From Thioalkalivibrio versutus (GTDB lineage Bacteria > Pseudomonadota > Gammaproteobacteria > Ectothiorhodospirales > Ectothiorhodospiraceae): a stretch of DNA of 64,000 nucleotides. The stretch lies in contig NZ_MVAR01000019.1 of the NCBI RefSeq assembly GCF_001999325.1, forward strand, positions 1 to 64,000. Direction: 5' to 3'. Position numbers and translations under genes: made by a program. Below the pieces are notes generated by a model that made no database searches, was not told the origin of the DNA, and saw only the letters and a program-made list of their open reading frames with translations. Of this stretch, positions 1-64,000 are shown in pieces (the first letter of the stretch is position 1; every line of letters begins with the position of its first letter).

Positions 1-72
1 GGAGCCTGCTTGCAGGCGAATGCCCCGGCCCGCGTCCGACTTTGGCAGGAGCTTCGCCTGCGAGCAGGCTCC
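1..72. repeat. REP-like inverted pair
   Basis: Positions 1-20 (GGAGCCTGCTTGCAGGCGAA) and 53-72 are reverse complements with one mismatch, separated by 32 bases. This is the layout of paired REP/BIME-type intergenic elements. The segment lies in the 297-base gene-free start of the window, downstream of the minus-strand protease gene. The window edge may cut the element. No gene is visible between 1 and 297. Confidence 0.6.
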
Positions 73-121
73 CACGGGGCCCAGCTCAGGACATCGGGCA
101 TTCCGGCCGCCGCCCCCACAT

Positions 122-244
122 CGTCATCCCGGAAACCGCACAGCGGTTATCCGGGATCTCCACCGCCGGAGATGAGCCGGGCGTCCGCGGAGGCTCCAGC
201 GCGGGAGATCCCGCGCTCTCCGCTTCGCTCCGGCCGGGATGACG
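122..244. repeat. intergenic inverted repeat with CGTCATCCCGG ends
   Basis: CGTCATCCCGG at 122-132 is repeated in inverted orientation at 234-244 (CCGGGATGACG). The interior is itself rich in short inverted words (CCGGGATCTC, GGAGATCCCG). Such elements with outward-facing GTCATCCCGG ends are widespread intergenic repeats in proteobacteria. It could form a long hairpin in the 3' region of the protease transcript. No coding signal was seen in it. Confidence 0.55.
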
Positions 245-297
245 GGGTTAGCCGGGTGACGGAGCTGCGCGCGGGCGCACTGGAACACGGCCGGTCC

Positions 298-1647
298 TCA
301 GCGCAGGGTGAGGAAGAGGGTCTGGTTGCCGCGACGCAGCTGCAGCTCCAGGGTCTGGTGTGCGGCCAGTTGTTGCGGCAGGTCGGACAGGCGCTGGATG
401 CGCTGGCGGTTGATGGCCAGCAGCACGTCGCCCGCGCGCAGACCGGCGCGCGCCCCCGGGGTGCCGGGCTCCACCGCGATCACCGCCACGCGACTGCCCC
501 CGTCACGCCCGGTGGCCTCGGACAAGCGAACACCCTCCAGCCGCGGATGCACGGCCGCGCCCTCGATGCGCCGCTCTTCGGGGCGATCCAGGCGGGCCAC
601 GATCCGCTGTTCGGCCCCGTCGCGCAGGACGTCCAGGCGCACATCGGAACCGGCGCGCAGCAGGCCGAGCCGGTTGCGCAGATCGCCGGCGCTGCGCACC
701 GGCTGGTCGTCCGCCCGCAGCACGATGTCTCCGCTCTGGAGGCCGGCGCGTTCGGCCGCGGATCCACGCACCACGCGCGTGATCACGGCGCCCTGGGAAA
801 TATCCAACTCAAAGGCCTGGGCCAGCGCCGGGGTCAGATCCTGCATCTCCACGCCCAGCGCGCCGCGTTCGACACGACCCTCCGCCAGCAAATGGTCGCG
901 AATCTGGCTGGCCATGTTGGCGGGGATCGCGAAGCCGATACCAATGTTGCCCCCGCCGCGCGCGAGAATGGCGGTATTGATTCCAACCAGCTCGCCACGC
1001 AGGTTGACCAGCGCCCCGCCGGAGTTGCCGGGGTTGATGGAGGCATCGGTCTGGATGAAGTCCTCGAAGCCGTCACCACCCAGTCCGCTGCGGCCCAGGG
1101 CACTGACGATGCCGCTGGTCACCGTCTGGCCGAGGCCGAAGGGGTTGCCGATGGCGACCACGAAGTCGCCCACGCGCAGGGCGTCGGAGTCCGCCAGCGG
1201 GATCGCCTGCAGGTCCTCCGCGTCGATGCGGATCACGGCGACGTCGGTGGCCGGGTCGGTCCCCACCACCTCGGCCTCGTACTGGCGGCCATCGTAGAGC
1301 GTGACCAGGATCGCGTCGGCGCGCGCGATCACGTGGCTGTTGGTCAGGATGGTGCCGGCCTTGGCGTCCACGATCACGCCGGAGCCCAGACCCTGGCGTT
1401 CGCGTTCACGCGAACGCTCGGGGACATCGAAGAACCGGCGGAAGAAGGGGTCGTCGAACAGCGGGCTAACCGACTCCACCACCCGCGCGCGGGTGGCAAT
1501 GTTCACCACCCCGGGGATGGTGCGCTCGAGCATCGGCGCCAGGGAGGGCAGGGGCTCACCGTCCACCGCGGCCGGGAGCTGGGCGGCGGCCGGTGCGGCC
1601 CCGAGCAGGGCCAGGGCCAGGATCAGAAGGGGAACCAGCCGACGCAT
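298..1647 (-). CDS. degP: periplasmic serine endoprotease, DegP/DegQ (HtrA) family
   Basis: Periplasmic quality-control protease that degrades misfolded envelope proteins. The 449-residue product starts with a signal peptide (charged MRR, hydrophobic stretch, cleavage near AAAQ). A trypsin-like domain follows with catalytic His105 (TNSHV), Asp135 (ATDVAV) and Ser209 (GNSGGA), then two PDZ domains (about 265-345 and 365-449). The start at 1647 is chosen because longer in-frame extensions would precede the signal peptide with an Arg/Pro-rich stretch. It lies 13 bases after the DnaJ-like gene and is probably cotranscribed with it. DegP versus DegQ cannot be settled; the short Q-linker resembles DegQ. 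Confidence 0.93.
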   Translation of the reverse strand: MRRLVPLLILALALLGAAPAAAQLPAAVDGEPLPSLAPMLERTIPGVVNIATRARVVESVSPLFDDPFFRRFFDVPERSRERERQGLGSGVIVDAKAGTILTNSHVIARADAILVTLYDGRQYEAEVVGTDPATDVAVIRIDAEDLQAIPLADSDALRVGDFVVAIGNPFGLGQTVTSGIVSALGRSGLGGDGFEDFIQTDASINPGNSGGALVNLRGELVGINTAILARGGGNIGIGFAIPANMASQIRDHLLAEGRVERGALGVEMQDLTPALAQAFELDISQGAVITRVVRGSAAERAGLQSGDIVLRADDQPVRSAGDLRNRLGLLRAGSDVRLDVLRDGAEQRIVARLDRPEERRIEGAAVHPRLEGVRLSEATGRDGGSRVAVIAVEPGTPGARAGLRAGDVLLAINRQRIQRLSDLPQQLAAHQTLELQLRRGNQTLFLTLR

Positions 1648-1660
1648 GGGCGATCCTCGA

Positions 1661-2566
<906 letters not shown>

Positions 2567-2698
2567 TGCTTTCCTCGAGCGGTTGCGGCTGCGTCCTCGG
2601 GTGACACCCGGATCCCGCCAGTGGGCATGATAGCCGGGATGCGGCTGTCACCCCGGGAGACAGGAGCCGCAGAAAAAGATCCGTGCCTCCCAAGGTTC

Positions 2699-2742
2699 AA
2701 AAAAACGGGCGCCACCGCGGGTGGAACCCCGGGCAGCGCCCG
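2699..2742 (-). terminator. Rho-independent terminator of hsp20
   Basis: On the minus strand a 7-bp stem (CGGGCGC at 2706-2712 with GCGCCCG at 2736-2742) is followed by seven T (complement of A 2699-2705). It begins 48 bases after the hsp20 stop codon. It should separate hsp20 transcription from cbpA-degP. Confidence 0.8.
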
Positions 2743-2789
2743 TGTCTCGCCCGGTGGGCGAGCATCCCCACCGGGCACGTGAGGCCGGA

Positions 2790-3221
2790 TCAGTTCTCGA
2801 TCTGGATCCGGCGCGGCTGCACGCGGGCCTGCTTCGGGATGCGCACCTCCAGCACGCCGTTCTCGCTGCGCGCGGAGATGTTTTCGGCATCCGCCGTATC
2901 CGGCAGCGAGAAGCGGCGGAAGAACGTGCCACGCACGCGTTCGATGCGCTTGTAGCCATCCTTCTCTTCCTCGCTTTCGTGCTTGCGCTCGCCGCGCAGG
3001 GTCAACACGCCATTCTCCATGTTCAGTTCGATGTCCTTCGGGTCTACCCCGGGGATATCGGCATGCAGCACGTAGGCATCGGTCTCTTCGCGGATATCTA
3101 CCGCGGGGGCCCAGTCTGAGGTCGCGGAAGAGTCCTCGGCGCCGGGCATGTCCGGCATGCGACCGAGTTCGCGCGACAGTTGACCGAGCAGGCTGAACGG
3201 TTCGTAGCGGGTCATGGTCAT
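2790..3221 (-). CDS. small heat-shock protein, Hsp20/alpha-crystallin family
   Basis: ATP-independent holdase that binds unfolding proteins in the cytoplasm. The 143-residue product carries an alpha-crystallin domain (about 40-130) with the typical ADIPGVDPKDI segment, a GVLTLRGER strand and a C-terminal IxI-like motif (RRIQIEN). The start at 3221 follows a GGAGGG ribosome site six bases upstream; a second ATG at 3215 is possible. Regulation is visible: a sigma-32-type promoter at 3264-3291 and a terminator after the gene. Confidence 0.95.
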   Translation of the reverse strand: MTMTRYEPFSLLGQLSRELGRMPDMPGAEDSSATSDWAPAVDIREETDAYVLHADIPGVDPKDIELNMENGVLTLRGERKHESEEEKDGYKRIERVRGTFFRRFSLPDTADAENISARSENGVLEVRIPKQARVQPRRIQIEN

Positions 3222-3263
3222 GGTGTTCCCTCCTGTGTGGGCGTCATCTGACTCACCCATAGC

Positions 3264-3291
3264 AATAGGGGACACTTCCCGCGTTTTCAAG
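3264..3291 (-). promoter_or_regulatory. sigma-32 (heat-shock) promoter of hsp20
   Basis: Read on the minus strand: CTTGAAA (complement of 3285-3291), 13 bases, CCCCTATT (complement of 3264-3271). This matches the RpoH consensus CTTGAAA-N11-16-CCCCATNT with only small deviation. It ends about 43 bases before the hsp20 start codon. Confidence 0.88.
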
Positions 3292-3309
3292 GGCCTGAGG
3301 AAGACGCGG

Positions 3310-3358
3310 ATCACGGCACCCGCTCGCGCTCGAGTCGATTGTGCACAGTGATCAGTGT
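3310..3358. repeat. degenerate remnant of the his-region MITE family
   Basis: The stretch containing GCTCGCGCTCGAGTCG, a GTGCAC core and GATCAGTGTCTCC closely resembles one end of the repeats at 49754-49931 and 50608-50894 (GATCAGTGTTTCC, GCTCGCGCTCGAGTCGC). Only one end is recognisable. It lies just after the stop codon of the DUF2835 gene and directly upstream of the hsp20 heat-shock promoter. Confidence 0.6.
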
Positions 3359-3363
3359 CTCCG

Positions 3364-3582
3364 CTACAGGCGCCGAAACTCCCTCAGCTTGTAGTCATCG
3401 TCGGTGATCAGCTCGAACACGCCATGCACGCCGCGCTGATCCAGATGGCTGCGCAGCAGCCGCGCCGGGAATTGCACACTTTCGCCGCTGTCGGCCTGCG
3501 CAAAGACCACCGCGGCACGCCCGGTGTAGTAGTCCTCCATCTCCTGGCGCGAGATCGCCAGGCGCAGGCGAAACCGGCGCAT
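3364..3582 (-). CDS. DUF2835 family protein
   Basis: A 72-residue soluble protein of unknown function. The pattern (basic N-terminus RFRLRLAIS, EDYYTG, then QFPARLLRSHL and GVHGVFELITDDDYKL) matches the short DUF2835 family of gammaproteobacteria as I remember it. There are no cysteines, membrane segments or signal peptide. It starts four bases after the yicC stop, so it is probably translated from the same mRNA. Function cannot be inferred from the sequence. Confidence 0.72.
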   Translation of the reverse strand: MRRFRLRLAISRQEMEDYYTGRAAVVFAQADSGESVQFPARLLRSHLDQRGVHGVFELITDDDYKLREFRRL

Positions 3583-3586
3583 CGCG

Positions 3587-4450
3587 CTATTCCAGGTTCT
3601 GCACCTGCTCGCGCAGCTGCTCGATCAGGACCTTCATCTCCACTGTGGCACGCGTGATCTCCAGATCGTGCGACTTGGAGGAGATGGTGTTGGCCTCGCG
3701 GTTGAACTCCTGCATCAGGAAGTCGAGCCGCCGACCGCTGGGCCCGCCCTGGTCCAGGATCTCGCGCACGGCCGTCACGTGACCATCGATGCGATCCAGC
3801 TCCTCGGCGATATCCATGCGCTGGGCCAGCAACGCGACCTCCTGTTCCAGGCGTTTCGGGTCCAGGTGCAGGTCCAGTTCGCGGATGCGCGCCAGGATGC
3901 GTTCGCGCTGCTCGTCGAGCATCGGCTGACGCCGCGAGTGGACCGTCCGGGCATGCTCCGCCAGGGCCTCCAGGCGCGTGCGCATGCCATCGGCCAGGGC
4001 CGCCCCCTCCGTCGTGCGCATTGCGACCAGGGCCTCCAGCGCGGTGTCGAAGCCGGCCAGTAGCGGCTCCGCCAGGACCTCGCCGGCATCCGAGGCGCCC
4101 TGCAGGACGCCGGGCCAGCTCAGCACGTCCAGCGGCGAGACCGGGGCCGAATTGCGCATCCTTCGCTCGATCGCCGCGCAGGCATCGATCAGCGCCTGCG
4201 CGCGCTCCTGATCGAAGGCCTCCGGGGCGTTGTCCGCCTGGCCCCGGTCACGCAGCACCACGTCCACCTTGCCGCGCGCCAAATGGCCCTTGAGGCGTTT
4301 ACGCACCTCGGCCTCCAGCGAGCGCAGGTGATCCGGCAGGTGGATCCGCAGCTCCAGGTAGCGGTGATTGACGCTCTTGAGCTCCCAGTCGAACACGCCC
4401 CCATCCAGGGTGATGGCGTGCCGGGAAAATCCGGTCATGCTGGTAATCAT
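3587..4450 (-). CDS. yicC: YicC/YloC family endoribonuclease
   Basis: YicC-family proteins are endoribonucleases linked to RNA turnover and stationary-phase growth. The 287-residue protein begins with the hallmark MITSMTGFSR segment and WELKSVNHRYLE, and ends with the family C-terminal domain (GRRLDFLMQEFNREANTI, then LRE(Q)VQN-type end). The start at 4450 is preceded by CGGGGGAATA. It is divergent from rph, a neighbourhood conserved in gammaproteobacteria, and is followed by DUF2835. A 19-bp perfect palindrome lies in the shared promoter region. Confidence 0.93.
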   Translation of the reverse strand: MITSMTGFSRHAITLDGGVFDWELKSVNHRYLELRIHLPDHLRSLEAEVRKRLKGHLARGKVDVVLRDRGQADNAPEAFDQERAQALIDACAAIERRMRNSAPVSPLDVLSWPGVLQGASDAGEVLAEPLLAGFDTALEALVAMRTTEGAALADGMRTRLEALAEHARTVHSRRQPMLDEQRERILARIRELDLHLDPKRLEQEVALLAQRMDIAEELDRIDGHVTAVREILDQGGPSGRRLDFLMQEFNREANTISSKSHDLEITRATVEMKVLIEQLREQVQNLE

Positions 4451-4480
4451 TATTCCCCCGTTGCGATCCCTGCCGCGCAA

Positions 4481-4530
4481 GCCATGAGTGTAGTGCGTCA
4501 CCCCATCGGGCGACGCACTACACTCATGGC
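4481..4530. promoter_or_regulatory. 19-bp perfect palindrome between yicC and rph
   Basis: GCCATGAGTGTAGTGCGTC (4481-4499) is exactly repeated in inverted orientation at 4512-4530, around a 12-base loop. It sits in the divergent intergenic region. A TATACT -10-like hexamer for rph follows at 4534-4539. It lacks a T-run on either strand, so it is more likely an operator or a structured 5' leader than a simple terminator. Confidence 0.7.
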
Positions 4531-4571
4531 CCGTATACTGCGCCCCTCTCAAATCTAGCAAGGATCACAGC

Positions 4572-5291
4572 ATGCGACCCAGTGGCCGAGCAGCCGACGC
4601 GATGCGCCCCGTGCGTTTTACCCGCCATTTCACCCGTCACGCGGAGGGTTCCGTACTGGTGGAATTCGGGGACACGCGTGTGCTGTGCAACGCCACGGTG
4701 GAGTCGCGCGTGCCGCCGTGGTTGAAGAACAAGGGCCGCGGCTGGGTCACCGCCGAATACAGCATGCTGCCACGCTCCACCCACGAGCGCATGGTGCGCG
4801 AGGCCGCCCGGGGCAAGCTGGGCGGTCGCACCATGGAGATCCAGCGCCTGATCGGCCGCTCGCTGCGTGCCGCGGTCGACCTCGAGGCCCTCGGCGAACG
4901 CCAGATCATCGTCGACTGCGACGTGATCCAGGCCGATGGCGGCACCCGCACGGCCGCGATTAGCGGGGCCTACGTCGCGCTGCGCGATGCCATCCGCAAG
5001 GCACGCGAACAGGGCCTGATCCGCAAGGACCCGCTGCACGGGCACCTGGCAGCGGTCTCCGTGGGCATCTTCAATGGCACGCCGGTGCTGGATCTCGATT
5101 ACGACGAGGACTCCCAGGCCGAGACCGACCTGAACCTGGTGATGAACGAGGCCGGCGGGGTGATCGAGATCCAGGGCACGGCCGAGGGCCACGCCTTCCG
5201 CCGCGACGAGCTGGACCAGATGCTGGATCTGGGCGAGAAGGGCATCCGCGAGATCTGCGAGGCCCAGAGCGCCGTTCTGGCCGAAGGCTGA
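4572..5291 (+). CDS. rph: ribonuclease PH
   Basis: Phosphorolytic 3'-5' exoribonuclease that trims tRNA precursors and structured RNA 3' ends. The 239-residue protein is full length for the family and shows the N-terminal RPSGR segment, [12 protein letters not shown], the [15 protein letters not shown] block, [18 protein letters not shown] (phosphate and metal site) and the [13 protein letters not shown] acidic motif. rdgB starts seven bases after its stop, the usual rph-rdgB pair. Confidence 0.97.
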
Positions 5292-5298
5292 TCCGGGC

Positions 5299-5922
5299 AT
5301 GGCGGGCGAACCACGGCGCGTGGTGCTGGCCACCGGCAACCCCGGCAAGCTGCGCGAGATCCGCGCCCTGCTGGAACCACTGGGCCTGGCGGTCGAGCCG
5401 CAATCGGAGCATGGCGTGCCGGAGGCCGAGGAGACCGGCCTGACGTTTGTGGAGAACGCCATCCTGAAGGCGCGCAACGCCGCCCGGCACACCGGACTGC
5501 CGGCGATCGCCGACGACTCCGGGCTGGAGGTGGAGGCCCTGCGCGGCCAGCCGGGGATCTACTCCTCGCGCTACGCCGGTACGGACGCCGACGATGCCGC
5601 CAACAACGCGCGGCTGATGGAGGCGTTGCAAGGCGTTCCACCGGAACAGCGGGGTGCGCGTTTCCGCGCCGTGGTGGTGTACCTGGAACACGCCGAGGAC
5701 CCGGCCCCGATCATCGCCGAGGGCGTGTGGCCCGGACGCATCGCCGAGCAGGCCAGCGGCGCCGAGGGCTTCGGCTACGACCCGTTGTTCTTCGTTCCGG
5801 AGGAAGGCTGCACCTCGGCCGAACTGGACCCGGCGACCAAGAACCGCCTGAGCCACCGCGGCCAGGCCCTGCAACAGCTCGTGGCCAGCCTGCGCAACCG
5901 TATGGGCAACCCGACGGCCTGA
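5299..5922 (+). CDS. rdgB: non-canonical purine NTP pyrophosphatase, RdgB/HAM1 family
   Basis: Hydrolyses ITP, dITP and XTP to monophosphates so that deaminated purines are kept out of DNA and RNA. The 207-residue protein has the N-terminal [13 protein letters not shown] substrate loop, the [11 protein letters not shown] metal site, SSRYAG, and GFGYDPLFF followed by LSHRGQAL. Length and motif order are normal. It lies directly after rph. A repeat-rich gap separates it from hemW. Confidence 0.97.
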
Positions 5923-5935
5923 CACCCGGTCCTGC

Positions 5936-6210
5936 CTGGCTCCGGGGCGCATCCAGGGAGATCGCCACGGCGCTGCGCGCCTCGTGATAACGGTGTCTTT
6001 GTGCTCGTCGTTGCGAGGCCCCGCAGGGGCCGTGGCAACCTCCCGACGACACCCCGGCGCATATTCGGGCCCGCGTCGGGGTCCGGCCCGGGAGATCGCC
6101 GCGTGCCTGCGGCGCTCGCGATGACCGTGATTCCGGTCACCGTCATCGCGAGGCGCGCAGCGCCGAGGCGATCGGCGCGAAAACCCAGACGTCGGAGGCC
6201 GCAATGACGG
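5936..6210. repeat. intergenic repeat cluster with GTCATCGCGAGG ends
   Basis: This 335-base gap between rdgB and hemW is filled with words such as GTCATCGCGAGGCGCGCAG (6142-6160) and its imperfect inverse at about 6094-6125 (GATCGCC...GCTCGCGATGAC), plus GTTGCGAGGCCCC and GGCAACCTCCCGACGA around 6010-6055. The pattern belongs to the dispersed GTCATTGCGAGG type of intergenic element; a better-preserved copy is at 42494-42678. No coding sequence was recognised. Confidence 0.6.
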
Positions 6211-6257
6211 GACTGGGTGCTTTCGACGCCACCCGGGGGCTCGCCTATGCTCCGCAC

Positions 6258-7472
6258 ATGAACTCCACCCTGATCCATCCGCCGCCACTGGCGCTGTACG
6301 TGCACCTGCCCTGGTGCGTGCGCAAGTGTCCGTACTGCGACTTCAACTCCCACGAGCCCCGCGGCGAGGCGCCGTTCGACGACTACGTGGCGGCGCTGCT
6401 GCGGGATTTGGAGGGCCAGCTCCCGGATATATGGGGGCGACGGCTGGAGAGCGTGTTCATCGGTGGCGGGACCCCGAGCCTGTTCCCGCCGGAGGCGCTG
6501 GACGCTCTCATGTCTGGTCTGCGTGCCCGGCTGCCGCTGCGCCCGGACTGCGAGGTGACCCTGGAGGCCAACCCTGGCACCGCCGATCGCGCCTACTTTC
6601 GCGGCTACCGCGAGGCCGGGGTCAATCGGCTGTCGCTGGGTGTCCAGAGCTTCGACGATGCGATGCTCGCCCGGCTGGGCCGCATCCACGGCGCCACCGA
6701 GGCCCGCGACGCAGTGGCGCACGCCCGCGCCGCCGGCTTCGAGGCGATCAATCTGGATCTGATGTTCGGCCTGCCGGGTCAGTCGGTGGCGGCCGGGCTG
6801 GCGGACCTGCAGGCGGCCATCGAACAGGAGCCGGGGCACATCTCCTGGTATCAGCTGACCCTCGAGCCGAACACCCTATTCGCGGCGCGCCCACCCGAAC
6901 TGCCGGAGGACGTCACAATCGAGGAATTGTTCACCCGCGGCCAGTCCCATCTGGCGGCAGCTGGCTATACTCGATACGAGATATCCGCCTATGCCCGCGC
7001 GGGGCAGGAATGTCGCCACAACCGCAATTACTGGACCTTCGGCGACTATCTCGGCATTGGCGCCGGGGCCCACGGCAAGCTGACGCAGGTGCACGATGGC
7101 ACGATCCTGCGGCGGATGAAGCCGCGCCAGCCGGAGGCCTATCTCGCCGGGCCGCAGCAGCACAACGATCAGACCGTGCCGACGGCGGAACGCCCCTTCG
7201 AGTTCATGCTGAACGCGCTGCGGCTGGTGGAAGGGGTTCCGGCCGCGAGCTTCGAGGCGCATTGCGGCCTGCCGCTGGCGGCGCTCGAGCCGGCGCTTTC
7301 CGAACTGCGCGCGGACGGGCTGCTGGGGGCGGATACGGAGCGCCTGCAGGCCACGGAACGGGGCCTGGCGTTTCTCAATGACGTGCTGGAGCGTTTTCTT
7401 CCGGAAGGGACTCCGCAGGACTCGATCGCCACGCCGATAGCCTGGCCCGCGGGCCGGGAGGAGGGTCGATAA
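6258..7472 (+). CDS. hemW: radical SAM heme chaperone HemW
   Basis: HemW binds heme and is thought to deliver it to respiratory enzymes; it was long misannotated as a coproporphyrinogen oxidase. The 404-residue protein has the radical-SAM cluster motif CxxxCxxC (WCVRKCPYCDF), followed by FIGGGTPSL (SAM binding) and a C-terminal HemN-type domain. The start at 6258 is chosen because translation then begins just before the family-typical LALYVHLPWC block. It belongs to the rph-rdgB-hemW neighbourhood and is followed without a gap by the CPXCG gene. Confidence 0.93.
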   Translation: MNSTLIHPPPLALYVHLPWCVRKCPYCDFNSHEPRGEAPFDDYVAALLRDLEGQLPDIWGRRLESVFIGGGTPSLFPPEALDALMSGLRARLPLRPDCEVTLEANPGTADRAYFRGYREAGVNRLSLGVQSFDDAMLARLGRIHGATEARDAVAHARAAGFEAINLDLMFGLPGQSVAAGLADLQAAIEQEPGHISWYQLTLEPNTLFAARPPELPEDVTIEELFTRGQSHLAAAGYTRYEISAYARAGQECRHNRNYWTFGDYLGIGAGAHGKLTQVHDGTILRRMKPRQPEAYLAGPQQHNDQTVPTAERPFEFMLNALRLVEGVPAASFEAHCGLPLAALEPALSELRADGLLGADTERLQATERGLAFLNDVLERFLPEGTPQDSIATPIAWPAGREEGR

Positions 7473-7666
7473 TGCGTCCCGTCGAGTTTGTTGATTTCGC
7501 CTGCCCCTGGTGCGGCGAGCCCGGCGAGATCACGGTGGACATGGTCAGCAATGACCGCGAATGGGTCGAGGACTGCGCGGTGTGCTGTGCCCCCATCGTG
7601 TTCCGCCGCGAGGATGCCGGCGACGAGGAGATTCCGCGCGTCGCTGCCCAGCGGGAGGGCGAGTGA
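7472..7666 (+). CDS. CPXCG-motif cysteine-rich small protein
   Basis: A 64-residue acidic protein with two Cys pairs, C11-P-W-C14-G and C35-A-V-C38, plus a fifth cysteine at C39. The pattern matches the CPXCG-motif family, whose function is unknown but which looks like a small zinc ribbon. The ATG overlaps the last base of the hemW stop, and its own stop overlaps the rof start, so the three are translationally coupled. Confidence 0.85.
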   Translation: MRPVEFVDFACPWCGEPGEITVDMVSNDREWVEDCAVCCAPIVFRREDAGDEEIPRVAAQREGE

Positions 7667-7911
7667 GCGCGGCGCCACCGTATACCCCGATCGACTGCGA
7701 GCGCTATTCCGAGCTGGAGCTGGCCATCCTACGCGGTCAGTCCCTGCGCACGCACTGGCGCCGCGGGGAGATGGACCGCATCGCGATCGTGCGGCCGCTG
7801 GACTTGCGCACCCGGCGCAGCGCGGAGTACCTGATCCTGCGTGACGCCGAGGGCCGGCGGCAATGGTGGCGCCTGGACCGGCTGATCAGCTTCGAGCCGA
7901 TCCCGGGCTGA
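7663..7911 (+). CDS. rof: Rho-binding antiterminator Rof (YaeO)
   Basis: Rof binds transcription terminator factor Rho and inhibits termination. The 82-residue protein matches the family throughout: YTPIDCERYSELELAI at the N-terminus, a central VRPLDLRTRRSAEYLIL strand pair and the C-terminal LDRLISFEP. The GTG start at 7663 overlaps the stop of the CPXCG gene (GTGA); a longer ATG extension would run through that gene in another frame and gives an unrelated Arg/Cys-rich stretch. It is convergent with rho, its expected target, about 365 bases away. Confidence 0.85.
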   Translation: MSAAPPYTPIDCERYSELELAILRGQSLRTHWRRGEMDRIAIVRPLDLRTRRSAEYLILRDAEGRRQWWRLDRLISFEPIPG

Positions 7912-8245
7912 ACGCCATCCGGGCTGCGACCGGCGAGCTGGCTCGTCTGATCGCCGCACCACAGAGGGCACAGCGGACACGGAGAAAGGCGCAGGGGTTG
8001 TCGGGGGCGGTAGACACCGCTGGATCATGCACAACGCAGAAGGCGTGGACCCTTTTGGGGTACGCCGTAACCGGGCTTCCGGCAACTTGCCATCCCCTGC
8101 GAATCAACAGCCCTGCAATCCCGCTGGACCAGAATGGGCCTTCTCTATGCGCTCCGCGCCCTCTGCGGGCAACCAGGAGGGCTCGGAGCGCCAGCCCGGG
8201 AAGGGACCGGGGCTGTGTGGGGCGATCGCTTCGCTGGCGCTCGCG
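7912..8245. other. gene-free stretch between rof and rho
   Basis: About 330 bases between two convergent genes. No convincing reading frame with a ribosome site was found on either strand. A short CCACAGAGGGCACAGCGGAC-like tract (about 7960-7980) resembles common dispersed intergenic words. There is no T-rich terminator for rof. Confidence 0.4.
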
Positions 8246-8276
8246 CTGACAGGGGGCGGGCGCAGCCCGCCCCCTG

Positions 8277-8280
<4 letters not shown>
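8246..8280. terminator. perfect 16-bp hairpin overlapping the rho stop codon
   Basis: CTGACAGGGGGCGGGC (8246-8261) and GCCCGCCCCCTGTCAG (8265-8280) form a perfect stem with a three-base GCA loop. The rho stop codon (complement of 8277-8279) lies inside the right arm. No T-run follows on either strand, so it is a stability or pausing hairpin rather than a canonical intrinsic terminator. It may serve both convergent genes. Confidence 0.65.
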
Positions 8281-9536
<1,256 letters not shown>

Positions 9537-9695
9537 GCGTGGGATGCTGTGTTCAACGTGGATGATCGGCGACCGGGGGTGGTCACTCGGATTGACTGGA
9601 AGGAGGCAGGGAATGGCCTGGCGGCCACTCGAACTGGTTCGATGGTAAGCGAGGCGGCGGCGCGGGGCAACCCCGGTGAAGCCGGGCGCCTGCGA

Positions 9696-9719
9696 GGCCT
9701 GGCGGTTAACCGCCAGGCC
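9696..9719. terminator. palindromic hairpin after trxA
   Basis: GGCCTGGCGGTT directly abuts its inverse AACCGCCAGGCC, a 24-base perfect palindrome starting seven bases after the trxA stop codon. There is no T-run. It could attenuate read-through into rho, which starts about 160 bases further on. Confidence 0.5.
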
Positions 9720-9725
9720 CGGGTG

Positions 9726-10052
9726 TTACAGGTGCTGATCCAGGAACGCAGTCAGCTGCGACTTGGACAGGGCACCGACCTTGGTGGCCTCGACATCGCC
9801 GTTCTTGAACAGCATCAGCGTCGGGATCCCGCGAATGCCGTACTTCGGCGGCGTGGACGGGTTCTCGTCGATGTTCAGCTTGGCGACCTTGACCTTGCCG
9901 GCGTATTCTTCGGCGATTTCGTCCAGAATGGGGGCGATCATCTTGCAGGGCCCGCACCACTCGGCCCAGTAGTCCACCAGGACCGGCTGATCCGCCTTCA
10001 GGACGTCCTCGTCGAAACCGGCGTCCGATGTGTACACAATTTTGTCGCTCAC
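9726..10052 (-). CDS. trxA: thioredoxin
   Basis: Cytoplasmic disulfide reductase and electron donor for ribonucleotide reductase and others. The 108-residue protein has the active site WCGPC with Cys33 and Cys36, the preceding VLVDYWAEW strand, the cis-proline loop [11 protein letters not shown] and the conserved C-terminal helix. Length equals the E. coli protein. It is divergent from rhlB and upstream of rho on the same strand, the classical rhlB/trxA-rho arrangement. Confidence 0.98.
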
Positions 10053-10167
10053 TCCGAGCCCTCATGACTTGGGTTGGGGGAGCAGCCCGCACCGCCGGCT
10101 GCACGGCCCTTACTATCGACGATCAACGCCGGACAGTTCAAGTAATACGCAGGAACCGAGGAACCCC

Positions 10168-11463
10168 ATGACCGAAACCGTGCAGGACACACCCCGCTTC
10201 GACCAGCTCGATCTGCCCGAACCCGTCCAGGCGGGCATCCGCGCCACCGGTTTCGAAACCTGCACCCCGATCCAGGCACAGACCCTGCCGATCGCGCTGG
10301 CCGGCCACGACGTCGCCGGCCAGGCCCAGACCGGGACCGGCAAGACGGCCGCCTTCCTGATCGCGACCTTCAACCGCCTGCTGCGCCAGCAGCCTTCGCC
10401 CAACCGGCGGCCCACGGACGTGCGCGCCCTGATCCTGGCCCCGACCCGCGAACTGGCGATCCAGATCCACAAGGATGCCGAATCGCTGGGCGCCGAGACC
10501 GGGCTGAAGCTCGCGCTGGCCTACGGCGGCACCGGCTACGACAGCCAGCGCGAACAGCTGGAGGCCGGCGCCGACATCCTGATCGGCACGCCCGGACGCA
10601 TCATCGACTACTTCAAGCAGAAGGTCTTCGGCCTCAAGCATACGGAGGTGGTGGTGCTGGACGAGGCGGATCGCATGTTCGATCTCGGCTTCATCAAGGA
10701 TGTGCGCTTTCTGATGCGTGGCTGCGCGCCGGCCAGCGAACGCCTGTCGATGCTGTTCTCCGCCACGCTGTCCTTCCGCGTGATGGAGCTGGCGTACGAG
10801 CACATGAACAATCCGGAAAAGGTCCAGGTCGAGGCCGAGACCCTGACTGCCGACCGCGTGCGCCAGGTGATTTACTACCCGGCCAACGACGAAAAGATCC
10901 CGCTGCTCCTCGGGCTCGCACGCGACCTCAAGCCGGAGCGCGCCATCGTGTTCGTGAACACCAAGCACGGCGCCGAGAAGGTCTGCGACTGGCTGAACGT
11001 GAACGACCAGAAGGCCGCGCTGCTGTCCGGCGACGTGCCGCAGAACAAGCGCTCGCAGCTGCTGGGACACTTCGCCGCTGGCGAATACACCTACCTGGTG
11101 GCGACCGACGTGGCCGCCCGCGGGCTGCACATCCCGGCGGTCACGCATGTCTTCAACTTCGATCTGCCGCAGTCCGGCGAGGACTACGTGCACCGTATCG
11201 GGCGCACCGCACGTGCGGGCGCCGAAGGTGACGCGATCAGCTTCGGCTGCGAGGACTCGGCCTTCTACCTGCCGGATATCGAGAGCTACCTGGGCGAGCG
11301 CATCCCCACCGCGAGCGTGGACCCGGCACGCCTGTTCCAGGATGCGGTCAAGCCGAAACCGCGCCCGCGCAAGCCGCGCGACGATCGCCGCGGTGGCCCG
11401 CGCTCCGGCGGAGGCGGCCGCCCCGGAGGCAGCCGCCCGCAGCGCAGCGGCAACCGGGGCTGA
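10168..11463 (+). CDS. rhlB: DEAD-box ATP-dependent RNA helicase RhlB
   Basis: RNA helicase; in enterobacteria RhlB is part of the RNase E degradosome. The 431-residue protein has the Q motif ([10 protein letters not shown]), motif I (AQTGTGKT), [13 protein letters not shown] ([15 protein letters not shown]), SAT (LFSATLS), [13 protein letters not shown] and [10 protein letters not shown], ending in an Arg/Gly-rich tail. The order and the DLGFIKD and [12 protein letters not shown] segments identify RhlB rather than RhlE or DeaD. The ATG at 10168 is chosen because the upstream extension lacks homology and overlaps trxA. Confidence 0.95.
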
Positions 11464-11491
11464 GCGGACGCGGGAAAACCACAGAAAAAGA

Positions 11492-11567
11492 TGGTGCCGG
11501 CGAGAGGAGTCGAACCTCCGACCTATCGATTACGAATCGATTGCTCTACCAACTGAGCTACACCGGC
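11492..11567 (-). tRNA. tRNA-Thr (anticodon CGT)
   Basis: The reverse complement folds as a full cloverleaf: acceptor GCCGGTG paired with the 3' end, D arm GCTCAGTTGGTAGAGC, anticodon arm ATCGA-TTCGTAA-TCGAT with anticodon CGT, T arm with GGTTCGACTCC, and an encoded CCA. Length is 76 bases including CCA. It is convergent with rhlB, 28 bases after its stop. Confidence 0.96.
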
Positions 11568-11640
11568 GAAGCGCGACATGATAGCGAGGGCCGGTGCCGA
11601 CCACAATCCGGCGAGCCCGGACAATCGACCGATCACCGGC

Positions 11641-12078
11641 TCAGGAGCGGCGGCGGCCCACGCGGAAGACGACGTCCACACCCTCGAGTTCCTTGCCTTC
11701 CGGCAGGGCGGGCAGATCGGAGATGTCGATCCGCGCCGGATCCACGTCTTCCAGTTGCCCGGTATCGGTATGGAACAGGTGGTGATGCGGATTCAGGTTG
11801 GAGTCGTAGAACAGCTTGGCCGGATCAATCACGACCTCGCGCACCAGCCCCTTCTCGGCGAACAGGTTCAGGGTGTTGTACACCGTGGCCTTGGACACCC
11901 GCGAGGCATGCCGCATTAGCTGCCCGAGGATTTGCTCGGCGCTGAGGTGCTGATGGCGGGCGAACATCACGCGGGCAATCTCGACGCGCTGCTCGGTCGG
12001 GGAGATCGCGTGCTCGCGCAGCATTTCGCGCGCGGCGTGGACCGAGAGCAGATCCGGGTTGTTGGAGTCGATGTTCAT
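11641..12078 (-). CDS. Fur-family transcriptional regulator, Irr-like
   Basis: A 145-residue DNA-binding metalloregulator. It has the Fur winged helix with recognition helix RVSKATVYNTLNLF and the dimerisation domain with a PHHHLF histidine cluster. It has no cysteine at all, so the CxxC structural zinc sites of Fur and PerR are missing. The FYDSN, HHH and C-terminal PEGKELEGVDVVFRV blocks resemble the Irr branch, which senses heme/iron in alphaproteobacteria. Target genes cannot be told from the window. It sits alone between two tRNA genes on the same strand. Confidence 0.85.
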   Translation of the reverse strand: MNIDSNNPDLLSVHAAREMLREHAISPTEQRVEIARVMFARHQHLSAEQILGQLMRHASRVSKATVYNTLNLFAEKGLVREVVIDPAKLFYDSNLNPHHHLFHTDTGQLEDVDPARIDISDLPALPEGKELEGVDVVFRVGRRRS

Positions 12079-12160
12079 GATTCCGACGATATAACAGGGA
12101 TCTGGAGCAAGTCCATATCCCGCTTTCCGGGGACCGGTGAGGCCGGGAAGCCTGATAGAA

Positions 12161-12234
12161 TGGAGCGGGTGATGGGAATCGAACCCACATTAAGAGCTTG
12201 GGAAGCTCCCGTTCTACCATTGAACTACACCCGC
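12161..12234 (-). tRNA. tRNA-Gly (anticodon CCC)
   Basis: The reverse complement starts GCGGGTGTAGTTCAATGGTA, with anticodon arm GGAGC-TTCCCAA-GCTCT (anticodon CCC), T arm GGGTTCGATTCCC and an encoded CCA end; 74 bases in total. It decodes GGG. It lies upstream of the Fur-family gene on the same strand and is divergent from thiS. Confidence 0.96.
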
Positions 12235-12299
12235 TTGCGCCGCCGATTGTAGGCCTTGTCGGCCTCCGGCTCAACGGTAAACTGAGCAGTCGAAGAACC

Positions 12300-12506
12300 A
12301 TGCAGATTCAGCTGAACGGCGAACCCTTTGAACTCCCCGATGATCGCGAGGCCACCCTGGCCGCGCTGATCGAGGCACGCGGCCTTGGTGGCCGCCGTCT
12401 GGCGGTGGAGGTGAACGAAGAGCTGGTCCCGCGCAGCGAGCACGCGGCCCATCCCCTGAAACCCGGGGATCGCGTGGAGATCGTGCAGGCGATCGGGGGC
12501 GGCTAG
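12300..12506 (+). CDS. thiS: sulfur carrier protein ThiS
   Basis: Ubiquitin-like carrier whose C-terminal glycine thiocarboxylate donates sulfur for the thiamine thiazole ring. The 68-residue product begins MQIQLNGEPFEL and ends in the obligatory double glycine (AIGGG). The ATG at 12300 is used because residues encoded further upstream overlap tRNA-Gly. thiG follows 48 bases later, so the two form the thiazole-synthesis operon. Confidence 0.94.
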   Translation: MQIQLNGEPFELPDDREATLAALIEARGLGGRRLAVEVNEELVPRSEHAAHPLKPGDRVEIVQAIGGG

Positions 12507-12554
12507 ATTGGCCAGCCGCCCGGCCTGCGACCACTTTTCAACGAAGGAATGACC

Positions 12555-13358
12555 ATGACCGAATCGGCCGCGTCCGCCGACGACCTGTTCCGCGTAGGCA
12601 CGCGCGAGTTCACCTCCCGCCTGCTCGTTGGGACCGGCAAGTACCGCGATCTCGACCAGACCCGCGACGCCATCGAGGCGAGCGGCGCGGAGATCGTGAC
12701 CGTCGCCATCCGCCGCACCAACATCGGCCAGAACCCGGACGAACCCAACCTGCTGGACGTGATCTCGCCGGAGCGCTACACGCTGCTGCCGAATACTGCC
12801 GGCTGCTTCAATGCCGAGGATGCGATCCGCACCTGCCGCCTGGCACGCGAGCTGCTCGACGGCCACAACCTGGTGAAGCTGGAGGTCCTGGGCGACGAGA
12901 AGACCCTGTACCCGGACGTCTTCGAGACCGTGAAGGCCGCCGAGACGCTGGTGGCCGAAGGCTTCGACGTGATGGTCTACACCACCGACGACCCGCTGCT
13001 GGCGAAGCGCCTGGAAGACATCGGCTGCCTGGCGATCATGCCGCTGGCCGCGCCGATCGGCTCGGGCCTGGGCATCCAGAATCGCTACAACATCCGCGAG
13101 ATCGTGGAGAACGCCACGGTTCCGGTGCTGGTGGATGCCGGGGTCGGCACCGCCTCGGACGCCGCGATCGCAATGGAGCTGGGCTGCGACGGCGTGCTGA
13201 TGAACACCGCCATCGCCGCCGCCGACGACCCGGTGCTGATGGCCTCGGCGATGCGCCACGCGATCATCGGCGGGCGCCAGGCCTTTCGCGCCGGGCGCAT
13301 GGCGCCGCGGCGCTACGCCTCGGCCTCCTCACCGCAGACCGGCCTGTTCTTCAGCTGA
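12555..13358 (+). CDS. thiG: thiazole synthase ThiG
   Basis: TIM-barrel enzyme that joins deoxyxylulose 5-phosphate, dehydroglycine/iminoacetate and the ThiS thiocarboxylate into thiazole phosphate. The 267-residue product shows LLVGTGKY, the [11 protein letters not shown] strand with neighbouring Schiff-base region, [23 protein letters not shown], the GSGLGIQN loop and [14 protein letters not shown]. The start at 12555 fits the AAGGA site better (six-base gap) than the ATG at 12549. trmB follows two bases after the stop codon. Confidence 0.97.
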
Positions 13359-13360
13359 GC

Positions 13361-14089
13361 ATGAGCGACCACGCCAACGCCGAGACGGACGACAAGCCGT
13401 TCTACCGCCGCATCCGCAGCTTCGTGCGCCGCGAGGGCCGGCTGACGCCGGGCCAGCAGCGGGCACTGGACGACCTGTTACCGCGCTTTGGCCTGCAGCT
13501 ACCGGAACCCGCGGCACCGCTGGACCTGACTTCCGTTTTCGGGCGCACGGCACCCGTGACGCTGGAGATCGGCTTCGGGGACGGCGAGAGCCTGGCCGAG
13601 CAGGCCGCGAACCAGCCGGAACGCGACTTCATCGGTATCGAGGTGCACCGGCCGGGGGTCGGGCATCTTCTGCGCGAGGTGGAGCAGCGCGGCCTGACCA
13701 ATGTGCGCGTCAGCGACGTCGATGCGGTGGAACTGCTGGAGCGCTACCTGACGCCCGCCAGCCTGGACTGCGTGCAGGTGTTCTTCCCCGACCCTTGGCA
13801 CAAGAAGCGCCACCACAAGCGGCGCCTGATCCAGCCGGCCTTCGTGCGCCACCTGGCGACGCGCATCCGGCCGGGCGGACGGCTGCATCTGGCGACCGAC
13901 TGGGCCGAATATGCCGAACACATGATGGTGGTGCTGGAGGAATGCCGGCCATGGTTCGTGCCGGACGGCCCGATCCCGGCTCCCGGCCGGCCGCCGGAGC
14001 GCCCGGTGACCAAGTTCGAACGGCGCGGGGAGCAACGCGGCCACCAGGTCGCCGATCTGCTCTACCGGCGCACCGACGAACCCGCCTGA
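13361..14089 (+). CDS. trmB: tRNA (guanine-N7-)-methyltransferase TrmB
   Basis: Makes m7G46 in the variable loop of tRNA using S-adenosylmethionine. The 242-residue protein has the SAM-binding LEIGFGDGESL motif, IGIEVHRPGVGHLL, the family signature VFFPDPWHKKRHHKRR, and LHLATDWAEYAEHM, with TKFERRGEQRGH at the C-terminal end. It follows thiG by two bases and is probably cotranscribed; trmB next to thiSG is common in gammaproteobacteria. Confidence 0.97.
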   Translation: MSDHANAETDDKPFYRRIRSFVRREGRLTPGQQRALDDLLPRFGLQLPEPAAPLDLTSVFGRTAPVTLEIGFGDGESLAEQAANQPERDFIGIEVHRPGVGHLLREVEQRGLTNVRVSDVDAVELLERYLTPASLDCVQVFFPDPWHKKRHHKRRLIQPAFVRHLATRIRPGGRLHLATDWAEYAEHMMVVLEECRPWFVPDGPIPAPGRPPERPVTKFERRGEQRGHQVADLLYRRTDEPA

Positions 14090-14116
14090 TGATACCCGGC
14101 GCGATGCCGGGTCGGA

Positions 14117-14965
14117 TCAGGCGTTCTTGACCACCAGGACCGGGCAGTCAGCCCCGCCAATCACGCGCTCGGACACGCTGCCCATCAGAAGGCGCTTGAG
14201 CCCGGTACGCCCGTGGCTGCCGACCACCACCAGATCGCGATGGTCGCGCGCAGCGACCTCCAGCAGGGTGACCTCGGGGCGCCCCTCCTCGAAGGTCGCA
14301 TCGGCCTCCAGCCCCTTCTCGCGGGCCTCGCCCTGCAGACGCTGGATGGCCTGGACACCCTCCTGACGCCGCTCCTCGTTCTGCCCCGGGACCGCCACGG
14401 ACACGATCGTGATCGGAAGCTTGCAATAGCCGGCCAGCTCGATTGCGGCGCGCGCGGCCTGGTCCCCAAGGTCGGAGCCGTCGGTCCCCACCAGAAGCCC
14501 GCGATGCGGCGCCTGGGCGCCGCGCGGGACAATCATCACGTTGCAGGGTGCGAGCCCCACGACCTTGCGCGTGGCGTCGCCCACCATCAGGCGCGAGAGG
14601 TCACCTCGATCGCGTCGGCCGATGACGATCAGCCCGGCCTTGAACTCCTCGGCAATGGCGACGATCTCCTGGTGCCGGTCGACCCCGTGGCGCAGGATCA
14701 TGGAGGCATCGATGCCCACCTCGCGGGCGCGCTTTTCCAGTGCGTCCAGATCGGTCTGGCCGGCAACGCTCGCCTCGTGGCTGCGCGGCGGAGACAACGC
14801 ATCGTGCTGGGTATCGGTGCGGATAATCCGTGCGACGATCAGGCGCGCACCACAGCGCTGCGCCAGATCCAGCGCCACATTCTCGGCGGATTCGCTGAAC
14901 TCGGAGCCATCCGTCGCCAGGACGATGGTCTCGAAACGGCACAGCGGGGCATCTGAATCGGACAT
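14117..14965 (-). CDS. universal stress protein with two UspA domains
   Basis: A 282-residue cytoplasmic protein made of two tandem Usp domains (about 14-155 and 160-282). Each domain starts with a TDGSEFSE/TDGSDLGD-type strand. The second ends with the ATP-binding GSHGRTGLKRLLMGSVSERV motif; the first has the partial equivalent GRRDRGDLSRLMVGDATRKV, so ATP is probably bound by at least the second. The start at 14965 is preceded by GGTGGAGACC. It is a stand-alone gene convergent with trmB; its role in stress survival is inferred from the family only. Confidence 0.92.
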   Translation of the reverse strand: MSDSDAPLCRFETIVLATDGSEFSESAENVALDLAQRCGARLIVARIIRTDTQHDALSPPRSHEASVAGQTDLDALEKRAREVGIDASMILRHGVDRHQEIVAIAEEFKAGLIVIGRRDRGDLSRLMVGDATRKVVGLAPCNVMIVPRGAQAPHRGLLVGTDGSDLGDQAARAAIELAGYCKLPITIVSVAVPGQNEERRQEGVQAIQRLQGEAREKGLEADATFEEGRPEVTLLEVAARDHRDLVVVGSHGRTGLKRLLMGSVSERVIGGADCPVLVVKNA

Positions 14966-15232
14966 GCTGGGGTCTCCACCTGGACTTTTTTCCAAGCATA
15001 ACCGACATGCCGGCAAACGCCAGCACTCGGGGCCGCGCCGAACGAACCGCCTACCCAACGCCAGCGCATTTTTTGCGTCCGTGCCCGCGGGATGAAATAA
15101 TCCCGCGCTTTCAAGGGAAAGGCGGAATCTGTTTCCGCCGACCCGCCTCGGCGCCTGCGCCCGGCGCGAGTCCCCTTTTTCGGCTTCTGGCCACGCGCCG
15201 TCCGGCGCGGGTCCTCAGGACACGACTGGAAC

Positions 15233-17071
15233 ATGGAAAACCTTACGCTGACCACCGAGATGATCGTGGTGCTTGCGCTGCTCGCGTTCACGATCTTCCT
15301 GTTTGTCTCCGAGATCATCCGGGTCGACCTGGCGGCGATCTCGGTGATGGTCCTGCTCGGCCTGCTGACGCTGGTGCCCGGACTCGGGATGCTGGTCGGC
15401 CAGGAAGAGCTGTTCAGCGGCTTCGCCTCCAATGCGGTGATCTCGATCATCGCGGTGATGATTATCGGCGCCGGCCTGGACAAGACCGGCGTGATGCACA
15501 AGGTGGCGGCGTTCATCATGCGCGTGGGTGGCACCACCGAAAAAAGCATCATCCCGACCGTCTCCGGAACCGTCGGCGTAATCTCCAGCTTCATGCAGAA
15601 CATCGGCGCAGCCGCGCTGTTCATGCCGGTGATGAGCCGCATCTCCAATCGCCTGAACATCCCGCTGTCGCGCCTGCTGATGCCGATGGGCTTCGCCGCG
15701 ATCGTCGGCGGCACCATCACCCTGGTCGGGTCCAGCCCGCTGATCCTGCTGAACGACCTGCTGCCGTCGGACATGGAACCGTTCCAGCTGTTCGACGTGA
15801 CCCCGATCGGCCTGGCCCTGCTGGCCACCGCCATCGTCTACTTCGTGCTGCTGGGCCGCTTCGTACTGCCGTCGGTCAAGAGCAAGGCCACCCAGCGCGA
15901 AAGTGCACAGGACTACTTCCAGCGCGTGTACGGCCTGTCCTACGAGATCCATGAGCTGTTCGTCCCGGAGAACGACCCGATGGTTGGGCGCACGGTGGCC
16001 GAGATCGAGCGCGAGACCGGGATCGCGATCGTCGGCACCTACATGCGCGACGAGCTGCGCATGGCACCGTGGACCGGCTACGAGATCCAGGCCAACTCGC
16101 ACCTGGCCGTGCTGGCCAGCCCGTCACGCATGGAAAAGCTGTGCGAGGGCACGCGCAAGCGTCCCAGCACCCATCTCGACGTGTTCGCCAACGCCCTGGA
16201 CAGTGGGCGTTCCGGCGTCGCCGAGGTCGCCATCGCGCCGGGCTCGAACCTCGCCGGCAAGACGGTCACCGAACTGGCGATGCGCCAGACCTACGGCCTG
16301 TCGGTGATGCGCATCCAGCGCGGCAACGAGACCTACGGCGAGGGGCTACGCGACATCCCCCTGGAACCGGGCGATATCCTGGTGGTGCACTGCACCTGGG
16401 AATCGCTGGCCCGGCTGGAGCAGGACCGCGATTTCGTGGTGATCACGTCGGACTATCCGCGCGAGGAACTGGTACCGTCCAAGGTGCCGCATGCGCTGTT
16501 CTTCCTGGCGCTGACCGTGGGCCTGATCGTGTTCACCGACCTGATGCTCTCGGTCGCACTGCTGACCGGCGCACTGGGCATGATCCTGACCGGCGTCATC
16601 AGCCTCGACAACGCCTATCGCGCCGTCAGCTGGAAGACCGTCTTCCTGCTGGCGTCACTGATCCCGCTAGGCATGGCGGTGGAGAACACCGGAACCGCCG
16701 CCTGGATCGCGCAGAACACGCTGGAGATGCTGGGGACCGTACCGCCCTGGGTGCTGCAGGCGACGATCTTTGCCCTGGCCACGTTCTTCACGCTGGTCAT
16801 GTCCAACGTCGGCGCGACCGTGCTGCTGGTGCCGCTGGCGATCAATTTCGCGATCGCCGCGCAGGCCGCGGGCATGGATGCCGACCCGCGCGTGTTCGCG
16901 CTGACCGTGGCGATCGCCACCTCGAATTCCTTCCTGATCCCGACCCACCAGGTGAACGCCCTGATCATGGGCCCCGGCGGCTATCGGGTGAAGGACTTCA
17001 TGAAGGCGGGCGGCATCATGACCATCCTGTTCGCCGTGGTCGCCATGTTCATGCTCAACCTGATTTTCTAG
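15233..17071 (+). CDS. SLC13/DASS-family permease with two RCK_C (TrkA-C) domains
   Basis: Inner-membrane anion transporter of 612 residues. An N-terminal block of hydrophobic helices (about 1-215) and a C-terminal block (about 415-612) flank a soluble insert with two RCK_C domains (about 225-305 and 325-405). This architecture occurs in bacterial and algal permeases linked to sulfate, thiosulfate or other anions. The ligand cannot be told from sequence. The gene is immediately upstream of phosphoribulokinase, so a role in the autotrophic, sulfur-oxidising lifestyle is plausible. It could also move dicarboxylates. Confidence 0.88.
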   Translation: MENLTLTTEMIVVLALLAFTIFLFVSEIIRVDLAAISVMVLLGLLTLVPGLGMLVGQEELFSGFASNAVISIIAVMIIGAGLDKTGVMHKVAAFIMRVGGTTEKSIIPTVSGTVGVISSFMQNIGAAALFMPVMSRISNRLNIPLSRLLMPMGFAAIVGGTITLVGSSPLILLNDLLPSDMEPFQLFDVTPIGLALLATAIVYFVLLGRFVLPSVKSKATQRESAQDYFQRVYGLSYEIHELFVPENDPMVGRTVAEIERETGIAIVGTYMRDELRMAPWTGYEIQANSHLAVLASPSRMEKLCEGTRKRPSTHLDVFANALDSGRSGVAEVAIAPGSNLAGKTVTELAMRQTYGLSVMRIQRGNETYGEGLRDIPLEPGDILVVHCTWESLARLEQDRDFVVITSDYPREELVPSKVPHALFFLALTVGLIVFTDLMLSVALLTGALGMILTGVISLDNAYRAVSWKTVFLLASLIPLGMAVENTGTAAWIAQNTLEMLGTVPPWVLQATIFALATFFTLVMSNVGATVLLVPLAINFAIAAQAAGMDADPRVFALTVAIATSNSFLIPTHQVNALIMGPGGYRVKDFMKAGGIMTILFAVVAMFMLNLIF

Positions 17072-17117
17072 TCTGTTAAACGCAACCTTTAGCAACCCGT
17101 TTGCAAGGAGAAATCCC

Positions 17118-18008
17118 ATGTCCCAGAAGCATCCCGTGATTGCGGTGACCGGTTCCTCGGGTGCCGGCACCTCCACCGTCAAGCGCTCCTTCGAGTCCAT
17201 CTTCCGTCGCGAGCAGATCAGCCCGGTTGTGATCGAGGGCGACAGCTTCCATCGCTATGACCGCAAGGCAATGAAGGAGGCGATGCAGAAGGCCGCCGCC
17301 GACGGCAACGATCACTTCTCGCACTTCGGCCCCGAAGCCAACCTGTTCGATCGCATCGAGGGGCTGTTCAAGACCTACGGCGAGACCGGCCAGGGCGAGA
17401 AGCGCTACTACCTGCACTCCGACGAAGAGGCCGCCGAGCACAACGAGCGCCTTGGCACCAACCTTGGACCGGGCGAGTTCACCCCCTGGGAAGAGATCCA
17501 GCCGGGCACCGATCTGATGTTCTACGAAGGCCTGCACGGCCTGGTCGTGAACGGCGAAGTGGACGCCGCGCAGCACGTGGACCTGGGTATCGGCGTGGTG
17601 CCGATCGTGAACCTCGAGTGGATCCAGAAGATCTTCCGCGACAACGCCGAGCGCGGCTATTCCGCCGAGGCGATCGTCGACACGATCCTGCGGCGCATGC
17701 CGGACTACGTGAACTACATCACCCCGCAGTTCGGCTACACCGACATCAACTTCCAGCGCGTGCCGACGGTGGACACCTCCAACCCGTTCATCGCCCGCGC
17801 GGTGCCGACCCCGGACGAGTCGATGGTGGTGATCAGCTTCAAGGATCCGGCGAAGCTCGGCATCGACTTCCCGTACCTGCAGAACATGATCCCGGACTCC
17901 TTCATGTCCGATCCCAAGACCCTGGTGGTCCCGGGCGGCAAGATGAGCTTCGCGATGGAGGTCATCCTGGCCCCGATCATCCACGAGATGCTGTCGCGTC
18001 GCGGCTGA
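17118..18008 (+). CDS. prk: phosphoribulokinase
   Basis: Phosphorylates ribulose 5-phosphate to ribulose 1,5-bisphosphate, the substrate of RuBisCO in the Calvin-Benson cycle. The 296-residue length and sequence are those of the proteobacterial (octameric) class: Walker A GSSGAGTSTV, VVIEGDSFHRYDR, HFGPEANLFD and MFYEGLHGLV. An AAGGAG ribosome site precedes the ATG. No cbb genes are adjacent; the upstream neighbour is the SLC13 permease. A strong terminator follows. Confidence 0.97.
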   Translation: MSQKHPVIAVTGSSGAGTSTVKRSFESIFRREQISPVVIEGDSFHRYDRKAMKEAMQKAAADGNDHFSHFGPEANLFDRIEGLFKTYGETGQGEKRYYLHSDEEAAEHNERLGTNLGPGEFTPWEEIQPGTDLMFYEGLHGLVVNGEVDAAQHVDLGIGVVPIVNLEWIQKIFRDNAERGYSAEAIVDTILRRMPDYVNYITPQFGYTDINFQRVPTVDTSNPFIARAVPTPDESMVVISFKDPAKLGIDFPYLQNMIPDSFMSDPKTLVVPGGKMSFAMEVILAPIIHEMLSRRG

Positions 18009-18034
18009 TCCGCAAGCCCAAGAGAAGTTCCCAA

Positions 18035-18058
18035 GCCCCGCTCCGGCGGGGCTTTTTT
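18035..18058 (+). terminator. Rho-independent terminator of prk
   Basis: GCCCCGC (18035-18041), loop TCCG, inverse GCGGGGC, followed by six T (18053-18058). It lies 27 bases after the prk stop codon and separates prk from the next genes. Confidence 0.92.
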
Positions 18059-18116
18059 CGTTCAAGGCCGGGCATTCCGCTAGGATTCGGGCTTTAACCA
18101 ACAGGACGGAGTTGGC

Positions 18117-18575
18117 GTGTTCGGACTCTTCGGGCCACGGCCGGCCCAACAGATGGAGCGCTTTCGCAGCCGTTACGACGGACGCTCGCTGATCGTGCAC
18201 CAGGGTTTCAACGGGGACTGGCTGGAGGAGCTCATCAAGCAGCCGGGTGGCGGCGGGCACTTCCGCATGGACAGCCGGCCACTGCCGCGGCGGCGCCCCA
18301 CCCCGGTGGAATGGCTGGTGCAGACCTACATCCTGCCGCTGGACCTCCCTCAGCCACTGTTTCTGGACGTACGCGAGGACGCCATCCTCGTGCGCCACCT
18401 GACGCGCGGGCAGCATGCCGTGCACCCCTCCGAGATCGCCTGGTTTCTGGAGGAACTGGACACTCGCCACCACGCCCGCCTGGTCTTCGCCGAAGACGGC
18501 GGCCTGCACGTGCACACCGGCCTGCCGGTCGAAGACAACGAGGCCCTCAGCATGCTGGAGCATCTCGGTTTATGA
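18117..18575 (+). CDS. uncharacterised protein upstream of a FIST-domain gene
   Basis: I do not recognise this 152-residue protein. It is soluble, without signal peptide, membrane helix or cysteine. It starts at GTG 18117 behind GGACGGAG; the N-terminus is MFGLFGPRP. A central aromatic segment (VEWLVQTYILPLDLPQPLFLDV) is hydrophobic but interrupted by prolines. The stop codon overlaps the start of the FIST gene (ATGA), so the two are translationally coupled and probably work together. Confidence 0.7.
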   Translation: MFGLFGPRPAQQMERFRSRYDGRSLIVHQGFNGDWLEELIKQPGGGGHFRMDSRPLPRRRPTPVEWLVQTYILPLDLPQPLFLDVREDAILVRHLTRGQHAVHPSEIAWFLEELDTRHHARLVFAEDGGLHVHTGLPVEDNEALSMLEHLGL

Positions 18576-19702
18576 CCACACCCTTTCGCAGCGCCACCGC
18601 CCACGGCGACGAGCCCGGGGCCCTGGCCACCACCCTGATCGCCGAGCTCGGCGAACAGCCGGTACGTGGCGATGATGAGGTACGCGTCGGCTTCATCTAT
18701 CTCTCCGACCCCCTGAGCCGCCACGCCCGCAGCCTGCTGAAACACCTGCGCGAAGGCCTCGGGATCGATCACTTCGTCGGCGGCATGGCCATGGCGATCA
18801 TCGGCCCGCGCGACGAGCTCTACGAGCAGCCCGGTGTGACCCTGATGATCGGCGAGTTCCCGGCATCCAGTGTTCGGGTCATCTACCATCCGGTACGTCG
18901 CTTCGAGGATCTGGTACAGGAACTGGACGGCTTCCTCGACCCGCAGACCCCGGGGCGTCTGATCCTGAATGCCGACCCCCAAACGGAGGGCCTGGAAGAC
19001 ATACTGACCGAGATCGGCGAGCAGACCGCCTGGTTCGCCACCGGGGGTGTCAACTCCGGCGAGCCCGGCGTGGTACAGATCGCCGACGGGGTCTCCGCCT
19101 CGGGCATCACCGGCCTGGCGCTGCGCGACGATGTCGCCATCGCCGCGCGCCACAGCCAGGGCTGCACACCATTGCCCGGCCAGCACGAGCTGACCGAGAC
19201 CTGGCGCAACATCATCGTGCGCCTTGACGGGCAGCAGGCGCTGCCGGCATTCAAGGGCATCATCGGCGATGTCCTGTCGCGCGATCTGGAACGCGCGCTG
19301 GGCTACATCCTGGTCGGCTTTCCCATCGCCGGCTCGGATACCGGCGACTATCGCGTGCGCAACATTATCGGGGTGGACCTGGACCAGGAGGTGCTCGCGA
19401 TCGGCGAGATGCTGGAACCGGGGTCGCAGATCCTGTTCGTGCGCCGCGACGGCCAGGCCGCCCGCGACGACCTGGAACGCATGCTGGAACAGGTGCGCGC
19501 CCAGGCACCCAACGGCATTCGCGGGGCGCTCTACGTCTCCTGTGTCGGGCGCGGACGCCACCAGTTCGGGCAGGAAGGCGCGGAGTTGGCTATCGTGCAA
19601 AAGGGACTGGGGGACGTACCCCTGGTCGGCTTCTTCGCCAATGGCGAGATCTTCGCCAACCGCCTGTACGGCTACACCGGGGTCCTGACCCTGTTCACCT
19701 GA
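18572..19702 (+). CDS. FIST-domain signal-transduction protein
   Basis: FIST proteins have an N-terminal and a C-terminal FIST domain thought to bind small ligands such as amino acids. This 376-residue product carries both (about 10-210 and 215-355) and has no fused histidine kinase, GGDEF or HTH output. The C-terminal block shows GALYVSCVGRGRH and GDVPLVGFFANGEIF, typical of FIST_C. The ATG at 18572 overlaps the previous stop codon. Function in the cell is unknown; ligand sensing with the upstream protein as partner is inference. Confidence 0.85.
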   Translation: MTTPFRSATAHGDEPGALATTLIAELGEQPVRGDDEVRVGFIYLSDPLSRHARSLLKHLREGLGIDHFVGGMAMAIIGPRDELYEQPGVTLMIGEFPASSVRVIYHPVRRFEDLVQELDGFLDPQTPGRLILNADPQTEGLEDILTEIGEQTAWFATGGVNSGEPGVVQIADGVSASGITGLALRDDVAIAARHSQGCTPLPGQHELTETWRNIIVRLDGQQALPAFKGIIGDVLSRDLERALGYILVGFPIAGSDTGDYRVRNIIGVDLDQEVLAIGEMLEPGSQILFVRRDGQAARDDLERMLEQVRAQAPNGIRGALYVSCVGRGRHQFGQEGAELAIVQKGLGDVPLVGFFANGEIFANRLYGYTGVLTLFT

Positions 19703-19732
19703 AACGCACTCCACCACACCCCGGGAGAAGGC

Positions 19733-20767
19733 ATGCAGTACCGCAAGCTGGGACGTACCGATATCGAAGTCAGCCTGATCGGCCTGGGCACCATGACCTG
19801 GGGCGAGCAGAACACCGAGGCCGAGGCGCACGAGCAGCTCGACTACGCGCTGGAGCAGAAGGTGAACTTCATCGACGCCGCCGAGATGTATCCGGTGCCG
19901 CCGCGCGAGGAGACCCAGGGCCTGACCGAGACCTACATTGGCAACTGGCTGGCGCAGCGCAAGAACCGCGATCAAGTTGTGCTGGCCAGCAAGGTCGCCG
20001 GCCCCGGCATGATCGACTACCTGCGCGGCGGACCGCAGCTGAACCGCGAGCATATCGAACAGGCCCTGAGCGACAGCCTCAAGCGGCTGCAGACCGACTA
20101 TCTGGACCTCTACCAGGTCCATTGGCCGGCCCGCGCGACCAACTTCTTCGGCCAGCTCGGCTACAGCCACAAGCCGGATGATGATGCCACGCCGATCGAG
20201 GAGACCGCCGCCGCCCTGAAGGCCATGGTCGACAGCGGCCGCGTACGGACTATCGGTATATCCAACGAGACCCCGTGGGGTTTCATGGAATGGATCCGCG
20301 CGCATGACCGCGGCCTGTCCGAGCGCATTGTCTCCATCCAGAATCCCTACAACCTGCTCAACCGCAGCTTCGAGGCCGGCCTGGCCGAGATGGCGATCCG
20401 CGAGGACGCCGGCCTGCTGGCCTACTCGCCGCTGGCCTTCGGCATGCTCTCCGGAAAATACCTGGATGGCGCCAAGCCGGCAGGTGCCCGGCTGACCCTG
20501 TTCGAGCGCTTCCAGCGCTACAGCAACGCATCCGGTCTGGCCGCGACCGCCGAGTACGCCAGGCTCGCCGCCGAACACGGACTGACCCCAACCCAGCTGG
20601 CACTGGCCTTCGTCAACCAGCAGCCGTTCGTGACCAGCAACCTGGTCGGCGCGACCACCATGGAACAGTTGCGCGAGAACATCGCGACTGTGGATATCAC
20701 CCTGTCCGCCGCCGTGCTGGAGGCCATTGAGGCGATCCACGCCCGCTACACCAACCCCTGTCCGTAG
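19733..20767 (+). CDS. tas: NADP(H)-dependent aldo/keto reductase, Tas-like
   Basis: A 344-residue cytoplasmic oxidoreductase. The N-terminus (LGLGTMTWGEQNTEAEAHEQ) and the segment AEMYPVPPREETQGLTETYIG are those of the Tas branch of aldo/keto reductases. Catalytic residues are present: Asp in FIDAAEMY, Tyr in the same motif, Lys in VLASKVAG and His in YQVHWP. The natural substrate is unknown. tatD starts 13 bases after its stop. Confidence 0.9.
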   Translation: MQYRKLGRTDIEVSLIGLGTMTWGEQNTEAEAHEQLDYALEQKVNFIDAAEMYPVPPREETQGLTETYIGNWLAQRKNRDQVVLASKVAGPGMIDYLRGGPQLNREHIEQALSDSLKRLQTDYLDLYQVHWPARATNFFGQLGYSHKPDDDATPIEETAAALKAMVDSGRVRTIGISNETPWGFMEWIRAHDRGLSERIVSIQNPYNLLNRSFEAGLAEMAIREDAGLLAYSPLAFGMLSGKYLDGAKPAGARLTLFERFQRYSNASGLAATAEYARLAAEHGLTPTQLALAFVNQQPFVTSNLVGATTMEQLRENIATVDITLSAAVLEAIEAIHARYTNPCP

Positions 20768-20779
20768 GGGTTGGTCCCG

Positions 20780-21562
20780 ATGCACCTGATCGATACGCAC
20801 GTCCACCTGGACCTCGACGCGTTCGATCCGGACCGCCCGGCGGTGCTGGACCGCGCCCGGGCCGCCGGCGTGCAGGAGCTGGTTCTGCCCGGCGTCACGC
20901 GTGCGCGCTGGCCGGATCTGGACGCCCTGCACCGGCAGGACGCCGGCCTGCATGTCGCCTATGGTCTGCACCCGATCTTCCTGCAAGACCATGCCGATGA
21001 CGACCTCGACGCGCTGGAGGCCTGGCTGGACGCGCACCCGGAGACCGTCGCCGTCGGCGAGATCGGACTGGACGGCTACCACCAGGAGCTCGACTGGGAC
21101 CGTCAGTGGCGGTTCTATACGCGGCAACTGGCCATCGCCCGGGAACGCGAGCTGCCGGTGATCATCCACAGCCGACGCGCGCTCGACGAGGTCCTGAAGG
21201 GCCTGCGCCAGTACCCCGGCATCAGCGGCATCCTGCATGCCTTCATCGGGAGTCCGCAGCAGGCTCGGCAGGCGGCGGATCTCGGCTTTGCACTCGGGAT
21301 CGGAGGGCCCGTGACCTACGAGCGCGCAAAGAAACTGCACCGCGTGGTGCGCGACGCACCGCTGCAGGCGCTGGTGGTGGAGACGGACGCCCCGGACCAA
21401 CCGCTGGCCGGACACCAGGGCGAGCGCAACGAACCGGCCATGACCGCCGAGGTCAACCGCCAGCTCGCGGCCCTGCGAGACATGGATCCGGCCGAGATGG
21501 CTATAATCACGTCACAAAACGCACGCCGGGTCCTCCGGCTCCCGACCGGTTCCGCTGCATGA
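20780..21562 (+). CDS. TatD-family metal-dependent hydrolase
   Basis: Amidohydrolase-superfamily enzyme; TatD proteins act as 3'-5' DNA/RNA exonucleases or D-aminoacyl-tRNA deacylases. The 260-residue protein has the metal-binding DTHVHLDL motif, AVGEIGLDGY, VIIHSRRA, LHAFIGS and a late VETDAPDQP, complete for the family. The ATG at 20780 is chosen over an upstream TTG at 20771. Its stop codon overlaps the start of tcdA. Which of the E. coli paralogues (TatD, YcfH, YjjV) it matches is uncertain. Confidence 0.9.
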   Translation: MHLIDTHVHLDLDAFDPDRPAVLDRARAAGVQELVLPGVTRARWPDLDALHRQDAGLHVAYGLHPIFLQDHADDDLDALEAWLDAHPETVAVGEIGLDGYHQELDWDRQWRFYTRQLAIARERELPVIIHSRRALDEVLKGLRQYPGISGILHAFIGSPQQARQAADLGFALGIGGPVTYERAKKLHRVVRDAPLQALVVETDAPDQPLAGHQGERNEPAMTAEVNRQLAALRDMDPAEMAIITSQNARRVLRLPTGSAA

Positions 21563-22305
21563 GCTCGCCCGCCGACGCCCCGCACAATCCCTTTACCGAA
21601 CGCACGGATCTGCTGCTGGGGCATGACGTCACCGCGCGCCTGCGCGATCGGCATGTCTTCATCGCCGGACTGGGCGGTGTGGGCAGCTACGCGGCCGAGG
21701 CGATCGCGCGGGCCGGGGTCGGACGCATGACCCTCGCCGATCACGACGTGGTCGGGGCCTCCAACCTGAACCGCCAGCTCGTCGCGCTGCGCTCCACCGT
21801 GGACCGGCCCAAGACCGAGATCATGGCGAACCGCATCCGCGACATCGATCCCGACATCGAGGTCATCATTCGCCAGGACTTCCTCCAGCCCGACACCATC
21901 GGCGACCTGGTCCCCGAGGATGCCGACTTCGTGCTGGACGCGATCGACTCCATTGTCTGCAAGGCCGCGCTGGTCGCGACCGCCCAGGCCCGCGGGCAGG
22001 CCGTGATCTCGAGCATGGGCGCAGGTGGGCGCATCGACCCGACGGCCGTGCGCGTAGGGCCGCTGACCGAGACCCGCGTGTGCCCGCTCGCGCGGCAGAT
22101 GCGCAAGCGGCTGCGGCGCCTGGGCGCACATCTCGACTATCCCGTGGTGTTCTCCATCGAGCAGCCGCGCAAGGGGACGGAGCACCGGCCGGTCGGCGAC
22201 GGCGGGCGCCCGCGCTCGGTCAACGGCACCATCTCCTACCTGCCCGCGATCTTCGGCCTGACCGCCGCCGGCCACGTGATCCAGACCCTGATCACCCGCG
22301 CCTGA
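21559..22305 (+). CDS. tcdA: tRNA threonylcarbamoyladenosine dehydratase TcdA
   Basis: E1-like enzyme that uses ATP to cyclise t6A37 of tRNA to ct6A. The 248-residue ThiF-fold protein has the nucleotide-binding GLGGVGSYAAEAIARAGVG loop, the NLNRQL arginine finger region, and FVLDAIDSI...K. SMGAGGRIDPT and CPLARQMRKRL are typical of TcdA/CsdL. The ATG at 21559 overlaps the tatD stop (ATGA). The C-terminal GTISYLPAIFGL segment is conserved. Confidence 0.93.
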   Translation: MSSPADAPHNPFTERTDLLLGHDVTARLRDRHVFIAGLGGVGSYAAEAIARAGVGRMTLADHDVVGASNLNRQLVALRSTVDRPKTEIMANRIRDIDPDIEVIIRQDFLQPDTIGDLVPEDADFVLDAIDSIVCKAALVATAQARGQAVISSMGAGGRIDPTAVRVGPLTETRVCPLARQMRKRLRRLGAHLDYPVVFSIEQPRKGTEHRPVGDGGRPRSVNGTISYLPAIFGLTAAGHVIQTLITRA

Positions 22306-22329
22306 CCACGCCCAGGACGGGCGAACCGG

Positions 22330-22971
22330 CTATTCCTCGAAGATGGCCTCGATGCGGGCCTGGATGTGCTGGCCAGCGTCCGGGCCGAACTGTGTAGTGG
22401 CTGGATCAAAGCGGTCGCAGAAGGCGTAGGCAAACTTCAGGTCTTTCACTCCGAGGGCACCGAACAGGCGTGCCTCGAAGGAATGATCCTCAGGGTTCTG
22501 GATCAGCGTGGGCCAGCCGTCCGCGCCCGGGGCCAGGGCAGGGCCGAAGAAGACCACGCCGGGCAGATTCTTCAGGCGCAGTGCACAGGTGCCATCGGTT
22601 ACGCCGGCCATCGGCAGGAAGTCGATGGTGCGCGACAGGCGCTGCTTGCGGTTGAAGGCGATATCGATCTCGCCGCCCGCTGCGCGGATCGCCGGGGCCT
22701 CGGCCTCGAACGTGAGGGTCTCCAGTCCCGCAGCGCGCCAGGCATCCAGATCCTGCGCCCCATACCGGCTGGGCAGGAATAGGTACGCGGGCTTGCTGAT
22801 GGCCCGGATCGCCTCCAGGAGCGACTCCGAATAGATCGGCGCGTTCACCAGGATGCCGCCGAGCTCGAGGTCGTCGATCAGCCACACGGCCGGTTCCGAA
22901 TCGCCGATCCGGTAGATGGTCCGGTCACGCAGTTCGACCAATGGGGCGCTGATCAGGGGTTCACTGGCCAT
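22330..22971 (-). CDS. probable degenerate metallo-beta-lactamase-fold protein
   Basis: I recognise this 213-residue protein only by general pattern. The order of strands (TIYRIGD, AVWLIDDLELGGILVN, YLFLPSRYGAQDLDAW, IRAAGGEIDIAF, TIDFLPMAGVTDGTCALRL, GVVFFGPAL) resembles the metallo-beta-lactamase fold. The metal-binding HxHxDH motif, expected at the LFLPSRYGAQD position, is missing, so zinc catalysis is unlikely. It overlaps the acyltransferase start by 11 bases and ends the glyQ-glyS-plsC operon. It may be a non-catalytic member; function unknown. Confidence 0.6.
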   Translation of the reverse strand: MASEPLISAPLVELRDRTIYRIGDSEPAVWLIDDLELGGILVNAPIYSESLLEAIRAISKPAYLFLPSRYGAQDLDAWRAAGLETLTFEAEAPAIRAAGGEIDIAFNRKQRLSRTIDFLPMAGVTDGTCALRLKNLPGVVFFGPALAPGADGWPTLIQNPEDHSFEARLFGALGVKDLKFAYAFCDRFDPATTQFGPDAGQHIQARIEAIFEE

Positions 22972-23716
22972 CGGGTTTCTCCGTCGACAGGGTGGCGGGG
23001 CGAGGTTCGATCTCGGTCATGGTGGTCTCGATCCAGCTCTCGGCTTCGGACAGCACCTCGACCGGCTTGCGACCAGCGGTCTCGATTGGCGCCCCGATCA
23101 CCACCTCGATGGTGCCGGGATAGCGCCGCAGGCCCTTTTTCGGCCAGAAGCTCCCGCTGTTCAGCGCCACCGGCAGGACCGGGTAGCCGGTGCGCACTGC
23201 GAGCATCGCGCCGCCCTGACGGTAACGCCCGTGTTCGCCCGGGGCCACGCGCGTGCCCTCGGGAAACACGATCACCCAGCGGCCCTGGTCCAGGCGCTGC
23301 TTGCCTTCGGCCACCAGATTCTCCAGGGCCTGGCGTCCGCCCTCGCGATCAATCGGTACCGGATCGAGCATGGACAACGTCCAGCCGAACAGGGGGATCC
23401 GCATCAGTTCACGCTTGAGCACCCAGGTCTGCATGGGAAAGATCGCGACGAAGGCCACGGTCTCCCAGGCCGACTGGTGCTTGGACAGCACCACATGAGG
23501 GCGCGAGGGGTCGATGTGCTCGCGCCCGTGCACCCGGTAATCGATGCCGCAACTGACACGCAGCCACCAGACGTTGAACCGGCCCCACAGGGTCAGGACA
23601 CGGTAGCGGACGGGGCGGGAAAACGGCCAGATCAGCGGCGGTACCAGCAGCCCGAAGACCAGGATGGAGCCAACGAGCCCCAGCTGGAACAGCAGACCTC
23701 GGATCAGGGGCAGCAT
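22961..23716 (-). CDS. plsC: lysophospholipid (1-acyl-glycerol-3-phosphate) acyltransferase
   Basis: Adds the second fatty acid to lysophosphatidic acid in membrane-lipid synthesis. The 251-residue protein has one N-terminal membrane helix (about 5-30), the catalytic HxxxxE form of the HX4D motif (SKHQSAWET), FPEGTRVAPGE for glycerophosphate binding and GYPVLPVALNSG. It lies nine bases after glyS on the same strand. In E. coli the corresponding place is also held by lipid and heptose genes. Confidence 0.92.
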   Translation of the reverse strand: MLPLIRGLLFQLGLVGSILVFGLLVPPLIWPFSRPVRYRVLTLWGRFNVWWLRVSCGIDYRVHGREHIDPSRPHVVLSKHQSAWETVAFVAIFPMQTWVLKRELMRIPLFGWTLSMLDPVPIDREGGRQALENLVAEGKQRLDQGRWVIVFPEGTRVAPGEHGRYRQGGAMLAVRTGYPVLPVALNSGSFWPKKGLRRYPGTIEVVIGAPIETAGRKPVEVLSEAESWIETTMTEIEPRPATLSTEKPDGQ

Positions 23717-23725
23717 CGCCCGGCC

Positions 23726-25807
23726 CTACCCCGTCGCCAGGCGGCCGATGTCGGCCACGGTCTCGAACGCGCGACGCAGTTCACGCAGCAGGGCCAGGCG
23801 GTTGCGCCGCTCTGCGGCGTCCTCGGCCATCACCATCACCTGGTCGAAAAAGGTGTCCACCCGATCTCGCAGGCCTGCCAGTTCGCCGAGGGCATGCAGG
23901 TAGTCACCGTCGGCCACCGCCTGCTCGACCCCCGGACGCACGGCCTGCAGGCCCTGGTACAGCTGACGCTCCTCGTCCAGCGCCAGGGCCTCCGGATCGA
24001 GTTCCGCCTCGGCCTCCTCGCCGGCCTTGCGCAGCAGGTTGTGGATCCGCTTGTTCGCGGCGGCCAGCGCCTCGGCCTCCGGGCGTTCGCGGAACAGGCT
24101 GACCGCGCGCACGCGGCGCACGAAATCCAGCGGGGCATCCGGCGCGACCGCGGCCACCGCCTCGATAGTCTCGTGCGCCTGACCCTGTTCCAGCAGGTAC
24201 CCGCGCAGGCGCTCGAGGATGTACTCGCGTACCGGTTCCACGGCCTGATCGGCCTCCGGCACGCGTTCGCGGATGGGTTCGGCGGCGGCCTGCAGCAAGG
24301 GGGTCAAGGCCAGCGGCAGTTCGCGCTCGACCAGGATACGCACCAGCCCCAGCGCGGCGCGGCGCAGGGCGAACGGGTCCTTGGTGCCACTGGGCTGCTT
24401 GCCGATGGCGAAGATGCCGACCAGGGTGTCGAGACGATCGGCCAGCGCCAGCGCCTGGGCGATCGGGGCGTCCGGCAGCTCGGAGCCGGACTGGCGCGGC
24501 CAGTAGTGCTGCTCGATCGCGGCGGCGACGGTCTCGTCCTCGCGGTCGTGCAGGGCGTAGTAACGCCCCATGGTGCCCTGCAGCTCGGTGAACTCGAACA
24601 CCATCTGGGTAACCAGGTCGCACTTGGCCAGACGTGCGGCGCGCGCAGCGAGGGGCGCGTCGAGGCCCATCAGCCCGGCCAGGCGCTGCATCAGGGCCTC
24701 CAGCCGCATGGACTTGTCGCGCAGCGTGCCCAGGCGCTTCTCGAACACGACCGAGTCCAGCGCCTCCAGGCGTTCCTCCAGGCGCTTCTTGCGGTCCTGC
24801 TGCCAGAAGAACTCGGCATCCGCGAAGCGCGGGCGCAACACGCGCTCGTTGCCGTCGCGCACCGCATGCGGATCACGCGATTCGATGTTGCTGATCACGA
24901 TGAAGTGCGGCTGCATGCGGCCGGCCTCGTCGACCACCGGGAAGTACTTCTGGTTGTCCTGCATGGTGGAGATCAGCGCCTCCTGCGGGACATCCAGGAA
25001 ACGCGGATCAAAGCCGCCGGTCAGCGCCACCGGCCACTCGACCAGCGCGGTCACCTCGTCCAGCAGGTCCGCATCCACCAGCGCACGCCCACCCAGGGCC
25101 TTCGCCTGCTCGTGGACCTGCTCGAGGATGCGCTCGCGGCGCGCCTCGAAAGACGGCTCGACAAACCCCGGGCGACGCAGCCGCTCGGCGTAGTCGTTCC
25201 CGCGCTTGAGCTCCAGGGCGCCGGGCTGATGGAAGCGGTGGCCGTGGGTCTCCCGACCCGCTGTTTGTTCCAGCACGGTCATCTCCAGCACCTCGGGCCC
25301 GTGCAGTACGACCAGCCAGTGTGCGGGCCGCACGAACTCGGTACGGCTGCTGCCCCAGCGCATACGCTTGGGTGTGGGCAGGGCGTCCAGCGCGGCCTCC
25401 AGCATCTCCGGCAGCAGTTCGCCAAGGGCGCGCCCCGGCTGCAGCTGACGAAACACCAGGTATTCGCCCTTGTCGGTGGTCTCGCGCTCCAGGCGCTCGA
25501 CCTCGACACCACAGGATCGGGCAAAGCCCAGCACGGCCTTGGTCGGCTCGCCGGCATCGTCGAAGGCCGCGGCCACCGCCGGGCCGCGGCGCTCCTGCAG
25601 CTGGTCCGGCTGGCGCGCGGGTACGCTCGGGAACAACACGGCCAGGCGCCGCGGGGTGGCGAAGGCCTCGGGCTCGCCCGGCTCCAGCCCGGCCTCGCGC
25701 AGGCGGGTGGTCAGGCCCTCGGCCAGGGCGTCGCGCAGGCGCGCGAGGGCGGTCGGGGGCAGCTCCTCGGTGCCAAGTTCGATCAGGAGTTCTCGGGCTT
25801 CGGCCAT
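23726..25807 (-). CDS. glyS: glycyl-tRNA synthetase beta subunit
   Basis: Beta subunit of the alpha2-beta2 bacterial glycyl-tRNA synthetase; it recognises and binds tRNA-Gly. The 693-residue length is normal. It starts with the LLIELGTEELPPTAL signature, contains the ATPRRLAVL block, an HD-like helical core and a C-terminal anticodon-binding DALR-type domain. It follows glyQ on the same strand. A very long antisense reading frame across it is a high-GC artefact. Confidence 0.98.
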   Translation of the reverse strand: MAEARELLIELGTEELPPTALARLRDALAEGLTTRLREAGLEPGEPEAFATPRRLAVLFPSVPARQPDQLQERRGPAVAAAFDDAGEPTKAVLGFARSCGVEVERLERETTDKGEYLVFRQLQPGRALGELLPEMLEAALDALPTPKRMRWGSSRTEFVRPAHWLVVLHGPEVLEMTVLEQTAGRETHGHRFHQPGALELKRGNDYAERLRRPGFVEPSFEARRERILEQVHEQAKALGGRALVDADLLDEVTALVEWPVALTGGFDPRFLDVPQEALISTMQDNQKYFPVVDEAGRMQPHFIVISNIESRDPHAVRDGNERVLRPRFADAEFFWQQDRKKRLEERLEALDSVVFEKRLGTLRDKSMRLEALMQRLAGLMGLDAPLAARAARLAKCDLVTQMVFEFTELQGTMGRYYALHDREDETVAAAIEQHYWPRQSGSELPDAPIAQALALADRLDTLVGIFAIGKQPSGTKDPFALRRAALGLVRILVERELPLALTPLLQAAAEPIRERVPEADQAVEPVREYILERLRGYLLEQGQAHETIEAVAAVAPDAPLDFVRRVRAVSLFRERPEAEALAAANKRIHNLLRKAGEEAEAELDPEALALDEERQLYQGLQAVRPGVEQAVADGDYLHALGELAGLRDRVDTFFDQVMVMAEDAAERRNRLALLRELRRAFETVADIGRLATG

Positions 25808-25876
25808 GTTGGGTCCAGGTTGGGTCCAGTACGCGCCGCGCGACCCAGGGGGCCGGCCGGCGCGGGATTGCGGGAT

Positions 25877-26818
25877 TCAGGCGGCGTCGGGCTTGTTCGC
25901 GTCGTCTTCGGCACACAGCGGGAAGCCCAGGGCCTCGCGCGACTCGTAGTATTTCCGGGCGACGTTCCGCGACAGCTCGCGCACGCGCAGGATATAGCGC
26001 TGGCGCTCGGTGACCGAGATCGCGCCGCGCGCATCCAGCAGATTGAAGCTGTGCGAGGCGCGCAGCATCTGCTCGTAGGCCGGCAGGGGCAGGCCCAGCT
26101 CGATCATGCGATCGCTCTCGGTCGCGTGCTGGTCGAAGGCGGCGAACAGGGCGTCGCGGTCGGCATGCTCGAAGTTGTAGGTGGACTGCTCCACCTCGTT
26201 CTGGTGGTAGACGTCGCCGTAGGTGATCGCGCGGCCGTCGGGCCCGATCGTCCAGACCAGATCAAACACGCTCTCCACCCCCTGCAAGTACATCGCCAGG
26301 CGCTCGAGGCCGTAGGTGATCTCGCCGGAGACCGGGTGGCAGTCCAGTCCGCCCACCTGCTGGAAGTAGGTGAACTGGGTCACCTCCATGCCGTTGAGCC
26401 AGACCTCCCAGCCCAGACCCCAGGCGCCCAGCGTCGGGGACTCCCAGTTGTCCTCGACGAAGCGCACATCGTGGGTCAGGGTGTCGAACCCGAGCGCCTC
26501 CAGCGAGCCCAGGTAGAGCGCCTGGATGTCCGGCGGCGAGGGCTTCAGCAGGACCTGGAACTGGTAGTAGTGCTGCAACCGGTTGGGGTTGTCGCCGTAG
26601 CGCCCGTCGGTCGGGCGGCGGCTCGGCTGCACATAGGCCGCGCGCCACGGCTCCGGCCCGATGGAGCGCAGGAAGGTCGCCGGATGGAAGGTCCCCGCGC
26701 CCATCTCCATGTCGTAGGGCTGCAGGACCACGCAGCCGTGATCGTTCCAGTAGTCCTGCAGGCGGCGGATCAGGTCCTGGAAGGTCGGACTGCTGGGCGG
26801 GGTGCGTTCTTGCGACAT
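25877..26818 (-). CDS. glyQ: glycyl-tRNA synthetase alpha subunit
   Basis: Catalytic subunit activating glycine with ATP. The 313-residue class II synthetase shows [49 protein letters not shown] and [19 protein letters not shown]. The ATG at 26818 is chosen because the family begins just before TFQDLI. glyS follows 69 bases downstream. The gene is divergent from the CDF transporter. Confidence 0.98.
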
Positions 26819-26904
26819 GCGGGATCCCGGGTCAGGGCAAAGCCGACAGTATATCGGCCCGGCTTCGGCCACGGCCACCGCTCGCGTTGGCGCGGGCGTT
26901 TTGC

Positions 26905-28158
26905 ATGCAGCCAAAGCGCGCCCATACTGGGGCCTTGATTCTGTTCGGGAGAGCGGCCCTGAGCGACCCCCTCGCCAATTCCGGACCTTCGGTCACGCCG
27001 GAGAGCGGCCAGCGCTATCGTGATACCCGCCGGGTCACGTTGGTCGGCGCGGCCGTGAACAGCTTCCTCGCCGTGGCGCAGCTCGTCAGTGGCTGGCTGC
27101 TGAACTCGCAGGCCCTGGTGGCGGACGGCGTGCATACCCTGTCGGACCTGATCACCGACGGGGTGGTGCTGTTCGCGGCAAGCAAGGCCGCCGCCTCCCC
27201 CGATCAGGAACACCCCTACGGTCACGCGCGGATCGAGACCCTGGCCACGGTGATCGTCGGAGTCTTTCTGGCGCTCGCGGGTCTGGCGATTGCCTGGGCT
27301 GCCGGCAACCGCCTGGTCGAGCCCGAGGCCATGACCGGCCCCGCAAACATGGCGATCGCCTTTGCCCTGCTGACCCTGGTGGCCAAGGAAGGCCTGTACC
27401 AGTACACCCACCGGGTGGCGAAGCGCCTGAAGTCGCGGATGCTGGATGCCAACGCCTGGCATCACCGCACGGATGCGATCTCGTCGCTGTTCGTGCTGGC
27501 CGGGGTGGCCGCTGCGGTGGCCGGGTTCCCGTGGGCGGATGCCCTCGCGGCGCTGATCGTCGCGCTGTTCATCCTGCATATCGCCGGGCGGCTGATCGTA
27601 CGCAGCGCGGCGGAGCTGATCGACACGGCCCTGGAGCCGGAGAAGGTCGAGCGCATCCACCGCACGATCATGGATGTGCCCGGGGTCAAGGATGCGCATA
27701 TGCTGCGCACGCGGCGCCACGGCAGCGAAGTCGTCGTGGACGTGCATATCCAGGTCGCGCCGATGATCTCGGTCTCCGAGGGCCATCGGATCGCCGATGC
27801 GGTGTTCCACGCGGTGACCGATGCACATGACCGGGTGAACGACATCACCGTGCACGTGGATCCGGAAAACGACGCGGAACAGGCCCGGAGTTCCATGCTG
27901 CCGCTGCGCCCGACGCTGGTGGAGGCGCTGCGCGAGGCCTGGGCGGACGCCCCGGAGCTGGATGCGGTGGAGCACCTGTCGCTGCATTATCTCGGCGGTC
28001 GGGTACACGTGACGCTGACCCTGCGCCTTGACGGGGCAGCCACCCCGGCAGACCTCGAGGCCCGCACCCAGGCCCTGGCCGACCGGCTGCACCGCCATCC
28101 CGGGGTAGGCGACATGCTGGGCGAGGTCACGCTACTCTATCGGCCCTGCACTCATTAG
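26905..28158 (+). CDS. cation diffusion facilitator (CDF) family metal transporter
   Basis: Inner-membrane proton/divalent-metal antiporter, probably exporting Zn2+, Fe2+ or Mn2+. The product has six predicted membrane helices with the metal-site motifs [11 protein letters not shown] and [23 protein letters not shown], and a cytoplasmic CDF dimerisation domain followed by an extra C-terminal domain of about 100 residues (beyond 310). That extra domain makes it longer (about 417) than FieF (about 300). The start is uncertain: ATG 26905 is given; TTG 26887 and TTG 26935 are alternatives. Confidence 0.9.
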
Positions 28159-28200
28159 GTGCGCGCCACCAAAGATGCGCACGAAAGTTGTGCATATAAG

Positions 28201-28215
28201 GCACCAGATTGGTGC
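28201..28215 (+). promoter_or_regulatory. NtrC-type enhancer site upstream of glnA
   Basis: GCACC-AGATT-GGTGC, a perfect palindrome matching the NtrC consensus GCACC-N5-GGTGC, followed by A. It lies 66 bases upstream of the -24/-12 promoter. A weaker dyad (TGCGCAC...GTGCA, 28178-28196) adjoins it and may be a second site. Confidence 0.8.
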
Positions 28216-28280
28216 ATACAGGATGTGGCGGGGCGCCCCGGGGGCCCGTTTTTCGCGCGCCCGGGCCAAACAGGACCGGA

Positions 28281-28296
28281 TGGCATGATGCCTGCA
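28281..28296 (+). promoter_or_regulatory. sigma-54 (-24/-12) promoter of glnA
   Basis: TGGCATGATGCCTGCA has GG and GC exactly ten bases apart, matching the RpoN consensus TGGCACG-N4-TTGCA with two deviations. It lies 83 bases upstream of the glnA start and downstream of the NtrC-type site, the classical nitrogen-regulated glnA layout. Confidence 0.82.
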
Positions 28297-28378
28297 TAAT
28301 GAATCGCGACGCCGCGCAAGCGCCCGACGGGCCGGCCGGCCACCTTTGAATACCCAAGTAAAGACCAAGGAGATCCCC

Positions 28379-29788
28379 ATGTCCGCAGCCGACGTGCTGA
28401 ACCAGATCAAGGAAAAGGAAGTTCGCTTCATCGACTTCCGTTTTACCGACTCCAAGGGCAAGGAACAGCATGTGACCGTGCCGGCCCACGACATCGACGA
28501 AGAGACCTTCGAGGAAGGCAAGATGTTCGACGGCTCGTCGATCGCCGGCTGGAAGGGGATCAACGAGTCCGACATGATCCTGATGCCGGACGCCGAGTCC
28601 GCGGTCCTCGATCCGTTCTTCGAAGACATGACCATGAACATCCGCTGCGACGTGGTCGAACCGGCCACCATGCAGGGCTACGACCGCTGCCCGCGCTCCC
28701 TGGCGCGCCGCGCCGAGGCCTACCTGCAAAGCACCGGCATCGCCGACACCGCGCTGTTCGGCCCGGAGAACGAGTTCTTCATCTTTGACGATGTGAAGTG
28801 GGGCACCACCCTGTCCGGCTCCTACTGCCGCGTGGATTCCCAGGAGGCCTCCTGGAACTCCGAACGCGTCTACGAGGACGGCAACATCGGTCACCGCCCG
28901 GGCGTGAAGGGCGGCTACTTCCCGGTCCCGCCAGTCGACAGCCTGCACGACATCCGCTCCACCATGTGCGAAGTGTTGACCGAGATGGGCCTCGAGACCG
29001 AGGTGCACCACCACGAGGTGGCGACCGCCGGCCAGTGCGAGATTGGCGTGGGTCCCGCGACCCTGACGCAGAAGGCCGACGAGGTGCAGATCCTGAAGTA
29101 CGTGATCCAGAACGTGGCCCACGTCCACGGCAAGACCGCGACCTTCATGCCCAAGCCGATCGTCGGTGACAACGGCTCCGGCATGCACGTGCACCAGTCG
29201 CTGTCCAAGGACGGCAAGAACCTGTTCTCCGGTGACCTGTACGGCGGCCTGTCCGAGACCGCGCTGTACTACATCGGCGGGATCATCAAGCACGCCCGCT
29301 CGCTGAATGCCTTCACCAACCCGTCCACCAACAGCTACAAGCGTCTGGTGCCGGGCTTCGAGGCACCGGTCATGCTGGCCTACTCCGCCCGCAACCGCTC
29401 CGCCTCGCTGCGTATCCCGTTCGTCATGAACCCGAAGGGCCGTCGCGTCGAGCTGCGCTTCCCGGACTCCACCGCCAACCCGTATCTCGCCTTCGCGGCG
29501 ATGCTGATGGCCGGCCTGGACGGCATCCAGAACAAGATCCACCCGGGCGATGCGATGGACAAGAACCTCTACGACCTGCCGCCGGAAGAAGAGAAGGGCA
29601 TTCCGCAGGTCTGCCATTCGCTGGACCAGGCGCTGGAAGCCCTGAACCAGGATCGCGAATACCTGACCCAGGGTGGCGTGTTCACCGACGACATGATCGA
29701 TGCCTACATCGACCTGAAGATGGAAGACGTCACGCAGATGCGCATGACCACCCATCCGATCGAGTTCGACATGTACTACAGCCTGTAA
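28379..29788 (+). CDS. glnA: glutamine synthetase, type I
   Basis: Forms glutamine from glutamate, ammonia and ATP; cytoplasmic dodecamer. The 469-residue protein is of the GSI-beta subclass: [19 protein letters not shown], the ATP-binding [25 protein letters not shown], and the adenylylation loop NLYDLPPEE with Tyr398. It is therefore probably controlled by GlnE adenylylation as well as by the sigma-54/NtrC promoter upstream. AAGGAG precedes the ATG at 28379. A strong terminator follows. Confidence 0.98.
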
Positions 29789-29827
29789 GGCAGCCGCTTC
29801 CGGCCCCTCGGGGCCGCGAAGCCATCA

Positions 29828-29862
29828 GCCGCCCCCGGCCCCTGGCCGCGGGCGGCTTTTTT
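29828..29862 (+). terminator. Rho-independent terminator of glnA
   Basis: GCCGCCC (29828-29834) pairs with GGGCGGC (29850-29856), with further pairing inside the loop, followed by six T (29857-29862). It starts 39 bases after the glnA stop codon. Confidence 0.9.
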
Positions 29863-29952
29863 GTGCCGGTCGAGCGCGATCCGTGCGCGGCGGGCAACGG
29901 ATGAGGGCGCTCACCCCCGTCGAGCCCCCGACCGGCCTTGTTGGCTAGAACG

Positions 29953-29987
29953 AAAAAGGCCCCGCGGATCTTCGTCCGCGGGGCCTT
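29953..29987 (-). terminator. Rho-independent terminator of the carbamoyl/amide operon
   Basis: AAGGCCCCGCGGA (29956-29968) pairs perfectly with its inverse at 29975-29987 around a six-base loop. On the minus strand the stem runs into five T (complement of A 29953-29957). It lies 29 bases after the amidotransferase stop codon and closes the eight-gene minus-strand unit. Confidence 0.9.
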
Positions 29988-30015
29988 CTGGGTCACTCGA
30001 GGCTTGCACCCGTGA

Positions 30016-32034
30016 TCAGGCGTGCCAGCCGAACTCCTCGGCCTTTTGCCGCGCCAGCGCCGGGATGTCGGTGGCGACGAACTTGTCGTGCAGCACCTGG
30101 ACCCCGATCATGTGGTTGATCACCGCGTCCAGCTGAACCTGGGTGGCGGCCGGCGTGTCCTCGGACTCGTGCAGCTCAAACACCTGACGCACGCCCTCCG
30201 GGTCCAGCAACCCGGCCTCGGCGACCTTCTCCGGGGACAGATAGCGATCGGCCAGGGCCTTCATCGCCGCCCACTTGACCGGGTCGGTGTGCGCGGGCGG
30301 CGCCATGAAGGCGAACTTCTCGCGCTCGTAGAGCACCTTCGGCAACAGGCCCTTCATCGATTCGCGCAACACGTACTTCTCGGTGGAGCCCTTGATGCGC
30401 ATGGTCGGCGGCAGGTGGGCGGCGAACTCGGCCAGGTGGTGATCGAGGAACGGCGGACGCGCCTCCATCGAATTGGCCATGTCCATGCGGTCGCCGCCCC
30501 AGGTCAGGATCTGGCCCTCCAGCATGGTCTTGATCCAGACGTACTGAGCCTTGTCCAGCGGATGCCGGCCTTCCAGCATGTCGTCATCCAGGGCGTTGGC
30601 AATCGCCTTGCCCGGCTTGTAGTCCTGCATGCGCTCGCGGCGCTTCGGGTGCAGCAGGCCCGGCACGTGGTCGGCCGCGGCCAGCCACGGCTGCAGGCAG
30701 GACGGGGTGAAGCCCATCATCTGCGTGAAGTCGGGGTCGTTGACCTCGTCCTCGGCCAGCATCGCACCAGAGACCAGCTCGTTGGACTCGTTCAGCATCT
30801 GCTGCCAGGCCTGGCGGTCGGCCTCCGGCAGGGTATCCAGGCCGTGCAGGAACATGTCGCGGCGGAAGGCCGGATAGCCGCCGAACAGCTCATCCGAACC
30901 CTCGCCGGTGACGACGACCTTGTAGCCGGCCTTGTTCACGTGGCGGCTCATCAGCAACTTGGCGACACCCAGGGTGTTGTAGATGGTGCGCTCGGCGTGC
31001 CAGAGGGCCTCTTCGAAGTTGTCGTAGAGGTGGTTGGCGTCCAGGGTCATGATGTCCTGGTCGGCACCCACGCTCTCGGCCATCTCGCGGGCGATCGCGG
31101 TCTCGTCATAGTCGTCGTTGTCGAAGCCGATGGTGAAGGCCTTGACCGGCGCCTGCTGGCTGGCCGAGGCCAGCCCCAGGGTGATGCAGGAGTCGATCCC
31201 GCCGGAGAGGTAGCAGGCGACCGGCACGTCGGCCTCCAGGCGCAACTGCACTGCCTCCATGAGCTGGTCGCGCACGCCCTCGATCCAGTACGCCTCGTCG
31301 GTCTCGCTCTCGGGCGGGCGCTCGGAGGCCAGCGGGAAGTCCATGTCCCAGTACTTCTCCTGGCGGATCTTCAGCTTCCCGTGGGCGCGCTCGACGATCA
31401 CCATGTGGCCGGGCTTCACCTGCTGGATGCCTTCGAAGGCGGTGGTGCCGGGCACCATGGTCTGCATCAGCTGGTGGTACAGGCCGTCATCGGAAAACTG
31501 GCGCGGCACATCGGGGTTGGCGAACAGCACCTTCAGCTCGGAGCCGAACACGAAGCTGCCGTTGGCCTCGGTGAAGTACAGCGGCTTGATGCCGAAGCGG
31601 TCGCGGATCAGGATCAGCCGGTCGTGCTTGCGGTCGTACAGCGAGATCGCGAACTCGCCACGGAAATGCTTGACCGCGTCCTCCAGCCCTTCGCGCTGGT
31701 ACAGGTGCATGACCATCTCGGAGTCGCTCTTGGTGCGGAACTTCACCCCGCGCGACGTGAGATCCGTGCGGATGCGCTTGTAGTCGTACAGCTCGCCGTT
31801 GACCGCGGTCATGATCTCGCCGCTGTCCATGCAGAACGGCTGACGGCCGCGGTTCTCGTCCAGGTCGATAATCGACAGACGCGCATGGGAAAAGCCCACA
31901 CCGCGGTCATCCTGGGTGCGGTAACCGAAGCCGTCGGGGCCGCGGTGATACTGGATCGCGGCCATGTTGACCAGGGTTTGCGGGTCGACCTTGCGGGTCG
32001 GGTCGGCGTGAAAGATTCCTGCAATGCCACACAT
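30016..32034 (-). CDS. asnB: AsnB-type glutamine-dependent amidotransferase (asparagine synthetase family)
   Basis: Class II glutamine amidotransferase of 672 residues: catalytic Cys2 (MCGIAG), NGELYDY, then the ATP-pyrophosphatase domain with SGGIDS near residue 270 and GEGSDELFGGYPAF. It transfers glutamine-derived ammonia to a carboxylate activated by ATP. It is about 120 residues longer than E. coli AsnB (554), through extra sequence at about 395-450 and the C-terminus. It ends an operon with a carbamoyltransferase paralogue, a symporter and two hydrolases. The acceptor may therefore not be aspartate; an AsnB-like enzyme also makes the terminal amide of the osmolyte N-acetylglutaminylglutamine amide. 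Confidence 0.88.
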   Translation of the reverse strand: MCGIAGIFHADPTRKVDPQTLVNMAAIQYHRGPDGFGYRTQDDRGVGFSHARLSIIDLDENRGRQPFCMDSGEIMTAVNGELYDYKRIRTDLTSRGVKFRTKSDSEMVMHLYQREGLEDAVKHFRGEFAISLYDRKHDRLILIRDRFGIKPLYFTEANGSFVFGSELKVLFANPDVPRQFSDDGLYHQLMQTMVPGTTAFEGIQQVKPGHMVIVERAHGKLKIRQEKYWDMDFPLASERPPESETDEAYWIEGVRDQLMEAVQLRLEADVPVACYLSGGIDSCITLGLASASQQAPVKAFTIGFDNDDYDETAIAREMAESVGADQDIMTLDANHLYDNFEEALWHAERTIYNTLGVAKLLMSRHVNKAGYKVVVTGEGSDELFGGYPAFRRDMFLHGLDTLPEADRQAWQQMLNESNELVSGAMLAEDEVNDPDFTQMMGFTPSCLQPWLAAADHVPGLLHPKRRERMQDYKPGKAIANALDDDMLEGRHPLDKAQYVWIKTMLEGQILTWGGDRMDMANSMEARPPFLDHHLAEFAAHLPPTMRIKGSTEKYVLRESMKGLLPKVLYEREKFAFMAPPAHTDPVKWAAMKALADRYLSPEKVAEAGLLDPEGVRQVFELHESEDTPAATQVQLDAVINHMIGVQVLHDKFVATDIPALARQKAEEFGWHA

Positions 32035-32129
32035 GGCATGTCTCCTTGGTTATCCGTTCGGGGCGAGCGGGGCGCGGGCCGGGCAGGCCCGGCGCGCCAC
32101 GCCGCTCGCGATTCAACTAAAAGGCGGCG

Positions 32130-33212
32130 TCAGCCGTCCGGGGTATCCATCACCGCGCTGATGCGGCGTACCACCGTGGTCAGCAGCGCCATGCGCACGA
32201 ATACGGCCCCGCGAGCCTGGGCGAAATACCAGTTGTGCGGGGTGGCATCGAGGTCGGTGGACAGCTCTTCACCTCGCGCCAGCGGATGCAGGACCACTGC
32301 GCCCTCCTTCAGCGGGGAGTGGCGATCCAGCTTCAGCCCCTCGCCCATCGCCTCGAAGGTGTCACCCACCCAGGCGATCGCGTTGATGTACACGACATCC
32401 AGATCCGGCAGCGCCGGGTCCAGGTCGTGCACCACGCGTAGCGAGATCCCGGCCTCTTCCAGTTCCTCGCGCTGACCCGGATCGAAATTCTCGTCCTCGC
32501 GCGAGACGAGCACGATCTCGTCGATCGCCTGCGGGAACAGGCTCAACAGGCGCAGCAGGGAGCGCACCGTGCGCATGCGCGAGGGCACCCCGATGATGCC
32601 GACCTTGATGCGCTGCTCCGGGGCCACCTCGCCGGTGAACAGCTCCGGGCGCCACTTGGCCAGGGCGTAGACGTCCGCCAGCGCCTGGGTCGGGTGTTCG
32701 TCGATCCCGTTGCCGGCGTTCACCAGCGGGATGCGCAGGTTCTCCAGCATGTTGTGCGCGGCCTCGCCGTCGGAGGAGCGCAGGACCAGAACATCGCCGT
32801 AGTTGTTGAACATCTCCGCGATGTCCGCCAGCGATTCCCCCTTGGCAATACCGGTGCTCTTGGGGTCGGTAATCGACATGACCGAGCCGCCCAGGCGGTG
32901 CCAGGCACTCTCGAACGACAGCCGCGTGCGCGTGGACGGCTCGTAGAACGCGCTGATCAGGATCTTGCCCGCCAGCGGCAGGTGCATCAGCGCCGGCGTG
33001 GTCTCGTACTGCGCCGCCAGGCGGAACAGCTGCAGCAGCTCGTCGCGCGAGAACTGCTGGCTGGAGACCACATGCGAGGCCGCCAGCTTGAGAAGCGGGT
33101 CGGGGTCTTCCTCCACCGCCGCCAGCAACGCCTTCGGCCGGTCGGTACCGGCGGCGCCGTCTTTCGGGTGGAGCACGTGCAGGGGATCTTCGGTGTAGTT
33201 CACCAGAGGCAT
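32130..33212 (-). CDS. aspartate carbamoyltransferase paralogue with altered substrate site
   Basis: A 360-residue carbamoyltransferase with about 40 extra N-terminal residues. Carbamoyl-phosphate residues are kept: EPSTRTRLSF (S93-R97), Lys124 in IAKGES, Arg145 and His173 in DEHPTQ. Arg214 (MRTVRSL) matches ATCase Arg167. The Arg229 and Gln231 ligands of aspartate, in the TRVQ motif, are replaced by INAIA (276-280), and HPLPR is HPLARGEEL. So it should still bind carbamoyl phosphate but use another, less acidic amine than aspartate. It overlaps the small membrane gene start-to-stop and precedes the amidotransferase. A divergent true PyrB is a less likely alternative. Confidence 0.82.
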   Translation of the reverse strand: MPLVNYTEDPLHVLHPKDGAAGTDRPKALLAAVEEDPDPLLKLAASHVVSSQQFSRDELLQLFRLAAQYETTPALMHLPLAGKILISAFYEPSTRTRLSFESAWHRLGGSVMSITDPKSTGIAKGESLADIAEMFNNYGDVLVLRSSDGEAAHNMLENLRIPLVNAGNGIDEHPTQALADVYALAKWRPELFTGEVAPEQRIKVGIIGVPSRMRTVRSLLRLLSLFPQAIDEIVLVSREDENFDPGQREELEEAGISLRVVHDLDPALPDLDVVYINAIAWVGDTFEAMGEGLKLDRHSPLKEGAVVLHPLARGEELSTDLDATPHNWYFAQARGAVFVRMALLTTVVRRISAVMDTPDG

Positions 33213-33322
33213 CCTTTTTTCCAGTCGCGGATAAACAGGGCAATCAGCAGGATCGGGGTCAGGCTCGCCACCAGTGTGGCGATGATCACGATCACGGACA
33301 GGGCTGTAATGGAGATCGTCAT
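33200..33322 (-). CDS. 40-residue membrane protein, probable symporter accessory subunit
   Basis: A short gene starting at ATG 33322, which overlaps the symporter stop (ATGA), and ending 12 bases inside the carbamoyltransferase start. The product begins MTISITALSVIVIIATLV, is one hydrophobic helix of about 28 residues, and ends with the positive tail RDWKKG. This size and placement match the small accessory proteins found beside sodium symporters. It is probably inserted in the inner membrane with the symporter. Confidence comes from the double translational overlap, not from homology. Confidence 0.7.
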   Translation of the reverse strand: MTISITALSVIVIIATLVASLTPILLIALFIRDWKKGCLW

Positions 33323-34776
33323 GCGGCCACCTCGCCGTCCGGACGGGCCAGGCGGCCCCAGTCGAATGGCCGCGGCATCAGCCAGGTGCTCAGCACCATC
33401 ACGGCCAGCGAGACAGCGGCCCCGACCAGCGCGGCCACATAGAATCCAATCAGGAAGTAGCTGGCCAGGCCAATGCCCGACCCCAGTATCATCGACCAGG
33501 CCGCGCCCTGCGGGTTCGCCCGCTGCCAGTACAGCCCGGCGACGATCGGCCAGATCGCGGAGGCCACGAAGGCGCCGGTGAAGTACAGAAGCTCGGCCAG
33601 CGAGCCGACGATCGGCAGCTCGCCGCGGTAACTGGCCGCCAGCCAGGTCACGAGGCCCAGGAGCACCACGATCACCTTGGTCGCGTGGAACTGGTGCTGT
33701 TCGCTGGCCTGCGGGCGGATGTGGCCGCGGTAGATGTCACGGGTCACCAGGTCCGAGGTGGCCGCCAGCAGCGAGTCGAGACTGGAGGCGAGCGCGGCGA
33801 AGACCACGATGAACACCACGATCGCCCCGGTTAGGCCCAGCACCTCGGCGGCCACCAGCGGCCCGACCATGTCCGCGGCGGGCACGTTGAGGCCCAGCGC
33901 TGGCGTGGCCAGGGCGATGAAGCCGGCCACGATCGGGATTGGCAGCCACAGCAGGCCGCCAAAGAGGTAGGCCCGGAAGCCCACGTTGCGGCCGAAGGCG
34001 AAGGCGCGCGACCACCAGACATTGGAGTGGAAGATCTCGCCGACGCCAAACAGCAGATTGTTGAACAGGAACATGATCGCGGCCGGGAACAGCAGGTTCA
34101 GCAGCTCCGGGCGCTCTTCCATCAGGTTGAAGTGGATCGCCTCGAAGCCGACCTTGTCGATGGTCAGCCAGGCGATGAACGCCGCGCCGGCGATGATGAT
34201 GACGGTCTGGATGAAGTCGGTCCCGATCACCGCGCGCAGGCCGCCCAGCAGGGTGTAGAGCACGCAGACGGTCAAAATCACGGTCATGCCCACGCGGTAG
34301 TCGATGCCGGCCAGGGCGTTGATCAGCACGCCGCCGGCCATCGCCATCGAGACCAGCCAGCCGAAGGCGTAGATCAATGACACCACCAGGAACACCCGCC
34401 AGGTGAATTTGCCGTAGCGCAGCCGGATAAAGTCGCCGGAGGTAAAGCCCTCGGGCATCAGTTCGCGGATACGCCGCGCCAGCGGCGCGAACAGGATCAG
34501 GCCAAGCGCACCCAGCGAGTAGCCGAGCATGCCCCAGACGCCCAGTTGCAGCGCCAGCTGCGGGGCCGTCATCGTGGTGTTGGCGGTGACCCAGGTGGCC
34601 ATCGCGGTGGCGGTGGCCAGCGCCAGGCCAACGTTGCGCCCCGCCAGCATGTGATCCTCGGCGGTCTTGTTGCGACGACCCAGCCACCAGCCCAGCACCA
34701 CCCAGAGGACGCTGAACGCCGCCAGCAGCCCCCAGGCGATGGAGGTCGGGAGGATCGGGTCGTCGAGACCGGTCAC
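33319..34776 (-). CDS. sodium:solute symporter (SSS family)
   Basis: Inner-membrane sodium-coupled uptake system of 485 residues with about 12-13 hydrophobic helices. The SSS features are visible: LGWWLGRRNKTAEDHMLAGR near the N-terminus, TANTTMTAP, GGLRAVIGTDFIQ and ALASSLDSLLAATSDLVTRDIY (sodium site in TM8). The GTG start at 34776 overlaps the stop of the cysteine hydrolase and follows GGAGG. The substrate is unknown; the operon suggests a carbamoylated or amidated amino acid or ureide. Confidence 0.92.
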   Translation of the reverse strand: MTGLDDPILPTSIAWGLLAAFSVLWVVLGWWLGRRNKTAEDHMLAGRNVGLALATATAMATWVTANTTMTAPQLALQLGVWGMLGYSLGALGLILFAPLARRIRELMPEGFTSGDFIRLRYGKFTWRVFLVVSLIYAFGWLVSMAMAGGVLINALAGIDYRVGMTVILTVCVLYTLLGGLRAVIGTDFIQTVIIIAGAAFIAWLTIDKVGFEAIHFNLMEERPELLNLLFPAAIMFLFNNLLFGVGEIFHSNVWWSRAFAFGRNVGFRAYLFGGLLWLPIPIVAGFIALATPALGLNVPAADMVGPLVAAEVLGLTGAIVVFIVVFAALASSLDSLLAATSDLVTRDIYRGHIRPQASEQHQFHATKVIVVLLGLVTWLAASYRGELPIVGSLAELLYFTGAFVASAIWPIVAGLYWQRANPQGAAWSMILGSGIGLASYFLIGFYVAALVGAAVSLAVMVLSTWLMPRPFDWGRLARPDGEVAA

Positions 34777-35516
34777 GAAGCCTCCTGCACCTTCTTGATC
34801 TCGCGGATCGCCTCGTCGGTGGTCATCACGCGGGCGTAGCGGTCCTTGATGGTCGTGAGCGTGGCCTTCTGCATCTCCGGCGTCACCGTGGCCGTGGCGT
34901 CGTCCATCAGGGTGACATAAAAGCCCAGGTCGCAGGCATCCCGCACGGCGGTGGAGACGCACTCGTTGGAATACACGCCCACGATGAACAGCGCGCTGAT
35001 GTTCAGGTTGCGCAGGATGTAGTGGAGGTTGGTGGAGTTGAAGACCCCGCTGGCGGTCTTGTCCAGCACGATCTCGTCCCCGACCGGGGCCACCTGCTCG
35101 ACGAACTCGGCATCCTTGGAGCCGGGGGCCGCATGCAGGTTCAGGCGCTTGTGGCCCGGGCTGCGGTCGCGGCCATCATGCGTCAGCGAGCGGATGCGGG
35201 TATGGATCACCTCCAGCCCCTCTTCGCGGAAGGCGTCCTGCAGGCGGCGCACATTGGGCAGCACCGTCTGCTCCAGGCGATTGAAGTAATACTCCTGGGC
35301 CTCCAGCGGCACGCCAGAGTCGGCGGAGTTCGCGAACACGCCGTGGCCGCGCGCGGCATCCAGATACTGCAAGTCGATGCACAGCAGGGCGACATGGTGC
35401 TCCCGCAACTCCTGACGCAGCACCGGCGTGGTGATCAGGCTTTCCTGGTACTGCTCGCGCAGCGGATCCAGGGAGTCGTAGTCGGTCAACTGGGTGACGT
35501 TGTCGTGTTCGGCCAT
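34773..35516 (-). CDS. isochorismatase-like cysteine hydrolase (amidase)
   Basis: A 247-residue member of the cysteine hydrolase superfamily that includes nicotinamidase, ureidoacrylate hydrolase and N-carbamoylsarcosine amidase. The catalytic triad is complete: Asp48 (LLCIDLQ), Lys153 (VLDKTASGVF) and Cys186 (GVYSNECVSTAVRDA) with the preceding cis-peptide VGVYSN. It should release ammonia from an amide or ureido group. It is coupled to the symporter and 25 bases after the M20 hydrolase. Exact substrate unknown. Confidence 0.88.
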   Translation of the reverse strand: MAEHDNVTQLTDYDSLDPLREQYQESLITTPVLRQELREHHVALLCIDLQYLDAARGHGVFANSADSGVPLEAQEYYFNRLEQTVLPNVRRLQDAFREEGLEVIHTRIRSLTHDGRDRSPGHKRLNLHAAPGSKDAEFVEQVAPVGDEIVLDKTASGVFNSTNLHYILRNLNISALFIVGVYSNECVSTAVRDACDLGFYVTLMDDATATVTPEMQKATLTTIKDRYARVMTTDEAIREIKKVQEAS

Positions 35517-35541
35517 TCCGGGCGCTTCCTCTCGTCGCGAT

Positions 35542-36783
35542 TTATTGCCGAGCGGCCAACGCCAGGGCACTTTGCAGGGTCAGATTGGCGCCGGTCTCGA
35601 TGTCTTCCCAGTTTGTCCATTCCGCGGCGGAATGGCTACGCCCCTGCAGGCTCGGCACGAAGATCATGCCGGTGCGGGTGATGCGGCTCATGCTCTGGGT
35701 ATCGTGGGCTGCACCGCTGGGCATGGTGATGTACTCCAGCCCCATGCGTTCGGCCTGCGCCTCGATGGTCTGCACGACGCCGGGGTCACAGCGCACCGGA
35801 TCGATCTCGGAGAGGACGTCGAACTCGAACATCAGGTCGCGCCGGCGCGCCAGGCTGGACAGGGTGCGCCGGGCCGCATGGGCCAGCGCGGTCAGGACCT
35901 TCTCGTCGGTGTCGCGCACCTCGAAGGAGAAGGTCGCCATGCCCGGCACGGTATTCGCCGCCCCCGGTGCCAGCTCCACGCGGCCGATGGTGGCGCGCGA
36001 GTTCGGACTGCCGTGCTCCTCGATCAGGCGATTGATCTCGCCGCCGAACTCCGCCAGACCCTGGAAGGGATCGATGCGCATGTCCATCGGCGTGGTGCCC
36101 GCGTGGTTGGGCTGGCCCTTCAGGCGCACCTCCCACTTGAACAAGCCGGTGATCGCCTCGACCACCCCGACACTGAGGCCGCGCCGGTCCAGCACCGGGC
36201 CCTGCTCGATGTGGGTCTCGATGAAGGCATGCAGGCTGTGCGGATCGCGCCGCGCGGCCAGCGCGTCGTCGGCGTTCAGCCCCCAGTTGGCCATGGCCTC
36301 GACCAGGGTCACGCCTTCGAGATCACGCGCATGGCTGATGCTCTCCGGGGTCAGCTTGCCGGCCATTGCCTGCGAGCCGAACATGCCGCCGAAACGGCCC
36401 TCCTCGTCGGTGAAGTCGATCACCTCGAGCGGGTACGCGAGGTCGACCGCGTTCTCCTTGGCGGTGCGCAGCACCTCCAGCCCGATCAGCACGCCCAGCG
36501 CCCCGTCCAGCGGACCCCCACCGGGCACCGTATCCAGGTGCGAACCCATGGCCACTACCGGGCGCTTGCCGTCGTAGTCGAGGCGCCCGTGCAGGTTGGC
36601 GGCACCGTCCTGCCAGACATCCAGGCCGGCGGCCTCGAGGCGCCCGCGAAACCACTCGCGCCCGGCGCGGTCGCCGTCGCTGAACGCGCGACGATGCAGG
36701 CCCCGGTCGGCATCGCGGCCGATCTGCGCGAGATCGTTGATGTCCTGCTGCAGGCGCTGCATGTTGATCTTGAGATCCGTCAT
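35542..36783 (-). CDS. M20 zinc hydrolase, N-carbamoyl-L-amino-acid / allantoate amidohydrolase family
   Basis: A 413-residue dinuclear metallohydrolase that removes carbamoyl groups from N-carbamoyl amino acids or ureides. Metal ligands are visible: His82 and Asp84 (GSHLDTV), Asp93 (GPLDGALG), Glu128 (FTDEEG), HIEQGPVL, and GAAHDTQSM near the C-terminus. FVPSLQGRSHSAAEWT is the family end motif. The ATG at 36783 is chosen over upstream in-frame codons. It is the first enzyme gene of the operon. It could be an allantoate amidohydrolase, but no other allantoin gene is present. Confidence 0.9.
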   Translation of the reverse strand: MTDLKINMQRLQQDINDLAQIGRDADRGLHRRAFSDGDRAGREWFRGRLEAAGLDVWQDGAANLHGRLDYDGKRPVVAMGSHLDTVPGGGPLDGALGVLIGLEVLRTAKENAVDLAYPLEVIDFTDEEGRFGGMFGSQAMAGKLTPESISHARDLEGVTLVEAMANWGLNADDALAARRDPHSLHAFIETHIEQGPVLDRRGLSVGVVEAITGLFKWEVRLKGQPNHAGTTPMDMRIDPFQGLAEFGGEINRLIEEHGSPNSRATIGRVELAPGAANTVPGMATFSFEVRDTDEKVLTALAHAARRTLSSLARRRDLMFEFDVLSEIDPVRCDPGVVQTIEAQAERMGLEYITMPSGAAHDTQSMSRITRTGMIFVPSLQGRSHSAAEWTNWEDIETGANLTLQSALALAARQ

Positions 36784-36864
36784 GGATACCTCCGAAAGCG
36801 GGCCCACCCCGGATCACGCGAGAACGTTAGCTCGACACGGATCGGCAGGGCTGGACCAAGTGAA

Positions 36865-37272
36865 TCAGCTGCGCGGACGCCCGCGCAGGATGGCCCCGAT
36901 CAGGACCAGAAAGACGACTGCGCCCACGGCAAAAAAACCGAAGGCTCGGGCCAGGCTGTGATGCTCCACCGACACCATGGCTTGATCGGCCCAGGTGTCC
37001 GGATCGGCATCCGCGGCGCGCAGGCGAAACCGGTAGTCACCATCGGGCAGGCCGCTGATGACCGTGCTGGTATCGCCGCCCCGATAGAGGATGCGCGCAT
37101 CCGCGTGGACGGGACCCGAGGCCTGCTCCAGTACCACGGGCGCATCTGCCTCCCACGCCAGGGTGAAGCCGCCATCCGTTGAGCGCTCGGGTGGCGCATC
37201 AAACGTGGGCTGCGCACCCGCCGCCAGTGGAAGGCAGAGAAGAAACGGCAGCAGCACGCGAAACAATCGCAT
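36865..37272 (-). CDS. small exported membrane-anchored protein
   Basis: A 135-residue protein with an N-terminal signal peptide (MRLFRVLLPFLLCLPLAAGA) and a C-terminal membrane helix (about 108-130) followed by a short basic tail. The domain between is beta-rich with a fibronectin-III-like pattern (FTLAWEADAP, VISGLPDGDYRFRLRAAD), so it is expected to sit in the periplasm anchored at the C-terminus. I do not recognise a family. It lies 22 bases after the marR gene and 81 bases before the M20 hydrolase. Confidence 0.72.
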   Translation of the reverse strand: MRLFRVLLPFLLCLPLAAGAQPTFDAPPERSTDGGFTLAWEADAPVVLEQASGPVHADARILYRGGDTSTVISGLPDGDYRFRLRAADADPDTWADQAMVSVEHHSLARAFGFFAVGAVVFLVLIGAILRGRPRS

Positions 37273-37294
37273 CAGGGCCTCCGCGTCGGACGTT

Positions 37295-37831
37295 TCAGGA
37301 CTTGCCGTCGAACGGCTGCAGGCCGGCCTTGGGCTCGGTGGTATTCATCGCCTCGACCAGCAGGTCCAGGCCCTGGTCCAGCTCCACGAGACGTCCCTTC
37401 GGCAACGACTGCAGGGCGCGGTTCAGTTCGCCCTGCGGGGCGGCCGGCGCCCTCTCCAGCAGTTCCAGCCCGGCATCGGTGACGTAGAGCCGGACGATGC
37501 GCTGGTCCTTTTCCGGGCGCCGGCGCTCGATCAGACCCCGGTGTTCCAGCTTGTCCAGAAGATTGGACGTGGTGGAGGCATGCACCGATAGCCGGCGCGA
37601 CAGGTCGCTGACGTTCAGTCCCGGCGTGCGCTGCAACTCCCACAACGCCCACAGCTGCGAGGCGCTAATGCCACAGGCGCGCTCCACCGACCGCGAATGC
37701 CCCTGCAGGGCGCGGATGATCACGCGCAGCTGGCGGATCACCGACCGCGCGACATCCGGCTCGGCCGGCGCACCGGCAGGGGTGCCGGATTCATCCTGGG
37801 GTGCCTGGTGCACGGCTTGGGTGGAGGTCAT
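37295..37831 (-). CDS. MarR-family transcriptional regulator
   Basis: A 178-residue winged-helix dimeric regulator. The HTH is clear: GISASQLWALWEL, LNVSDLSRRLSVHASTTSNLLDKLEHRGLI and the wing RRPEKDQRIVRLYVT. It is the first gene of the minus-strand unit and has an AT-rich nested palindrome directly upstream, so it probably represses itself and the operon. MarR-type regulators (EctR) also control ectoine osmolyte operons in halotolerant bacteria, a suggestive parallel only. Start 37831 is preferred over a TTG at 37846. Confidence 0.9.
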   Translation of the reverse strand: MTSTQAVHQAPQDESGTPAGAPAEPDVARSVIRQLRVIIRALQGHSRSVERACGISASQLWALWELQRTPGLNVSDLSRRLSVHASTTSNLLDKLEHRGLIERRRPEKDQRIVRLYVTDAGLELLERAPAAPQGELNRALQSLPKGRLVELDQGLDLLVEAMNTTEPKAGLQPFDGKS

Positions 37832-37842
37832 GAAAACTTCTC

Positions 37843-37891
37843 GCAATAAATCATTCGTCTATTTATTTTTGTACAAAAATAGTTTTATTGC
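37843..37891 (-). promoter_or_regulatory. nested AT-rich palindromes, probable MarR operator
   Basis: An 18-base perfect palindrome TATTTTTGTACAAAAATA (37864-37881) is bracketed by GCAATAAA (37843-37850) and its inverse TTTATTGC (37884-37891). The segment is strikingly AT-rich for this genome and ends 12 bases before the marR start codon. It should overlap the promoter and is the best candidate for the regulator's binding site. Confidence 0.75.
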
Positions 37892-38087
37892 AACTCGAGG
37901 TCGAACTGGCGAAATCGCGCCACGGGCTCTAAACAAGTGAGTTGGGGTACCTGCCCCGGCGAGAAACCCGCCTCCCCGCCGGGTGCGAGACGCGTGACCG
38001 AAGGGCCCCGAACCCTCGGGGCCACAAGGAGGAACACGGGGGCGGGTGTGGTGGTCACACCACAGTGCGCCGAGCTCGCGTATCTTG
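37892..38087. other. gene-free region with GC-rich hairpins upstream of the porin promoter
   Basis: Between the marR operator and the porin promoter there is no gene. It holds a stem CCCGGCG/CGCCGGG (about 37953-37982) and a perfect 8-bp stem GGCCCCGA/TCGGGGCC with an ACCC loop (about 38008-38027). Because the best porin promoter lies downstream, these are probably not in the porin leader. GGTGTG-N5-CACACC (38045-38061) could be an operator. Confidence 0.45.
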
Positions 38088-38116
38088 TTTACAACGCATT
38101 AGAAACTGCTTATAAA
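38088..38116 (+). promoter_or_regulatory. sigma-70 promoter of the porin gene
   Basis: TTTACA (38088-38093), exactly 17 bases, TATAAA (38111-38116): five of six bases match the -35 consensus and five of six the -10. It gives a leader of about 90 bases to the porin start codon. The inverted repeat GGTGTG-N5-CACACC lies 27 bases upstream of the -35 box. Confidence 0.75.
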
Positions 38117-38213
38117 CGTTGCCGGCTACGATGAAGACGCACAGACGCGCATTCCGTGTCCGCCCAGGATGGCCTCTGGCGACACCCGAACCGCCCGACC
38201 AGAGAGGATCGCA

Positions 38214-39404
38214 ATGAAGAAGACGATGAGCTGGACCCTGACACCCCTTTCCGGTGCCGTCGCCCTGGCCCTGTTCCTGGGCCCGAATGTCGCTGCCGCG
38301 GAATACGACAGCATCCAGGTCGGCAACCTGTCGATCGGCGGCGCCCTGCGCGCAAACTATGTGGTCGGTGACTACCCCGACTCTGATCGCCGCTCGTGGG
38401 ACAAGGGCGGCAACTTCCTGCTGGACACCGCCCGGATCAATCTCGATTACGAAAATGGCCCCTGGCTCGGGAAACTGGAGTACCGCTGGTACGACGGCTA
38501 CAACATGCTGCACACCGGCTGGGCGGGCTACAACTTCGAGAACGAGAGCCAGCTGCAGGTCGGCGTGAACCGCGTCCCCTTCGGCCCGGGGCCCTACGGT
38601 GTCTCCCAGAGCTGGTTCTTCGACCAGCATTACTATGTCGGCCTGTCCGATGACATGGACCTCGGCGTGAAGTACTCCATGCCGATGGGTGACTGGACCT
38701 GGGACTTCGGCTACTACGCACGGGATGAAGGAAACTATTCCGGCGATACCGAGGACAGCTCGCGGTACTCCTACGATGTCGTCAACGAATCCGGTGACGG
38801 CTACGAAGAACGCAACCAGTTCAATGTCCGCGGTATCTACAGCATCCCGAACGCCAATGCCGATGTCGGCTTCTCGGCGCAGTACGGCGAGCTGAAGAGC
38901 AGGGGCCCGCAAAGTGACGGGGACCACTACGCAGTCTCCGGCCATATGGTCAACAACTGGGGCAACTGGACCCTGGCCAGCCAGCTGACCTATTACAAGT
39001 TTGACGTCGACGAGAACCAGCCGCTGGGCACAGACAAGCTCGTTCAGATGGGCGCCTACGACTTCCCTAACACCGTGGCCGCAGAGGGCTGGATTCCGGC
39101 CGTTTCGCTCAGCTACTACAAGGAAACCAGCAACATCCCATGGCTGGATTACGTGATCCCCTACGCCGAGGTCTCCTCCATCGTGAAGAGCGAGAGCGAC
39201 TTCAACAACAGCGATCTACTGGTTCTAGGGGCGGCCTGGGCGCGGGGTAACTGGTACATCTACACCGACCTGGCCTACTCCAACGGTAACGAGTTCGTGG
39301 GCGGTAACCGTCGCGGCGACAACCCGTTTGGCGATCGCCTTGGGGCCAACGAGGAAGACAACTGGGAAGCCCGAGTGAACATCAACTTTGGTTACTACTT
39401 CTAA
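38214..39404 (+). CDS. outer-membrane beta-barrel porin
   Basis: A 396-residue exported protein with signal peptide (MKKTMSWTL..., cleavage near AAAEY). The mature part is rich in alternating aromatic and polar strands (KLEYRWYDGY, WTWDFGYYARD, FNVRGIYSI), strongly acidic, and ends with the outer-membrane signature Phe (INFGYYF). It resembles phosphate/anion-selective porins of the OprP/O type, but no ion specificity can be assigned. The ATG at 38214 follows AGAGAGGATC. It has its own promoter and terminator. Confidence 0.85.
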   Translation: MKKTMSWTLTPLSGAVALALFLGPNVAAAEYDSIQVGNLSIGGALRANYVVGDYPDSDRRSWDKGGNFLLDTARINLDYENGPWLGKLEYRWYDGYNMLHTGWAGYNFENESQLQVGVNRVPFGPGPYGVSQSWFFDQHYYVGLSDDMDLGVKYSMPMGDWTWDFGYYARDEGNYSGDTEDSSRYSYDVVNESGDGYEERNQFNVRGIYSIPNANADVGFSAQYGELKSRGPQSDGDHYAVSGHMVNNWGNWTLASQLTYYKFDVDENQPLGTDKLVQMGAYDFPNTVAAEGWIPAVSLSYYKETSNIPWLDYVIPYAEVSSIVKSESDFNNSDLLVLGAAWARGNWYIYTDLAYSNGNEFVGGNRRGDNPFGDRLGANEEDNWEARVNINFGYYF

Positions 39405-39450
39405 GCCGTACGGGCAAGGCCGTCACCAGGCGGCCATCCGCCGAACCCGA

Positions 39451-39477
39451 GCCCGTGCCGTCTGGTGCGGGCTTTTT
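39451..39477 (+). terminator. Rho-independent terminator of the porin gene
   Basis: GCCCGTGCC pairs with GGTGCGGGC (two G-T wobbles) around a GTCT loop, followed by six T. It lies 46 bases after the porin stop codon; the converging ampG gene ends 34 bases further on. Confidence 0.88.
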
Positions 39478-39511
39478 TGTGCCCGCCGAAAGCCACTCGG
39501 ATCAGGTGCGG

Positions 39512-40921
39512 CTACTCGCGAGCGGACGCCGGCGAGGTGTCTGGTCGACCGGGCTGGGGCATACGGTCGGGGTTGGCCCAGCGCATCAGGGCGAAGGCGA
39601 GCAGGATGGTGGGGATGCCGATCAGGGCGGAGCTGGCGAAGAACCAGACCCAGCCGATGTGTTCGGCCAGCACGCCGGTGAAGCCGGCCAGGAATTGCCC
39701 CGGCAGGGTCATGATGGAGCTGAACAGGGCGTACTGGGTGGCGGTGTAGGCGCTGTTGGTCAGACTGGAGAGATAGGCGATGAACACCGAAATCGCCATC
39801 CCACCCGATAGATTGTCGGCCATGATCGCGAACACCAGCCCATAGGTCTCGGGCCCGAGCGTCGCCAGCCAGGAGAAGGTGAGGTTGGTCAGCGGCGCCA
39901 GGATCGCGGTCGCGATCAGCATGCGCATGATGCCGAAGCGCACCACCAGCAATCCGCCCAGGGCCGCACCGGTCAGGGTCATGGCCAGGCCGAAGGCGGC
40001 CGCAATATTGGCGATCTCTTCCTTGGTGAATCCGATGTCCAGATAGAACGGGTTGGCCATCACCCCCATGAAGATGTCGCTGATGCGAAAGACCGCGATA
40101 AACGCGATAACAACGAGGGCGATGCGGCCGAAACGCTGCCAGAACTCGACAAAGGGGCAGACCACCGCGCCGATGACCCAGGCCTTGAGGTCCCGCCACC
40201 AGCCGGTATCCGAGGTGCTGTTGAGGTAATGGACCACGCGATCCTCGAGCCGGGCCGTGGCGGCATCGCGTTTCGCGACCTCGGGCTCGCGCACGATCAA
40301 CGAGCAGACGACACCTACCAGCATCAGCGCGGCCATGGCGGCATAGGACAGGCTCCAGCTACCGACGGCGGCGATGTGCAGCGCCCCGGCCCCCGCGGTC
40401 AGCAGTGCGACGCGATAACCGAACACGTAGGCCGCCGCCATGGCGCCCTGGCGCTCCTGGCTGACGGCCTCGATGCGATAGGCGTCGATGGCGATGTCCT
40501 GGGTGGCGGCGCCAAAGGCGGTGAGCACGGCCAGAACCGCAACCAGCCAGAGCTGTTCGACCGGGTCGGTCAGGGCGATCCCGACCAGCCCGAGGATGAT
40601 CACGGCCTGGGCGAACAGCATCCACGCGCGGCGGCGCCCGAATACACGGGTCAGGATCGGCAGGGCCAGGCGGTCGACCACCGGTGCCCAGAACACCTTG
40701 ATGCTGTAGGCCATGCCGACCCAGGACAGGAAGCCGATGGAGGCCAGCTCCACCCCGAGATCGCGCAGCCAGGCGGTGAAGGTCCCGCCGGTCAGCAGCA
40801 GCGGCAACCCCGCGGCGAAGCCGAGGAACAGCATCCCGATGACCCGTGGGTGGCGGTAGACCGCCAGGGCCGCGCGCCAGTCGCGGCTCGGGGGACGCTG
40901 CGCTTCAGCGACTCCGGTCAT
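39512..40921 (-). CDS. ampG: AmpG-type muropeptide permease (MFS)
   Basis: Inner-membrane transporter importing GlcNAc-anhydroMurNAc peptides during cell-wall recycling. The 469-residue protein has 12 or more hydrophobic helices and the AmpG N-terminal pattern GFAAGLPLLLTGGTFTAWLRDLGV, FLSWVGMAYSIKVFWAP, and ATQDIAIDAYRIE. An unrelated MFS sugar transporter is unlikely given these segments. It is on the minus strand, 36 bases after the exonuclease III gene. Confidence 0.9.
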   Translation of the reverse strand: MTGVAEAQRPPSRDWRAALAVYRHPRVIGMLFLGFAAGLPLLLTGGTFTAWLRDLGVELASIGFLSWVGMAYSIKVFWAPVVDRLALPILTRVFGRRRAWMLFAQAVIILGLVGIALTDPVEQLWLVAVLAVLTAFGAATQDIAIDAYRIEAVSQERQGAMAAAYVFGYRVALLTAGAGALHIAAVGSWSLSYAAMAALMLVGVVCSLIVREPEVAKRDAATARLEDRVVHYLNSTSDTGWWRDLKAWVIGAVVCPFVEFWQRFGRIALVVIAFIAVFRISDIFMGVMANPFYLDIGFTKEEIANIAAAFGLAMTLTGAALGGLLVVRFGIMRMLIATAILAPLTNLTFSWLATLGPETYGLVFAIMADNLSGGMAISVFIAYLSSLTNSAYTATQYALFSSIMTLPGQFLAGFTGVLAEHIGWVWFFASSALIGIPTILLAFALMRWANPDRMPQPGRPDTSPASARE

Positions 40922-40957
40922 GCGCGGACGTCACCGAATGCGAGGAACATGCCCCGA

Positions 40958-41731
40958 TCAGGGCTGGTAGTCATAGTCGATCCAGAACGGCGCGTGGTCG
41001 GAGAAGCGATCGTCGGTATGGATGTACGGGTCATGCGCGGTGGCCGCGATGCCCGGCGTGGCGATCTGGTAGTCGATGCGCCAGCCCACGTTCTTGGCCC
41101 AGGCCTGGCCGCGGTTGGACCACCAGGTGTACTGCTCCGGGCGTTCGTCCAGCCGCCGGAACACGTCCACCATGCCGATCTCGTCGAACAGGTGGTCCAG
41201 CCAGGCCCGCTCTTCCGGCAGGAAGCCCGAATTCTTGCGGTTGGACTTGTAGTTGGTCAGGTCAATCTCGCGGTGGGCGATGTTCCAGTCGCCACAGATC
41301 ACCCATTCGCGCCCGTCCTGCATGCGCTCGGTCAGCCAGGGCCGGAAGAACTCCAGGAAACGCCACTTGGAATCCTGGCGATGATCGCCGGAGGAGCCGG
41401 ACGGCAGGTACAACGAGACCACCGACAGATTGCCGAAACGCATCTCGGCATACCGGCCCTCGTTGTCCGCCTCCTCGAAGCCGATACGCGTAATGACCTC
41501 GTCCGGCTGGCGGCGGCTGTACAGGGCCACGCCACTGTAGCCGGGCTTTACGGCATCGACATAGACACTGTGGTACCCGGGTGGATGGAAGGGCTCGCCC
41601 TGGATCTGGTGGATCTGGGCCTTGGTCTCCTGGATGCAGACCACGTCGGCCCCGGTCCCCGGGAGCCAGTCGAAGAAACCCTTGCGGGCGGCGGCACGGA
41701 TGCCGTTGGCGTTCATCGAGAGTATGCGCAT
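40958..41731 (-). CDS. xthA: exodeoxyribonuclease III
   Basis: AP endonuclease and 3'-5' exonuclease of base-excision repair. The 257-residue protein begins [14 protein letters not shown] and has CIQETKAQ (metal Glu), [27 protein letters not shown] and the catalytic [15 protein letters not shown] end. Length is normal. The ATG at 41731 is the family start. It is divergent from pyrE, a common gammaproteobacterial arrangement. Confidence 0.96.
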
Positions 41732-41834
41732 GGCGGGGAACGATACCGGCGCGCGCACGCGCGGGAAAGGGCCTGGCTGCGGAATCCGCGTGTCCCTGTG
41801 TCAGAATACGGCGTTTTACGACCGGAGCACCCCG

Positions 41835-42470
41835 ATGACCGCCCACGCCTTCCTGGAATACGCCCTGCAACGCGACGTCCTGCGCTTTGGCGAGTTCACG
41901 CTGAAGTCCGGGCGGACCAGTCCGTACTTCTTCAACGCGGGCCTGTTCAACCGCGGCTCCGACCTGACCCGCCTGGGCGAGTTCTACGCCCGTGCGATCG
42001 TGGACTCCGGCATCGAATTCGACCTGGTGTTCGGCCCCGCCTACAAGGGCATCCCGCTGGCGGCGGCGGTCACCGAAGCGCTGTTCCGCGATCACGGCAT
42101 GGACCTCCCCTGGGCCTTCAACCGCAAGGAGGCGAAGGACCACGGCGAGGGCGGGAACATCGTCGGCGCGCCGCTGCAGGGCCGGGTGCTGATCGTGGAC
42201 GACGTGATCACCGCCGGCACCGCCATCCGCGAATCGGTGGACCTGATCCGCGCGGCCGGGGCGACGCCAGTGGGCGTGGCGATCGCCCTGGACCGCGAGG
42301 AGCGCGGCCGCGGCGAGCGCTCGGCGATCCAGGAGGTCGAAGCCGACTTGGGCCTGCAGGTCATCCGCGTTGCCGGGCTGACCGATCTCGTGACCATGCT
42401 GGAGGATACGGGCCGCGCGCCCGAACACCTGGAGGCCCTGCGCGCGTACCGCGCCGAGTACGGCGTTTAG
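41835..42470 (+). CDS. pyrE: orotate phosphoribosyltransferase
   Basis: Converts orotate and PRPP to orotidine 5'-phosphate in pyrimidine synthesis. The 211-residue protein shows [41 protein letters not shown] and the PRPP-binding [16 protein letters not shown]. Length is normal. The ATG at 41835 is used because the longer frame runs into the exonuclease gene. A palindromic repeat follows the stop. Confidence 0.97.
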
Positions 42471-42493
42471 GGGGCGCGTACCGCGGCATCGCC

Positions 42494-42678
42494 CCCCGTC
42501 ATTGCGAGGAGTGAAGCGACGAAGCACAAAAGCAGCGAAGCTGCGTTGAACGGCCGCAGGCCGGCCCGCAGGGCGATCGAAGCGAGCAACCTCCCGGAGC
42601 TGGCAGGGGGCCGGGCCGGGATCGGGCGGTTCCGGACGGAGGTTGCTTCGTCGGCTACGCCTCCTCGCAATGACGGGG
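42494..42678. repeat. dispersed palindromic repeat, GTCATTGCGAGG type
   Basis: CCCCGTCATTGCGAGGAG (42494-42511) is perfectly repeated in inverted orientation at 42661-42678. The 185-base interior contains further inverse words (GAAGCGACGAAGCA against TTGCTTCGTCGGC). The element fills the gap between convergent pyrE and the cupin gene. A decayed relative lies at 5936-6210. Confidence 0.75.
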
Positions 42679-42719
42679 CAGGGGTTTACGCAGGGTGGCG
42701 GCATGTGCGCCGATCGGCG

Positions 42720-43076
42720 CTACAGCAGTTCGGTATCGTCGTGCGAGTAGGCCGGGGAGCAGCTGCAGAGGATGTGCAGCGGCTCGGTGCCAGTATTGAG
42801 GATGTTGTGCGGCGTGCCGGGATGGATACAGACGGTGTCACCCACGGCCACCGGGAAGGTCTCCTCACCCAGACGCATCTCGCCCTGCCCGCGGGTCACG
42901 TGATAGATCTCCTCGGTGCGGGCATGGCGATGCAGGCGCGTGACAGCACCCGGCTCGACCACCGCCTCGGCCAGGCTCTGGGCCGCATTGCCGTGCACGT
43001 CAGGGTGCATCAGCTCGCGGATCTCGGAGCCGTCCTTCGTGTCGTAGGCCGGTGTGTCGCTGTAGCGTGTATGCAT
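42720..43076 (-). CDS. cupin-domain protein
   Basis: A 118-residue single-cupin protein. The metal site is intact: HRHARTEEIYHVTRG-type motif 1 (H-x-H-x4-E) and motif 2 with PGTPHNI, with a cysteine-containing end (ILCSCSPAYSHDD). It resembles small dioxygenase-like or mannose-6-phosphate-isomerase-like cupins; the reaction cannot be named. It follows gpmI on the same strand by 11 bases and is probably cotranscribed. Confidence 0.88.
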   Translation of the reverse strand: MHTRYSDTPAYDTKDGSEIRELMHPDVHGNAAQSLAEAVVEPGAVTRLHRHARTEEIYHVTRGQGEMRLGEETFPVAVGDTVCIHPGTPHNILNTGTEPLHILCSCSPAYSHDDTELL

Positions 43077-43087
43077 GGCGCGCTCCC

Positions 43088-44638
43088 TCAGGCCGAGGCC
43101 GGCACTTCCTCGAACAGGAGGCTGCGCCCGCCCATTGCAGAGGGCTTGGGCACGCCCATCAGCTCCAGCACGGTCGGGGCCACATCGGCCAGGCCGCCGC
43201 CGGTGCGCAGACGCCAGCGCTGCGAGTCGGTAATCATGCACATCACCGGATAGATGGTGTGCTGGGTGTGCGGGGCCCCGGTCACCGGATCCACGTATTC
43301 GTCGCAGTTGCCATGGTCCGCGGTGACGATCGCCGAATATTCGAGCTTCTTCGCCGCATCCAGCACCCGCCCGACCTCACGATCCAGGACCTGGACGGCC
43401 TCGATCAGGGCCTCGCGCTTGGCCGTATGACCCACCATGTCGCCATTGGCGAAGTTGACCAGGACGAACCCGTAGCGCCCGCTCTCCATCGCCTGGATGG
43501 TCTGGTCGGCGACCTCGACCGCGCTCATCTCCGGCTGCTCGTCGTAGGTATCCACCGACGGCGAGGGGACCATCACGCGCTGTTCGCCGGCGTAGGGCTC
43601 TTCCTTGCCGCCGTTGAAAAAGAAGGTCACGTGGGCGTACTTCTCGGTCTCCGCACAGTGGAACTGCGGGATGCCGGCGGAGGCGATGGTGCTGCCCAGA
43701 GTCGTCGACGGGCGTTCCGGCGGGAACGCGATCGGCGACAGGAAGCGTGGGTCGTACTCGGTCAGGCAGGTCTCGGAGACCGGGTGAAAGTCACCGCGGT
43801 CGAAGCCGTCGAAGTCGTCCATGCCCAGGGCCGCGGTCAGCTGACGCGGACGGTCATTACGGAAATTGAACAGCACGCAGACCGCATCCTGTCCCAGCGG
43901 CTCGCCACCGTTGATGATGCGCGGGTTGATGAACTCGTCGTCCTCGCCCGCCGCATAGGCCGCCTCGATCGCCTCGCGCGCGGAACCGGCGGCCTCCCCC
44001 TCGGCGTAGGCCATCGCGCGGAAGGCCTTTTCCGTGCGCTTCCAGCGCTTGTCACGGTCCATCGCGTAGTAACGCCCGCACACGGTGGCGATGGCGCCGC
44101 CAGCGTTCGCCAGCTCTTCCTCCAGCGGATCGAGGTAGTGGAGCGCGGAACGGGGTGCGGTATCGCGGCCGTCGGTGATCATGTGCACCATCGGGCGCGC
44201 GCCCTCGCGCTGGCAGATCTCCACCAGGGCGCGCAGGTGGCGGATATGCGAGTGCACGCCACCATCGGACACCAGACCGATCAGATGCAGCGGCTGGTCC
44301 TTCGCGGCCGCGGCGCGCGCAGCACTGACCAGGGCGTCGTTCTCGTAGAAGCTGCCATCGGTGATCGAGTCGTCGATACGCACCAGGTCCTGGTTGATCA
44401 CGGTGCCCGCACCCAGGGTCAGATGCCCGACCTCGGAGTTGCCCATCTGCCCATCCGGCAGCCCGACGGCGCGACCACAGGCGTCCAGTGTCGTGTGGGT
44501 ATGAGTGGAGAGGTACTCGTCGAGGCGCGGCGTATCGGCCTCGGCGTAGGCATTATTCAGCTTGGACGGGTTCACGCCCACCCCGTCCATGATGATCAGC
44601 AGGACAGGGCGGCGGGGGGTGGGACGCGGGTGTGCCAT
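43088..44638 (-). CDS. gpmI: 2,3-bisphosphoglycerate-independent phosphoglycerate mutase
   Basis: Interconverts 3- and 2-phosphoglycerate with two Mn2+ ions; used in glycolysis and gluconeogenesis. The 516-residue alkaline-phosphatase-fold enzyme has VLLIIMDGVGVN, the catalytic serine in QMGNSEVGH, LIGLVSDGGVHSH, TDGRDTAP, NFANGDMVGHT and TADHGNCDEY. Length is normal. The product 3-phosphoglycerate metabolism links to the Calvin cycle. Confidence 0.97.
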   Translation of the reverse strand: MAHPRPTPRRPVLLIIMDGVGVNPSKLNNAYAEADTPRLDEYLSTHTHTTLDACGRAVGLPDGQMGNSEVGHLTLGAGTVINQDLVRIDDSITDGSFYENDALVSAARAAAAKDQPLHLIGLVSDGGVHSHIRHLRALVEICQREGARPMVHMITDGRDTAPRSALHYLDPLEEELANAGGAIATVCGRYYAMDRDKRWKRTEKAFRAMAYAEGEAAGSAREAIEAAYAAGEDDEFINPRIINGGEPLGQDAVCVLFNFRNDRPRQLTAALGMDDFDGFDRGDFHPVSETCLTEYDPRFLSPIAFPPERPSTTLGSTIASAGIPQFHCAETEKYAHVTFFFNGGKEEPYAGEQRVMVPSPSVDTYDEQPEMSAVEVADQTIQAMESGRYGFVLVNFANGDMVGHTAKREALIEAVQVLDREVGRVLDAAKKLEYSAIVTADHGNCDEYVDPVTGAPHTQHTIYPVMCMITDSQRWRLRTGGGLADVAPTVLELMGVPKPSAMGGRSLLFEEVPASA

Positions 44639-44742
44639 CGCGGGATCATTACCTGGGTCAATGGGTTACCCGGGTATTTTAGCAACTTCCGATGCTTGGC
44701 GGGGGCGCAGGCCTGCACAAATACGGCCGCCGGCGCGGTGAC

Positions 44743-45918
44743 TCAACGATCGCGCGCCGTATCGCCATCCTCCTGCGATGCGTCCGCGTCGGGCTGGCCG
44801 TCGTCAGCTGGGCCCTCGCCACCCTGGCTCTCGTCCGCCACGGGCGCCGGCTCGGCGGGGGCGTCAGTGGCGAGTGTGCTCGCGGACTCGCGCTGGCGAC
44901 GCAGTTCGGCCTGTTCTTCCTCGATGCGGTCGAGCTCGGCGTCCATCTCGTCGTCGGTCAACGGCGTGTACCCGGTGCGCGCGGCGGCGCTCGCGCCCCC
45001 GCCGGCGGATGCGGCCGCCGTGGACGAAGTGGCCCGCGTGGTGCCGGACGCCTTGCCCGAACCGCCGGGGCCACCGCGCGGCGTACCACCGCCGCCACCC
45101 GGTCCATCGTCGTCCGGACCATCATCGGCGTCGGCCGCATCGTCACCGCCCGCAGTCGCACGGCGTTGCGCCTTCTTGCGCTCCATGATGCGCGACAGGA
45201 TCAGGCCAATCTCGAACAACAGCCACATCGGTAGCGCCAGCAGGGTCTGCGAGATGATGTCCGGCGGGGTCAGCACCATGCCGACCAGAAACACGCCGAC
45301 GATCACATAGGGGCGCTTCTGCGACAGCTTGGCCGGGGTCGTGGCCCCCATGGAGACCAGCAGGATCGTTGCCACCGGCACCTCGAAGGCAATGCCGAAG
45401 GCGATGAACAGCATGATGACGAACGACAGATAGCGCGAGATATCGGTCATCACGGCCACGCCCTCGGGCGCCGTGGCCGTGAAGAACGCGAAAATGAGCG
45501 GGAAGACCACGAAGTAGGCGAACGCCATCCCCAGATAGAACAGCGCGGTGGACGACGCCACCAGCGGCAGCGCCATGCTCTTTTCGTGCGAGTAAAGTCC
45601 GGGCGCCACGAAGGACCAGACCTGATACAGCAGGTAGGGGATGCTGAGCACCACCGCCAGCAGCAGGGTCAGCTTGAACGGGATCAGGAACGGCGCGGCC
45701 ACGTCGATCGCGATCATGCTGGTGCCTTCCGGCAGGTGCTGCATCAGCGGGCCGGCCAACCAGGTGTAGATCGGGTTGGCGAACGGGAACAGGATCAGGA
45801 ACATCACCAGGATGGCAATGAACATCCTGAGGATGCGGTCGCGCAGCTCGATCAGGTGCGTGAGCAGGGTCTCGGTCGCTTCCGGACTCGGCTCGACCCC
45901 CGGTTTGGTCTTGCTCAT
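44743..45918 (-). CDS. tatC: twin-arginine translocase subunit TatC, with long acidic tail
   Basis: Core receptor of the Tat export system, recognising RR signal peptides. Residues 1-250 have the six membrane helices and family motifs ([22 protein letters not shown]-like [13 protein letters not shown], and FGIAFEVPV). Residues about 255-391 are a low-complexity Gly/Ala/Asp/Ser-rich cytoplasmic tail ending in acidic residues; usual TatC is about 250. tatC overlaps tatB by four bases. The nearby SoxY has a Tat signal. Confidence 0.96.
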
Positions 45919-46616
45919 GAGTGCTTGTCAGGGGTCTGGTCGTTGTGGGTGGTATCCGCTTCGGGATCAGAGGCCTCGCCCCCCCGTGACTCGGCAGGGT
46001 CCGGGGTACGCCGTTCGCGCACCGCCGGTTTCGTCCGCTCCGGACGCGGGCCATCGGAGGCGCGCGCCTTTTGCTCGGCGGCCAGCGCCGGGTCGTCGGT
46101 CATCAAGTTGCCATCCAGATCGCCCTGGGTGGGCACACGCCGAACCTCGGGCGCATCCGCGTCGTCGGCTGCCTCCGGCGCACCCGTGTCCGAAGCACGC
46201 GCCGACGCATCCGGGCTGCGCATGGATGGCTTGTCCCGCACCGCGGGCTTGGCCTTGTTCTCGGCCAGGGCCTTTTGCTCCTTGCCGGAGAGATCCTTGC
46301 GGGTCTTCGGCTTGCCCTCGATATCTTCGCGCAGGTCCCGCTCGGTATCCTCGATATCCTCGCGCAGACTGGTCTCGGTCTCGTCCATCATGTTCTTGAG
46401 CTGGCGGATCTCGCGATCCTGGCTCTTCAGCATGTTGCGCAGTTCGTCGGTCTGCAGCTCCTGCTCGAAGTCCGATCGCACGCTATGGACGAAACGCCGG
46501 GTCTTGCCGACCCAGCGCCCGATCTCGCGCGCAAGCCCGGGCAGACGCTCCGGCCCCACGACCAGAAGCGCCACCAGCACGATGATGATGATTTCCCAGA
46601 AGCCGATGTCGAACAT
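45915..46616 (-). CDS. tatB: Sec-independent protein translocase TatB
   Basis: Single-span Tat subunit that passes substrates from TatC to TatA. The 233-residue protein starts [26 protein letters not shown] with the membrane helix and the GPERLP hinge. A long amphipathic/coiled region (about 30-105) and a charged Asp/Arg-rich C-terminal tail follow. The gene lies between tatA and tatC in the usual order. Confidence 0.95.
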
Positions 46617-46657
46617 GGGCTATCGCTCGAGCCTGGCCGCCGCGCAGGGCGCGAGGC

Positions 46658-46948
46658 TCAGGACTTCTTGTCCGATTGCGAGGCGTCGGAATCCTTTTCG
46701 CTGCTCTTCTTCACCTCAGCGTCGACCACCCGGCCTTCGCTGTCGGTCTGGTTCTCGACCTCGCGCGGCTCTTCGTCTTCTTCGCCTTCCTTCTTCTCGG
46801 CGTCGGGATCCTTGACCGCCTGGCGGAAGTTTTTCATCGCCGAGCCGATATCCCCACCCATGTTGCGCAGCTTCTTCGTGCCGAACAGCAGCACGACGAT
46901 GAGCAGGACGATGAGGAGCTGCCAAATGCTGATACCACCAATACCCAT
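46658..46948 (-). CDS. tatA: Sec-independent protein translocase TatA
   Basis: Pore- or membrane-thinning subunit of Tat export. The 96-residue protein has the N-terminal helix ([22 protein letters not shown]), the FGTKKLRN hinge and the amphipathic helix [14 protein letters not shown], then a highly charged Glu/Lys tail. The ATG at 46948 is the family start. It is the first tat gene; hisE lies 220 bases upstream across a repeat remnant. Confidence 0.96.
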
Positions 46949-47029
46949 GGACTCTGTTCTCCAGTCATACAACTTTGGGGTTAGCCTGAACGGCGCCAGG
47001 CCCATAATCAACTCTGGGGCACACCGGCC

Positions 47030-47170
47030 ACTGTGGGCGTTCGTGCTGGAGTCGCTGTTTCTTCGCGGACAGGGCGCGGTGATTGCAGTGTAGCCGCGCC
47101 ACATGAACGAACGCTTTACGGCCGGCGACTAAATGCGGCCCCCGGGGAAAGACCGATCAATGTACACGCT
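47030..47170. repeat. decayed MITE-family copy between hisE and tatA
   Basis: The end motif GGGGAAAGACCGATCAATGT at 47144-47163 followed by ACACGCT resembles the outer end of the 50608-50894 repeat (GGGAAACACTGATCAATGTACAC). The core words GGAGTCGCTGTTTCTTCGCG and GGGCGCGGTGATTGCAGTG (about 47050-47092) match the shared repeat core. It starts at the hisE stop codon (complement of 47169-47171). One end is not recognisable. Confidence 0.6.
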
Positions 47171-47540
47171 ACGAATGGTCGGACCGGCGACCACTGGTTT
47201 CGCGCGCGGCCTTCTCGGCAACGCCCGACAGACCGAAACGCCGGCCCAGTTCATCGAGGACATCGTCCGGGTGCCGTCCGCGGGCCGCGAGCACCACCAG
47301 GGCATGAAACCACAGGTCGGCCATTTCCGACACCAGGGCGTCGGTGTCGTCGTTCTTGGCGGCAATCAGCGTCTCCGCCGATTCCTCGCCCAGTTTCTTG
47401 AGCATCTCGTCCAGCCCGCGCGCGTGAAGCTTCGCCACGTAGGACTGCTCCGGGTCGGCCTGGCGACGCTGCTCGATCACCTCGGCGAGCGCGGAAAGCA
47501 CCTCGGCACCACCCGGACGAGCGGGAGTCGAATCGGTCAT
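47169..47540 (-). CDS. hisE: phosphoribosyl-ATP pyrophosphatase
   Basis: Second step of histidine synthesis: PR-ATP to PR-AMP. The 123-residue all-helical protein has the MazG-like metal site [15 protein letters not shown] and [14 protein letters not shown]. It is a stand-alone HisE, not fused to HisI. Its start overlaps the hisF stop (ATGA). hisI, often beside hisE, is not present in this window. Confidence 0.95.
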
Positions 47541-48331
47541 TGCGCGGCCACCTCGGCATCGTTCGGCCGCACCGGGACACCGGCCGCCGCCATTGCGTCC
47601 TTGGCCTCGCCCACCGTGTGCTGACCAAAGTGAAAGATACTGGCCGCCAGCACGGCATCGGCATGGCCCTCGGTCACGCCCTCCACCAGGTGCTGCAGCT
47701 CACCGACCCCGCCCGAAGCAATCACCGGCACGCCGACCGCATCGCTGACCGCGCGGGTCAGGGGCAGGTCGAAGCCGATACGGGTGCCGTCACGATCCAT
47801 GCTCGTCAGCAGGATCTCGCCGGCCCCCAGGGACTCCATGCGCTGCGCCCACTCGACCACGTCCAGCCCGGTCTCGCGGCGGCCTCCGTGGGTAAAGACC
47901 TCCCAGCGCGGTGGTTCATTCCCCGTGCTGACCTGCTTGGCGTCGATCGCGACCACGATGCACTGGCTGCCGACCCAGTCGGCGGCCTCGCGCACCAGCT
48001 CGGGCCGGTGCACCGCGGCGGTGTTGATGGAGACCTTGTCGGCCCCGGCGTTCAGCAGGCGGCGGATGTCTTCGACCGCGCGCACGCCACCACCCACAGT
48101 CAGCGGGATGAACACCTCGCGCGCGACGGCCTCGACCACGTGCACGATGGTCTCGCGGTCGTCGCTGGAGGCGGTGATGTCGAGGAAGGTGATCTCGTCC
48201 GCACCCTGGGTGTTGTAGCGCCGGGCGATCTCCACCGGGTCCCCGGCATCGCGGATGCCGACGAAGTTGACACCCTTGACCACGCGGCCGGCGTCGACAT
48301 CCAGACAGGGAATGATGCGCTTGGCGAGCAT
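47537..48331 (-). CDS. hisF: imidazole glycerol phosphate synthase cyclase subunit HisF
   Basis: TIM-barrel partner of HisH; forms IGP and AICAR from PRFAR using ammonia channelled from HisH. The 264-residue protein shows [16 protein letters not shown] (catalytic Asp), [20 protein letters not shown], and IASGGVGEL. It follows hisA by one base. Confidence 0.97.
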
Positions 48332-48332
48332 C

Positions 48333-49061
48333 TCAGGTTGCGAGGGCCTTGCGGGCCTCCTCCAGGGTGAAGGCGCCGTCGTACAAGGCCCGGCCGACGA
48401 TGGCGCCGGTAATGCCCTCGTCCTCGCGGGCTGCGAGGTTGCGCAGGTCGTCCAGCGAGCTGATGCCGCCGGAGGCGATCACCGGCACGCGCACGTTGCT
48501 CGCCAGGCGCGCGGTAGCCTCCACGTTGGGGCCCTTCATCATCCCGTCGCGGGCGATGTCGGTGTAGACGAAGGCCACCACGCCGTCCGCCTCGAAGTGC
48601 TGGGCCAGGTCGATCACGTCGTGGTGCGACAGCTTGGACCAGCCATCCACCGCCAGCTTGCCGTCCTTGGCATCCAGCCCGACGATGATACGGCCGGGGA
48701 ATTCCAGACACAGGTCGTTCACGAAGTGCGGCGCGCTGACCGCGCGGGTACCGATGATCACGTATTCGACCCCGGCATCCAGATAGGCCTGAACCGTGTC
48801 CTCGTCGCGCACGCCACCGCCGATCTGGATCGGCAGGTCGGGGAAGGCCTTGGCAATCGCGTGCACCGCCTTGGCATTGCGCGGCTGACCGGCAAAGGCG
48901 CCGTCGAGATCAACGATATGCAACCGCTCGGCCCCGGCATCGACCCAGCGCTTCGCCATCTCCACCGGGTCCTCGCCGAACACGGTGGAATCGTCCATGT
49001 TCCCCTGGCGCAGGCGAACGCACTTGCCTTCCTTCAGATCGATTGCGGGAATGACCAGCAT
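48333..49061 (-). CDS. hisA: ProFAR isomerase HisA
   Basis: Isomerises the aminoaldose ProFAR to PRFAR in histidine synthesis. The 242-residue TIM barrel starts [20 protein letters not shown] with the catalytic Asp, and has [17 protein letters not shown] and VIASGGIS. The ATG at 49061 is the family start; the longer upstream frame crosses hisH. It follows hisH by ten bases. Confidence 0.97.
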
Positions 49062-49071
49062 CTTCGACTCC

Positions 49072-49728
49072 TCACGACGCCCCGGGACCGTCACCGTCCC
49101 AGCGCAGAAAGTTATGCAGCAGACGCAGCCCGCAGGCGGCGCTCTTCTCCGGATGGCACTGCATGGTGAACAACGAGCCCCGCGCCAGTGCCGAGGCAAA
49201 GGTCTCGCCATAATCGGTGCGCCCGGCGACATCGGCCTCGCGCTCGGGCTGCACCCGGTAACTATGGACGAAATAAAACCACGGGGTCTCCGGCAGGCCG
49301 TGCCACAGGGGATGCTCCTGCGCCGGCAGCACGCGGTTCCAGCCCATGTGCGGGATCTTCAGGCGCCGGCCATCCGGGCCCTGCATGGCGGGAAAGCGCG
49401 CGACCCGGCCCGGCAGGATGCCCAGCAGGTCGACGCCGCCGCTCTCCTCGCTGGCGTCCATCAGGATCTGCTGGCCCAGGCACAGGCCCAGGAACGGGCG
49501 GTCGGCCGCCAGCTCCGGCAGCAGCCGGTCGAGCCCGCGATTCGACAGCGCCTGCATGGCATCCCCGGCCGCGCCCTGGCCGGGAAACACCAACCGATCG
49601 GCCTCGCGCAAGGTCTCGGGGTCGTCGGTCAGCAGTACGCGCTGGTCGCCCGCGGCCTCGTGCTCCAGTGCACGCACGACCGAGTGCAGATTCCCCATGC
49701 CGTAATCGATGACGGCAACAGTTTCCAT
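49072..49728 (-). CDS. hisH: imidazole glycerol phosphate synthase glutaminase subunit HisH
   Basis: Class I glutamine amidotransferase that supplies ammonia to HisF. The 218-residue protein has [23 protein letters not shown], the nucleophile elbow [11 protein letters not shown], and the His/Glu pair [10 protein letters not shown]. The gene is separated from hisB by the 178-base repeat at 49754-49931, so read-through across the repeat is needed for one his transcript. Confidence 0.97.
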
Positions 49729-49753
49729 GGCCGGGTCTCGTCCGTTGGTCCGT

Positions 49754-49931
49754 TAAGGAAACACTGATCCATGTACACGCTCGCGCTCGAGTCGCTTTTG
49801 CGTGCGAACAAGGCGCGGTGACTGCCGTGCAGTCATTCTGCACAAAGGAACCGCAACGCCGTGCGCGCGCAAAAGCGGCCGAGCCCCTTGGGGTACCAAC
49901 GCGAGTGTGTACATGGATCAGTGTTTCCTTA
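49754..49931. mobile_element. 178-bp MITE-like palindromic element between hisB and hisH
   Basis: Perfect 25-base terminal inverted repeats (49754-49778 and 49907-49931) begin TAAGGAAACACTGATCCATG. No reading frame is present. The core (GCGGTGACTGCCGTGCAGTC, GCAAAAGCGGCCGAG) occurs in inverted orientation in the element at 50608-50894. The outermost TTA at 49929-49931 forms the TAA stop codon of hisB on the minus strand. No target duplication was obvious. Confidence 0.8.
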
Positions 49932-50522
49932 GAGACTGCCCTTGGTGGACGGCGTGATCCCCGCGGAGCGCGGATCGAACTCCGCCGCCACACGCAGGGC
50001 GCGCCCGAAGGCCTTGAAGATGGTCTCGGCGACATGATGCGCGTTGTCGCCACGCAGGCAGTCGATGTGCAGGGTCATCCAGCTGTGGTTGACCAGGCCC
50101 TGGAAGAACTCGTGGAACAAGTCCACATCAAATTCGCCGATGTGCGAACGGCGGAAATCCGCGTGCATCTCCAGCCCCGGACGCCCGGAGAAGTCGATGA
50201 CCACCCGTGAAAGGGCCTCGTCCAGCGGGACATAGGCATGGCCATAGCGGCGGATACCCTTCTTGTCCCCCAGGGCCTTGGCCAGCGCCTGCCCCAGGGT
50301 GATCCCGACGTCCTCCACCGTGTGATGGGCATCGATATGCAGATCGCCCTCGGCGCGCACGTCGAGATCCACCAGGCCGTGACGGGCCACCTGGTCCAGC
50401 ATGTGGTCGAGGAACGGGATGCCGGTCTCAAGATGGCTTTGGCCGGTGCCGTCGAGGTTCAACTCGACGGCGATCCGGGTCTCCAGGGTGTCGCGGCGGA
50501 CAGATGCAGTACGTTCAGTCAT
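49929..50522 (-). CDS. hisB: imidazoleglycerol-phosphate dehydratase
   Basis: Dehydrates IGP to imidazole acetol phosphate. The 197-residue protein is the monofunctional form, without the N-terminal histidinol-phosphatase domain found in enterobacteria. Metal-binding HHTVED (about residue 69) and NAHHVAET motifs are intact, with [16 protein letters not shown] at the N-terminus and the family end STKGSL. The stop codon TAA lies in the terminal repeat of the adjacent element. ATG 50522 is used. Confidence 0.96.
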
Positions 50523-50607
50523 GTTCCGGTTCGGGCACGGTAAAAGGTCAGTGTAGCAAGGCTGGCCGTCGCCCGGTATGACACAGGGAAACACGGGCCT
50601 ATTCACG

Positions 50608-50894
50608 CTAGGGAAACACTGATCAATGTACACACTCGCGTTGGCACCCCAGGTTTTCCGAGACAAGGCGCGCCGTGCAACGGGTAGGGTTCTACCCGCA
50701 AGCGGTGCAACGCAGGATCGGGGAACCTGGGGTGCCAACCCCACAAGCCATTGAAAGCAGGGGCTCGGCCGCTTTTGCGCGCGCACAGCGTTACGGCTCC
50801 CTTGTGCAGAATGACTGCACGGCAGTCACCGCGCCTTGTTCGCACGCAAAAGCGACTCGAGCGCGAGCGTGCACATTAATCAGTGTTTCCCTAG
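50608..50894. mobile_element. 287-bp composite MITE-like element upstream of hisB
   Basis: Terminal inverted repeats of 16 perfect bases (CTAGGGAAACACTGAT at 50608-50623; inverse at 50879-50894) with further imperfect pairing. The right part (about 50757-50880) is nearly identical to the inverse of the 49754-49931 element. About 110 extra bases near the left carry an internal 15-bp palindrome TTGGCACCCCAGGTT (50641-50655) with its inverse near 50720. It lies 37 bases after the stop of the 125-residue gene. No reading frame is convincing. Confidence 0.78.
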
Positions 50895-50931
50895 AGCAGC
50901 GTCGGGGCGGACAGCGGCCTCACCCCCGCCA

Positions 50932-51309
50932 CTACATGCCGGAGGTCAGCTTCGGCCCCACCAATAACGCCTCGGGCACCACCGCCTGGATCGCCCCCGG
51001 CACTTCAGTGCAAAGCCCTGGCCGCGCGGTCAACGAGACCCACAGGGTGTTCAGCTTCAGGTTCAGCTCGACGAACGCGATATCGTCCCCATAGCTGTTC
51101 AACACGCGCTCGATGGCGCGCGCCCGGGCATGGAGTTCGGAGCGCGGACGCTGGCGCAGCCCGGGGATCAGCATCATGAAGTCCGCCAGCCGGCGGCCTG
51201 CGGCGTCGCGCCGGGGCAGGCGTTGCCACAGGGGCTGGTGGGGCTCGAGGAGCAGCGCCGGGCGCAGGGCCGGATCGGCTTCACGGGGCGCGGGGATATC
51301 CGGGGACAT
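50932..51309 (-). CDS. uncharacterised protein between soxZ and the his repeat
   Basis: I do not recognise this 125-residue protein. It is soluble and Arg/Leu-rich, with no signal peptide or cysteine except one (GLCTEV). A helical middle (HARARAIERVLNSYGDD) precedes two likely strands (IAFVELNLKLNTLWVSLTARPG) and IQAVVPEALLVGPKL. The pattern of a helix then two long strands could be a small ferredoxin-like domain. It is preceded by the soxZ terminator and so probably has its own promoter. ATG 51309 is chosen. Confidence 0.65.
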   Translation of the reverse strand: MSPDIPAPREADPALRPALLLEPHQPLWQRLPRRDAAGRRLADFMMLIPGLRQRPRSELHARARAIERVLNSYGDDIAFVELNLKLNTLWVSLTARPGLCTEVPGAIQAVVPEALLVGPKLTSGM

Positions 51310-51391
51310 GGCGGTGCGCTCGGCATGGACCTGTCTGGAGTGTAGTCCACGCCAGAGAGACGCTGACCACAGACACCCGATGACCGGACAC

Positions 51392-51418
51392 AAAAAAGCC
51401 GGGGACCAGCCCCGGCTT
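51392..51418 (-). terminator. Rho-independent terminator of soxYZ
   Basis: AAGCCGGGG (51396-51404) and its inverse CCCCGGCTT (51410-51418) enclose a short loop; on the minus strand the stem runs into a T-run (complement of A 51392-51397). It is 27 bases after the soxZ stop codon. Confidence 0.9.
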
Positions 51419-51444
51419 CTTCAAAGAGAGTGGGAACCCTCTTT

Positions 51445-51729
51445 TTACCGCACTTCGACGTCGGTCGAGTCGGATTCACCCTTGTTGTCCGTCCAGGAGA
51501 CGGTCACGGTGTCACCGGCGGCGCCGTCGATCTCGCACTGCAGGAACGGGTTGCGGGAGACGGTGTAGTTCCAGTTGGCGGTAATGGCGGTGTCGCCATT
51601 GCGCGCAATTTCCACGGTTTCGATGAAGTGCGGGCCACCGTCGTCGTCGGGGACGAGCATGTCGTGGCTCATCAGCGCACGGATATTGATAACGCCGTTG
51701 CTTTCTTGGGCGCGAACTCGGATAGACAT
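51445..51729 (-). CDS. soxZ: sulfur-oxidation carrier partner SoxZ
   Basis: Periplasmic partner of SoxY; the SoxYZ heterodimer carries sulfur intermediates of thiosulfate oxidation. The 94-residue immunoglobulin-like protein shows SIRVRAQESNGVINIRALMSHDM and the NPFLQCEIDGAAGDTVTVSWTDN block. It has no signal peptide, as expected: SoxZ is carried out by the Tat signal of SoxY. It follows soxY by 46 bases and is followed by a terminator. Confidence 0.95.
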   Translation of the reverse strand: MSIRVRAQESNGVINIRALMSHDMLVPDDDGGPHFIETVEIARNGDTAITANWNYTVSRNPFLQCEIDGAAGDTVTVSWTDNKGESDSTDVEVR

Positions 51730-51775
51730 ATCTTAAACCTCCAGTAGTGTTCGGATCAGCGGTTGGGGGTCGGCG

Positions 51776-52246
51776 TTAGCCGCCGCAGCCACCGACCGTG
51801 ACCTTCACTTCTTGAACCGTCTTGTACCAGGTGTCGCCGGACTTCACGGCGGCGATCACGTTGGAGGACTCGCCCATGCGGATACGGCCAGAGATGTTCG
51901 CATGCGCGCCATCGGCCAGCACGTAATGTGCGACCAGCGGCAGGTTGTTCAGCTCGACGAACACGGCCATTTCGGTCACGTTGTCCAGGCTGGATTCGAC
52001 CGACACCGGAACCACGGCGCCGTTCTCGGCGATTTCCGGGGCGCTCAGGGTGACGTCGCCATCGGCAATGTCGCTGGAGCCGGTGACGGCTTCAAAGGCG
52101 GCTTCGAGGCCTTCGGCGCCGAAGGCCTCGGACGGCCAGGCGGCGAGCAGCTTGCTCGGGGCGAGCAGACCGGCCCCGACGGCGACACCGACAGTACCGG
52201 CGGCGAGAGTGCCTTTCAGGAAGACACGGCGCTTGGTGCTAATCAT
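51776..52246 (-). CDS. soxY: sulfur-oxidation carrier protein SoxY
   Basis: Covalent sulfur carrier of the periplasmic Sox pathway. The 156-residue protein starts with a Tat signal (TKRRVFLKG, then a hydrophobic stretch to LLAAWP) and ends in the obligatory swinging arm GGCGG with sulfur-binding Cys154. Only soxYZ is here; soxA, soxX, soxB and soxCD are not in the window. tatABC lies about 5 kb away on the same strand. Confidence 0.96.
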   Translation of the reverse strand: MISTKRRVFLKGTLAAGTVGVAVGAGLLAPSKLLAAWPSEAFGAEGLEAAFEAVTGSSDIADGDVTLSAPEIAENGAVVPVSVESSLDNVTEMAVFVELNNLPLVAHYVLADGAHANISGRIRMGESSNVIAAVKSGDTWYKTVQEVKVTVGGCGG

Positions 52247-52582
52247 GGATGATCTCCTCTCATCTTGTGGGTCAGATCCGGATTATCCGGGACGTCTTGG
52301 CGGCGAACCGCGGTGACGCCTGTTGCTTTGGACGGCGAGCGGCAGGTCTCTATTCCCTGCGGATCGGGCTCCGCCCCCTGACCAGCTTCAGTGGTCTTTT
52401 GCTGGTCTCGCAGATGCATCGTCCCAAACCTGGCTGAATCATTGATGAACGAATCATCGCCGTTCACGATCGGGTAAATTTCGTCGGACAGATACCGCAG
52501 CATCTATCGCTAGCACCTGAAGCCAGGGGCGTATCAATGGCACACTATCGCCTCTTGATGCAACGAACCCCGGATCCGACCC
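52247..52582. promoter_or_regulatory. divergent promoter region of soxYZ and lptM-lysA
   Basis: A 336-base gap between divergent genes. Reading toward soxY, ATGATTC is repeated in direct orientation 15 bases apart (complement of 52436-52442 and 52451-52457), about 190 bases before the soxY start, a possible activator site. A GAGGAGAT ribosome site precedes soxY. An 86-codon frame on the minus strand is judged non-coding. No clear sigma-70 or sigma-54 promoter was found. Confidence 0.4.
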
Positions 52583-52717
52583 ATGTTCTCCTGCAAGGCC
52601 CAGTGGCTCCTGATTGCCGTGATCGTCGTGCTCGGCACGATGCAGATGCTCTCCGCCTGTGGTCAGAAGGGCGATCTCTATCTGCCCGATGACGACGAAA
52701 CCGAGGAGCGGCGCTGA
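52583..52717 (+). CDS. lptM: small lipoprotein LptM (YifL)
   Basis: LptM assists assembly of the LptD-LptE lipopolysaccharide translocon in the outer membrane. The 44-residue product has a signal sequence with lipobox LSAC and acylated Cys26, followed by the invariant GQKGDLYLP and a short acidic tail. The stop codon abuts the lysA ATG (TGAATG). lptM upstream of lysA-dapF is conserved in gammaproteobacteria. Confidence 0.93.
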   Translation: MFSCKAQWLLIAVIVVLGTMQMLSACGQKGDLYLPDDDETEERR

Positions 52718-54007
52718 ATGGACTACTTCGATTACCACCGCGGCACCCTGTTCTGCGAAGGCGTAGCAATGGACCGCCTTGCAGAGCTGGTCGGCACCCC
52801 CGCGTACGTGTATTCCCGCGCCACGCTGGAGCGCCACTTCCGCGCGTTCAGCGAGGCCCTCATCGGCACCCCGCACCAGGTCTGCTTCGCCGTGAAGGCG
52901 AACTCCGCGCTGGGCGTACTGAATGTGCTGGCGCGCATGGGCGCCGGTTTCGACATCGTCTCCGGCGGCGAACTGGAGCGCGTGCTGCGCGCCGGGGGCG
53001 ATCCGGCGAAGGTCGTGTTCTCCGGGGTCGGCAAGACCGCCGCCGAGATGCGCCGGGCCCTGGAGGTCGGCATCCACTGTTTCAATGTCGAATCCGCCCC
53101 GGAGCTGGACCGGCTGGAGGCCGTCGCCATGGAGATGGGTGTCCTGGCCCCGGTGTCGATCCGGGTAAATCCGGACGTCGACGCCGAGACCCATCCCTAT
53201 ATCGCCACCGGGCTGCGCGAGAACAAGTTCGGCGTCGCCATCGAGGAGGCACCGGCGCTGTATGCCCGGGTGCGCGACAGCCAGCACCTGGAAGCAACCG
53301 GCGTCGACTTCCACATCGGCTCGCAGCTGACCCGCATCGACCCATTCACCGACGCGCTCAAGCGCGTACTGGCACTGGTCGACGAACTGGCCGCAGACGG
53401 CGTCGAGCTGGAACATATCGATGTCGGCGGCGGGCTGGGCGTGCGCTACCGCGACGAGACCCCACCGGAACCGGATGCCTGGGCCAGCGCCCTGCGCGAG
53501 GTCCTGGGCGATCGCCCGCTGAAGGTCCTGCTGGAACCGGGGCGCGCAATCGCCGCGAATGCCGGCGTGTTCCTGACCCGGGTGGAATACCTGAAACACA
53601 CCGAGGCCCATGACTTCGCGATCGTCGACGGCGCGATGAACGACCTGCTGCGCCCGGCCCTGTACGGCGCCTGGCAGGAAATCGTCCCGGTGGTACCGCG
53701 CAGCGACACCGAGACCCGCACCTACGACATCGTCGGCCCGGTCTGCGAGACCGGCGACTTCCTCGGCCGCGAACGCGAGCTTGCGCTGGCCGCCGGCGAC
53801 CTGCTCGCGGTGCGCTCGGCCGGCGCCTACGGCTACGTGATGTCCGGCAACTACAACTCGCGCCCGCGCCCGCCGGAGGTAATGGTCGACGGCGACCACT
53901 TCCAGATCATCAACCGCCGCGAGCAGGTCGATCACCTGATGATGCGCGAAAGCATGCTGCCCCGGGATCCGGAGGACCAGGACCCGTCAGGGAGCGTCGA
54001 GCCGTGA
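52718..54007 (+). CDS. lysA: diaminopimelate decarboxylase
   Basis: Last step of lysine synthesis, from meso-diaminopimelate, using pyridoxal phosphate. The 429-residue protein has the PLP lysine in VCFAVKANSAL, FNVESAPELDRL, VDFHIGSQL, the HIDVGGGLGV phosphate loop, LLEPGRAI and GPVCETGDFL. It starts immediately after lptM, and its stop overlaps the start of the methyltransferase gene. It is in the lptM-lysA-dapF-xerC unit. Confidence 0.98.
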   Translation: MDYFDYHRGTLFCEGVAMDRLAELVGTPAYVYSRATLERHFRAFSEALIGTPHQVCFAVKANSALGVLNVLARMGAGFDIVSGGELERVLRAGGDPAKVVFSGVGKTAAEMRRALEVGIHCFNVESAPELDRLEAVAMEMGVLAPVSIRVNPDVDAETHPYIATGLRENKFGVAIEEAPALYARVRDSQHLEATGVDFHIGSQLTRIDPFTDALKRVLALVDELAADGVELEHIDVGGGLGVRYRDETPPEPDAWASALREVLGDRPLKVLLEPGRAIAANAGVFLTRVEYLKHTEAHDFAIVDGAMNDLLRPALYGAWQEIVPVVPRSDTETRTYDIVGPVCETGDFLGRERELALAAGDLLAVRSAGAYGYVMSGNYNSRPRPPEVMVDGDHFQIINRREQVDHLMMRESMLPRDPEDQDPSGSVEP

Positions 54008-54678
54008 TCCCGCGGCGCCCGGAGCCGGAGTTGATGCTGGAGCCGGAGCAGGCCCGTGCCTATGCCGAGGCCGACTTCGCCGCCCCGCACGAGGGTTTCG
54101 TCGACGCCTTCGCCGAGGCCTTTCCCGGGCCCGTGACCGGGCCGGTGCTGGACCTGGGCTGCGGCCCGGGCGATGTCTCGCTGCGCTTCGCCACGCGCTA
54201 CCCCGACTGCGAGGTCGACGGCCTCGACGGCGCCCCGGCAATGCTGGCGGCCGGCGACGCGCTGATGGCCGGGCACCCAGCCGCGGACCGGGTGCATCTG
54301 GCCGAAGGCTGCCTGCCAGAGGCGCGCGGACCGCGCGCGCCATATGCCACGATCATCAGCAACTCCCTGCTGCATCACCTGCATGACCCGGCCGCTCTGT
54401 GGCAAACCATTGCGCGTGACGGCGCGCCCGGCGCGGCGGTGTTCATCATGGACCTGCGACGGCCGGATACGACCGAGACGGTCCGGGCCCTGGTCGCGGA
54501 GTACGCCGCCGACGCGCCGCCGGTGCTGCGCCACGACTTCGAGCACTCCCTGCATGCCGCCTTCACGCCCGACGAGGTACGCGAACAGCTGGCAGCGGCC
54601 GGGATCGAGGGCTTCACGGTGACCATCACCTCGGATCGCCACATGACCATTGTCGGCCACCTGCCGGAGACCGCCTGA
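54004..54678 (+). CDS. class I SAM-dependent methyltransferase
   Basis: A 224-residue methyltransferase with the SAM motif [16 protein letters not shown], an acidic-loop [11 protein letters not shown] and the later [13 protein letters not shown]. The substrate is unknown; ubiE/cmoA-like small-molecule or tRNA methylation is possible. The GTG start at 54004 overlaps the lysA stop, and its own stop shares a base with the dapF ATG, so it is embedded in the lysine/peptidoglycan operon. It is an insertion into an otherwise conserved gene order. Confidence 0.86.
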
Positions 54679-55514
54679 TGCGCCTGGACTTCACCAAGAT
54701 GCACGGCCTGGGCAATGACTTCGTGGTCATCGACGGCATACGTCAGAACGTGCGGCTCGACGAGCCAACGCTGCGTCACCTGGCCGATCGCCACTTCGGC
54801 ATCGGCTGCGATCAGATCCTGCTGGTGGAGCCACCGGGCGATCCGGCGCAGGCGCTGTTCCGCTACCGCATCTTCAATGCCGATGGCTCCGAGGTGGAGC
54901 AGTGCGGCAACGGCGCGCGCTGCTTCGCCCGCTTCGTCCGCGAGCAGGGCCTGACCGAGGCCCGCGAGATCCCGGTCGAGACCCTCGGCGGGCGCATCGT
55001 GCTGCATGTCGAGGACGACGAGCAGGTGCGCGTGGATATGGGGCGGCCGGAGTTCGCACCGGCGCGCATCCCGCTGCTCGCCGAGGCCGAGGCCGATGCC
55101 TACACGCTGGATGTGCAGGGCCACTCGATCACCCTGGGCGCGGTCTCCATGGGCAACCCGCATGCGGTGATCCTGGTCGACGACGTGGCCAGCGCACCGG
55201 TCCACGAGATCGGCCCGATCATCGAACGCCACGCAAGCTTCCCGCGCCGCGTCAATGTCGGGTTCGCCGCACTGCGCGACCGCGGACATGTCGACCTGCG
55301 GGTGTTCGAACGCGGGGTCGGCGAGACACTCGCCTGTGGCAGCGGCGCGGCCGCCGCGATGGCCGTATTGCGACGCCGCGGACTGGTCGACGACAACCTC
55401 GAAGTGACCCTGCCGGGCGGGACCCTTGTGCTAAGCTGGACCGGACAGGCCGAGGCTCCGGTTTGGCTGACCGGGCCGGCCACCACGGTATTCAACGGCT
55501 GGATCGATCTATGA
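54678..55514 (+). CDS. dapF: diaminopimelate epimerase
   Basis: Interconverts LL- and meso-diaminopimelate for lysine and peptidoglycan. The 278-residue protein has both catalytic cysteines: [11 protein letters not shown] (first) and [11 protein letters not shown] (second), with the [13 protein letters not shown] start and MGNPHAVI. Length is normal. The DUF484 gene starts within its stop (ATGA). Confidence 0.98.
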
Positions 55515-56248
55515 CTGGGCAGCAATCCTCCAACGCCTCTGCGGCAAAAACCAAGACCCCCAAGACCCGGGCTCCGGAAGACCGCACGATCAGCGCGGCC
55601 GACGTCGAGGCCTACCTGCGCGAGCATCCCGACTTCTTCCAGGACCACCTGCCGCTGCTGGACATACTGCGCCTGCCGCACCCGACCGGTGGCGCGGTGT
55701 CCCTGCTGGAACGCCAGGTCGCCCTGCTGCGCGAGAAGCACCGCGCCATGGAACAGCACATGGGCGAGCTGGTCGAGCGTGCCCGCGACAACGAGCGCAT
55801 GGGCCAGCACCTGCACGAACTGGCCAAGACCCTGATGCGCGCCGAGAACCTGGACGCCGTGCTGGCGCTGACCCAGGACGCCCTGCGCAACGAGCTGGGC
55901 GCGGAACGCGTCAGCATCCGCCTGGCCCACCGCGAGGTCGACGACCTGCATGCGCTGACCACCAGCGAGCTGGCCACCTTCGACCCGCTGTTCAGCCGCG
56001 GCAAGGCCCAATGCGGTCGCGTCCCGGCCGAGATGCTGGACGTGCTGTTCGATGACGCCGAGGAGATCGGTTCGGCCATCCTGATGCCGTTGGGCAATGA
56101 ATCCGACCATATCGGGGTACTTGGCCTGGCCAGCGAATCCGCGGACCGCTTCGAGCCCGACATGGGCACGTACTTCGTCACCCACATCGGCGACCTGCTG
56201 GCCGAATCGATCCGCTGCCATGTCGAGCGGGCCCACGCCGCTGCCTGA
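55511..56248 (+). CDS. DUF484 family protein
   Basis: A 245-residue protein of unknown function always found near xerC in gammaproteobacteria. The N-terminal segment [20 protein letters not shown] is the family signature. A coiled region ([20 protein letters not shown]) is followed by a GAF-like domain (about 100-240). There is no signal or membrane helix. It overlaps dapF and xerC at both ends, implying a coupled operon. Confidence 0.92.
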
Positions 56249-57143
56249 CGCACCCGAGCAGGATGCGGATATCGCGGCCTTTCTGGCCCATTTGAGCGAT
56301 ATTCGCGGCCATTCGCCGCATACCGTACAGGCCTATCGGCGCGACCTGGCCCGCCTGCGCGGGCTGCATAACGGCCCCTGGGATGCCCTCAAGGCAGCCG
56401 ACATGCGGCGCATCGCCGGACAGCTGGCCCGCCAGGGCCGCCACCCGCGCTCGATCCAGCGCTTCCTGTCCGCCGTGCGCGGCTTCTTCGCCTATCAGGT
56501 CGAACAGCGGCGCATGCCGGCCAATCCGGCCGCCGGCATGCGCGGCCCGCGTGCCGGGCGCCCCCTGCCGCGCGATCTCGATGTCGACCAGACCCAGCGG
56601 GCGCTGACCCCGGCGGAGGGCATCGAACCCAACCTGGCGGCACGCGACCAGGCGATGCTGGAGCTGCTGTATTCGTCCGGGCTGCGCCTGTCGGAACTGA
56701 CCGGACTGGATCTGACCGACCTTGACCTGGATTCCGGGCTGGTGCGCGTGCTCGGCAAGGGCCGGCGCGAGCGCAGCGTCCCGGTGGGGCGTGTGGCACG
56801 CGATGCGCTGCGCACTTGGCTGAAATGCCGGGGCGACTGGGCCACAGCGGACGAGCGCGCCGTGTTCGTCAGCCGCCGAGGCCAGCGCCTCGGCAACCGC
56901 GCGGTGCAACGCCGGGTCGCCGAGGCCGGCCGTCGCGCCGGGCTGGATGTGCGCCTGCACCCGCACCGTCTGCGCCATGCCTTCGCCAGTCACCTGCTGG
57001 AGTCGAGTGGCGATCTGCGGGCGATCCAGGAACTTCTCGGCCACGCCAACCTTGAAACCACCCAGATCTATACCCATCTCGACTATCAGCACCTGGCACA
57101 GGTGTATGATGCCGCCCATCCGCGGGCCCGCCGGAGAGACTGA
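56220..57143 (+). CDS. xerC: site-specific tyrosine recombinase XerC
   Basis: Works with XerD at dif to resolve chromosome dimers. The 307-residue protein has the N-terminal SAM-like DNA-binding domain (FLAHLSDIRGHSPHTVQAY) and the catalytic Arg (SGLRLSEL), Lys, HxxR (HPHRLRHAFASHLLE), His (LGHANLETT) and nucleophilic Tyr (QIYTHLD). The ATG at 56220 overlaps the DUF484 gene. Position after dapF-DUF484 supports XerC over XerD. Confidence 0.96.
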   Translation: MSSGPTPLPDAPEQDADIAAFLAHLSDIRGHSPHTVQAYRRDLARLRGLHNGPWDALKAADMRRIAGQLARQGRHPRSIQRFLSAVRGFFAYQVEQRRMPANPAAGMRGPRAGRPLPRDLDVDQTQRALTPAEGIEPNLAARDQAMLELLYSSGLRLSELTGLDLTDLDLDSGLVRVLGKGRRERSVPVGRVARDALRTWLKCRGDWATADERAVFVSRRGQRLGNRAVQRRVAEAGRRAGLDVRLHPHRLRHAFASHLLESSGDLRAIQELLGHANLETTQIYTHLDYQHLAQVYDAAHPRARRRD

Positions 57144-57236
57144 TTCGGCGAGGATCCCACCCACCAGGTGAACGATCCCGGGCCGCCGCAACCCAACACC
57201 GTGCCCCATGACACTCAGCCGTAACAGGAGAGATCC

Positions 57237-57779
57237 GTGGAACAGTTTCGCGGCACCACCATCGTATGCGTCCGCAAGGGCGGCGCCGTCACCCTCGGGG
57301 GCGACGGCCAGGTTTCCCTTGGCAACACCGTGATGAAGGGCAACGCGCGCAAGGTGCGCCGCGTCTACCATGATCGCATCCTCGCCGGTTTTGCCGGCGG
57401 CACCGCCGATGCCTTCACCCTGTTCGAACGCTTCGAAGGGATGCTGGAGAAACACTCCGGCAACATTACCCGCGCCGCCGTCGAGCTGGCCAAGGACTGG
57501 CGTACCGACCGCGCCCTGCGCAAGCTGGAGGCATTGCTGGCGGTCTCCGACCGCGAGAACTCCTTCGTGATCTCCGGCAATGGCGACGTGATCGAGCCCG
57601 AGCATGCACTGATCGCAATCGGGTCCGGCGGCCCCTACGCCCAGGCCTCCGCCCAGGCCCTGCTGCAGAACACGGATCTGCCAGCCCGCGATATCGTGGA
57701 GAAGTCCCTGAACATCGCTGCCGATATCTGCGTGTACACCAATCACAACATCACCCTGGAGAGCCTGGACGCGGAGTAA
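57237..57779 (+). CDS. hslV: HslV protease subunit (ClpQ)
   Basis: Peptidase of the HslVU (ClpYQ) ATP-dependent protease. The 180-residue proteasome-beta-like protein has the nucleophilic Thr exposed after processing (RGTTIV), [25 protein letters not shown], and IGSGGPYAQ. The GTG start at 57237 follows AGGAGAGATCC. hslU starts 41 bases after its stop codon. Confidence 0.97.
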
Positions 57780-57820
57780 CGCGACCCGGCGCCAAGCGAT
57801 TCGACCAAGGCCCATTTGCC

Positions 57821-59155
57821 ATGACCGACATGACCCCCCGCGAGATCGTCCAGGAACTGGACCGCTACATCATCGGCCAGGACGACGCCAAGCGCTCCGT
57901 CGCCGTTGCCCTGCGCAACCGCTGGCGCCGCCGCCAGCTGCCGCCGGAGCTGCAACCGGAGGTCACACCCAAGAACATCCTGATGATCGGCCCGACCGGT
58001 GTGGGCAAGACCGAGATCGCCCGGCGTCTGGCGAAACTGGCCCACGCCCCGTTCATCAAGATCGAGGCGACCAAGTTCACCGAAGTCGGTTATGTCGGGC
58101 GCGATGTCGAGTCGATCATCCGCGATCTTGCCGAGGCCGCGGTGAAGCAGCTGCGCGACGAGGCGATCAAGGAAAACCGCCTGAAGGCCGAGGACGCCGC
58201 CGAGGAGCGCATCCTGGATGCCCTGCTGCCAAGCCCGCGCAATGCCGGCTTCACCGAGTCCGAGCCGGACCACGCCAACAGCGAGACCCGCCAGAAGCTG
58301 CGCAAGCGCCTGCGCGAGGGGGACATGGACGAACGCGAGATCGACATCGAGGTCTCGCAGAACCCGCAGGGCGTGGAGATCATGACGCCCCCGGGCATGG
58401 AAGAGATGGCCAGCCAGCTGCAGTCGATGTTCCAGAATCTCGGCGGGCAGAAGACCCGCTCGCGGCGGCTGAAGATCGCCGAGGCGCGCAAGCTGCTGAT
58501 CGAGGAAGAGGCCGCGCGCCTGGTCAATGAAGAAGAACTGAAGCTGAAGGCGATCGAACGCGTGGAACAAAGCGGCATCGTGTTCCTCGACGAGATCGAC
58601 AAGGTCGCCAAGGGCAGCGAGAAGACCGGTGGTGGCGAGGTCTCCCGCGAGGGCGTGCAGCGCGACCTGCTGCCGCTGATCGAGGGCACCACCGTCTCCA
58701 CCAAGCTGGGCATGGTGCGCACCGACCACATCCTGTTCATCGCCTCCGGCGCCTTCCACCTGTCCAAGCCGTCCGACCTGGTGCCGGAGCTGCAGGGCCG
58801 GCTGCCCATCCGTGTGGAGCTGGACGCCCTGTCGGCCGATGCCTTCGTGCGCATCCTGACCGAGCCCACCGCCTCGCTGACCGAGCAGTACACCGCGCTG
58901 ATGAAGACCGAGGGCGTGGAGCTGCGCTTCGAGGAAGAGGGCGTGCGCCGTCTGGCCGAAATCGCCTTTGACGTGAACGCACGCACCGAGAATATCGGCG
59001 CCCGCCGTCTGCATACCGTGCTGGAGCGCCTTCTGCAGGACGTCGCCTACCGCGCCCCGGATGTCGAAGGCCCGGTGATCGTGGATCGCGCCTTCGTCGA
59101 CGAACGCCTCGGCGACCTGGCGGAAGACGAGGACCTGTCCCGCTACATCCTCTGA
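57821..59155 (+). CDS. hslU: HslU unfoldase ATPase (ClpY)
   Basis: AAA+ ring that unfolds substrates for HslV. The 444-residue protein shows [23 protein letters not shown], Walker [28 protein letters not shown] (pore), Walker [11 protein letters not shown], and ends with the conserved DLSRYIL tail that docks into HslV. A start at 57830 (MTPRE) is also possible. Confidence 0.98.
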
Positions 59156-59206
59156 CGCGACCCGTCCAGCGGGCCGGCCATGCGCGGAGAGCTACCGCGC
59201 GGGAGG

Positions 59207-60118
59207 TTACTCGGGCGCCCCCCGGCGATAGGGATCGGGCCAGCCCGCGGGCGGTGGGTTGAAGCGCTTGTAGGCCCAGTTGTACTGCTCGGGACAGCGC
59301 CGGACCAGGGTCTCCACGTGGCGGTTGATCGCCGCGGCCGCCCGGGCAAAATCGCGATCGGCCACCTCCGGGCCGGCCACGACCTCGTGATAGCGATAGC
59401 CCCGGCCCCCGGGCAGACGCTCGGCAAACAGGAATACCACGTGATCCGCGCGCCCGCGCAGCAGGCGCGGGAGCAGGGTCATGGTCAGGGCCGGACGCCC
59501 GAAAAACGAGGCGTGCTGGCCCGAGGCGCCCTTGGGGCTCTGGTCCGGCAGGATGCCGATGATCTCGCCGCGGTCGCGGGCCTGTTGCAGGATGCGCAGG
59601 CCACTGCGATCGGCCGGGGCCAGCTCGGCCCCGGTGGAGGCACGGGCCTCGCGCACCCAGCGGTCCACCTCCGGGGTCTTGAACGGGCTGTACAGCGTGG
59701 CCATCGGCCCGTGGCAAGCGGCATGCAGTCCGGCGAATTCCCAGGAACCGAGATGCGGGGCGCACAGGAACAACGCCCGACCGGCGGAGCGCTCGCGCAG
59801 GCGCGCGTACTGCGGCGGCTGGACGGCCAGGGTCTCGAGGCTCTCCGGAGGCGACTGCCACAGCCAGGGGGACTCGGTCAGGGCCCGGCCCATCGCCATC
59901 AGGGAGCGCCGCCCCACCCGCCGCCGCCACGCCGGGTCCTTTTCCGGAAAGCACAGCGCCAGATTGATGTGGGTGATACGGGCCGCGCGGGTGGGCAGGT
60001 ACCACACCAGCGCCCCGACCGCGCCGCCCAGGGCGTGGTTCACGCGCAGCGGGAGGCGCGCCAGCAGGCGCAGGCCCACCCCGATCAGGCGATCACGCAG
60101 ATGCCGACGTCGGGCCAT
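59207..60118 (-). CDS. lpxL: LpxL/HtrB-family lipid A acyltransferase
   Basis: Inner-membrane enzyme adding a secondary acyl chain to lipid A. The 303-residue protein has an N-terminal hydrophobic segment, RITHINLALCFPEKD, the catalytic HLGSWE (HX4E) motif, ILPDQSP and PEQYNWAYKRFNPPPAG near the end. LpxL, LpxM and LpxP cannot be separated here. The ATG at 60118 lies inside the end of the ttcA gene (26-base overlap), so the two genes are coupled. Confidence 0.88.
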   Translation of the reverse strand: MARRRHLRDRLIGVGLRLLARLPLRVNHALGGAVGALVWYLPTRAARITHINLALCFPEKDPAWRRRVGRRSLMAMGRALTESPWLWQSPPESLETLAVQPPQYARLRERSAGRALFLCAPHLGSWEFAGLHAACHGPMATLYSPFKTPEVDRWVREARASTGAELAPADRSGLRILQQARDRGEIIGILPDQSPKGASGQHASFFGRPALTMTLLPRLLRGRADHVVFLFAERLPGGRGYRYHEVVAGPEVADRDFARAAAAINRHVETLVRRCPEQYNWAYKRFNPPPAGWPDPYRRGAPE

Positions 60119-60905
60119 GTTCGGACACTGCGGATTCGGTGGTTGCGGACGCGCTCGGCGGTGGATCGCGCGGAGGAATGCCACCCTCGGTCATCAGGGG
60201 CTTGAGGGTGGTGCGCAGGTTGCGGAACAATCCGGGGTGCTGCGCCTCCTCCTGCGCCAGCAGCTGTTTCATATGCTCGCGCTGGGTGGGCATGGCGAAG
60301 CAGGCGGGGCAGTTGTCGAGGATCACCGGGAGCCCCGCGGCGTCGGCAAAGTCGCGGGTCTGGCGTTCACGCACGTAGACCAGCGGGCGAATGACCCGCA
60401 GGTCGCCGGCGTCGATCGCGTAGTGGGCCTTCATGGTGCGCAGCTGGCCGCCATGGAAGGCGCTCATCATGAAGCTCTCCGCGAGATCATCGAGGTGCTG
60501 GCCCAGCGCCAGTACGTTGTAGCCGTGTTCGCGCGCCGTGCGATACATCAGGCCGCGCTTCATGCGCGAGCAGAAGGAGCAGAACGAGTCGTTGTCCATG
60601 TGCGCATCGGCCAGCTCGGCGATGGGCTCGGACACGAAGTGATAGGGGATGCCGTAGCTGCCCAGGTAATCCATCAGCCGCTGCGGCTCGAATCCCTCGA
60701 TCTCGGGGTTGATCGTGACCGCCCCCACCTCGAAGTGCACCGGGGCCCGCCGAGCGAGGTTGTGCAGCAGCCACAGCAGGGTCAGCGAATCCTTGCCACC
60801 GGACAGGCCCACCAGGATGCGGTCGCCCTCGCGGACCATGTCGAAGTCGGCGATGGCGCGCCCGGCGAGGCGGCGGATCGAGGCGGGAACGGCGGGTGTC
60901 TCCAT
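60093..60905 (-). CDS. ttcA: tRNA 2-thiocytidine biosynthesis protein, TtcA family
   Basis: PP-loop enzyme that thiolates C32 of certain tRNAs with an iron-sulfur cluster. The 270-residue protein has SGGKDSLTLLWLL, a first Cys pair in DSFCSFCSRMKRG, GQHLDDLAES and a further Cys pair in DNCPACF. The C-terminal ~25 residues (Pro/Ser-rich) are non-conserved and overlap the lpxL start. ATG 60905 is used. A close TtcA-like paralogue function cannot be excluded. Confidence 0.88.
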   Translation of the reverse strand: METPAVPASIRRLAGRAIADFDMVREGDRILVGLSGGKDSLTLLWLLHNLARRAPVHFEVGAVTINPEIEGFEPQRLMDYLGSYGIPYHFVSEPIAELADAHMDNDSFCSFCSRMKRGLMYRTAREHGYNVLALGQHLDDLAESFMMSAFHGGQLRTMKAHYAIDAGDLRVIRPLVYVRERQTRDFADAAGLPVILDNCPACFAMPTQREHMKQLLAQEEAQHPGLFRNLRTTLKPLMTEGGIPPRDPPPSASATTESAVSEHGPTSASA

Positions 60906-61134
60906 GGGCCCGCAACATAGGCCGGCGGTCGGCTGCACGCAAGCCCAACCCGCAATGGTGGCGCAGGATTTCGGTGCACACCGCGCCTCCCGTGCACCAG
61001 AGATGAACACCCGTCGCTCTCGCACAGGGCAGGGGTTGCGACCTGGGGGCACCGGGGCGGCGAATGGCGGGCGTCTCGCCGTGGCACCCCGCTTGCATGA
61101 AGACGGAGAAACCTACGTCCACCCGGGGAACCCG

Positions 61135-61443
61135 ATGCACGACCGCAAGAGCCTCAGCCTGGCCGCCGAACTTCGGCGAAACCTGCGCGCCGAATTCCCC
61201 GCGGTAGCACGGCTGTCGGTCAGCGACCCGGACTTCATGGAGGCCATCCTTGATTACGCTGCGCGCTCGCAGTCGAGCATGGTCGAAGCGGCGGCGCTGA
61301 CCCTGCGCAGTCAGCTGGAGGGAACGGGATATCTGCGAACACCCGCACCCGCGAAGACGCAACCAGAAGACGGGGCGCAGGTAGAACACCGGCCTGCGCA
61401 GCGGCGTGTCTATCGCGGGCGGGTAATCGAGGACCCGGAGTAG
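61135..61443 (+). CDS. uncharacterised small protein
   Basis: I do not recognise this 102-residue protein. It is soluble, with no signal peptide or cysteine. The N-terminal half is helical (LSLAAELRRNLRAEF, DPDFMEAILDYAARSQSSM); the C-terminal half is Pro/Glu/Arg-rich and probably disordered. It starts at ATG 61135 behind GGGGAACCC, in the opposite direction to ttcA. It has codon-position GC bias like its neighbours, which is the main support for it being real. Confidence 0.55.
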   Translation: MHDRKSLSLAAELRRNLRAEFPAVARLSVSDPDFMEAILDYAARSQSSMVEAAALTLRSQLEGTGYLRTPAPAKTQPEDGAQVEHRPAQRRVYRGRVIEDPE

Positions 61444-61531
61444 GGCCGGATCGGCGGTTGCGGGAAGAGCCCGTAGGGTTTCGCCCACGCTGCGTTTTGG
61501 CGACACTCGGGGTTTTGCCCGGAGGGCTTCC

Positions 61532-62518
61532 ATGGACGCGCTGTATCCCGAGATCGAGCCCCACGGTATGGGGCGCCTGCAGGTTGGCGACGGCCACGAG
61601 CTGTACTTCGAGGAATGCGGCAATCCGGAGGGGATACCCGTCGTGTTTCTGCATGGCGGGCCCGGCTCGGGTTGCGAAAGCTGGCACCGCCGCTTCTACG
61701 ATCCGGAACGCTACCGCATCGTGTTGTTCGACCAGCGCGGCTGCGGACGCTCGACCCCGCACGCAAGCCTCGAGGCGAACACGACCTGGCACGCGGTCGC
61801 GGACATCGAGCGCCTGCGCGAGCACCTGGGAATCGAGCGCTGGGTGGTATTTGGCGGGTCCTGGGGCTCGACCCTCGGGCTGGCGTATGCCCAGAAACAC
61901 CCGGAGCGGGTCCTGGGCCTGGTGCTACGGGGGATCTTCCTGTGCCGCCCGCAGGATATCCAATGGTTTTACCAGTCGGGCGCGGACCGGTTGTTTCCTG
62001 AGGCCTGGGCCGACTACGAGGCACAGATCCCGGATGGCGAGCGGGCGGACATGGTAGGTGCCTACTACCGGCGGCTGACCGCCAACGACCGTGCAGTGCG
62101 CGAGGCCGCGGCCCGCGCCTGGTCGAGCTGGGAAGGGCGCACCTCCTGTCTGATCCCGAACCACGACGTGATCGCGCACTTCGAGGCGCCGGATGTGGCC
62201 GTGAGCCTGGCCCGGCTGGAGTGCCACTACTTCGTTCACGAGACGTTCCTGGAACCCGACCAGCTGCTGCGCGATGCCGGCCGGCTGCAGGGGATTCCCG
62301 GCACCATTGTGCACGGCCGCTACGACGTGGTGTGTCCGGTGAATCAGGCGGTGGCCCTGCACCAGGCCTGGCCACAGGCGCAACTGGAGGTCGTACCGGA
62401 CGCCGGCCACTCGGCGGCGGAGCCGGGCATCGTGCGCCGACTGGTCGCAGCCACGGACCGACTGGCAGGGGAACTGTCCGGGCACATCGAGCCCGGCACT
62501 GGACGGGGGCAGGCGTGA
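61532..62518 (+). CDS. pip: proline iminopeptidase (S33)
   Basis: Cytoplasmic alpha/beta-hydrolase that releases N-terminal proline. The 328-residue protein has the oxyanion loop FLHGGPGSGC, FDQRGCGRS, the nucleophile Ser110 (FGGSWGSTL), Asp and His in GRYDVVCP and DAGHSA. Length is typical. The GTG start of dtd overlaps its stop codon. Confidence 0.95.
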   Translation: MDALYPEIEPHGMGRLQVGDGHELYFEECGNPEGIPVVFLHGGPGSGCESWHRRFYDPERYRIVLFDQRGCGRSTPHASLEANTTWHAVADIERLREHLGIERWVVFGGSWGSTLGLAYAQKHPERVLGLVLRGIFLCRPQDIQWFYQSGADRLFPEAWADYEAQIPDGERADMVGAYYRRLTANDRAVREAAARAWSSWEGRTSCLIPNHDVIAHFEAPDVAVSLARLECHYFVHETFLEPDQLLRDAGRLQGIPGTIVHGRYDVVCPVNQAVALHQAWPQAQLEVVPDAGHSAAEPGIVRRLVAATDRLAGELSGHIEPGTGRGQA

Positions 62519-62961
62519 TCGCACTGATCCAGCGCGCAAGCGCGGCGCGGGTCACCATCGACGGGGAGGACGTCGGGGCGATCGGGAGCGGCCTGGTGGC
62601 TCTGGTGGCCGTGGAGCCGAACGATACCGAGGCGAGCGCGGAACGGATGCTCGACCGGCTATTGGGCTACCGGGTATTCGCGGACTCGGCGGGCCGAATG
62701 AACCGGAGCCTGGGCGAGACCGGTGGCGGGCTGCTGCTGGTGCCCCAGTTCACCCTGGCAGCCGATACGCGCAAGGGGATGCGACCGAGCTTTTCCGGAT
62801 CGGCGAGCCCCGAGCATGGCGCAGCGCTGTTCGATTGGCTGGTACGGCGGGCAGGCCAACGCCATGAACCCGTGGCCAGCGGGCGTTTCGGGGCGGACAT
62901 GCAGGTCAGTCTGACCAACGACGGCCCGGTGACCTTCTGGCTGGAGGCCAGGGGCCAGTAA
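62515..62961 (+). CDS. dtd: D-aminoacyl-tRNA deacylase
   Basis: Removes D-amino acids (and glycine on tRNA-Ala) from tRNAs. The 148-residue protein has IQRASAARVTIDGE at the start, the catalytic GGGLLLVPQFTLAADTRKGMRPSF block (SQFTL-like) and VSLTNDGPVTFWLE (NXGPXT motif). The GTG start at 62515 overlaps the iminopeptidase stop. The usual SQFTL is PQFTL here, a minor variation seen in some members. Confidence 0.95.
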   Translation: MIALIQRASAARVTIDGEDVGAIGSGLVALVAVEPNDTEASAERMLDRLLGYRVFADSAGRMNRSLGETGGGLLLVPQFTLAADTRKGMRPSFSGSASPEHGAALFDWLVRRAGQRHEPVASGRFGADMQVSLTNDGPVTFWLEARGQ

Positions 62962-63216
62962 GGGACGATCTCGTGGACACCCACGATGAGGCTCAAGACG
63001 GGCGAAGCACAAAGGACACGGACAAAGGCCAGGGTGACGCACATGGCCTGACCCTCTATTTGGGACCGACCCACGGAACTGGCCGGGGCCGGATGCACCG
63101 CTACTTGCCGGTCATTTGATTGCCCGGCATTGCCACTGCCATGACGTGCACCTCAGTGGATGTCTGTCTGCCCCGTGTCCTCGGTGACGAACAAGCAGGT
63201 GTCGCGACCCCAAACG
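62962..63216. other. gene-free stretch after dtd
   Basis: About 250 bases between convergent genes. I see no supported coding frame, tRNA or clear terminator for dtd. GAAGCACAAAGGACACGGAC (about 63001-63020) resembles the short word at 7960-7980 and may be a dispersed intergenic repeat. Confidence 0.35.
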
Positions 63217-63241
63217 AAAAGACCCGGCGCGAGGCCGGGTC
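63217..63241 (-). terminator. Rho-independent terminator of the 98-residue gene
   Basis: GACCCGGC (63221-63228) and GCCGGGTC (63234-63241) form an 8-bp stem; on the minus strand it is followed by TTTT (complement of 63217-63220). It lies 26 bases after the stop codon at 63268. Confidence 0.78.
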
Positions 63242-63267
63242 CTGGCGGGCGATGATCCGGGCGTGGA

Positions 63268-63564
63268 TCAGGCCGCGCGGCGCAGGAACGGACGCTGGCC
63301 GGACTGGACCGCGCGACGGATGAAGTCGGCGCGGCCGGCCTCGCGCTGGTTCAGGTTGTCGGCGCATTTCGACGGCTCGTAGGCTGCGGCGGAGAGCATG
63401 ACTTCCAGCTCGCACAGGTCGACCTTCGGCTCTGTCAGTTCGTCCGGGTTCGTGTTCAGCTTGCGGCCGACTTCCCAGAACATGCGGGGGTTCCACAGCT
63501 TGGTCTGGATTCGCGGGGACTGGAACAGGGTGACGCAGCGGTTGTTGAGCTCTTGCTGATCCAT
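63268..63564 (-). CDS. uncharacterised 98-residue protein
   Basis: I do not recognise this protein. It is soluble, with two cysteines apart from the N-terminal one (VDLCELEVML, KCADNLN) and a helical, Asn/Arg/Glu-rich composition: QELNNRCVTLFQSPRIQTKL, WNPRMFWEVGRKLNTNPDEL. The ATG at 63564 has a good AGGAG site six bases upstream, and a terminator follows the stop, so it looks like a single-gene unit. It lies between glmS and dtd. Confidence 0.7.
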   Translation of the reverse strand: MDQQELNNRCVTLFQSPRIQTKLWNPRMFWEVGRKLNTNPDELTEPKVDLCELEVMLSAAAYEPSKCADNLNQREAGRADFIRRAVQSGQRPFLRRAA

Positions 63565-63667
63565 AAGGTGCTCCTGTGACAGGTTATTCAAGCGCACCAA
63601 AATCTAGCGAACCCGGGGCACGAATACAAGCGTCTCCTGATGGAATGAACGGTTGGGGCGCCGCACA

Positions 63668-64000
63668 CTATTCCACGGTCACCGATTTGGCGAGGTTGCG
63701 CGGCTGATCCACATCGGTGCCCTTCAGCACGGCCGTATGGTAAGCCAGCAACTGAAGCGGGACCGTGAACAGAACCGGAGCCAGCCAGGGACTGAGGGCC
63801 TCGTTCTGCGGGAGACCGACCCAGGTGTCCTCGGGTTCCAGCGCGCGCGCGGCGTTGGATTCGCCAATGACGATCAGCTGCCCGCCCCGGGCCCGTACCT
63901 CCTGCAGGTTGCTGGAAAGTTTCTCCAGCTGGGCATCGTCCGGGGCGACGGCCACGACCGGCATCTCGGTATCCACGAGTGCCAACGGACCGTGTTTCAG
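63668..64000 (-). CDS. glmS: glutamine-fructose-6-phosphate aminotransferase, C-terminal end (cut by window)
   Basis: The last 110 residues of GlmS, which makes glucosamine 6-phosphate for peptidoglycan and lipopolysaccharide. The visible part starts in the [10 protein letters not shown] loop of the isomerase domain and ends with the invariant [15 protein letters not shown] tail, whose penultimate lysine lies in the active site. The 5' part lies beyond the window. The product is complete at its C-terminus. Confidence 0.95.

Follow-up and report, generated by a model that had tools for sequence, protein, structure and literature searches.

In the synthesis of N-acetylglutaminylglutamine amide (NAGGN), the amidotransferase AsnO acts together with a partner ligase and amidates a glutamine alpha-carboxyl, while certain symporters of the sodium:solute symporter (SSS) family, such as ActP and PanF, have small membrane partners (YjcH and YhdT, respectively). 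Aspartate transcarbamoylase (ATCase, PyrB) presumably binds carbamoyl phosphate through an STRT motif, an arginine, an HPTQ motif and a lysine of the 80s loop, and we take it that a separate arginine holds the alpha-carboxylate of the acceptor and that R229 and Q231 (E. coli numbering) bind the aspartate side chain. AsnO is named for NAGGN synthesis in the available text of PMC13060819. The solute carbamoylglutamine amide (CGA) was described in 1991, with Ectothiorhodospira marismortui as its named source in the accessible portions of two papers that cite this work (PMC1224877, PMC3857566), and a 2013 review, in the portion available, gives CGA from one organism only. No description of genes for CGA was found in the open-access literature searched, which agrees with a remark to that effect in an earlier reading of this DNA (the sequence-only reading).

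The window, that is, the whole 64-kb stretch of Thioalkalivibrio versutus DNA analyzed, contains a minus-strand cluster that begins with marR (37295..37831; PF01047, 61.2 bits; ATG start at 37831, with an alternative TTG upstream at 37846 possible). It continues with genes for an FN3-fold membrane protein, an M20-family carbamoylase, a cysteine-hydrolase amidase, an SSS symporter, a 40-aa one-helix protein, a carbamoyltransferase (CTase) and an AsnB-like amidotransferase, and it ends at a strong intrinsic terminator (29951..29985, minus strand; hairpin with U tail, -30.2 kcal/mol, z -5.9), for which none of 200 shuffles was equally stable and which was absent from the output of a simple consensus promoter/terminator scan. 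All genes named in the sequence-only reading as an operon running from MarR to a terminator are thus present and point in the same direction. The start-to-stop overlaps that it claimed were also seen, at three tight junctions: the amidase stop overlaps the symporter start (GTGA, 34776-34773), the symporter stop overlaps the start of the 40-aa gene (ATGA, 33322-33319), and the latter shares 13 nt with the beginning of the CTase gene.

The CTase (32130..33212, minus strand; PF02729/PF00185) has a predicted new acceptor specificity, for which glutamine is proposed. It shares with PyrB the fold (its structure model is an ATCase fold, and ATCases make up all 50 Foldseek matches listed), the carbamoyl-phosphate site and the alpha-carboxylate arginine, the last of which is kept in all 101 aligned cluster CTases. 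S93, T94, R95 and T96 of the carbamoyl-phosphate site were found in 100 of the 101 rows (one row is gapped), and K124, R145, H173 and Q176 in every row; in addition, R214 is conserved and N277 and W281 are invariant. Unlike PyrB, however, the cluster CTases have the side-chain arginine and glutamine replaced in 101 of 101 rows, the R229 position being A, S or T (88, 11 and 2 rows) and the Q231 position A or S (83 and 18 rows), and they carry a new invariant N-x-I-x-W. The 101-row alignment holds repeated genomes; in a 20-row alignment of the window's CTase plus those of 19 different named loci, the same residues were invariant. Judged from these alignments, the pocket for the aspartate side chain is gone from the CTase. 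It also lies outside any pyrimidine operon, scores 192.6 against the 236.95 required by the curated aspartate carbamoyltransferase model (TIGR00670) and forms its own clade apart from PyrB and ArgF. More distant CTase relatives at 39-42% identity (G191, G286, G341 and a second copy in G262), which lack an intact carbamoyl-phosphate motif and linked cluster genes, were left out of the counts.

The AsnB-like glutamine-dependent amidotransferase (30016..32034, minus strand; PF00733, 302.1 bits; PF13537, 136.8 bits) passes the broad TIGR01536 (423.8 vs 267.1), as do the NAGGN-type and XrtA-type proteins of the same genome, and does not reach the asparagine synthase B equivalog NF006949 (268.1, cut-off 499). 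The motifs SGG(I/L)DS and (S/T)GEG(S/A)DE are present in 111 of 111 AsnB-like rows, the N-terminal nucleophile cysteine motif MCGI(A/V)G in the aligned part of 102 and EARxPFLD in 67, duplicate genome views being included throughout; a 41% match in G165 is left out of the AsnB-like counts. As in NAGGN synthesis, an AsnB-family amidotransferase would here help to make a neutral, N-capped glutamine amide osmolyte, although the cap would be a carbamoyl group added by a carbamoyltransferase. The cluster protein differs from the NAGGN enzyme in not reaching TIGR03104 (306.7, cut-off 570.1); it is also under the XrtA amidotransferase cut-off, and in the tree it stands outside both the NAGGN and the XrtA clades. 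NAGGN synthesis as the role of the cluster was ruled out by this score, by the tree and by the true TIGR03104 protein encoded elsewhere in the host genome (912 bits). For the cluster enzyme, the predicted reaction is amidation of N-carbamoylglutamine at its alpha-carboxyl.

Of 370 genomes sampled from the host's class, 23 have the CTase (at least 58% identity), and exactly these 23 have the AsnB-like protein (at least 64%); in one organism, Thiorhodospira sibirica, the two genes are both present and unlinked. The CTase was detected in all 38 family genomes with completeness of 90% or more and contamination of 5% or less, and in one of 397 genomes of a phylum sample, namely the window's own; an order-level search returned the same 47 genomes as the family-level search. 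Named loci were taken from the best 80 of 170 relatives, 11 of which had short flanks and were excluded, leaving 69 fully flanked loci; among these, the AsnB-like gene was linked to the CTase gene in 68 and the symporter gene in 60. Twenty family stretches (L034-L053) come largely from the same genomes as the 80 named loci and later stretches are partly duplicates too (e.g., L210 and L080, L233 and L085), so that the 101-row alignment and a 93-locus count given below hold repeated genomes. The gene arrangement recurs across families and is therefore not due to chance. Among the best 80 of 170 relatives, the genera in culture are presumably marine or halophilic, judging by their names and by general knowledge.

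The SSS-family symporter (33319..34776, minus strand; PF00474, 120.8 bits) is below the TIGR00813 cut-off (151.8 vs 184). The small partner that the sequence-only reading had assigned to it corresponds to the 40-aa single-helix protein ending RDWKKGCLW (33200..33322, minus strand); an ORF of this type lies between the symporter and CTase genes in 91 of 93 loci having both genes within 900 bp (126 stretches scanned with a filter that required a final Trp). Beyond that reading, a second small membrane protein is encoded between marR and the M20 gene (36865..37272, minus strand), with a signal-like N-terminus, an FN3-fold domain and a C-terminal helix in the predicted model (pLDDT 88.8), whose top PDB matches are mostly FN3 domains (E about 4e-4); it had no NCBIfam match and no Pfam match over the cut-off. 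As it was found in 46 of 60 symporter-bearing and none of nine symporter-lacking fully flanked loci (best 80 of 170 relatives), the FN3 protein is probably a partner of the symporter. The cluster thus resembles ActP/YjcH and PanF/YhdT in encoding a small membrane protein beside the SSS gene, but has instead a Trp-ending single helix of 40 aa and an FN3-fold protein, and, if confirmed, it would define a type of SSS transporter with two small membrane partners.

The M20 hydrolase of the hydantoinase/carbamoylase family (35542..36783, minus strand) is a predicted N-carbamoyl-L-amino-acid hydrolase, belonging to the same family as the characterized enzymes (TIGR01879, 366.4 vs 204; best solved relative 3n5f, an N-carbamoyl-L-amino acid hydrolase, E 1.6e-80), but its gene is linked to a carbamoyltransferase gene and it scores below the cut-off for ErtE, the N-carbamyl-L-glutamate amidohydrolase (389.9 vs 520). 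The isochorismatase-like cysteine hydrolase (34773..35516, minus strand; PF00857, 114.3 bits), a predicted amidase, has the cysteine hydrolase 6xix and N-carbamoylsarcosine amidohydrolase 1nba among its nearest solved relatives. With M20 counted at 50% identity or more on the same strand, both hydrolase genes were linked in 36 of the 69 fully flanked loci from the best 80 of 170 relatives, with no discordant case. A search of the stretch itself gave no linked M20 or amidase match in 24 of these 69, 23 of which retain the AsnB-like gene and the symporter. The other nine combine a more remote M20 (43-48% identity) close to the cluster with the absence of any amidase match, an arrangement that is not predicted by a two-hydrolase recycling scheme.

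The genome of E. mobilis/marismortui DSM 4180, which we take to be the strain used in the 1991 CGA work, carries the cluster in the order marR-M20-amidase-CTase-AsnB-like (L078, NZ_FOUO01000006.1). Of its three OTCace_N proteins, one sorts as ArgF, one as PyrB and one as the cluster CTase, with no other carbamoyltransferase left over. FOUO is the genome of this E. marismortui strain (PMC8877833). In the available text of a Raman study (PMC3857566), no signal assignable to CGA is given for E. marismortui, a reference spectrum for CGA being not at hand, and published Thioalkalivibrio solutes in the portion available of PMC3072093 are betaine and sucrose. For T. versutus D301 compared at 0.4 and 3.0 M sodium, the accessible part of PMC9062515 includes a table of upregulated nitrogen genes (Table 2) that names none assignable to the operon, and a glnA that is up 8.3-fold. 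In our genomic data, a glnA match follows the AsnB-like gene in just 4 of the 18 named Thioalkalivibrio loci (L054, L058, L059 and L063; some of the 18 end short) and in none of five further stretches overlapping the same genomes; because of this low frequency, the adjacency is weak support for glutamine and was dropped.

It is likely that the cluster makes, imports and recycles CGA. The CTase would transfer the carbamoyl group of carbamoyl phosphate onto the alpha-amino group of glutamine; the AsnB-like enzyme would then, by analogy with AsnO, activate the alpha-carboxyl of N-carbamoylglutamine with ATP and amidate it with glutamine-derived ammonia. The symporter, with its 40-aa helix and FN3 partner, may recover leaked or external solute by means of sodium, and at low salt or under nitrogen need the amidase would free the carboxyl, after which the M20 carbamoylase would release glutamine, CO2 and ammonia. 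The sequence-only reading had proposed synthesis, import and recycling of a carbamoylated, amidated amino-acid osmolyte; its gene content stands, and its interpretation is partly supported, being in line with the separate pyrB and argF, the lost aspartate pocket, the co-occurrence of the CTase and AsnB-like genes, the 24 of 69 loci that have no linked hydrolase (best 80 of 170 relatives) and the presence of the cluster in a strain of the known producer species. The balance of evidence also leans toward this being the gene set for CGA and CGA being in wide use as an osmolyte among marine and haloalkaliphilic bacteria, whose carriers would include the near-complete sampled family genomes, Idiomarina, Kangiella and relatives, and some spirochaete MAGs. 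The cluster offers a short pathway proposal, a marker for CGA-making microbes and a carbamoyltransferase whose pocket is altered. If this reading is confirmed, an osmolyte rich in nitrogen and so far taken for an oddity would prove widespread among marine and soda-lake bacteria, affecting nitrogen demand at high salt.

Loss of the arginine and glutamine tells only that the acceptor lacks that side-chain carboxylate, and asparagine or other neutral amino acids would fit equally. The same chemistry may thus act on another amino acid (with the N-carbamoyl amide of asparagine, for example, as the solute), CGA in E. marismortui coming from elsewhere or from relaxed specificity; the position of the cluster AsnB-like proteins outside the NAGGN clade is compatible with this. 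We regard it as rather unlikely, however, given that DSM 4180 has just one CTase beyond ArgF and PyrB, that the related AsnO, as generally known, works on a glutamine alpha-carboxyl, and that CGA was the only N-carbamoyl amino-acid amide found in the accessible text of the literature searched. It is improbable that the product serves as a store of nitrogen or carbamoyl groups and not as an osmolyte, with 4 N per 6 C, stored in plenty and freed by the two hydrolases: a sodium symporter would seem needless for a pure store, the cultured hosts are generally known as salt-adapted, and among the 69 loci from the best 80 of 170 relatives the hydrolase-free ones nearly all keep the AsnB-like gene and symporter, even though the M20 (at least 50% identity, same strand) and amidase genes always occurred as a pair, in 36 of the 69, and nitrogen-assimilation genes of T. 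versutus are up at high salt (available text of PMC9062515, section 12).

Catabolism, in which an environmental N-carbamoyl compound is taken up by the symporter and hydrolyzed for nitrogen, was the main alternative of the sequence-only reading. Had the unit held nothing but marR and the genes for the symporter, the M20 carbamoylase and the amidase, it would be a typical set for catabolism, to which the nine loci with a distant M20 (best 80 of 170 relatives) could be added, but the most constant pair, the CTase and AsnB-like enzymes, uses ATP and carbamoyl phosphate, and the loci without a linked hydrolase argue against plain catabolism. Eight named Ectothiorhodospira loci in the same best 80 of 170 relatives have hydrolases and no linked symporter, and overall this explanation has become quite improbable. 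Ordinary pyrimidine- and asparagine-synthesis paralogues in a chance neighborhood are contradicted and have hardly any probability left: the top generic families are indeed aspartate carbamoyltransferase and asparagine synthase, and the structure matches listed are all ATCases, yet cluster content and co-occurrence are conserved. The absence of another pyrB, which the sequence-only reading had named as counting against its own osmolyte proposal, is not the case; because pyrR-pyrB-pyrC and argD-argF lie elsewhere in the genome and the pocket is altered, while the host's own PyrB retains R and Q at the side-chain positions, an ordinary PyrB/AsnB pair was rejected.

Regarding regulation of the proposed CGA cluster, the possible operator TATTTTTGTACAAAAATA (37864..37881), upstream of marR, is one of four perfect 18-bp palindromes within the window, and MarR probably binds it ahead of its own gene and so probably controls the whole unit. 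The palindrome is partly conserved. Among the loci searched, a comparable one was not found in L075, L078, L079 and L049. Part of the other Thioalkalivibrio loci have the same palindrome or a symmetric variant (TGCGCA) before marR, with imperfect forms in further ones, and Ectothiorhodospira shaposhnikovii and E. magna have forms in which 8 of 9 pairs match.

The gene unit on the minus strand of the window extends from marR through a terminator hairpin (37831 to 29951) and encodes, in order, MarR, a small membrane protein, a predicted N-carbamoyl-L-amino-acid hydrolase (M20), an isochorismatase-like cysteine hydrolase (amidase), a sodium:solute symporter (SSS), a protein of 40 aa with a single helix, a carbamoyltransferase (CTase), and an AsnB-like amidotransferase. 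Three junctions overlap and the 3' end is formed by a U-tailed hairpin (-30.2 kcal/mol, z -5.9), which confirms, including all named genes, the minus-strand operon with a strong terminator noticed in the sequence-only reading. The best named relatives belong to Thioalkalivibrio.

The same reading had regarded the CTase as an extra paralogue, which was borne out: pyrR-pyrB-pyrC and argD-argF sets (gene names assigned from translations) are present elsewhere in the genome. Phylogenetic analysis placed the cluster CTases in a clade of 20 members (support 0.92), distinct from the PyrB and ArgF proteins that these organisms also carry, and the window CTase scored 192.6, below the cut-off of 236.95 for aspartate carbamoyltransferase; on these grounds, assignment of the cluster enzyme as PyrB or ArgF was rejected. 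The structure model of the CTase has the fold of aspartate transcarbamoylase (ATCase). In an alignment of 101 rows (the window and 100 loci, with genomes repeated among the rows), the carbamoyl-phosphate residues and R214, the counterpart of R167 in E. coli ATCase, were kept and N277, I279, and W281 were invariant, the position of ATCase R229 was occupied by A, S, or T (88, 11, and 2 rows), and that of Q231 by A or S (83 and 18 rows). A second alignment, with 20 rows (the window plus 19 named loci), showed the same invariants. Given the roles of the matched E. coli residues, the simplest reading of this pocket is that the acceptor would carry a free alpha-carboxylate and lack an acidic side chain, as does glutamine, and asparagine or another neutral amino acid could take its place.

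The SGG(I/L)DS and (S/T)GEG(S/A)DE motifs were present in all 111 AsnB-like sequences (repeated genomes included). The cluster protein scored under the cut-offs for AsnB, N-acetylglutaminylglutamine amide (NAGGN) amidotransferase, and XrtA amidotransferase, and its tree position was separate from the NAGGN and XrtA enzymes, so that it differs from the NAGGN amidotransferase in both family score and branch. A true NAGGN-type amidotransferase (TIGR03104, 912 bits) is encoded elsewhere in the genome (G000:C12:87705-89477), so two different amidated glutamine solutes may be produced by Thioalkalivibrio; of 114 class genomes sampled, 53 have a member of the TIGR03104 family.

Synthesis of the proposed compound would require one step adding a carbamoyl group and another adding an amide group, and the two hydrolases could strip the amide and carbamoyl groups in the reverse order. 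Among solved structures, the M20 protein best matches an N-carbamoyl-L-amino acid hydrolase. Because carbamoylases of this family use substrates with a free carboxylate, the amidase should act before the carbamoylase, and recycling would thus proceed from the amidase to M20. N-carbamoylsarcosine amidohydrolase was among the best solved relatives of the amidase, which therefore could attack the carbamoyl group instead of the amide.

Of the 47 family genomes, 41 have the CTase, among them all 38 with completeness of 90% or more and contamination of 5% or less; completeness is 58-80% in the six that lack it. Among 370 genomes sampled from the class, CTase (at least 58% identity) and the AsnB-like protein (at least 64% identity) each occurred in the identical 23 genomes, a count that leaves out three genomes with only 39-42% CTase relatives and one with only a 41% AsnB-like relative. 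In a differently drawn phylum sample (limit E 1e-100), CTase was found in one of 397 genomes, the window's own. Thiorhodospira sibirica has retained both genes on the same contig, approximately 0.7 Mb apart. At four loci (L227, L228, L229, and L230, in genomes G286, G341, G191, and G262), the CTase relative is 39-42% identical, its carbamoyl-phosphate motif is broken (STRTR is missing), and no cluster genes are linked to it in the stretches examined; these may be non-catalytic or altered enzymes. The CTase of an Ectothiorhodospira-group genome (L041, G010:C1:1194650-1195683) reads as two segments in separate frames, which may reflect a frameshift.

Gene linkage was analyzed in 69 named loci, retained from the best 80 of 170 for having at least 5 kb upstream and at least 2.1 kb downstream. 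Among these 69 of the best 80, CTase was linked to the AsnB-like gene in 68, SSS in 60, and marR in 25, the small membrane protein with the FN3 fold was detected in 46, and M20 (on the same strand, with identity of 50% or more) and the amidase occurred in the same 36. Nine of the other 33 loci (L090, L093, L097, L099, L102, L107, L120, L126, and L133, belonging to Kangiella, Aliikangiella, Ketobacter, Pleionea sediminis, and Pseudomaricurvus) had a distant M20 (43-48% identity, on either and often the opposite strand) and no amidase match in the stretch. Neither hydrolase matched within the stretch in 24 of the 69; one of these is Thiorhodospira, and the other 23 retained both the AsnB-like gene and SSS. 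The eight named Ectothiorhodospira loci had the arrangement marR-M20-amidase-CTase-AsnB-like without a linked symporter, and spirochaete MAGs carried the cluster genes in a different order. FN3, M20, amidase, SSS, CTase, and AsnB-like genes were all together in 16 of 18 class stretches (L209-L226, outside the family or repeats of the named set); L216 was without SSS and FN3, and L224 had M20 at just 46% and no amidase. Among the 18 named Thioalkalivibrio loci, glnA likewise adjoins the operon in only four.

The original work on carbamoylglutamine amide (CGA), a compatible solute, reportedly used the type strain DSM 4180 of E. marismortui. This species is given as the source of CGA in PMC1224877 and PMC3857566. 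The cluster is present in DSM 4180 (L078, contig NZ_FOUO01000006.1); of the three OTCace_N proteins of this strain, one groups with ArgF, one with PyrB, and the third is the cluster CTase. FOUO is given as the DSM 4180 genome in an excerpt of PMC8877833. According to a 2013 review, CGA was known from a single organism, and an excerpt of PMC7824335 includes it with other solutes that purple sulfur bacteria may use, without giving genes. Titles, abstract openings, and selected passages of open-access papers contained no description of CGA genes, which is not proof of absence. Reported Thioalkalivibrio solutes are betaine and sucrose (excerpt of PMC3072093), and betaine was measured in another study (excerpt of PMC8092127). 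A salt RNA-seq table of T. versutus D301 names nitrogen-assimilation genes and a glnA, and none of the operon genes was assignable from the names in it (PMC9062515). A Raman study of E. marismortui, conducted without a reference spectrum, detected no signal that could be assigned to CGA (PMC3857566). The earlier proposal that the operon could synthesize, take up, and recycle a carbamoylated, amidated amino-acid solute is partially supported, by co-occurrence, the pocket change, and the producer species, and is the best available reading of these genes.

In addition, a Pfam scan of the small membrane protein between marR and M20 gave nothing over the cut-off, and its model (pLDDT 88.8) matches FN3 domains. 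The conserved 40-aa single-helix protein with a final Trp (33322-33200) lies between SSS and CTase, where an ORF of about 40 aa ending in Trp, as the filter required, was found in 91 of 93 loci (exceptions L102 and L107). In Thiorhodospira sibirica it is still beside CTase, though the 19.5-kb stretch shows no SSS match.

A perfect 18-bp palindrome (37864-37881) is located in front of marR, and we infer that MarR binds it before its own gene. Part of the other Thioalkalivibrio loci had the same palindrome or a symmetric variant (TGTACA to TGCGCA) before marR, and imperfect forms were also found in this genus. E. shaposhnikovii and E. magna had TGTTATTGTACAAAAACA (8 of 9 pairs); no comparable palindrome was found at L075 (E. 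mobilis DSM 237), L078 (DSM 4180), and L079 (E. haloalkaliphila), which had just the shorter TTTGTGCAAAA. The divergent gene (38169-39404, plus strand) encodes a 411-aa protein that resembles an outer-membrane porin by eye, with no Pfam match at E 1 and no NCBIfam match at E 0.001, and a GC-rich 20-nt hairpin, GGCCCCGAGGGTTCGGGGCC (38004-38023), lies between it and marR.
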